From NCBI GenBank assembly GCA_025935655.1, contig JAICUV010000003.1, positions 1 through 33,908 on the forward strand: a DNA stretch of 33,908 bases, in the 5' to 3' direction. This DNA is from Chloroflexota bacterium (GTDB lineage Bacteria; Chloroflexota; Limnocylindria; Limnocylindrales; CSP1-4). Made by a program: the position numbers and the translations under genes. Position 1 is the first letter of the stretch. Each line of letters opens with the position of its first letter. Under the pieces are notes generated by a model that saw only the letters and a list, made by a program, of their open reading frames with translations, ran no database searches and was not told the DNA's origin. Positions 1 to 33,908 of this stretch are shown in pieces.

Positions 1-192
1 AAGGGCGACGCCCGGACCGCGGCCGTCGTCGCCGCGATCCAGGAGGACGGCTCGATCTGGCTGGGCGGGACGACGTGGCACGGGATGCGTGCGATGCGGC
101 TATCGGTGTCGAACTGGGCCACGACCGAGGCCCACGCCGAGGCGGCGGCGGCCGTCGTGCGCCGGATCGCGGGGGAGATCCCCGCGGGGTGA
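1..192 (+). CDS. PLP-dependent decarboxylase / aspartate aminotransferase-fold protein, C-terminal fragment (truncated by window start)
   Basis: Frame 1 is open from base 1 to TGA 190-192. Translation KGDARTAAVVAAIQEDGSIWLGGTTWHGMRAMRLSVSNWATTEAHAEAAAAVVRRIAGEIPAG resembles the C-terminal W-GGT-W-G--A-R-SV-NW-T pattern of group II PLP decarboxylases. Confidence 0.6.
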   Translation, partial: KGDARTAAVVAAIQEDGSIWLGGTTWHGMRAMRLSVSNWATTEAHAEAAAAVVRRIAGEIPAG

Positions 193-238
193 GCATCGAC
201 GACGGCACGGTGGCCGCGATCGAGATCGCGGCGGCTGG

Positions 239-358
239 GGACGTCGTGTCTGACCCCGTCCGCGCGGCCGCGGACGTCGTGCCCGCTCCCGTGCGCGCGG
301 CGGGGGTTCGCCTCGTCGGGTTCGCCCGGGCCTTCGCCCTCGTCGGGTTCGCCCGGGC
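239..358. repeat. Two adjacent short tandem duplications (33-bp and 27-bp periods)
   Basis: GGACGTCGTGtctgaCCCCGTccGCGCGGC (239-268) and GGACGTCGTGcccgcTCCCGTgcGCGCGGC (272-301); CTCGTCGGGTTCGCCCGGGC occurs exactly at 312-331 and 339-358. Confidence 0.75.
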
Positions 359-711
359 AGCGCTCGAACGGTGGCGTGGGCGCATCCGCTGGCCCGCGCG
401 CAGGGCGATCCGTGGCGGGAGGCGGCCCCCGTGCCATCGTTGGCCCGCCCGATGGGCGCTTGCGGGTTGGCGCGCCACCGTACGACCGCTGGGCGGGGAG
501 GTGGCCGGGGAACGGCTGCGTGGGCGGGCTCGTCGGGGAACCCCAGGGCGCGCGGGGGAGGAACCCTGGCCGGGCGGGCCCCGCGGGCGGACGCGCTGGC
601 CGCGCGGCCCGGGACGTCGCATCGGCCCGGCGCGCGCTGTGCTGTAATGGCCGCCACGCCAGACCCCGAGCACACGCGGGCCGCCGGAGGGCCGCCCGGA
701 ACGGAGGACCC

Positions 712-2046
712 ATGGGCATCAGCGCCGCGCCCGGCATGACGAGCGAGGAGATCGTCGCCCTCTCCCGGGAGCACACCCTGTTCTCGTGGTCCGTCCAGGG
801 GGCGCTCGACCCCATCGCGATCGACCACGCCGAGGGGGTCTACCTCTACACCCCCGAGGGCCGCCGGATCCTCGACTTCAACGCCCAGCTCATGTCCGTG
901 AACATCGGTCACGGGGACCGCCGCGTCATCGACGCGATCACCGAGCAGGCGACCAAGCTCCAGTACGTCCAGCCGGCGTTCGCGACGGAGATCCGCGCCC
1001 GGCTCGGCGCGAAGCTGGCCGAGATCCTGCCCGGGGACATGAACAAGGTGTTCTTCACGCTCGGCGGGGCCGAGGCGATCGAGAACGCGATCAAGCTCGC
1101 CCGCCACCACACGGGCCGCTACAAGCTCCTCGCCCGCTACCGCAGCTACCACGGCGCGACCTTCGGCGCGATGACGCTCACCGGCGACTACCGCCGCTGG
1201 GCGAACGAGCCGGGGCTCGTCGGCGTCGTGCGCTACCCGGACACGCACCGCTGGGGCGAGGCGGAGCCGCGCTCGGCCGACGAGGCGCTCCAGGGCCTCG
1301 AGGACGTGATCAAGTACGAGGGCCCGCACACGATCGCGGCGATCTTCCTCGAGACGATCGTGGGGACGAACGGCATCCTCATCCCGCCGGACGGCTATCT
1401 CAAGGGCGTCCGCGAGCTGTGCGACCGCTACAACATCCTGATGGTCGCGGACGAGGTCATGGCCGGCTTCGGGCGGACCGGGCGCTGGTTCGCCGTGGAC
1501 CACTGGGACGTCGTCCCGGACCTCATGACGATGGCCAAGGGCCTGACGAGCAGCTACCTCCCCCTCGGCGCGGTTGCCATGCGCCAGCACATCGCCGACG
1601 GCCTGGAGCAGAAGATGTTCTATGGCGGGCTGACGTACAGCTCGCACCCGGTGAGCCTCGCCGCGGCCCTGGCCACGATCCGCGTGTACGAGGAGGACGA
1701 CCTCATCGGCAACGCCGCCCGGCTCGACGGCGTGATGCGACGCCATCACGAGGCCCTCGCGGCGAAGCACCCGAGCGTGGGCGCACACCGCAACCTCGGC
1801 CTGTTCGGGATCCTGGACCTCGTCCGGTCGCATGACCCGTGGACGCCGATCACCCCGTTCAACGGCACCTCGGACGAGATGAAGGCGATCGGCAGGTTCC
1901 TGCGCGAGAACGGCGTGTACACGATGATCGCCAACAACTCGATCCACACCAACCCGCCGCTGTGCATCACCGAGGAGCAGCTGGCGGAGGGCTTCGAGGT
2001 CATCGACCGCGCGCTCGACATCGCCGACCAGGCGGTCACGGGCTAG
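712..2046 (+). CDS. Class III (omega-)aminotransferase, PLP-dependent
   Basis: ATG 712 after GGAGGA; 444 aa. Contains VADEVMAGFGRTGRWFAVDHWDVVPDLMTMAKGLTSSYLPLGAVAM, the class III PLP-lysine region, and TLGGAEAIENAIKLAR. Confidence 0.9.
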   Translation: MGISAAPGMTSEEIVALSREHTLFSWSVQGALDPIAIDHAEGVYLYTPEGRRILDFNAQLMSVNIGHGDRRVIDAITEQATKLQYVQPAFATEIRARLGAKLAEILPGDMNKVFFTLGGAEAIENAIKLARHHTGRYKLLARYRSYHGATFGAMTLTGDYRRWANEPGLVGVVRYPDTHRWGEAEPRSADEALQGLEDVIKYEGPHTIAAIFLETIVGTNGILIPPDGYLKGVRELCDRYNILMVADEVMAGFGRTGRWFAVDHWDVVPDLMTMAKGLTSSYLPLGAVAMRQHIADGLEQKMFYGGLTYSSHPVSLAAALATIRVYEEDDLIGNAARLDGVMRRHHEALAAKHPSVGAHRNLGLFGILDLVRSHDPWTPITPFNGTSDEMKAIGRFLRENGVYTMIANNSIHTNPPLCITEEQLAEGFEVIDRALDIADQAVTG

Positions 2047-2082
2047 CGACGAACCCCAGGCGACCGACGGCAGGAGGAGCGC

Positions 2083-3036
2083 GTGTCGGCCGGCACCGAG
2101 CGGAACGAGATCCACCTCCTCGAGCGTGAGCTCGAGCTGGAGCTCCATGCCGCCCAGCCGCGGGTTCCTCGGCTCAAGTGGCGCCGCCCGTTCGCCTTCC
2201 TGCTGATGATCACGCTCGTCCTGTTCCTGTGGGAGGGCGTGAAGTTCCTCGGCGGGACGCCCTGGCACCCGGTGGGCGCCGGGCCCGGCTCGCCGGTCAT
2301 CTGGAACCCGCCGTTCCGCTGGCCGTTCGCCAACGACCTCAACCTCCCGCACGTGTGGAACATCGCCTATGCGATGGGCCAGCCGTTCCAGCGGGGCGCG
2401 GACCAGACGCTGCTCGCCTACCTGGTCGGCGCCGCGTTCTACACGTGGCGCGAGGCGTTCCTGGGCTTCGTGCTCGGCAGCCTGCTGGGGCTCGGGCTCG
2501 CGACCGCGTTCGTCCACTCGCGCCTCGCGGAGCGGGCGTTCGTCCCGTACGTCATCGCGAGCCAGACCATCCCGATCATCGCGCTCGCGCCGCTGATCGT
2601 GTTCGCGCTCGGCCAGGGCGTGCTGGCGGTGGTCGTCATCGCGACGTACCTCACGTTCTTCCCCGTCACGATCGCGATGCTGCGCGGCCTCCGCTCGTTC
2701 GACCCGCGCGCGCTGGAGCTGCTCCGCTCGTACGGGGCCTCGCGCCGGGGCGTGTACACGAAGCTCCGCCTGCCTGCCTCGTATCCCTACCTGTTCACGG
2801 CGCTCAAGATCGCCGCGACCGCCGCCATCGTGGGCGCGATCATCGGCGAGGACACGGGCGCGATCCAGGCCGGCCTGGGCCGCGTCATCACGACCTTCAA
2901 CCAGTACTACGCCACCGGCCCGGAGAAGCTGTGGGCGGCGATCTTCGTCGCGGCGACCCTGGGCATCGTGTTCTTCCTGCTCGTCCGGGTCGCGGAGATC
3001 ATCGCCCTCCGCCGCCGACCGGGCATCGACGCATGA
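2083..3036 (+). CDS. ABC transporter permease (SsuC/TauC-like, BPD_transp_1)
   Basis: GTG start, multiple TM segments, and ELLRSYGASRRGVYTKLRLPASYPYLFTALKIAATAAIVGAIIGE, typical of the EAA loop of nitrate/taurine/HMP-type permeases. Confidence 0.85.
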   Translation: MSAGTERNEIHLLERELELELHAAQPRVPRLKWRRPFAFLLMITLVLFLWEGVKFLGGTPWHPVGAGPGSPVIWNPPFRWPFANDLNLPHVWNIAYAMGQPFQRGADQTLLAYLVGAAFYTWREAFLGFVLGSLLGLGLATAFVHSRLAERAFVPYVIASQTIPIIALAPLIVFALGQGVLAVVVIATYLTFFPVTIAMLRGLRSFDPRALELLRSYGASRRGVYTKLRLPASYPYLFTALKIAATAAIVGAIIGEDTGAIQAGLGRVITTFNQYYATGPEKLWAAIFVAATLGIVFFLLVRVAEIIALRRRPGIDA

Positions 3037-3905
3037 CCACAGGAGCCGACCGCCCAATGACCGGACCCGCCACAGCGCCCGTCGTCCAGATCCGCGGCGT
3101 CGACAAGGTGTTCGCCGGTCGCGACCGCGGCCAGACGGTGGCCCTCCAGGGCATCGACCTCGACATCGCGCCGGGCGAGTTCGTCTCCCTCATTGGCCCG
3201 TCCGGCTGCGGCAAGTCGACGCTGCTGCGCGTCATCGGCGACCTCGTCCAGCCCAGCAAGGGCTCGGTGGAGGTCAATGGCAAGCCGGCGCCCCAGGCGC
3301 GCCGCGACCGCGACTACGGGATGGTCTTCCAGGCGCCGGTGCTGTTCGACTGGCGGAGCGTGGAGGACAACGTCAAGCTCCCGCTCGAGATCCTGGGCAA
3401 GGACAAGGCGTGGCGCAGCGCCCGTGCGAAGGAGATGCTCGAGCTCGTGGAGCTGGGCGACTTCACGAAGCACATGCCGTACCAGCTCTCGGGCGGCATG
3501 CAGCAGCGGGTCGCGATCGCGCGCGCGCTCTCGTTCGAGCCCCGGATCCTGCTGATGGACGAGCCGTTCGGCGCGCTGGACGAGATGACCCGCGAGCGCA
3601 TGAATGACGAGGTGCTCCGGATCTGGGAGCAGACCGGCACGACGGTCGTGTTCGTGACCCACTCGATCCCGGAGGCCGTGTACCTGTCCTCGCGCGTCGT
3701 GGTGATGAGTGCCCGGCCGGGGCGGATCACGAAGGTCGTGGACATCGACCTGCCGCGGCCGCGCAGTGACGCGTCGCGCGAGACGCCGCGCTACTTCGAG
3801 CTGATCACCGAGGTCCGCGAGGCGCTGCGCGCGGGCGGCGGCGAGCTCGACGATTCCGGGGTCCCGTCCGCGGCCCGCACGATGGCCGAGGGCGCGGTCG
3901 GGTGA
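3033..3905 (+). CDS. ABC transporter ATP-binding protein (SsuB/TauB-like)
   Basis: Walker A GPSGCGKST, signature LSGGMQQRVAIARAL, Walker B ILLMDEPFGALD; ATG 3033 overlaps the permease stop (alternative ATG 3057). Confidence 0.93.
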   Translation: MTTGADRPMTGPATAPVVQIRGVDKVFAGRDRGQTVALQGIDLDIAPGEFVSLIGPSGCGKSTLLRVIGDLVQPSKGSVEVNGKPAPQARRDRDYGMVFQAPVLFDWRSVEDNVKLPLEILGKDKAWRSARAKEMLELVELGDFTKHMPYQLSGGMQQRVAIARALSFEPRILLMDEPFGALDEMTRERMNDEVLRIWEQTGTTVVFVTHSIPEAVYLSSRVVVMSARPGRITKVVDIDLPRPRSDASRETPRYFELITEVREALRAGGGELDDSGVPSAARTMAEGAVG

Positions 3906-4765
3906 GCGCCGTCCAGGGCGTCGTGCCCGCCGGAGGGCCGTCCCCGGCCGCCGCGCCGCGCGCGCGCCGGGGCTACGACGTGCGCCGGGCGTTCCGCGAG
4001 TACGTGCCCGCGATCGTGGTGATCGTCGGCGGGCTCGTCCTGTGGGAGCTGTCGATCCGGCTGCTCGGCCTCAACGCGTTCATCCTGCCGGCCCCGTCCG
4101 CGATCTGGGGCGCGCTCGTGGAGAACTGGAACGGGGAGCGGTTCCCGCTGTTCGAGTCCGCCAAGAACACGATCGTCGAGGCGGCGGGCGGGTTCGTCAT
4201 CGGCACGACGGCCGGCGTCGTCGTCGCGTTCCTCGCCGCCCGCTGGTCGGGGATGCGGGCGCTGCTGCTGCCGCTGGCCGTGGCCGCGAACGCGATCCCG
4301 ATCATCGCCTTCGCGCCGCTGTTCAACACGTGGTTCGGGCTCCTCAACCCGCTGTCCAAGATGATGATGGCCGCGGTGCTGTCGTTCTTCCCGGTGATGG
4401 CCAACGTGACCCGCGGCCTGTCCGGCGTGGACCCGGCCGCGCTGGAGCTCATGCGCTCGTACGCGGCGAGCGACGGCGAGATCCTGCGCAAGGTCCGCGT
4501 CCCGAACGCGCTGCCGTACTTCTTCACGGCCCTCAAGCTCGCCTCCACGCTCAGCCTCATCGGCGCGATCGTCGCCGAGTACTTCGGCGGCCAGGGCTCC
4601 GTGCTCGGCCGGATGATCGTCCAGAGCGCGTCCGCGCTGAAGTTCGACATCACCTGGGCCGCGGTCTCCCTGGCGGCGGTGGCTGGCATCGCGTTCTACC
4701 TGCTGATCGCGTTCGTCGAGCGGCTCGCGATCCCGTGGCACTCGTCCGCGCGCAACGACGGCTGA
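3902..4765 (+). CDS. ABC transporter permease (SsuC/TauC-like)
   Basis: GTG start overlaps the ATPase stop (GTGA); ELMRSYAASDGEILRKVRVPNALPYFFTALKLASTLSLIGAIVAEYFGG EAA-loop pattern. Confidence 0.87.
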   Translation: MSAVQGVVPAGGPSPAAAPRARRGYDVRRAFREYVPAIVVIVGGLVLWELSIRLLGLNAFILPAPSAIWGALVENWNGERFPLFESAKNTIVEAAGGFVIGTTAGVVVAFLAARWSGMRALLLPLAVAANAIPIIAFAPLFNTWFGLLNPLSKMMMAAVLSFFPVMANVTRGLSGVDPAALELMRSYAASDGEILRKVRVPNALPYFFTALKLASTLSLIGAIVAEYFGGQGSVLGRMIVQSASALKFDITWAAVSLAAVAGIAFYLLIAFVERLAIPWHSSARNDG

Positions 4766-4919
4766 CCGCGACCGCCGAGCCCGCCGCGTCTCCGGGGCGG
4801 ATCGAGAACGACCGTTCCCACGACGGTCCGGATTCGGTATCGTTCCGCGGACCGCGGCTGCGTGCCGCTGGAGGAGCCGGCGTCCCCACCCCGAGCGGAC
4901 GCCTGAGTAGAGGAGAGGC

Positions 4920-6113
4920 ATGAGGAAGCAGATGCGCGTCCTCGGGCTGGGCATGTTCGCGACGATCCTCGTCGCGGCGTGCAGCGGCTCGACGGCGACC
5001 ACGGCGCCCGCAAGCGAGGCCCCGGCCTCCGCGCCGGCCTCGCAGGCAGCCAGCGAGGCGCCCGCCAGCCCGGCCGCGGCGGCGGCCAAGGTCCGGCTCC
5101 AGCTGCAGTGGGCGCCCCAGGCGCAGTTCGCGGGCTACTTCGCCGCGGCGGCGCAGGGCTACTACAAGGCGGAGAACCTCGAGGTCGACATCCTCGACGG
5201 CGGCCCGACGATCGTCCCCCAGCAGGTCGGCTCCGCGCCCGATGGCCCGGAGTTCACGATCTCGTGGGTCCCGAAGGTGCTCGAGGCGCGCGAGAGCGGC
5301 TCGGACCTCGTGGACATCGCCCAGGTCTTCCAGCGCTCGGGCACCCTGAGCGTGACCTGGAAGGACAGCGGGATCGACGACCCGTGCAAGCTGGCCGGCA
5401 AGAAGGTCGGCGTGTGGGACTTCGGCAACGAGTTCGAGGTCACGGCCGGGCTGTCCTCCGCGTGCGGCCTGACGCAGGGCCTGGAGAACAACGGCGATCC
5501 GGCGACGCAGTACCAGAAGGTCATCCAGGCCTTCGACATGGTCGCGTTCCTGAACAAGGAGATCGACGCCGCCGAGGCGATGATCTACAACGAGTACGCG
5601 CAGGTGCTCGAGGCGACGAACCCGGCGACGGGCGAGCTGTACAAGCCCGAGGACCTCAACATCATCAACTGGAACGACGTGCGCAGCGCGATGCTCCAGG
5701 ACGCGATCTTCGCGCGCGAGGCGTGGCTCAAGGAAGGGACCAACCGTGACATCGCCGTCCGCTTCGTGCGGGCGTCGCTCAAGGGCTGGATCTACTGCCG
5801 CGACAACCCCGCCGACTGCGTGAAGGCCACGACGGACGCGGGCTCGCAGCTGGGCGCCGGCCACCAGGCGTGGATGATGAACGAGATCAACGCGCTGATC
5901 TGGCCGTCGTCCGGCGGCGTGGGCGCGCTCGATCCGATCACGTGGAACCAGACGGTCCAGGTCGCCAAGGGCGCCGGGATCATCAAGCTCGACCCGTCCA
6001 CGAGCGCCTACGACACCTCGATCGTCACCGATGCCTGGAGTGGCATCGAGGGCGACACGAAGGGCGCGGGCTTCACCAAGGGCACCGTCCAGGTCACCCC
6101 GGGCGGCAACTAG
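4920..6113 (+). CDS. ABC transporter substrate-binding lipoprotein, NMT1/THI5-like
   Basis: GGAGAGGC upstream of ATG; lipobox VAAC; VRLQLQWAPQAQFAGYFAAAAQGYYKAENLEVDILDGG is typical of THI5/NMT1 SBPs. Confidence 0.88.
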   Translation: MRKQMRVLGLGMFATILVAACSGSTATTAPASEAPASAPASQAASEAPASPAAAAAKVRLQLQWAPQAQFAGYFAAAAQGYYKAENLEVDILDGGPTIVPQQVGSAPDGPEFTISWVPKVLEARESGSDLVDIAQVFQRSGTLSVTWKDSGIDDPCKLAGKKVGVWDFGNEFEVTAGLSSACGLTQGLENNGDPATQYQKVIQAFDMVAFLNKEIDAAEAMIYNEYAQVLEATNPATGELYKPEDLNIINWNDVRSAMLQDAIFAREAWLKEGTNRDIAVRFVRASLKGWIYCRDNPADCVKATTDAGSQLGAGHQAWMMNEINALIWPSSGGVGALDPITWNQTVQVAKGAGIIKLDPSTSAYDTSIVTDAWSGIEGDTKGAGFTKGTVQVTPGGN

Positions 6114-6139
6114 CCCCACCAGCTCTCCGGAACGACGAC

Positions 6140-6169
6140 GACGGCCGGCCCCGCGAGGGGCCGGCCGTC
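6140..6169. terminator. Strong hairpin following the ABC cassette
   Basis: G-ACGGCCGGCCCC (6140-6152), GCGA (6153-6156), GGGGCCGGCCGT-C (6157-6169): a perfect 13-bp stem with a GNRA-type tetraloop and no T-tract. Confidence 0.75.
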
Positions 6170-6324
6170 TCGATTCCCGGCCGGCCGGACGAGCGCGTGG
6201 CCCGGCGCGTCGCGCCGCCAGATGTCGCGCGCCGGACACGCCGAGCGCCCCCGGGGGCCATACACTCGCGGTCGGTCGGGGGACACGCGCATCGACGGGT
6301 GAGGAGGATCCGGCCATCGGCACG

Positions 6325-8079
6325 ATGAGCGCCTACCGCGGCGTCCTGGGCAACAGCTCCCTCGTCCGGCTGTTCGCCGGCGAGTTCATCTCGGGGATCG
6401 GCGACTGGCTGTACCTCGTCGCCCTGCTGGTCATCGTCTACAACGAGAGCCAGGACCCGCTGCTGCTGGGCATCGTGGGTGCCGCGCGGATCATCCCGTA
6501 CGTGCTCCTGTCGGTGCCCGCCGGGATCATCGTGGACCGGTTCGACCGGCGGCTCGTGCTGCTCGTCACCGACGTGGCCCGCGGCCTGATCATGGTGGCG
6601 CTGACGATCATCGTCGCCAACGACGGACCCCTCCTCGCCGTCGTGGGCCTCGCGATCTTCGCGACCTGCTTCTCGTGCTTCTTCCGCCCGGCGATCGGCG
6701 CCTACATGCCCAGCCTGGTGCGCGACGAGCGCGAGCTCGGCCCGGCGAACAGCCTGTTCGCGACCCTCGGCGAGCTGTCGTTCATCATCGGGCCCGCGCT
6801 CGCGGGGATCATCATCGCGGCCTCCGACCTCACGCTCGCGTTCGCGATCAACGCGGTGACCTTCGCGGTCGTCGCGATCACCCTCGCGACCCTCCCGCCC
6901 GGCCTCCCGGGCAAGCCCGCGGGCGGCGTGAACCCCTCCCTCCCGGTGGACGACGCTGCGCCCGTCGCCGCCACGGAGGACGTCGCCGTCACCGCCGGTG
7001 CCGACGGCCCCGGGGCCGGTGCCGCGGCCGCCGCTCCTGCCGGCGCCGCGGCTGCGACCGACGAGCTGAGCACGCGCGCCCGGATCATGGCGCTCCGCCG
7101 TCCGCTCATGGGCATGATCGCCCTCGACACGACGGCCGGGTTCCTGTTCGGCGGGCTCTCGGTGCTCACCGTCATCATCGCCGTGGACCAGCTCAACGCC
7201 GGCGAGGCCGGCACGGGCTACCTCAACGCAGCCGTCGGCGTCGGCGGGGTCCTGGGAGCGATCGGCTCCGGCGCCATCCTCGCGCGCAAGAGCCTCGCAC
7301 CGGCGATGCTCGGCGGCGCGTTCATCCTCGCTGCCGGCTTCGTGATCCTCGGGTTCTCGACCTCGCTGCCGCCGGCCCTGTTCGCGATGGCGATCATCGC
7401 CGCCGGCTCGCTCGTCGCCGACGTCGTCAGCACGACGGTCTTCCAGCGGATCGTCCCGGACGAGCTGCGAGGCCGCGTGCTCGGCGGGATGCAGTCGATC
7501 ATGACCGGCACGTACGCGGCGGGCTCGCTGCTCCTCCCGGTCCTCGTGACGACGCTCGGCCCGCGGCTGATGCTCCCGATCGGCGGGGTGATCATCATGA
7601 TCGCGGCGTTCATCTCGTTCACGCTGCTCCGGCCGTACCTCACCCGCGAGGACGACGCGGCCGTCGATGCCATCACCCGGGTCAGCCGGCTGCCGCTGTT
7701 CGCCGGCGTGCCGGCCCCGGCCCTGGAGGCCGCCGCCGGCAGGCTGGTCCCCGTCTCGGTCAAGGCCGGGGATGTCGTCGTGCGCCAGGGCGAGCCGTCC
7801 GACCTGTTCTACATCATCGGCTCCGGCCGGTTCGCGGTCGACCAGACCGAGCCCGGGATCGGCGCGACGCACCGCCTGCGCGTCATGGGACCGGACGAGG
7901 TGTTCGGGGAGCTGGGCCTGATGAACGGCACCCCGCGCACCGCGACGGTGACCGCGGAGACGGACGGGACGCTGCTCTCGCTGCCGGGACCCGCGTTCCT
8001 GGAGCTCGTCAGCTCGGCGTCCGGGCTGTCCGGTCGCCTGACCGACCGCTACCGCGGCGTGGGCACCGCCGCCTCGTGA
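6325..8079 (+). CDS. MFS transporter with C-terminal cyclic-nucleotide-binding (CRP-like) domain
   Basis: MFS N-terminus LVRLFAGEFISGIGDWLYLVALLVIVYNES plus about 12 TM. C-terminal RVSRLPLFAGVPAPALEAAAGRLVPVSVKAGDVVVRQGEPSDLFYIIGSGRFAVDQ...GPDEVFGELGLMNGTPRTATVTAETDGTLLSL matches the cNMP-binding fold. Confidence 0.87.
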   Translation: MSAYRGVLGNSSLVRLFAGEFISGIGDWLYLVALLVIVYNESQDPLLLGIVGAARIIPYVLLSVPAGIIVDRFDRRLVLLVTDVARGLIMVALTIIVANDGPLLAVVGLAIFATCFSCFFRPAIGAYMPSLVRDERELGPANSLFATLGELSFIIGPALAGIIIAASDLTLAFAINAVTFAVVAITLATLPPGLPGKPAGGVNPSLPVDDAAPVAATEDVAVTAGADGPGAGAAAAAPAGAAAATDELSTRARIMALRRPLMGMIALDTTAGFLFGGLSVLTVIIAVDQLNAGEAGTGYLNAAVGVGGVLGAIGSGAILARKSLAPAMLGGAFILAAGFVILGFSTSLPPALFAMAIIAAGSLVADVVSTTVFQRIVPDELRGRVLGGMQSIMTGTYAAGSLLLPVLVTTLGPRLMLPIGGVIIMIAAFISFTLLRPYLTREDDAAVDAITRVSRLPLFAGVPAPALEAAAGRLVPVSVKAGDVVVRQGEPSDLFYIIGSGRFAVDQTEPGIGATHRLRVMGPDEVFGELGLMNGTPRTATVTAETDGTLLSLPGPAFLELVSSASGLSGRLTDRYRGVGTAAS

Positions 8080-8091
8080 CGGGGCCCGTCA
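8077..8091. terminator. Palindrome spanning two convergent stop codons
   Basis: TGACGGG-G-CCCGTCA; TGA 8077-8079 ends the MFS gene and TCA 8089-8091 is the reverse-strand stop of the lipoprotein gene. Confidence 0.5.
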
Positions 8092-8910
8092 GGGCTTCGA
8101 GATCGTGATGTCCCGCCCCCAGCGCGAGTAGCTCAGCTCGAGGTCGATGGACACGGCCTGCAGCTGCCCGCTGACGCGCCCCGTGCCGTCCATGTTCCAC
8201 GTCCCGCGCACCGGGCGGCCGTCGGCGGTGACGACGAGCGTCAGCTTGGTCTTGCGGACGGTCTCGGCGGTGAGGTTGCGCGCCGGGATGAGCAGCGGGT
8301 GCATGTACATGCCGGTCGTCTCCACGAGGTAGTGGCCGGGCTCGCCCTTGACCTCGCCGAGGTACTGGACGTGGCCTCCCGCACGCAGCCCCGCGAACGG
8401 GTCCACCATCTCGGCCGGCGTCGCGCCCTTGACGGCCTTCCACGGATCCGCGTCGAACCGGAACCAGTCCGTGGTGCCGACGCGCCGGTACGCGGTGCGG
8501 GCGCGACCGCTCCGCGGGAAGTCGACCGTCGCCGTGAGCGCGGCGTCCGGGCCATCGATGTCGAGGGTGCCCTTCACGTCGAGGATGTCCGTGGTGTGGC
8601 GGGAGACGCCCTTGAACGTGACCCGGAACGACCGGTCGGTGTCGGCTGCGAACGCGCGCACGTTCGCGAGGACCGACAGCGCGGTGGCCGCGGCGGACGA
8701 CACGTCGGGCGTCGCGGAGGCGGCGGGTTCACCCGACGCCGCGGCGGCCGATGGCGCAGGCGCGGCGGGCGTCGGGGTCGCCAGGATCCCGCTGGGCAGG
8801 GGCGGCAGGGCCGTGGGGGCGCACGCGGCGACGACGACTGCCAGCGCGACAACGAGCGCGACAACGGGCGCGACCGCGGACACCGGGGCGGCATGGCGCA
8901 GGCCTGACAT
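8089..8910 (-). CDS. LppX/LprAFG-like lipoprotein, function unknown
   Basis: ATG at 8910 with upstream GGGGGAG; lipobox VVAACAPT, Ala/Pro/Ser linker, then an ~200-aa beta-rich domain (VKGTLDIDGPDAALTATVDF...). Confidence 0.65.
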   Translation of the reverse strand: MSGLRHAAPVSAVAPVVALVVALAVVVAACAPTALPPLPSGILATPTPAAPAPSAAAASGEPAASATPDVSSAAATALSVLANVRAFAADTDRSFRVTFKGVSRHTTDILDVKGTLDIDGPDAALTATVDFPRSGRARTAYRRVGTTDWFRFDADPWKAVKGATPAEMVDPFAGLRAGGHVQYLGEVKGEPGHYLVETTGMYMHPLLIPARNLTAETVRKTKLTLVVTADGRPVRGTWNMDGTGRVSGQLQAVSIDLELSYSRWGRDITISKP

Positions 8911-9058
8911 CGGCTCCCCCTGTACGGCGGGCGGCGTCGAGTGCCCGCTGCCGACGAGCCTACCCGGCCGGCGTGCGGCGTGCGCGGATGCAGACGAACG
9001 CGGACGATGGCCCGTGGACACGCGCGAGCCCGCCGCCCCGTGGCATCCTTCGCGCCGG

Positions 9059-10948
9059 ATGGACGAACAGGCAGCGAACCCGATCGAGCCCGCCCACGAG
9101 ACGGGCGACGGCGCGGCCGCGTCCGACCGGGCGCCGACCGACGTGGACCGGGCGCGCCGGCGCACCGACCAGCTGCGCCGGCAGCTGTTCCTCGCCCTCG
9201 GCCTGCTCCTCTGCTACGGCTTCTTCCTCCAGGCACCTGCGTGGAACGAGCTGAGCCGCTACGACCTCGTCCGGGCGGTGGTGGAGCAGGGGACCGTCCG
9301 GATCGACAGCTTCCACGAGAACACCGGGGACAAGGCGTTCAAGGACGGGCACTACTACTCGGACAAGGCGCCCGGGACGGCCATCCTCGGCGTCCCCGTC
9401 TACGCGGCCTATCTCGCGGTGAACCGCGTCGCCGGGATCGTCGACCCGCCCCAGGACGCCGCCGTGGCAGCGCTGGCGTTCGCGATCTGCGGGCTGCCCA
9501 CGGTCCTCCTGGCCATCCTGCTGGTGCGGTTCCTCATCCCACTCACGGGCGAGCCCTGGGCGCTGGTGACGGGGGCCGCGTTCGGGCTGGGGACGATCGC
9601 CTTCCCGTTCGCCACGATGCTCTTCGGGCATGCGCTCTCGGCGGCATGCCTGTTCGCGGCGTTCTTCCTGCTCCACCGCTGGCGGCGCACCCGGGGCCGC
9701 TGGGAGCCCTACGCGGCGGGGTTCCTCGGCGGCTGGGCGGTGATCACGGAGATCCCCGTGGTCCTGGGCGTCGCCGTCCTGTTCGTCTACGCCCTGTGGC
9801 TCGGTCGCGGCACGGCGCTCCGGTTCGTCGCCGGGGGCCTGCCCGTCGCGCTGCTCCTGGCGGGCTACAACTGGCTGACGTTCGGCAGCCCGGCGAGCCT
9901 CGGCTACCAGTACACGACGCTGTTCGCGGACCAGAACGCGCAGGGCATCGTCTCGATCGTCGTGCCGTCGGTCGGCGTCCTCGCGGACCTGCTGTTCAAC
10001 CCGCGTGGCCTGCTCGTGCTGGCGCCGTGGCTCGCGCTCGCGCCGCTCGGCCTGCTCGCCGCGCGGGACCGCGCGATCCGGGCGGAGGTGCTCGTGAGCG
10101 CCGCGGTCTGCGCCGTGTTCCTGACCTACAACAGCGGGGCGCTCAACCCGTTCGGCGGCTGGACGCCCGGGCCCCGCTATCTCGTCCCGATGCTGCCCTT
10201 CGCCGCCATCCTCGTCGCGCTCGCCCCCCGACGGATCCGCCCGATCACGGGCGTCCTGATGGCCTGGTCCGTGGCGGTCATGCTCGTCGCCACCGCGACC
10301 CGGCCCAACGCCCAGGAGCTGTACGCGAACCCCCTCGTCGAGCTGTGGATCCCGAGGCTGCTCGCCGGGCACCTCGCGGACAGCCTCGCATGGCACCGCT
10401 GGGGCTTCACCGGCATCGAGCCGCTCCTGCTGCTGGCCTTCGGCGTGGTCATCGCGGTGGCAGGTCTGCTCGCGACCCGGGCACGGGACCGGGCGTCCAA
10501 CGTCGTCGCCCTCGCGAGCGCGATCGCCCTGGGCGTCCTCATCGTCGCGTGCGCCGTCCCGGCCCCGGCGCCGGCCACGGTCCTGATGCCGGGCGCCTCG
10601 AGTGCGGACGGCCCGCCCGCGCTCGGCGTCGCCGCGAGCGGCGCGTACCGCGTGACCGCCGGTGGCGAGGACCACATGGTCATGTGGGCCCAGCTCGCGA
10701 ACGCCGGAGGCGCCGTCGACGGCACCCGGATCGAGTACCGGGTGGCCCCCGCGGACGACCTCGAGGCGGCAAAGGCGGTGTGGTACGGCGACGTGGCGTG
10801 GTCGCCGGGCGAGCGCGATGCGTCGTCGCTCGCCTGGACGGTCGACCCGGGCGTCGATCCCGCAACCCGCGCCTGGCAGGTCCGCGTGGTGGGGCCGGAC
10901 GAGGAGGTCCTCGCGACGACCGGCGCCTTCCGGCCGTTCCGGCCCTGA
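9059..10948 (+). CDS. Polytopic membrane protein, possible GT-C/PMT-like glycosyltransferase
   Basis: About 12 hydrophobic segments and the loop motif FHENTGDKAFKDGHYYSDKAPGTAILGVPVYAAY, seen in dolichyl-P-mannose mannosyltransferase-like membrane proteins; soluble C-terminal domain. Confidence 0.65.
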   Translation: MDEQAANPIEPAHETGDGAAASDRAPTDVDRARRRTDQLRRQLFLALGLLLCYGFFLQAPAWNELSRYDLVRAVVEQGTVRIDSFHENTGDKAFKDGHYYSDKAPGTAILGVPVYAAYLAVNRVAGIVDPPQDAAVAALAFAICGLPTVLLAILLVRFLIPLTGEPWALVTGAAFGLGTIAFPFATMLFGHALSAACLFAAFFLLHRWRRTRGRWEPYAAGFLGGWAVITEIPVVLGVAVLFVYALWLGRGTALRFVAGGLPVALLLAGYNWLTFGSPASLGYQYTTLFADQNAQGIVSIVVPSVGVLADLLFNPRGLLVLAPWLALAPLGLLAARDRAIRAEVLVSAAVCAVFLTYNSGALNPFGGWTPGPRYLVPMLPFAAILVALAPRRIRPITGVLMAWSVAVMLVATATRPNAQELYANPLVELWIPRLLAGHLADSLAWHRWGFTGIEPLLLLAFGVVIAVAGLLATRARDRASNVVALASAIALGVLIVACAVPAPAPATVLMPGASSADGPPALGVAASGAYRVTAGGEDHMVMWAQLANAGGAVDGTRIEYRVAPADDLEAAKAVWYGDVAWSPGERDASSLAWTVDPGVDPATRAWQVRVVGPDEEVLATTGAFRPFRP

Positions 10949-10962
10949 CCGCGGGCCCAGGG

Positions 10963-12918
10963 CTACCAGATCCGCGCGCGCGCCTCCTCGGGGAGGGCCA
11001 TCGGCGAGCCCTCGGGGATCCCGAACGTCGCCGCGAACGGCGGGAAGTTGGCGAGCGGGATGTTGGCGCGGTAGCGACCGGGCGAGTGCGGGTCGACGTT
11101 GGCCATCATCCGCAAATACGCGTCGGTGTAGTTGGTGCGCCAGATCGTGGCGTACGAGGCGAAGAACCGCTCGGCCGGCGTCATGCCGTCCACGATCGGC
11201 GTCTCGCCGTGGAGCGCCTCGTGGAGCGCGTTGTACGCGATCGCGACGCCGCCCAGGTCCGCGATGTTCTCGCCCAGCGTGAGCTGGCCGTTGACCGTCA
11301 CGTCGTCGGCGACCGGGCACGCGTTGAACTGCTCGACGAGCACCTGCGCGCGGCGCATGAACTCGGTCCGGTCCTCCTCCGTCCACCAGTTGCGCAGCGC
11401 GCCCTCGGCGTCGAACTGCGAGCCCTGGTCGTCGAAGCCGTGGGTCACCTCGTGGCCGATGACGCTCCCGATGCCGCCGTAGTTGACCGCGTCGTCCGCG
11501 TCCGCCCAGAAGAACGGCGGCTGGAGGATGCCCGCGGGGAACACGATCTCGTTGAGCAGCGGGTGGTAGTAGGCGTTGACGATGTGCGGCGGCAGGAGCC
11601 ATTCGCCCTTGTCGACGAATTCCCCGAGGCGGCCGAACTGGCGGTCGTGCTCGAACAGCGCGACGCGCATCCGGTTCTCGACGAACGAGGTGTGGACGGG
11701 CACGAACGCCGTGTAGTCTCGCCACTCGTCGGGGTAGCCGATCTTGAACGTGAAGCCGGCGAGCTTGCGCAGGGCCTCCACGCGCGTCGCGTCCGTCATC
11801 CAGGGGTTGGTCCGGATCGCCGTGCCCATGGCCTCGAGGAGGTGCTCCACGAGGTGCTCGCAGCGGTCCTTGGCAGCCGGCGGGAACGCCTCGTCCACGT
11901 ACAGCTGCGAGACGAGCTCGCCGATGTCCTGCGAGGCGAGGTCGAGGACCCGCTTCCAGCGCGGCTTCTGCTCCTGCTGGCCGCCGAGGAGCGTGCCGTA
12001 GAACCCGAACGCCTCGTCCTCGATCGCCTTCGGCAGGCTCGAGGCGTACGACCGCACGACGTGCCACCGCAGGTAGTGCCGGAGCGTCGCGACCGGGGTC
12101 TCCGCGAGCGCGGCATCGAGCTCCCGGAAGAACGCGGGGCAGTCCACGCTCACCGTGGGCTGCGTGCCGCCGATCTCGCGCACCAGCCCGGCAAGGCCGA
12201 AGCCCGGCATGAGCTCGTCCAGCGCGTCCACGGCGTGCCGGTTGAGGGTGAGCGTGGGGTCGCGTCGCTGGACCATCGTCAGCGAGGCGGCGGCGAGGCG
12301 GCGCTCGAACGCGAAGATCCCGTCGGCCGCGGCGGCCGCCTCCGCCTCGTCCGTGCCCAGGTTGCGGAGCTGCGCCGCGACGTGCGCCCGGTACGCGTCG
12401 ATGATCCCGAGCGAGCGCTCGTCCTCGCCCAGGTAGTAGTCCCGCTCCGGGAGGCCGAGCCCGCCCTGGTCCACGTAGACGAGGTACGCGCTCGCGTCCT
12501 CGAAGTCGGGCAGGATGCCGATGGTGTACAGCGCGCCGACGCCGTGGCGCTCGAGGTCCGGCGCGAGCGCCCGCAGGTCCGCCACCGAGGCGATCGCGTC
12601 GATCCGGTCCAGGAGCGGGCGCAGCGGCTCGGTCCCCGCCGCCTCGATCGTCGCCTCGTCCGTGCCCGCCATGAAGTAGTCGCCGACCTTGTGCCGCACG
12701 GAGCCGTCCTCGCCCGGGTCGTCTGCCGCCTCGTGGAGCAGCCGGTGGAGGAGCTCCTGGTTGCGCCGGTTGACCTCGTGGAAGGCCCCGTAGGCGCCGT
12801 ACTCGGGCGGCACCGGGTTCGCGGCCAGCCAGGCCCCGTTCACGTGCTGGTAGAAGTCGTCGGCGGGCGAGACGGTCGCGTCCCAGGACCCGCGGTCGAT
12901 CGGCGTCGTGGCGGTCAT
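10963..12918 (-). CDS. M13-family zinc metallopeptidase (PepO/neprilysin-like)
   Basis: ATG at 12918. VIGHEVTHGFDDQGSQFD (HExxH), ENIADLGGVAIAYNAL (ExxxD), NAYYHPLLNEIVFPAGILQPPFF and the N-terminal DDFYQHVNGAWLA. Confidence 0.94.
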   Translation of the reverse strand: MTATTPIDRGSWDATVSPADDFYQHVNGAWLAANPVPPEYGAYGAFHEVNRRNQELLHRLLHEAADDPGEDGSVRHKVGDYFMAGTDEATIEAAGTEPLRPLLDRIDAIASVADLRALAPDLERHGVGALYTIGILPDFEDASAYLVYVDQGGLGLPERDYYLGEDERSLGIIDAYRAHVAAQLRNLGTDEAEAAAAADGIFAFERRLAAASLTMVQRRDPTLTLNRHAVDALDELMPGFGLAGLVREIGGTQPTVSVDCPAFFRELDAALAETPVATLRHYLRWHVVRSYASSLPKAIEDEAFGFYGTLLGGQQEQKPRWKRVLDLASQDIGELVSQLYVDEAFPPAAKDRCEHLVEHLLEAMGTAIRTNPWMTDATRVEALRKLAGFTFKIGYPDEWRDYTAFVPVHTSFVENRMRVALFEHDRQFGRLGEFVDKGEWLLPPHIVNAYYHPLLNEIVFPAGILQPPFFWADADDAVNYGGIGSVIGHEVTHGFDDQGSQFDAEGALRNWWTEEDRTEFMRRAQVLVEQFNACPVADDVTVNGQLTLGENIADLGGVAIAYNALHEALHGETPIVDGMTPAERFFASYATIWRTNYTDAYLRMMANVDPHSPGRYRANIPLANFPPFAATFGIPEGSPMALPEEARARIW

Positions 12919-12997
12919 GCGCTCCCCTGTGGCGTTGCGATGGGCACCCGCCTGCGACCGTACCAGATGGCGTCCCCGGCCCGCGGCGGCGGACCGG

Positions 12998-15550
12998 TCA
13001 GGCGACCCAGACCGTCTGGCCCCGGCGGACGGTCCGCACGACCTCGGCGAGGAGCGCCGGCGCGAACGCCACGACCGCGACGATCGCCCAGTCCAGCGCG
13101 TCGAGCGGCGTCGCGTGGAAGGCCTCGGCGAGCCCGGGCAGGTAGGGGATGGCGGCCTGGATCCCGACCGCGACGAGGCACGCCCCGAGCAGGAACCCGT
13201 TGGTCCCCAGGCGGTGGACCGGCACCCGCAGGCTGCGGTTCGCATAGGCGCGGACGCACTGGCCAACCACGAGGCACGTGTACGCGAGCCAGGCGGCGTG
13301 GTCGAAGTCACTGTCGTGGCCCAGCATCACCACGAGGGCCGCCAGCGCCGTGAACGCCCCGGCACCCACGAGCCGGCCGAGGAGGCCGTTCGTGAGCAGC
13401 GGCCGCTCGGCGTGGCGCGGCGGCCGGGTCATGAGCTCGGGCTCGGGGGGCTCTCGCTCGAACGCGACCGACGTCGCGAGGTCGATGAAGAACTCCATCC
13501 ACAGGATCTGGAGCGGGATGAGCACCTGTCGCTCGGCGATGAAGATCGTGGAGATGAGGATGAACCCGAGGAACGCGACGTGGGTGGACAGGAGGAAGGT
13601 GAGGCCCTTCTGGACGTTGTCCACGATCCGGCGACCCTCGGCGAGGCCGAACATCAGCGTCGCGAACGAGTCGTCGCCCAGGGTCAGGTCAGCCGCCTCC
13701 CGGGCGACCGCGGTCCCGCTGCCCATCGCCACGGCGACGTCAGCGCCATGGAGGGCCGGCGCGTCGTTCACCCCGTCGCCCGTCACCGCGACGATCCGGT
13801 GGTGGCCGCGGGCCGCGGCCACGATGCGCCGCTTCTGGTCGGGCGTGGAGCGCGCGACGACGTGGAGGCGCCCGAGCTCCTCGCCGAGGCGGTCGTCGTC
13901 CCATGCCGCGAGCTCCTCGCCGGTGACGATGCGGCCGGCGTCGAGCCCGGCCTCGTGCGCGATGGCCCCAGCCGTGAGCGGGTGATCGCCGGTCACCATC
14001 ACCACCTGGATCCCCGCCAGCCGCGCGGTCGCCATCGCGTCCGCGATCCCCGGCCGGATGGGGTCCGCGAACCCCACGAGCGCCCGCATGTGCCACCGGC
14101 CGTCGTCCACCCGCCGCGCGAGGGCCACCAGCCGCTCGCCGGCCGAGGCCGCGTCGTCGATGAGCAGGCCCCATCGCCTGCGCTCGGCGTGGGCGACGTC
14201 GGCCCCAACCATCCGCAGGACGACCTCGGGCGCGCCCAGGGCGAGCGACTCGACGGACCCGTCCGGACGACGCGCCCGCGTCCGCGTCACCGGGGTCGTG
14301 TCGTCGGCCGGCGACGCCTCGATGAGGTCCGCCGCGTCCAGCGTTCCGCTGCCGCCGAGGTCGACCACCGCCGTCCGGAGCGCCCGCGTGAACGACGCCG
14401 GCGCGACGCCCTCGCCGGGCCACGCGTCCTCCTCGGCCCGCACCGCCTCCTCGAGCCGTGCCCGAAGCTCGGCGGCATCCTCGATGGCACCGTCGGGCGT
14501 CCTGACCGACGACACGACGAGCCGGTTCTGGGTGATCGTCCCCGTCTTGTCCGTGACGATGAGGTCCACCGCGCCCAGCGTCTCCTCCGCGTTGAGGCGC
14601 CGGACGAGGACCCCTCGCTTGAGCAGGCGGTACGCGCCGAGCCCCAGGATCACGGCGAGGAGGACGGGCGGCTCCTCCGGGATCGCGGCGATGGCGGCCG
14701 AGATGCCCGCCAGGACGTTCTCGCCCAGCGGGTGACCGCGGAGGAACCCCATCCCGGTCGTGAACAGGATGAGGAACACGGCGACGACGAGCAGGATCCG
14801 CACCAGCCGGTCGAGCTCGCGCTGGAGCGGGCTGCGCCGACGCTCCCCGGAGGCGAGGCTCCCCGCGATGCGGCCGAACTCGGTCGCGGCGCCGATCGCG
14901 ACGACCACGCCCTCGCCGCGCCCGCCGACGACGCTGGTGCCGGAGTACGCGATCGCGTGTCGCCCGGCCAGCGGCGCGTCCACGGCATCGGCGTCCGTGC
15001 GCGCCTCCTCGGGGATCGACTCGCCGGTGAGCGAGCTCCGGTCCACGAGCAGCCGCTCCGCACGCAGGACCCGGAGGTCCGCGGGGACGACATCGCCGCC
15101 CTGGAGCAGGACGATGTCGCCGGGGACCAGCGCCGCCGCCGGGACGACGCCGATCGCGCCGGCGCGCCGGACGCGCGCCGTCGGCGCCGTGGCGTCGCGC
15201 AGCGCCTCCAGGGCCCGCTCGCCGCGGTACTCCGTGACGACGTCGGCGCCCACGATCGGCAGCAGCCCCACCAGGACGAGCAGGCCGTCGCGCACCTCGC
15301 CGACCACGATCGCGAGCAGTCCCGCGCCGGCCAGCATGAGCACGAACGGCTCCGTGAACGACTCGAGGACCATGTGCCACAGCGGCTCGCGCTCGGCCTC
15401 CTCGAGGGCGTTCGGTCCGGCGTCGATCGCGCGTCGTGCGGCCTCAGCCTCGTCGAGCCCGACCGCCGGGTCCACGGCGAGCAGGGCAGCCGCGGCCGTG
15501 GGGTCCTGCGCGTGGAAGGGGAGGGAAGTGGTCGCGGCGGGCGTCGTCAC
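12998..15550 (-). CDS. P-type cation-transporting ATPase (HAD superfamily)
   Basis: GTG at 15550. IPEEPPVLLAVILGLGAYRLLKRGVLVRRLNAEETLGAVDLIVTDKTGTITQNRL, DRSSLTGES, TGDGVNDAPALHGADVAVAMGSGTAVAREAADLTL. Confidence 0.94.
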   Translation of the reverse strand: MTTPAATTSLPFHAQDPTAAAALLAVDPAVGLDEAEAARRAIDAGPNALEEAEREPLWHMVLESFTEPFVLMLAGAGLLAIVVGEVRDGLLVLVGLLPIVGADVVTEYRGERALEALRDATAPTARVRRAGAIGVVPAAALVPGDIVLLQGGDVVPADLRVLRAERLLVDRSSLTGESIPEEARTDADAVDAPLAGRHAIAYSGTSVVGGRGEGVVVAIGAATEFGRIAGSLASGERRRSPLQRELDRLVRILLVVAVFLILFTTGMGFLRGHPLGENVLAGISAAIAAIPEEPPVLLAVILGLGAYRLLKRGVLVRRLNAEETLGAVDLIVTDKTGTITQNRLVVSSVRTPDGAIEDAAELRARLEEAVRAEEDAWPGEGVAPASFTRALRTAVVDLGGSGTLDAADLIEASPADDTTPVTRTRARRPDGSVESLALGAPEVVLRMVGADVAHAERRRWGLLIDDAASAGERLVALARRVDDGRWHMRALVGFADPIRPGIADAMATARLAGIQVVMVTGDHPLTAGAIAHEAGLDAGRIVTGEELAAWDDDRLGEELGRLHVVARSTPDQKRRIVAAARGHHRIVAVTGDGVNDAPALHGADVAVAMGSGTAVAREAADLTLGDDSFATLMFGLAEGRRIVDNVQKGLTFLLSTHVAFLGFILISTIFIAERQVLIPLQILWMEFFIDLATSVAFEREPPEPELMTRPPRHAERPLLTNGLLGRLVGAGAFTALAALVVMLGHDSDFDHAAWLAYTCLVVGQCVRAYANRSLRVPVHRLGTNGFLLGACLVAVGIQAAIPYLPGLAEAFHATPLDALDWAIVAVVAFAPALLAEVVRTVRRGQTVWVA

Positions 15551-15588
15551 CCGGCTAGCGTGCCATTGCCGCCAACCCCCGCGCCAGA

Positions 15589-16554
15589 TCAGCCTGGCAC
15601 ATAGCGCTCCTGCACGAGGCGGGCCGTCTGGCCCGGGAGCGCACCTGAGGCCACGACGTCCTCGAGCGTCAGCGTGGCGAACGTCGTGCCGTCGGCGAGG
15701 CGCTCGCGATAGCGCGCGACGAGGCCGGCGATGTCCGGGTTCGCCGCCGGGTGGACGACGAGGTAGCGGCCCCACGTCCACGCTCCGGCCTCGTGCTGGA
15801 GCATGGACAGCAGCAGCAGGTGCTCGAGCCACAGCTCCGCGAACTCGCCGCGCCCAGTGAACGCGTCGATGTCCTCCGACGCGAAGGCGCCGGATCGTCC
15901 CGCGACCTCGAGGTTGCGCCACAGGTTCTGGGGCTTCGGCTGCTCGCGCGCCAGGCGCTCGTGGTACTTCACGTCCACCGCCACGATCCCTCGCGTCCCG
16001 TCGCCTCGGTCGAGCACGAAGGCGGCGTCGAAGGCCCGGAGGCTGTTGAGCCACGCCGGGTCGAGGCGCCCGGGCGAGTGCGCGAACCGGACCTCGGCGA
16101 CGCGCCCCGGCGCATCGGGCACGAGCGCGTGGAGCGCGCGATCGGCGGCCGCCGGATCAGTCGCCAGGTCGCCGAACAGGTTGAACGAGAGCGCCTCGGA
16201 CGAGAGCAGGTCGGCCCACAGGCGCTGGTGATCGAAGCTCTGGTGGCGCTCGACGAACGCCGTGCGGGCCCGCGCCGAGGCGAGTGCCCCGGGAGTGAGC
16301 AGGTTCGCGCCCGTCTCGCGCCCGTACTCGAGCGGCATCCGGCTTCCGACCAGACGGACCGGTCGACCCTCGACGGGCAGGTACGGCTGCGTGCCGATCG
16401 GGATCGCGCGCGCCTCGCGCCAGCGAGCCTGGTGCAGGCGCGTGCGTCGCCGGAACGCCGTCATCGCCGGGCGCCTGGGGAGTGCGTCCTCCCTGTCCCA
16501 GCACCACGCGGCGTCGAGCTCGTCGCTCGTCGGGGCGTCCTGGTCGTCGGGCAT
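15589..16554 (-). CDS. PGN_0703-like putative restriction endonuclease / PD-(D/E)XK nuclease-like protein
   Basis: RLHQARWREARAIPIG, LSFNLFGDL, and FDAAFVLDRGDGTRGIVAVDVKYHER with a D...VDVK arrangement; family assignment is from memory. Confidence 0.6.
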   Translation of the reverse strand: MPDDQDAPTSDELDAAWCWDREDALPRRPAMTAFRRRTRLHQARWREARAIPIGTQPYLPVEGRPVRLVGSRMPLEYGRETGANLLTPGALASARARTAFVERHQSFDHQRLWADLLSSEALSFNLFGDLATDPAAADRALHALVPDAPGRVAEVRFAHSPGRLDPAWLNSLRAFDAAFVLDRGDGTRGIVAVDVKYHERLAREQPKPQNLWRNLEVAGRSGAFASEDIDAFTGRGEFAELWLEHLLLLSMLQHEAGAWTWGRYLVVHPAANPDIAGLVARYRERLADGTTFATLTLEDVVASGALPGQTARLVQERYVPG

Positions 16555-16684
16555 CCCAGAACCCTAGCGGGAACCGCACGGGCCGTCCGTACGAAGCCTG
16601 CAACACACGATCGCGGAGGTCGGTCGCGCACGGCGCGCGATTGGTGCGACGATCTCGGCAACCAGGCAGAGCGGGAGGACACGC

Positions 16685-17545
16685 GTGCACCGGATGATCA
16701 CGGGTCTCATCGACCGGCAGGCCGGCTGGGCGAAGCCGTTGGGGGACAAGGCGCAGAAGGTCCTGGGCGAGCTGTTTGCCGGCCGCGCGCCACTCAAGGA
16801 TGCGCTGAACGGGACATGGCTCGGTCACCCGGTGCATCCGGTCGTCACGGACATCCCGGTCGGCGCGATGACGCTCGCGGCCGTCCTCGACGCGACCGGC
16901 AACGACCGCGCCGCGGATCTCGCGGTCGCAACGGGTCTCGCGGGGATGGCCGCCTCTGCCGCCACCGGTGCGGCCGATGCGGTCGACGCGGAGGGCCGGC
17001 CCCAGGTGCTCGCCACCGTGCACGCGACGCTGATGGTCGCGAGCCTCGGCGCCTACGTCGGTTCGTTCGCGCTCCGGCTCGGACCGCGTCGTGGACGCCC
17101 GCTCGCGCGACTCCTGTCGTTCGCGGGCTATGGCGCCCTGACCGCGGGCGCCTACATCGGCGGCGACCTCGTCTTCCGGACGGGCAACCAGGTCGATCGC
17201 CATGCATTCGACAGCGAGAGCACGAAGTGGAAGGCGCTCGACGTCCGGGAGGTTCCCGCGGCCACCCTCGTGAAGGCGAAGACGAGCACTGACACCCTGG
17301 TCCTCTACCGCGCTGCGGACGGCGACCCGATCACGGCCTTCCACGCGGTGTGCTCGCACGCCGGTGGCCCGCTGGACAAGGGGTCGATCGTGGACGGCTG
17401 CGTCGAGTGCCCGTGGCACGGCTCGCGGTTCGCGCTCGCCGACGGGCACGTGCGCCGCGGCCCCGCCGTCTACGACCAGCCGCGCTACGAGATCCGTGAG
17501 ACCGAAGAGGGCAAGCTCGAGGCGCGGCGGATGATCGCCGGCTGA
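16685..17545 (+). CDS. DUF2231-like membrane domain fused to a Rieske [2Fe-2S] domain
   Basis: GTG start after GGGAGGA; LGHPVHPVVTDIPVGAMTLAAVLD (DUF2231-like) and Rieske motifs CSHAGGPL...CPWHGSRF. Confidence 0.85.
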   Translation: MHRMITGLIDRQAGWAKPLGDKAQKVLGELFAGRAPLKDALNGTWLGHPVHPVVTDIPVGAMTLAAVLDATGNDRAADLAVATGLAGMAASAATGAADAVDAEGRPQVLATVHATLMVASLGAYVGSFALRLGPRRGRPLARLLSFAGYGALTAGAYIGGDLVFRTGNQVDRHAFDSESTKWKALDVREVPAATLVKAKTSTDTLVLYRAADGDPITAFHAVCSHAGGPLDKGSIVDGCVECPWHGSRFALADGHVRRGPAVYDQPRYEIRETEEGKLEARRMIAG

Positions 17546-17556
17546 GGTCGCCGACG

Positions 17557-18048
17557 GTGGGTCAGCTGGGGGGACGGCCGCAGCTCGTCGTCGCCCTGGT
17601 GGCGACCGTGCTCCTGTCCGGCTGTGCCGGGTTGGTGCCTGACGCCTCGTCCGTGCCAGCGGGTGCAGTGTCGCCGGGCTGCCCCGACATGCCGTGGAGC
17701 GGGTTCAGCGGCGTGACGGACCTGCCGGCTCCCGATGGCCTGACGATCGCGCGCACGCCTGACGGCGTCAGGGTCTCGAATGGGACCGCGACCACGTGGA
17801 CCCTCCGGCCTGCCTGGTGGGTGGACCAGTTGTGCTTCGGGTGGTCCGAGGCCGGCGATCCTGGATCCCCGCTGTCGCTCGCGCCCGGCGCGTCGGCGGA
17901 CGTGCCCGTTCGCGACCCGCACATCGACGGCGCTCGGTCGTCGCGGATCGGCGTCGAGTTCTGGAGCGGCGCATGTGCCGGGGATTGTCCGGCGCAGGCC
18001 GATGGCTTCAGGTGGATCGAGGTCCCGACGCCGGGCGCATCCGGCTGA
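17557..18048 (+). CDS. Small lipoprotein, function unknown
   Basis: GTG start; signal with lipobox LLSGC; 163 aa, 12 bp downstream of the Rieske gene. Confidence 0.6.
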   Translation: MGQLGGRPQLVVALVATVLLSGCAGLVPDASSVPAGAVSPGCPDMPWSGFSGVTDLPAPDGLTIARTPDGVRVSNGTATTWTLRPAWWVDQLCFGWSEAGDPGSPLSLAPGASADVPVRDPHIDGARSSRIGVEFWSGACAGDCPAQADGFRWIEVPTPGASG

Positions 18049-18060
18049 CCGAGCGTCCAG

Positions 18061-18081
18061 CTGACGCCGCGAACGCGTCAG
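18061..18081. terminator. Hairpin at the convergent junction of lipoprotein and hydrolase genes
   Basis: CTGACGC (18061-18067) cgcgaac GCGTCAG (18075-18081), a perfect 7-bp stem containing the hydrolase stop (TCA 18078-18080). Confidence 0.5.
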
Positions 18082-18989
18082 GAGCCGTCGCGTATCGCGG
18101 CCTCGAGCAGCCGCAGGGCCAGCCCCTGCGCGTCGTACCGCTCGTCGCGCGTCAGGACGATGGCGAGCGCGCCCGCGGCGGGCGCGGCGAACACACCGTG
18201 GGCGTATCCCGGCCCGCCCCCGCCGTGCCCCACGACGAGACCCAGCGGCGACGCGGGGTCGGCCATCAGGCCGAGCCCGTACGCGGGCCGGACGAAGCCG
18301 GTGGCGGGGTGGCCGATAGGGATGAAGGTGGCGGGGTCGAGCATGGCCGGAGGCAACGTGCGCCAGAACCCCAGGAGGTCGTCGGCCGTGCCGACCAGCG
18401 TCCGGTGACCGACCCACCGCGGGTCGTAGGCGCCGCGGATGTCGTCCACGCCGTCGCCGATCAGGCGGCTGGGCGCTGGTGCGACCTCGTCGAGGTCCTC
18501 GGGACGGAGCGCGACGGTCATCCCCGGCAGGCCGAGTGCCGGAAGGTGCGACGCGAGGCCGCCATGGCGGTCGAGGAGGCGGCGCAGGAGGAGGTAGCCG
18601 GTGTTGGAATAGGCCCAACCGCCGCCGGGCTCGAACGTGGGGCCCGCCGCGGCGGCGCGACGGAGGAGCTCCCGATCGGACCACGGCCGGAGGGGGCGCG
18701 TCCGCACGGCCTCGTGGTAGGCGGGCAGCGCGCCGTAGTCCCGTGCACCGCTCGTGTGGTCGAGGAGCTGCCGGACGGTCCCCGGCCAGCCGTCGGGGGC
18801 GGGGTCGTCGAGCGAGAGTCGGCCCTCGGCCACGAGCCGCAGGATCGCGGCGGCGATCACGGGCTTGGTGAGGCTGTAGATCGGGTAGCGAGCGGACCGG
18901 TCGCCGGTCGCGCGGACCCGGCCGCGGCTGACGACGAGGGCCGTGCCGGGGATGGGCGGTGCGGCCAGCAGGCGGTCGAGGGGCCTCAC
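18078..18989 (-). CDS. Serine hydrolase, beta-lactamase/PBP4*-like
   Basis: SxxK in YSLTKPVIAAAIL, YSN in WAYSNTGYLLLRRLL, HGGGGPGYAHGV. GTG start at 18989 preferred (TTG at 18998 possible). Confidence 0.85.
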   Translation of the reverse strand: MRPLDRLLAAPPIPGTALVVSRGRVRATGDRSARYPIYSLTKPVIAAAILRLVAEGRLSLDDPAPDGWPGTVRQLLDHTSGARDYGALPAYHEAVRTRPLRPWSDRELLRRAAAAGPTFEPGGGWAYSNTGYLLLRRLLDRHGGLASHLPALGLPGMTVALRPEDLDEVAPAPSRLIGDGVDDIRGAYDPRWVGHRTLVGTADDLLGFWRTLPPAMLDPATFIPIGHPATGFVRPAYGLGLMADPASPLGLVVGHGGGGPGYAHGVFAAPAAGALAIVLTRDERYDAQGLALRLLEAAIRDGS

Positions 18990-19136
18990 GGCCGCCAACG
19001 ATACCGGTCCGGGCGCCGGCGAACCGACGTGCCTCGGCGGCCCGTGGGCACCGAGGAGGACCGCGCGAGGTCGCGCCCGCCCGTCACCTGGTCGGACACG
19101 TGGATCGGCTTGCGCGCGCTGTGCGCTTGCGGGAGG

Positions 19137-20501
19137 TCAGCCGGACGGGACCAGCCGGCCCGGGCCCGGCGTGCCGAGAATCTCGCGGGTGGTGGCGAGG
19201 CCCCAGGCGTCAAGGTCCGCGAGCCGGTCGGACGAGACCCGCAGGCCGCCGTGGCGGGCGATGTGCGCCGCCCACGCGTCGCGGCGCTCGACCGCGGGGC
19301 GGACGATCAGGCAGTCGGGGTCGTTCGTCCAGAACCGGCCGTGCATGAACGCCCGGCCGGCGCTCGTGAGCACGGCGCTCCGGGCGCCGGGCTCGGAGAG
19401 GTCGCCCGAGGACGGCTCCCAGTGGGGGGCCGTGTCCGGGCCGACGCGCATCGCGTCGACGAGGCCGACGGTCGGCAGCACCGGCGCACCGCAGCCGAGG
19501 AGGTACGCGTCGCCGATCGAGGCGCGCACGAGCTCCATGCCGCGGCGGTACGCCTCGAGCGGCGGCACCGGCTCGTACCGCCGGCCTGGGACCGCGGCCG
19601 ACCAGACGAAGTCGGCCTTGACATAGTCGATGCCCAGCGACCGCAGCCCGCCCAGCGCCGACGCGAGCGACGCCGCCGCGGCCGGATGGGTCGTGTCGAG
19701 CGCGTACAGGTCCTGGTCCCAGTTGCGCCCGACGACGGCCGCGCCGCGGTCGTCCGCGACCAGCCATTCGGGATGGGCGGCGGCGGTCGCGCTCCGGGCG
19801 CCGACGAGGAACGGGGCGAGCCAGGCGCCCGCTCGGCGGCCCGTCGCCCGGATCCGCCCGACGAGCGCCGCGAAATCGCCGAAGGCGGGCGACCAGGCCG
19901 CCCAGTCGCCGATGCCCGCCTGCCAGCCGTCGTCGACCTGGACGACCTCGACCGGCAGCCCGAGGTCGTCCATCGCCCGGACGTTCTCGTCGACGTCGGC
20001 AGCCGTGACCGCGGTGAAGTAGTGGTACCAGCTGCACCAGCCCACCGGGGGGCGACGGATCGGCGGCACGCCCGCCCGCGCGGCGAACCCGTCGGCCCAG
20101 CGGGCGAGCGCGCCCTCGAGGCCGCCTGGGCCGTTGTCGGTGTAGTGCTCGACGGGGCCGTCGGCGAAGACGGCGAGGAGGCCGTCCTCGAACAGTGCGG
20201 CGATCGACGGCACGCCGAGGCGGGCCCCGGATGCTGCGAACACGTGGGTGGCCGCGTCCGCGGCCGGGCGCACCGCGAGCAGCCCCTCGCCTTGGAACCC
20301 TCCCGCGACCCAGCCGCTGCGGGGGCGGGCGTTGAGGCGGTGCAGCCGCTCGTCCCTCGGGCGGATCGGCGTATCGCCGAGCCCGTACGTCGTCGTCGGG
20401 GTCCAGGACTGCCAGCCGTGCTCGAACACCCGAGCGCTCCGGGCGTCGACCGCCAGTGTCGCGACGGGCTCGAAGCCGGCGGGCATGCGGGGAGGTCTCA
20501 C
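19137..20501 (-). CDS. Glycoside hydrolase family 36 (alpha-galactosidase-like)
   Basis: VGWCSWYHYFTAVTAADVDEN, VEVVQVDDGWQAGIGDW, GIDYVKADFVWSA (nucleophile region), MRVGPDTAPHW. Start uncertain (GTG 20501 or ATG 20486); no signal peptide. Confidence 0.87.
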   Translation of the reverse strand: MRPPRMPAGFEPVATLAVDARSARVFEHGWQSWTPTTTYGLGDTPIRPRDERLHRLNARPRSGWVAGGFQGEGLLAVRPAADAATHVFAASGARLGVPSIAALFEDGLLAVFADGPVEHYTDNGPGGLEGALARWADGFAARAGVPPIRRPPVGWCSWYHYFTAVTAADVDENVRAMDDLGLPVEVVQVDDGWQAGIGDWAAWSPAFGDFAALVGRIRATGRRAGAWLAPFLVGARSATAAAHPEWLVADDRGAAVVGRNWDQDLYALDTTHPAAAASLASALGGLRSLGIDYVKADFVWSAAVPGRRYEPVPPLEAYRRGMELVRASIGDAYLLGCGAPVLPTVGLVDAMRVGPDTAPHWEPSSGDLSEPGARSAVLTSAGRAFMHGRFWTNDPDCLIVRPAVERRDAWAAHIARHGGLRVSSDRLADLDAWGLATTREILGTPGPGRLVPSG

Positions 20502-20639
20502 CAGGCCATCGTGGGTCGACTCGCCGCGGGCGGCAAGCGCAGCCGCGCCGGCAGGGGATCGGCCGGGTGCGCGTCCGGCGCCCACATGCTCCCTTTCGCG
20601 TGGCGCGGGACCAACGCGGAAAACGCACAGGGTCCCGTC

Positions 20640-20666
20640 CCAACTGCGCCACCCAGTGTGGGAAAC
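20640..20666 (-). repeat. Left copy of 27-bp inverted repeat
   Basis: CCAACTGCGCCACCCAGTGTGGGAAAC; its reverse complement matches 21195-21221 at 24 of 27 positions, with the outer 14 bp identical. Confidence 0.85.
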
Positions 20667-20675
20667 CCGCTGACC

Positions 20676-21092
20676 TCAGTCGCAGACAGGGCGATCGGAC
20701 GCGATGCGAAGTCCCAGGCCCGTCATGTCATCGCCCCCGATCTGGCCGAACGTCGAGACCGCGCCTGGCGCCTTCGGGTGGCGGGCGATCACCATGCACA
20801 CGTCACCCCTCATTGCGGGAGCAGTCGCCTGCCAGCACGTCGAGCTATCGGCCCAGTCGGGCAGCGGTCCGGGGCAGGCGCGCGCCTCAACGACAATCCT
20901 CCCGCCGCTTGCCTCGAGCACGCCCTTCCAGTTCCGGGCCAGGTTGTTGACGAAGAGCTTGGCGACGCCCTTGCAGTCGTCAGCCTGCACCCACGAGCAG
21001 GTCGCGGTCCAACCATCGAAATGCACGGTCGCCTCAGGCATGCACGCCCCGACCAAGAGGAGTGCGGTCGCTGCTACCGCGAGACCCTTCAT
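20676..21092 (-). CDS. Small lipoprotein, function unknown
   Basis: MKGLAVAATALLLVGACMPEATVHFDGWTATCSWVQADDCKGVAKLFVNN...; lipobox LVGAC; an alternative start extends to 21107. Confidence 0.6.
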   Translation of the reverse strand: MKGLAVAATALLLVGACMPEATVHFDGWTATCSWVQADDCKGVAKLFVNNLARNWKGVLEASGGRIVVEARACPGPLPDWADSSTCWQATAPAMRGDVCMVIARHPKAPGAVSTFGQIGGDDMTGLGLRIASDRPVCD

Positions 21093-21194
21093 CCGGGTAT
21101 CCCCCACTGCTTCATTGCTCGATCTTCGCCGTTTCTCGAACGCTTTACACCTGGTCTCCGGTTGCCGTTAGGACCGGGAGTCCGCAACCGGGAG

Positions 21195-21221
21195 GTTTCA
21201 CACACCCGGTGGCGCAGTTGG
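21195..21221 (+). repeat. Right copy of 27-bp inverted repeat
   Basis: GTTTCACACACCCGGTGGCGCAGTTGG; inverted counterpart of 20640-20666. Confidence 0.85.
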
Positions 21222-21235
21222 GCCACGTCGCAGGC

Positions 21236-21265
21236 TTGACAGGTGACTGATTGGTCACGTATTGT
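21236..21265 (+). promoter_or_regulatory. Sigma70-type promoter with operator-like palindrome in the spacer
   Basis: TTGACA (21236-21241), 18 bp, TATTGT (21260-21265); spacer contains GTGAC-tgattg-GTCAC (21243-21258). Confidence 0.65.
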
Positions 21266-21299
21266 CGGCCGCACAGACAACGCAACGGAGACACGAGCG

Positions 21300-21737
21300 A
21301 TGGCGAGCAGCACGAACACCACGAGGGCGACCGACGGCTTCACGGCGGAGGAGAAGGCAGCCGTCAAGGAACGCGCACGGGAGCTCAAGGCGGCGAGCTC
21401 GAAGGCGGACGGCGAGCGCGACCTGCGGCAGAAGATCGCCGAGATGCCGGAGCCGGACAAGTCGATGGCCGAGCGTGTGGACGCGGTCGTGATGGCCGCC
21501 GCCCCGGAGCTCGAGCGCAAGACGTACTACGGGATGCCCGCCTACGCGAAGGACGGCAAGACGCTGTGCTTCTTCAAGCCGAAGTCCAAGTTCAAGGTCC
21601 GCTACGCGACCTTCGAGCTCCAGCCGGACGCGATGGTCGACGACGGCTCGATGTGGCCGGTCGCGTTCGCGCTGACCGAGCTGACCGAGGCGAACGAGGC
21701 TCGGATCACGGAGCTCGTGAAGCGGGCGACGCGCTAG
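21300..21737 (+). CDS. DUF1801 / YdhG-like protein
   Basis: APELERKTYYGMPAYAKDGKTLCFFKPKSKFKVRYATFEL resembles the DUF1801/iron-chaperone-like fold; charged N-terminal extension. Confidence 0.75.
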   Translation: MASSTNTTRATDGFTAEEKAAVKERARELKAASSKADGERDLRQKIAEMPEPDKSMAERVDAVVMAAAPELERKTYYGMPAYAKDGKTLCFFKPKSKFKVRYATFELQPDAMVDDGSMWPVAFALTELTEANEARITELVKRATR

Positions 21738-21743
21738 AGCCGG

Positions 21744-22622
21744 TCAGGGCGTCGGCGTTGCCTCGACCGCCTTGAGCTTGGACCGCCTCGCGGCCCACGC
21801 GCCGAGCTCGCGCAACCGCTGCTCGGAGACGGAGCCAGGCTCCGCCGCGTACGTCTGGAGCGTGAGCCCGGGATCGGCCGGCAGATCGAGCGCCTCGAAG
21901 GTCAGCGTCAGCTCGCCGACGAGCGGGTGCCGCAGCTGCTTGGTGCCGCTCAGATGGTTCTTGACGTCATGGGCGGCCCAGCGGACCGCGAACTCCTCGC
22001 TCCTCGTGGTGAGCTCGCCGATGAGGTCCGAGAGCGACCGGTCGTAGGGATTGCGCCCGGCCTCGGCGCGGAGCACCGCGACGGTGTCGCTTGCCGCGCG
22101 CTCCCAGTCGATCCAGTAGAGGCGCGAGCGGGGGTCGAGGAACGTGAACCGGGCGGTGTTGGGGCCGCGCGGGTCGCGGTACAGGTCGGAGTACAGGGCG
22201 CGGCCCATGTCGTTCGCATAGACGATGTCGAGGCGTCCATTGCGCACGGCCACCGGGATGCCGACGATGGCATCCACGATCCGGGCGATGCTGGGACGAA
22301 CCTTCTGGGGTGTCGCGGCGCGGCGCGGGGGTTGCTCGGCGTTGGCGGTCCGGCACAGGTCGATGAGGTGGCCGTGCTCGGCCTCGTCCAGCTGGAGCGC
22401 GGCGCTCACGGCCTGGAGCACGCTCTCGGACACGCCGCGCGCGTTGCCGCGCTCCAGGCGGGTGTAGTACTCGACGCTGATGCCGGCGAGCAGTGCGACC
22501 TCCTCGCGGCGGAGGCCCGCGACCCGGCGCTGGCGGCCGAACGCCGGCAGGCCCACCCGCTCCGGCGTCAGCTTGGCGCGGCGGGTGGTGAGGAACTCGC
22601 GGATGTCGCTCTCGGTGCTCAT
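21744..22622 (-). CDS. XRE-family regulator with MmyB-like ligand-binding domain
   Basis: HTH GLRREEVALLAGISVEYYTRLERGNARGVSESVLQAVSAALQLDEAEHGHLIDL; C-terminal VYANDMGRALYSDLYRDP...NPYDRSLSDLIGELTTRSEEFAVRWAAHDV. Confidence 0.93.
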   Translation of the reverse strand: MSTESDIREFLTTRRAKLTPERVGLPAFGRQRRVAGLRREEVALLAGISVEYYTRLERGNARGVSESVLQAVSAALQLDEAEHGHLIDLCRTANAEQPPRRAATPQKVRPSIARIVDAIVGIPVAVRNGRLDIVYANDMGRALYSDLYRDPRGPNTARFTFLDPRSRLYWIDWERAASDTVAVLRAEAGRNPYDRSLSDLIGELTTRSEEFAVRWAAHDVKNHLSGTKQLRHPLVGELTLTFEALDLPADPGLTLQTYAAEPGSVSEQRLRELGAWAARRSKLKAVEATPTP

Positions 22623-22660
22623 GACACACCAACCCTACGCTCCGGGCCCAGGACGTGGGA

Positions 22661-22690
22661 GGCACTGCCAGTACCCCTAAGACCAGTGCC
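22661..22690. promoter_or_regulatory. Operator-like inverted repeat upstream of the MmyB-type regulator
   Basis: GGCACTG (22661-22667) N16 CAGTGCC (22684-22690), perfect 7-bp arms, plus direct CCAGT repeats at 22668-22672 and 22683-22687. Confidence 0.6.
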
Positions 22691-22725
22691 TTCCTCGCGC
22701 CCGTCCACGATGGTTCCATGTGGCC

Positions 22726-22986
22726 ATGACGAACCCCACTGCTCCCCAGGGCGCCGACCCGATCGATGCGTCGATCCTGTCGCTCGCCCATGTCGGCGAG
22801 ACGCGGCGACCCGTGAAGATCGTCGAGCATCCCGCCTTCCGCAACCATCCCCGGCGCACCGACACGCTGCGCACCAGCACCGTCCCGCGGATCCCGATGG
22901 ACCTGCGCCTCGGGCCACTCGACCTCCCGCGGCCGGCCTCGATGGCCGCCCGGCCCGTGGCCACGGCACCCTGCGTGGCGGCCTGA
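22726..22986 (+). CDS. Small hypothetical protein divergent from the MmyB-type regulator
   Basis: 86 aa, MTNPTAPQGADPIDASILSLAHVGETRRPVKIVEHPAF...; strong GC bias at third codon positions; family unknown. Confidence 0.5.
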   Translation: MTNPTAPQGADPIDASILSLAHVGETRRPVKIVEHPAFRNHPRRTDTLRTSTVPRIPMDLRLGPLDLPRPASMAARPVATAPCVAA

Positions 22987-23193
22987 CGACGCGTGGCGCC
23001 AGCTTCGAGCGGCCCCGCGACATCGCCGTCGTGGACCGGGGGTACCCGACGGTAGGACGTCCGATGCGCATGCCACGCGTGTGCCGAGCGACCCCCGGCA
23101 AGGGGCGATAGGCCCCATCCCCGGGCACTGGCCGGCGGGGCACCCTGTGACCCGAGTCCGTGCACCCGCCGCACGGGGACCAGGAGTCCCGCC

Positions 23194-23640
23194 ATGCGCG
23201 TCCCGACGCTTGCCAAGAACCATCTCGTGCTCGTCGCCGGCCTCGTGTGGTGCGCCGCCGGCGCGATGGTCGTGCTCGTCGGGCTCCCGCTGGAGCTTCG
23301 ACTCGCGCCCGAGCACCTCGTCCTGCTGCCGCTCGCCGCGCTCGTCTTCGTGGCGTTCTACGTGCTGGTGTTCTCGCGCCTCGTGCGCAAGCACACGCAC
23401 CGGATCCGCGCCAGCGACGAGGAGCGGCTGCCGTTCTGGCAGTTCTTCAACGGCGGGTCGTGGGCCGTGATGGCCGTGATGATGTTCGGCGGCATGGGCC
23501 TCCGGTTCGGCCACGTGATGCCGGACTGGATGATCGCGTGCTTCTACACGGGGCTCGGCATCGCGCTGTTCGTGTGCGGCGTGCGGTTCCTGGGCGCCTT
23601 CGCGCGCAAGGACGTGCTGGTCCCAACACCCGGCGACTGA
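23194..23640 (+). CDS. Small integral membrane protein, function unknown
   Basis: 148 aa, about four hydrophobic segments; upstream CAGGAG. Confidence 0.65.
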   Translation: MRVPTLAKNHLVLVAGLVWCAAGAMVVLVGLPLELRLAPEHLVLLPLAALVFVAFYVLVFSRLVRKHTHRIRASDEERLPFWQFFNGGSWAVMAVMMFGGMGLRFGHVMPDWMIACFYTGLGIALFVCGVRFLGAFARKDVLVPTPGD

Positions 23641-23695
23641 CCATCCGCCCCACGGGGCCCGCTCGCGCCGTACGCTCTTCTCGAGGAGTCGGACG

Positions 23696-25267
23696 ATGCC
23701 GGACGCGCCCAAGGACCACGTCTTCCAGGCCTATCCGGCGACGCCGGGCGCGGTGGTGAGCACCCTGTTCCGCGCGACGATCGACGGCGAGCCCCTGTCG
23801 GTCGAGGCATACGCCGGGATCAGCTATGTCCGGTTCGCGTTCAGCGGCGTCGTCGTCGTCCAGATCAGGGTCGACGGCGAGGTCGGAGCGACGAGGATCC
23901 TGCCGCGGGACGCTGCCGTGGCTGAGACCGGCGCGGACGGCTCGCTCCGGCTGACCCTGACCGAGCCCCGGCCGTTCGTCGCCTGGATCGGCGACCGCGA
24001 GAAGCTGTTCGTGCTCGCCGACCCACCCGAGCGGGCGCCGGTGCCCGACGGGACCGGGGTCGTCGCCGTCGCGCCGCCCGACGCGGGCACGGCACCCGCC
24101 GGCCTCGCGACGCTCGCGATCCAGTCGGCGCTCGATCGCGTCGCCGCGCTGCCCGGCGGCGGGACCGTGGTGCTGCTGCCAGGCCGGTTCGTCTCGGGAA
24201 CGATCAGGATCCCCGGCCACGTCACGCTGTACGTCTCGGCGGGCGCGCTGCTGGAGGGATCGGCAGACCCCGCGGACTACCCGGTGGACCCGGGCCGCAT
24301 CGAGCGCGGACGCGACACGACCCTGGACGGCGACGCGCGCTTCTACGGGCGGACGATGACCTTCTCGCGGCTCGTCCTGGTCGACGGGGCGACCGACGTC
24401 CGGATCCGCGGACGGGGGACGATCAGCGGCAGCGGGCGACTCCTCCGGACCCGGCACAACGCCGTCCCGAACCTGGTGCGTGTCCGGGAGAGCCGTGACG
24501 TGTCCATCGAGGACGTGCTGCTGCGGGACGCGGCCGCGTGGACGCTCCACATCCTCGCGTCGGACGGGGTCGCTGTCTCGAACGTGAAGATCGTGAACGA
24601 CCGCGACAACCTGAACACGGACGGGATCGACCCGGACATGTCGACCCGGGTGCGCATCGACCGCGCGTTCGTCTACACCAAGGACGACGCGATCTGCGTC
24701 AAGGCGAGTCGCAACGACGAGCTGGAGGGGGACGTGGTGGATGTCCGGGTCACGGACAGCGTCCTGAGCTCGCGGGACGCGGCGCTCAAGGTCGGGACGG
24801 AGTCGAGCGCGGCGGTCTTCCGCGACATCGTGTTCGAGCGCTGCTGGGTCTTCGAGTCCGGGCGGGCGATGTCGGTGGTCGTGCGGGACGGTGCGGCGTA
24901 CGAGCGGGTCACCTTCCGGGCGATCTTCGTGGATCGCGGCGTGGACCATCTCGTGGAGCAGGTCATCGGCGTGCGCGACCCGCAGGCCGGGCTGGGGTCG
25001 ATCCGCGACCTCTCGTTCGAGGACGTCCACGCGCCCGAGTACCGCGTCCCCGACCTGGCGTGGACGTGGTACGCGCAGTTCCGCCCGGGGCGCCCGCCCG
25101 AGGGCACGGCGGTCCCGGTCTTCGCCGGCGCCGACGAGGAGCATCGCGTGGAGGGCCTTCGGCTGCGCAACGTCGTCGTCAACGGCCGGCGGCTGGCGAC
25201 GCACGAGGACGCGAGTGCGGTCGGTCTGACGATCGGGCCGTTCGTGGACGACGTCGACATCGGCTGA
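23696..25267 (+). CDS. Glycoside hydrolase family 28-like (polygalacturonase-type right-handed beta-helix)
   Basis: GAGGAG then ATG. GRGTISGSGRLL, NDRDNLNTDGIDPDMSTRVRIDRAFVYTKDDAICVKAS (NTDG and DD motifs). No signal peptide. Confidence 0.85.
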   Translation: MPDAPKDHVFQAYPATPGAVVSTLFRATIDGEPLSVEAYAGISYVRFAFSGVVVVQIRVDGEVGATRILPRDAAVAETGADGSLRLTLTEPRPFVAWIGDREKLFVLADPPERAPVPDGTGVVAVAPPDAGTAPAGLATLAIQSALDRVAALPGGGTVVLLPGRFVSGTIRIPGHVTLYVSAGALLEGSADPADYPVDPGRIERGRDTTLDGDARFYGRTMTFSRLVLVDGATDVRIRGRGTISGSGRLLRTRHNAVPNLVRVRESRDVSIEDVLLRDAAAWTLHILASDGVAVSNVKIVNDRDNLNTDGIDPDMSTRVRIDRAFVYTKDDAICVKASRNDELEGDVVDVRVTDSVLSSRDAALKVGTESSAAVFRDIVFERCWVFESGRAMSVVVRDGAAYERVTFRAIFVDRGVDHLVEQVIGVRDPQAGLGSIRDLSFEDVHAPEYRVPDLAWTWYAQFRPGRPPEGTAVPVFAGADEEHRVEGLRLRNVVVNGRRLATHEDASAVGLTIGPFVDDVDIG

Positions 25268-25276
25268 GACGCCACC

Positions 25277-25297
25277 CGGCCCGTTCGGCGCGGGCCG
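25277..25297. terminator. Hairpin between convergent GH28 and GH3 genes
   Basis: CGGCCCG (25277-25283) TTCGGCG CGGGCCG (25291-25297), a perfect 7-bp stem abutting the GH3 stop. Confidence 0.6.
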
Positions 25298-27682
25298 TTA
25301 CTCGACCGTCGTCGTGGTGAGATACCGCCGGCGCTCGACGAGCTCCACGACCGGGCCCCGCAGGGTGAGCTCGGCGGCCAGCGGCAGGTCGGTGGAGGAG
25401 GCACCAACCTGCACGCTGACCCGCCCGGGCTCCACGACGCGGCGGAGGTCCGCCCCGACGTAGCAGAGCTGTTCCGTGGAGAGGCCGAAGCTGACCGTGC
25501 GTCGCTCGCCCGGCTCCAGGTGGACCCGCCGGAAGCCGCGCAGCTCGCGCACCGGGCGCGCAATCGTCGCCTCCTCGTCACGCACGTAGAGCTGGACGAC
25601 CTCGTCGCCGGCGACGGGTCCGGTGTTGGTGACGTCGACCCGGATGGCCACCTCGTCGCCGGTCGTCTCGACCGTCGACCGGTCGAGACGCAGGTCCTCG
25701 AACGCGAACGTCGTGTACGAGCGACCGAACCCGAACGGCCAGAGCGGGCTCACCGGCGAGTCCACGTAGTCGCCCTTGGGGTGCGAGCGCCCGCCCGTGG
25801 GGTGGTGGCGGTACGAGAGCGGGAGCTGGCCCACGCTGCGCGGCATCGACACCGGCAGCTTGCCGCTGGGGTTCACCGCACCGGTGAGCACGCCCGCGAT
25901 CGCGTCGGGGCCCGCGTCGCCGGGAACCCACGCGAGCAGGACGGCGGCGCAGTGCTCGGCGGCCCACGGGATCGCCAGTGGCCGGCCGCTCACGACGTCG
26001 AGCACGACCGGGGTGCCGGTCGCGACCACCGCCTCGAGCAGCTCCTGCTGGCGGCCCATGAACCCCAGCCCCACGCGGTCGCGGAACTCGCCGGTCGTCG
26101 AATCGTCGGTGAGGCCCGAGCGTTCGCCGAGCACGACGACCGCCACGTCGGCGTCGCGAGCGGCGGCAACGGCCGCCGCGAGCTCCTCGTCCGACCCGTC
26201 CGAGATGCCCGTGCCGCGGGCATGGACGACCTGCGCCCCGGTGACGGCGGAGCGCAGGGCGTCGAGGATCGTGCGTCGCCCGGTCAGCTCGTCGCCGGGC
26301 GCGAACACCTCGCCGTCGCCGATGACACCCAGCGCATCGACGCCCGAGCGCATCTCCTGGAGCGTCTCCATGTGGACGAGGTGGCTGTAGTCGCCCAGCA
26401 GGTCGCGCGCGCTGTCCGCGATCGGGCCGACGACCGCGATCCGGCGCAGGCCCGGGTCGAGCGGCAGCACGCCCCGGTTCTCGAGCAGCACGATCGACCG
26501 CTCGGCGAGCGAGCGGGCCGCCTCCGCCTCGGCGACCGCGAGCTCCTCGAACGCGCCGTCCGTCGGCGGGTCGACGTACGGGCGGTCGAACAGGCCCAGG
26601 CGCAGCTTCATCCGGAGCACCCGCTCCACGGCCGCGTCCAGGAGCACCTCGTCCACGCGTCCGTCCGCGAGAGCATCGAGCAGCGGTCGGCCCCAGGCCA
26701 CGGTCCGCGGCAGCTCGGCATCGACGCCGGCGGCGAGCGCGAGCCGGGCGGCCTCGCCCAGGTCCGGGGTCAGGCGATGCGCCGTCGAGATCATCTCCAC
26801 GCCCATGTAGTCCGAGGCGACGATCCCGTCGAAGCCCCACTCGCCGCGCAGGATCGACCCGAGCAGCTCGGTGGACGCGTGGCAGGGCACGCCGTCCACG
26901 TCGCAGTACGCGGGCATCACGCTCCCGATCCGCGCGTGGCGGACCGCCGCCTCGAACGGCACCAGCTGCTCGTCGCGGAGCTCGCGCGGGCCGAGATGCG
27001 CCGGGGCCTGGTTGCGGCCGCCCTCCGCCAGCCCGTGGCCGACCATGTGCTTTGCCGTCGCGAGCACGCCGTCCGCGAGATCCGGGCCCTGGAGCGCCTC
27101 GACGTACGCGCACCCCAGCACCGTCGCCAGGTACGGATCCTCGCCGTACGTCTCCTCGATGCGGCCCCAGCGCGGGTCGCGGGCGATGTCGAAGACCGGC
27201 GCGAGGGCGTGCCGTGCGCCGGTCAGGAGCATCCGCCGGCGGATCGTCGTCGCGACCGCCGTCACGAGGTCCGGGTCGAAGGCTGCCGCCGCACCGATCG
27301 ACTGCTGGAAGGTGGGCGCGGCCCACGCGATCAGGCCGTGGAGGCACTCCTCGTGGATGATCGCGGGGATGCCGAGGCGCGTCCCCTCCACCAGCTGGCG
27401 CTGGATCGCGTTGGCCGTCGCGGCGACCTGGTGCGGGCGGAGGTTCGTGGAACCCGCGAGGCGCGTGATGTGCCCGATGCCGTCCGGCGCCAGCGCGGCG
27501 AGTCGCTCGACGTCGAGCGCGTCGTCGCGGACGACCTCGAACGCCCAGAACGAGCCCAGCTGGGCGACCTTCTCGGCGCGGGTCATGCGCGCGAGGAGGT
27601 CCGCCGCCCGCGTGCCGATGGGCAGCGCGGCGTCCCGATAGGGCAGCGCCGGGTCCCGATAGGGGAGCGCGATCGTGGTCAT
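25298..27682 (-). CDS. Glycoside hydrolase family 3 (beta-glucosidase/beta-xylosidase-like)
   Basis: KHMVGHGLAEGGRNQAPAHLGPRELRDEQLVPFEAA, GFDGIVASDYMGVEMI (nucleophile Asp region), C-terminal FnIII-like domain; ATG overlaps the upstream permease stop. Confidence 0.94.
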   Translation of the reverse strand: MTTIALPYRDPALPYRDAALPIGTRAADLLARMTRAEKVAQLGSFWAFEVVRDDALDVERLAALAPDGIGHITRLAGSTNLRPHQVAATANAIQRQLVEGTRLGIPAIIHEECLHGLIAWAAPTFQQSIGAAAAFDPDLVTAVATTIRRRMLLTGARHALAPVFDIARDPRWGRIEETYGEDPYLATVLGCAYVEALQGPDLADGVLATAKHMVGHGLAEGGRNQAPAHLGPRELRDEQLVPFEAAVRHARIGSVMPAYCDVDGVPCHASTELLGSILRGEWGFDGIVASDYMGVEMISTAHRLTPDLGEAARLALAAGVDAELPRTVAWGRPLLDALADGRVDEVLLDAAVERVLRMKLRLGLFDRPYVDPPTDGAFEELAVAEAEAARSLAERSIVLLENRGVLPLDPGLRRIAVVGPIADSARDLLGDYSHLVHMETLQEMRSGVDALGVIGDGEVFAPGDELTGRRTILDALRSAVTGAQVVHARGTGISDGSDEELAAAVAAARDADVAVVVLGERSGLTDDSTTGEFRDRVGLGFMGRQQELLEAVVATGTPVVLDVVSGRPLAIPWAAEHCAAVLLAWVPGDAGPDAIAGVLTGAVNPSGKLPVSMPRSVGQLPLSYRHHPTGGRSHPKGDYVDSPVSPLWPFGFGRSYTTFAFEDLRLDRSTVETTGDEVAIRVDVTNTGPVAGDEVVQLYVRDEEATIARPVRELRGFRRVHLEPGERRTVSFGLSTEQLCYVGADLRRVVEPGRVSVQVGASSTDLPLAAELTLRGPVVELVERRRYLTTTTVE

Positions 27683-28521
27683 CCCTTCACCGATCCAGCC
27701 GTCAGGCCGCCGACGAGCTGGCGCTCGGCGAGGAGGTAGAACCCGAGCGCCGGGATCAGGGCGAGCGTCGTGTAGGCGAGGATCCGGGCGGTGTCGGTCG
27801 TGTACTGCGTGCTGAAGTTGGTCACGCCGAGGGGCAGGGTCCAGTTGTTCGCGTCGGACAGCATCACGAGCGGCAGCAGGAACTGGTTCCAGCTCGAGAC
27901 CAGCGCGAGCACCGCGACCGTGACGAGCGCCGGCTTGGCCAGCGGCAGCAGGATGCGGAAGAAGAAGCCCAGCGGCCCGCAGCCGTCGATGGCTGCGGCA
28001 TCCTCCAGCTCCATGGGGATGCTCCGGAAGAACGGCCGCAGGATGATGATCGTGAGCGGCAGCGCGAACGCCGCCTCCGGCAGGGCGAGGCCGAGCGGGT
28101 TGTCCAGGAGGCCCAGGTCGCGGACGAGGATCAGCAGCGGCAGGATCGCGACCGTGACGGGGAACAGCAGCCCGAGCGTGAACACGGTGTACGCGACCTC
28201 GCGACCCGGGAACTCGCGCCGTGCGATGACGAACGCGGCGAGCGCCGCGAACAGGACGACGACGCCGGTCGACAGGCCGGCGACGATCGCGCTGTTGCGC
28301 AGCTGGATCCAGAAGCTCGGCGACGTCAGCGAGTCGGTGTAGTTGGTCCACACCCAGGGATCCGGCAGGCCCACCGGGTTGGCCGCGAGCTGCGGTGCGT
28401 CGCGGAACCCGCCGAGCGCCGCGAACGCCACCGGCGTCACGATCACCCCCGCGACGACGAGCAGCACCGCGTAGCGCAGGACGGACCCTGCGACCCGGCC
28501 CGCGCGGATCGGCTCAGCCAT
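27679..28521 (-). CDS. Carbohydrate ABC transporter permease (MalG-like, CUT1)
   Basis: EDAAAIDGCGPLGFFFRILLPLAKPALVTVAVLALVSSWNQFLLPL EAA loop and TM profile. Confidence 0.9.
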   Translation of the reverse strand: MAEPIRAGRVAGSVLRYAVLLVVAGVIVTPVAFAALGGFRDAPQLAANPVGLPDPWVWTNYTDSLTSPSFWIQLRNSAIVAGLSTGVVVLFAALAAFVIARREFPGREVAYTVFTLGLLFPVTVAILPLLILVRDLGLLDNPLGLALPEAAFALPLTIIILRPFFRSIPMELEDAAAIDGCGPLGFFFRILLPLAKPALVTVAVLALVSSWNQFLLPLVMLSDANNWTLPLGVTNFSTQYTTDTARILAYTTLALIPALGFYLLAERQLVGGLTAGSVKG

Positions 28522-29476
28522 ACGTGGTGGCTCCTTCGGTGTCGCGCCGCAGCACCCACCGCTGGTAGGCGAGGGCGAGGACGAAGCAGATGAGGAACAG
28601 GATCACGGCGACGGCGCTGCCGTAGCCGAACTGGAAGCGCACGAACCCCCGGTCGAACATGTAGACGGCCATCGTGTTCGAGGCATTCACCGGGCCGCCG
28701 CGGGTGGTGACCCACACGAGGTCGAACAGCTGGAGCGACCCGATGATCGAGAGGAACACGGAGACCCGGATCGTCGGGCCGAGCAGCGGGAGCGTCACGT
28801 AGCGCAGCGCCTGGCGGCGCGTCGCGCCGTCGATCGCGGCCGCCTCCTCCAGCTCGCGCGGGATGCCCTGGAGCCCCGCCAGCAGGAGGATCATGTGGAA
28901 GCCGAAGTACTTCCACGTGATGATGAAGAACAGGGCGACGAGGACCGTCGCGGGGTCGGCCAGCCACGGGTGGTAGGCGTCTCCGAGGCCGATCGTCGTG
29001 AGGAAGTGGTCAGCCAGGCCGTTCGGCTGGAGGATCAGGCTCCAGACGATCGCCGTGATGACCTCGGCGATGACGTACGGGGCGAAGAAGATCAGGCGCA
29101 GGACGGCCCGGCCCGGGAACCGCCGGTTGAGCATCAGCGCGATGCCCAGCGCGAACGGGACCTGGAGCACGAGCGAGAGGACCACGATCAGCGCGTTGTG
29201 GCTGACCGCGCCCAGGAACACCGGGTCCGAGAGCGCCCGCTGGAAGTTCGCGAGCCCGACGAACTTGTCCATCGCCTGGAGCCCGTTCCAGTCGTAGAGG
29301 CTGTAGCGGGCGGCCTGGACGATCGGGAACAGCACGAACACCGCGTACAGGACCAGCGCCGGGAGCATGAACAGCCCGGCGAGGCCCCAGGCACGCAGGT
29401 TCCTGCGGGAGCGGGAACGGACTCGGACGGCGGACGCCACGTGACTCAACTCAGCGGGTACGGAATGGGCCGGCAT
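28514..29476 (-). CDS. Carbohydrate ABC transporter permease (MalF-like, CUT1)
   Basis: ALVLYAVFVLFPIVQAARYSLYDWNG and EEAAAIDGATRRQALRYVTLPLLGPTIRVSVFLSIIGSLQLFDLVWVTTRGGP. Start codon uncertain because it lies in a hairpin loop. Confidence 0.9.
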   Translation of the reverse strand: MPAHSVPAELSHVASAVRVRSRSRRNLRAWGLAGLFMLPALVLYAVFVLFPIVQAARYSLYDWNGLQAMDKFVGLANFQRALSDPVFLGAVSHNALIVVLSLVLQVPFALGIALMLNRRFPGRAVLRLIFFAPYVIAEVITAIVWSLILQPNGLADHFLTTIGLGDAYHPWLADPATVLVALFFIITWKYFGFHMILLLAGLQGIPRELEEAAAIDGATRRQALRYVTLPLLGPTIRVSVFLSIIGSLQLFDLVWVTTRGGPVNASNTMAVYMFDRGFVRFQFGYGSAVAVILFLICFVLALAYQRWVLRRDTEGATTYG

Positions 29477-29492
29477 GGCAGCCGGCCCATTC
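29463..29492 (-). promoter_or_regulatory. 12-bp perfect stem-loop between SBP and first permease, enclosing the annotated permease ATG
   Basis: GAATGGGCCGGC (29463-29474) ATGGCA GCCGGCCCATTC (29481-29492). Confidence 0.8.
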
Positions 29493-29519
29493 GTCGTCGT
29501 GCTGGGTCAGGGGTTCGGG

Positions 29520-30857
29520 CTACTGGCCGGCGGCCGCCTGGATGGCCTGGACCACCGACTCCGGCGTGCCGGTGCCAGCGTACAGCGTGGCCACGGCCTC
29601 GTTGATCGCCCCACCCAGCTCGGGCGAGGTCGCCTGGTCGAGGTAGAGCTGGACGAACTTCGCCTTCGCGCGGCCCTCGAGCACGAGGGTCAGCATCGGG
29701 TCGGTCGTGGACGCCTCGGAGCCGTTCGTCGTCGGGAGGATGCCCGAGTTGAGCGCGCCCCAGCGGTTGGCGGCGTCGAGGGTGACCAGGGAGTGCAGGA
29801 AGTCGACCGTCTCGGGCGGCGCATCCTTGCCCACGGCGAAGCCGTTGCCGCCGCCGAGGCCGTCGAACGCATCGCCCGCACCGCCCTCGACCGCCGGGAA
29901 GGGGAACCAGCCGAGGCCCTCACCCATGGCGCGCTTGTCGCCGGAGTTGGCGTTGACCGTGCCCGGGAGCCACTGGCCCATCAGCTGGATCGCGCCGTTG
30001 TAGGTCGCCTGCGCGGCGGCCGAGCTGCCGGCGCCGTCCCACGGGGCGGCCAGGAAGCCTTCCTGGAACGGCTTCAGGTCGATCAGCTGCTGGAAGTCCT
30101 GGCCGGCCTTGACGAAGCAGGCATCGGACCAGTCGCCCGTCGTGACCGCCTTGTCCATGCCCGCCTGGCCGCACTCGCGGACTGCGAGGTACGCCCAGTA
30201 GAAGGCGCCGGTCCAGGTGTCCTTCCCGGCGAGAGCGATCGGCGTCTGGCCCTTGTCCTTGAGCGTCTTCACCGTCGTCAGGAAGTCCGCCCACGTCGCG
30301 GGAAGCGTCGTGATCCCGGCATCCGTGAAGGTCTTGGTGTTGTACCAGAAGCCCACGAGGCCGAGGTCGAACGGGACGCCGTAGTTCTTGCCGTCCACCG
30401 CGTACATGCCGAGCGCGCCCTGGTTGATCGTGTCCTTCCACGGCGCGATGTCGGCGGAGATGTCCTTGACCAGGCCGGCCTCGACCTGCTGGCGCAGGCC
30501 GCCGCCGCCCCACGTCTGGAACAGGTCGGGCACGTCGCCCTGCTGCAGCAGCGTGGTCAGCTTGGTCTTGAACGCCTCGTTCTCGTTGACCTGGATGTCG
30601 ATCTTGACGTTGGGGTGGGCCGCCATGTACTCGTCGGCCAGGTCCTTCCACAGGCTCAGGCCCGGGTCGTTGTTCTGGATGTGGTACCAGGTGATGGTGA
30701 CGGGCTCGCCGGCCTGCGCCGACGCGCTCGCGGCCGTCGTGGGTGCCGCCGTCGCTGCGGCGGACGGCGCGGTCGTGGCAGTGCTGCCCGAACACGCCCC
30801 CACGACCAGCATCGCTGTGGTCGCCAGCGCGGCGATCCGTCCTCGGGACATCGACAT
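29520..30857 (-). CDS. Extracellular sugar-binding lipoprotein (ABC SBP, family 1/MalE-like)
   Basis: GAGGAGCGAGGACAC then ATG 30857; lipobox VVGAC; ITWYHIQNNDPGLSLWKDLADEYMAAHPNVKIDIQVNENEAFKTKLTTLLQQGDVPDLFQTWGGGGL. Confidence 0.92.
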   Translation of the reverse strand: MSMSRGRIAALATTAMLVVGACSGSTATTAPSAAATAAPTTAASASAQAGEPVTITWYHIQNNDPGLSLWKDLADEYMAAHPNVKIDIQVNENEAFKTKLTTLLQQGDVPDLFQTWGGGGLRQQVEAGLVKDISADIAPWKDTINQGALGMYAVDGKNYGVPFDLGLVGFWYNTKTFTDAGITTLPATWADFLTTVKTLKDKGQTPIALAGKDTWTGAFYWAYLAVRECGQAGMDKAVTTGDWSDACFVKAGQDFQQLIDLKPFQEGFLAAPWDGAGSSAAAQATYNGAIQLMGQWLPGTVNANSGDKRAMGEGLGWFPFPAVEGGAGDAFDGLGGGNGFAVGKDAPPETVDFLHSLVTLDAANRWGALNSGILPTTNGSEASTTDPMLTLVLEGRAKAKFVQLYLDQATSPELGGAINEAVATLYAGTGTPESVVQAIQAAAGQ

Positions 30858-30955
30858 GTGTCCTCGCTCCTCCTCTTCCGAAAGTTGCGAAATCGTGGCC
30901 GCTCGTTTCGGTTCGGCCACTCTAGGATCGGGGTTCTCGGGGCGTCAACCCCTGC

Positions 30956-31001
30956 CTGAATCTTTCGTGAGACTCCTGCACAAACCGGCCGAAACTTTCG
31001 G
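30956..31001. promoter_or_regulatory. Candidate LacI-family operators in the divergent promoter region
   Basis: CCGAAA-C-TTTCGG (30989-31001, perfect) and CTGAAT-C-TTTCGT (30956-30968, 10/13 match); centres 33 bp apart. Confidence 0.65.
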
Positions 31002-31012
31002 GACGCCGGCGC

Positions 31013-31018
31013 TATACT
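31013..31018 (+). promoter_or_regulatory. -10 element TATACT, 7 nt before the LacI-type ATG
   Basis: TATACTccgcgccATG; spacing implies a leaderless or near-leaderless transcript. Confidence 0.6.
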
Positions 31019-31025
31019 CCGCGCC

Positions 31026-32069
31026 ATGACCGCGACATCCGAGGGCCGATCGGGCCGAAGAGGGCCGACGATCGACCTGATCGCCCGCGAGGCGGGCGTC
31101 TCCGTGCCCACCGTCTCGAAGGTGATCAACGGTCGCGCCGACGTGGCGCCCGCCACCCGCCGTCGGGTGGAGGCGGCGATCCGCGAGCACGGCTACCTGC
31201 GACCGGCCCGGCCGGGTCGTCGGGCGCCGCTGCTGGAGGTGATCTTCCACGAGCTCGAGAGCGAGTGGGCCCTGGAGATCGTGCGCGGCGTCGAACGTGT
31301 CGCGGGGCGCCACCAGCTCGCCGTCGTGCTCACGGAGATGCAGGGCCGCCGACGGCCCGGGCAGGGCTGGATCGAGGGCGCGCTGGCGCGACGGCCGATG
31401 GGCGTCATCGCGGTGTTCTCGGACGTGGACGAGGCGATGCGCGAGCAGCTCCACAGCCGCGGCATCCCGTTCGCCGTCGTGGACCCGGCGGGGGAGCCGC
31501 TCCACGACACCCCGTCCATCGGCGCCACCAACTGGAACGGTGGCCTGGCGGCGACACGGCACCTGCTGGGGCTCGGCCACCGGCGGATCGGGGTCATCGG
31601 CGGCCCGGCGGGCGTCCTGTGCAGCCGCGCGCGCGTCGACGGGTTCCGTGCGGCGATGGACGAGGCCGGCGTGCCCATCGACCCCAGGCTCGTGAGCCAC
31701 GGCCCGTTCCAGGTCGACGAGGGCATCGCCACCGGGCGGCGCCTCCTTGCGCGGCGCGACCGCCCCACGGCGATCATCACCGGCAACGACCTCCAGGCGC
31801 TGGGCGTCTACCAGGCTGCGCGCGAGGCGCGCCTCCACATCCCGGAGGACCTGAGCGTGGTCGGCTTCGACGACCTGCCGATCGCCCGCTGGGTGAGCCC
31901 GCCCCTCACGACGGTCCGCCAGCCGCTGATCGAGATGGCGGAGGCCGCGGCGGAGCTCGTGCTCGGCATCGCCCGCGGCGAGGAGCCCGCCCAGACGCGG
32001 GTCGAGCTGTCGACCGAGCTGATCGTGCGCGAGAGCACCGCGCCGCCCGCGAGCATCGACGCGGCCTGA
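31026..32069 (+). CDS. LacI-family transcriptional regulator
   Basis: PTIDLIAREAGVSVPTVSKVINGRADVAPATRRRVEAAIREHGY (LacI HTH and hinge); C-terminal DLSVVGFDDLPIARWVSPPLTTVRQPLIEMAEAAAELV. Confidence 0.95.
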   Translation: MTATSEGRSGRRGPTIDLIAREAGVSVPTVSKVINGRADVAPATRRRVEAAIREHGYLRPARPGRRAPLLEVIFHELESEWALEIVRGVERVAGRHQLAVVLTEMQGRRRPGQGWIEGALARRPMGVIAVFSDVDEAMREQLHSRGIPFAVVDPAGEPLHDTPSIGATNWNGGLAATRHLLGLGHRRIGVIGGPAGVLCSRARVDGFRAAMDEAGVPIDPRLVSHGPFQVDEGIATGRRLLARRDRPTAIITGNDLQALGVYQAAREARLHIPEDLSVVGFDDLPIARWVSPPLTTVRQPLIEMAEAAAELVLGIARGEEPAQTRVELSTELIVRESTAPPASIDAA

Positions 32070-32149
32070 GCCATCGTCCCCGGCGCTGCAATGCACGGCG
32101 GCGGGACCGGCCATCGCCACCCGATCCCGTTCGTGACCCTCGGCTCTTG

Positions 32150-33688
32150 ATGGTCAGCGGGGCTGCGTTCAACGTGGCGCACCGAGGGAAGCCAGTCTTG
32201 TCCGGGTCTCGATCCGTCGGCATCCTCGCGTCCGCGATCCTGGTCGCGGCGTGCGCGTCAGGCGCGAGCACGCCCGCCCCGTCGCTCGCCGGCCGGGCCC
32301 TCGACGGCACGCAGCTCGGGCCGTGCATGATCAAGGGCGACGTCCCGGTCACCGCCGAGGCCGCCGCCCTGTGCGGCACGCTCACCGTCCCGGAGGACCG
32401 GTCGAAGCCGGATGGGCGGACGATCGGCCTCCGCGTCGCGGTCGTCCCCGCCACTGCCTCCGTCCCGGCGGCCACGCCGCTGTTCGTGCTCGCGGGAGGG
32501 CCGGGCGACGCCGCGACGCAGTTCTTCGCGTGGTTGCCTGGGCTCTATGCCGACGTCCACGCGACGCGGGACATCGTCCTCGTGGACCAGCGTGGGACGG
32601 GCGCGTCCAACCCCATGACGCTGCCGGCGATGCCCGACACGTCGGGGGCGTCGGCAGCCGAGGCCGACGGGCTCCTCGCGGCGTGGGCGAGGGACGGGCT
32701 GGCCGCGCTCGACGCCGACCCACGGATGTACACGAGCACGATCGCCGCCGACGACCTGGACGCGGTCCGGGCGGCGCTCGGGTACGAGACGGTGGACCTG
32801 TACGGCACCTCGTATGGCGGGGAGCTGGCCCAGTACTACCTCCGCCAGCACGCGGACCGGGTTCGGGTGGCGATCATGGACGGCACGACGCCGCTCGACG
32901 TCCCGGTCCTCGAGCGCATGGCGGCAACGAGCCAGCACGCCCTCGATCTCCTGCTGGCCCGGTGTGAGGAGGACGCGGCATGCGACGGGGCATTGCCGGC
33001 CGTCGTCGACGAGTGGTCGGCGCTGTTGGCGGCCCTCCGCACGGGCATGGAGGTCACCGATCCCGCGACGGGGGAGCACGGCACGGCCACGCTCGCGACC
33101 GTGGGCTCGTCCCTCCACTACGCCCTCCTGACCGAGGACCGTGCGTCCAGGCTGCCGCTCGCGATCGATCTCGTGACGCGGGGCGACACGGCGCGGGCCG
33201 ACGAGCTCGTGCCACCGATGGACGCCTCGCCGAGCGCGGGCAGCACGCTGCTCATGAAGGACGAGATCCTGTGCTCGGAGGCGTGGGCGCGATGGGACCC
33301 GGGCGAGGTCGCAGCCCAGGACCCGCAGAGCTATGCGGTCCCGTTCGTCACCGCGTGGGCGGTCTCCCAGGCGGCCCTCTGCAGCCACCTCCCCAAGGGT
33401 GTCGTCCCCGCGGACGATGCGGCGGCGGTCGTGACGGACCTGCCGATCCTGTGGCTGACCGGCGACGGCGATCCCCAGGACCCGCCGTCGAACCTCACGG
33501 GCGTGAGCGCCCAGCAGCCGAACAGCCTGGTCGTCGTGATGCCCGCGCAGGAACACGTCGTGGGGCACATCGGGTGCGCGCCGAAGGTGATCGCCCAGTT
33601 CCTGGATGCCGGACGGACCGCGGGCCTCGACACGGCGTGCATCACCTCGCGTGCGGGGTCGCCGGCGCCCTCGTTCGCCCTCCCGTGA
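32150..33688 (+). CDS. Alpha/beta hydrolase lipoprotein, TAP-like (tripeptidyl aminopeptidase type)
   Basis: Lipobox LVAAC; VLAGGPGDAATQFF, DIVLVDQRGTGAS, DLYGTSYGGELAQYYLRQHADRVRVAIMDGTTPL (nucleophile elbow), C-terminal QEHVVGHIGC. Start codon uncertain. Confidence 0.87.
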   Translation: MVSGAAFNVAHRGKPVLSGSRSVGILASAILVAACASGASTPAPSLAGRALDGTQLGPCMIKGDVPVTAEAAALCGTLTVPEDRSKPDGRTIGLRVAVVPATASVPAATPLFVLAGGPGDAATQFFAWLPGLYADVHATRDIVLVDQRGTGASNPMTLPAMPDTSGASAAEADGLLAAWARDGLAALDADPRMYTSTIAADDLDAVRAALGYETVDLYGTSYGGELAQYYLRQHADRVRVAIMDGTTPLDVPVLERMAATSQHALDLLLARCEEDAACDGALPAVVDEWSALLAALRTGMEVTDPATGEHGTATLATVGSSLHYALLTEDRASRLPLAIDLVTRGDTARADELVPPMDASPSAGSTLLMKDEILCSEAWARWDPGEVAAQDPQSYAVPFVTAWAVSQAALCSHLPKGVVPADDAAAVVTDLPILWLTGDGDPQDPPSNLTGVSAQQPNSLVVVMPAQEHVVGHIGCAPKVIAQFLDAGRTAGLDTACITSRAGSPAPSFALP

Positions 33689-33718
33689 GCTCGCCTGCCG
33701 GGTCAGCCCTCCGTCGGT

Positions 33719-33751
33719 CCGGTGCCTGACCGCAAGCGTCCGGCGCACCGG
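33719..33751 (+). terminator. Possible hairpin downstream of the TAP-like hydrolase
   Basis: CCGGTGC (33719-33725) N19 GCACCGG (33745-33751). Confidence 0.35.
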
Positions 33752-33819
33752 GCGCGAGCTCGGTCATGACCTGGAACGGGCGAAACGCCGTCGCGCTGCG
33801 AGGCAGTTACCATGACGCG

Positions 33820-33891
33820 ATGTCGCGCCTCGAGCGTCCGGGGCACCCTGTGGTGCGCAGCGGTCGTTCCGCCCCAGTCGTCGTCCCGTGA
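33820..33891 (+). CDS. Possible 23-aa leader ORF
   Basis: TACCAT-gacgcg-ATG; peptide MSRLERPGHPVVRSGRSAPVVVP; its TGA overlaps GTG 33888 of an ORF running off the window (MTAVRPV...). Confidence 0.3.
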   Translation: MSRLERPGHPVVRSGRSAPVVVP

Positions 33892-33908
33892 CGGCCGTTC
33901 GCCCCGTG

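Follow-up and report, generated by a model that had tools for sequence, protein, structure and literature searches.

Inverted 29-nt repeats around a lipoprotein gene in a Chloroflexota genome, putative ends of a rare transposase-less gene cassette

Introduction

What kind of element is a small lipoprotein gene enclosed by two almost identical inverted repeats in the genome of an uncultivated Chloroflexota bacterium? The gene is found in a stretch of 33,908 nucleotides (contig JAICUV010000003.1 of assembly GCA_025935655.1), hereafter the window, for which a first-pass annotation made from the sequence alone had proposed either a MITE-like or recombinase-mobilised cassette or a pair of regulatory sites. 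The mobile elements of uncultivated Chloroflexota are poorly documented and, if cassettes of this type move, single small genes could spread without a transposase of their own and land beside promoters, hardly visible to standard annotation of insertion sequences.

Results

An inverted repeat encloses a single lipoprotein gene

The two 27-mers at positions 20640-20666 and 21195-21221 match in inverse orientation at 24 of 27 positions and their outer 14 bp (GGTGGCGCAGTTGG) are identical, just as first described. Ungapped extension lengthens both arms slightly, to 29 nt (Table 1). We use the name S for this 29-nt inverted-repeat arm and the label G000 for the genome of the window. At their full length the two arms match at 26/29 positions (90% complementary), leave 526 nt between them, and constitute the sole inverted pair of at least 26/29 in the window for arms up to ~800 bp apart. 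This pair is far above chance: in 120 first-order Markov shuffles, the best inverted pair matched at 24/29 positions and none reached 25/29.

Table 1. Features of the S-bounded locus in the window (G000).
Feature	Position	Strand	Details
Left-flank alpha-galactosidase-like glycosidase gene (melibiase domain)	19137..20585	-	PF02065
Hairpin directly outside left S	20605..20638	.	GGGACC/GGTCCC stem; z -3.2, + strand
S, left copy	20639..20667	-	GGTTTCCCACACTGGGTGGCGCAGTTGGG on minus strand; 40.8 bits, model R1
Cargo lipoprotein gene	20676..21092	-	138 aa from ATG 21092; alternative start GTG 21107
Hairpin directly inside right S	21160..21189	.	GGTTGC/GCAACC, inner GGAC/GTCC; z -2.7, - strand
S, right copy	21194..21222	+	GGTTTCACACACCCGGTGGCGCAGTTGGG; 46.6 bits, model R1
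DUF1801 promoter	21236..21265	+	TTGACA 21236-21241, operator-like GTGAC-N6-GTCAC 21243-21258, TATTGT 21260-21265
Right-flank DUF1801 gene	21300..21737	+	PF08818, 27.7 bits vs cut-off 27.2

Between the arms there is indeed, as the first-pass annotation had it, a single lipoprotein ORF, located on the minus strand and with a lipobox (...LLLVGAC). Its product, a small predicted lipoprotein, matched no family in Pfam and NCBIfam. The left S lies ~9 bp past the stop codon of this gene, and the right S is upstream of two divergent genes, that of the lipoprotein and that of the DUF1801 protein. The hairpins reported beside both repeats are real but moderate, folding better than shuffled sequences on the better strand, and the reported absence of a transposase held for the nine neighbouring proteins scanned, with neither a transposase nor a recombinase among them. 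The D-arm-like strings GTGGCGCAGTTGG and TGGCGCAGTTGG made S a candidate tRNA fragment or tRNA-derived attachment site, which we rejected since ARAGORN predicted no tRNA and no Rfam family matched.

S is rare and restricted to one family

The further copies of the repeat that the first-pass annotation had proposed to seek are absent from its own draft genome (3.46 Mb in 407 contigs), where S has no copy beyond the window pair and the exact 14-bp core occurs only at these two places. The first hint that S recurs came from a DNA search of the family. Eight strong copies are present across 177 genomes of the class and belong to six species of one family (6/107 family genomes): the window pair, a pair in G021:C1, and single copies in G006, G037, G042, and G048. 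They score 40-47 bits, followed by a gap down to <21 bits, and pattern and model searches agree. Model matches <21 bits were set aside, except for G026:C87, a ninth, full-length but more decayed copy (29.5 on the position matrix), and G010:C64, a doubtful further copy. A scan of ~85,000 species genomes retrieved S only from Chloroflexota bins of this group, besides four unrelated matches (Kiritimatiellae, Myxococcales, Paracoccaceae, and Nanoarchaeota) that we consider due to chance, as they have nothing in common beyond the pattern. A phage or plasmid origin of S was also discarded, with no exact match in viral contigs, while plasmids and phages gave nothing beyond chance matches of 18-19 nt.

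Outside G000 and G021, each genome with S shows a single copy. We read the surroundings of S in G042 and G026 and no partner was present there; G042 lacks the second end. The search was hampered in G006 by gaps, in G037 by another apparent insertion, behind which the second end would be placed, and in G048 by the contig end, the second end being off the contig. S adjoins another ORF in G006, broken by the assembly gaps, and the ~17 nt just inside S are common to this genome and to the DUF2975 cassettes described below, around different genes. In each complete pair (G000 and G021), one S end has a central TG and the other CC, with the sides swapped relative to the cargo; these TG/CC versions of S, seen in copies of G000, G021, G042, and G048, hint at exchange or inversion between ends.

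The same ends enclose a different cargo in a related genome

In G021, a second inverted S pair, ~930 bp across, encloses the genes of a DUF2975 membrane protein and of a Cro/C1-type HTH protein. The same termini around other cargo, one of the checks proposed by the first-pass annotation, are therefore found in one related genome and, partly, in four more. The outer flanks of the G021 pair consist of a glgX-type glycogen-debranching gene and a VanZ-like gene, unlike those of the window, and its right S falls between two convergent gene ends. S occupies the equivalent place 5' of the DUF2975 operon in G037, G042, and G048, but what lies outside S is not the same in G042 as in G048 and G037. In G037:C29 (L039 ~600-690), a sequence resembling the edge of another insertion sequence interrupts the DUF2975 cassette at its 3' end.

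Both types of cargo also exist without S. Homologues of the lipoprotein are known in five other species, and no S is adjacent to those of G006, G060, G037, and G095 within the loci fetched. Nineteen family genomes contain the DUF2975 operon, its surroundings varying among them; S accompanies only 4/19 of these operons, and those four are scattered in the gene tree. The DUF2975 gene of G021 shares about 91-94% DNA identity with most copies of another genus (g12), from S-bearing and other species alike, approximately the within-genus level, whereas identity between the glgX-type proteins of that species pair is 53-62%, a rough yardstick only that may compare paralogues. Given this high identity across genera, the DUF2975 operon has probably spread horizontally between them, and the small, scattered fraction of operons with S implies that S is not needed for this spread. 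Its varied surroundings and its identity across genera suggest horizontal mobility, both where S is present and where it is absent. Phage and defence libraries yielded nothing clear on either cargo, and a literature search on DUF2975 and horizontal spread yielded nothing useful.

The DUF2975 and HTH operon (G021 L081:7259-7950; L108-L127) also has a very conserved upstream box, GCCGCCGGATGCC...CTATTGACA...TCGATAG. Several of these operons adjoin an apparent toxin-antitoxin-like small gene with an HTH gene, or a fragment of its last codons (...DAEAVTKHKKRLDLTPA) (G041 L109:817-1370; 3' flanks in G042 and G050); the neighbour is on the upstream side in one species and on the downstream side in the rest.

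TTGACA lies 15 nt outside S at three loci

In the window, the TTGACA of the DUF1801 promoter starts after exactly 15 nt beyond the GTTG of the right S, a feature absent from the first-pass annotation. TTGACA is found exactly 15 nt outside S at three loci (the right S of G000, the left S of G021, and the S of G026), and an S half followed by N15 and TTGACA, with at most one mismatch, has no fourth occurrence in the 177 class genomes; other matches need two mismatches and appear at about the control rate. The TTGACA of G026, which has no good -10 box after it, is a candidate promoter. The remaining S copies have no TTGACA at the 15-nt offset, and at the DUF2975 loci S is 35-36 nt upstream of an inner TTGACA. 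The glgX promoter is recognisable without S in G101, G094, and G088, and a DUF1801-type promoter, equally without S, precedes ArsR/SRPBCC-like genes in G007, G032, G081, and G082. Since these related promoters in relatives do not have S, the promoters predate S, which is a late addition. The DUF1801 promoter itself looks autoregulated (TTGACA, GTGAC-N6-GTCAC), with no ArsR gene between it and the DUF1801 gene.

Discussion

A mobile cassette and its rivals

Two accounts compete: insertion of the S ends at a defined distance from promoters, and acquisition of a regulatory site at a working position. Insertion better accounts for the pairing, for the difference in cargo, and for the subterminal bases in common; regulation explains the 15-nt spacing more simply. 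We lean, with confidence just above even, towards the S pair being the end repeats of a rare, low-copy, transposase-less mobile gene cassette. S would then mark, as a terminal inverted repeat, each end of a small non-autonomous element, and a transposase or recombinase encoded elsewhere and acting in trans would bind both S ends and move the segment that they bound, passenger gene included, as in a mobile insertion cassette. Both complete cassettes would have landed immediately 5' of a host promoter, leaving 15 nt between its -35 box and the nearer S end and the cargo oriented away from that promoter, and target choice may favour sites beside promoters.

Support for this mobile cassette comes from the paired repeat, its recurrence around different cargo, the absence of S at related promoters of relatives, and the fixed 15-nt spacing, to which its patchy distribution, the bases shared just inside S around different genes, and the cross-genus identity of the DUF2975 gene can be added. 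The cassette interpretation of the first-pass annotation is partly supported, through the G021 pair; its MITE-like version, in the usual multicopy sense, is not, with only two arms in the genome of the window. Against mobility count the one or two S copies per genome, most of them solitary, the existence of both cargo types without S, and a TTGACA spacing that could reflect a regulatory role. In agreement with the target-site duplication reported as not evident at the outset, no direct repeat is present at the outer edges in G000, or in G021. No transposase-bearing element with S ends was detected in the genome of the window, the 107 family genomes, the 177 class genomes, or the collection scans. 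The empty sites that the first-pass annotation had proposed to look for in sister strains are not found in species-level relatives, as the gene order flanking the window and G021 pairs is not conserved in other species. On these three grounds, and because both cargoes exist without S, mobility is something that we infer.

The main rival to the mobile cassette, also raised in the first-pass annotation, is a regulatory one, which we hold to be rather unlikely although a serious contender. S would be a regulator-binding site upstream of promoters, acting on the outward promoter and perhaps on the inward cargo gene, and its second copy would be a duplicate site. Such a role would suit the three loci with TTGACA at exactly 15 nt, an arrangement seen nowhere else in the 177 genomes, as well as the 35-36-nt distance at the DUF2975 loci, but it fits poorly with the S copies that have no TTGACA at that offset and with the right S of G021, whose position between convergent gene ends is one where no promoter is expected. 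Recognisably the same promoters do without S in relatives, one or two sites per genome would be few, and a length of 29 nt, the high conservation, and the shared subterminal sequence are all unexpected for an operator.

S might also be an intergenic repeat that became dispersed, or what is left of an older element. The pairs would then result from separate single insertions, and the enclosed genes would never have moved as a unit with S. The solitary state of most S copies, the frequency of the cargo genes without S, and the DUF2975 operons that move with or without it, those bearing S being scattered in the gene tree, are consistent with this proposal; given the rarity of S, two independent inverted pairs, each tightly around one gene or operon, would be an improbable outcome of it, and we judge it unlikely. 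Very improbable, in our opinion, is an invertible-DNA site at which a recombinase flips the enclosed gene. The TG and CC end versions do stand on opposite sides of the cargo in G000 and G021, as if exchanged, but the scanned neighbours include no recombinase, the upstream region of the lipoprotein gene would flip along with it, making inversion devoid of evident effect, and two pairs are known in all.

If the mobile cassette is accepted, a more specific formulation would be that transposase-free cassettes with inverted ends of 29 nt form a family confined to this lineage, inserted 15 nt upstream of -35 boxes without target duplication, and that genes for small membrane proteins or lipoproteins come to stand back to back with active promoters in this way. 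We offer it tentatively and regard it as doubtful; the hypothesis of targeted insertion is directly testable, since the spacing from S to the -35 box is fixed. To our knowledge, no element has been described that inserts at a set distance from -35 boxes.

Comparison with known systems

Integron attC sites have direct orientation, occur once per cassette, and contain paired core boxes. Integron cassettes resemble the S-bounded segments in associating one small gene with a recombination-like repeat, but we rejected this assignment because the S copies stand on both sides of the gene in inverted orientation and, by eye, they have no consistent complementary 5' core box (R''/R'). MITEs and TIMEs are short, transposase-free elements with inverted ends of about 29-38 bp, and TIMEs make 5-6 bp target duplications (PMC4133298). 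S cassettes are likewise short, transposase-free, and bounded by inverted ends. However, MITEs are multicopy and normally gene-free, whereas S forms one pair per genome, with a gene, and no TIME-like duplication was seen; a multicopy MITE is ruled out by the presence of only two S arms in G000 and one or two per genome elsewhere.

Insertion sequences of the IS1202 family known as "dif site hunters" have imperfect ends of 24-26 bp and insert 5 bp from XerC sites; they encode a transposase of 441-457 aa and generate 5-bp duplications (PMC10132070). Their fixed 5-bp distance from a host site parallels the 15-nt spacing between S and TTGACA, although S cassettes differ from them in the transposase, the 5-bp duplications, and the XerC targets. 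Mobile insertion cassettes (MICs) are transposase-less derivatives of insertion sequences, with terminal inverted repeats around a passenger gene (PMC3129680, PMC4133298). The S cassettes of G000 and G021 share with them the inverted repeats at both ends, the passenger gene or genes, the absence of a transposase, and the combination of the same ends with different cargo (the lipoprotein in G000, DUF2975 and HTH in G021). They depart from MICs in having one copy per genome, often with the partner end missing, and in coming without a target duplication and without a parent insertion sequence bearing the same ends. For these last two reasons we do not file them as MICs, which are nonetheless the known elements to which S cassettes are anatomically closest.
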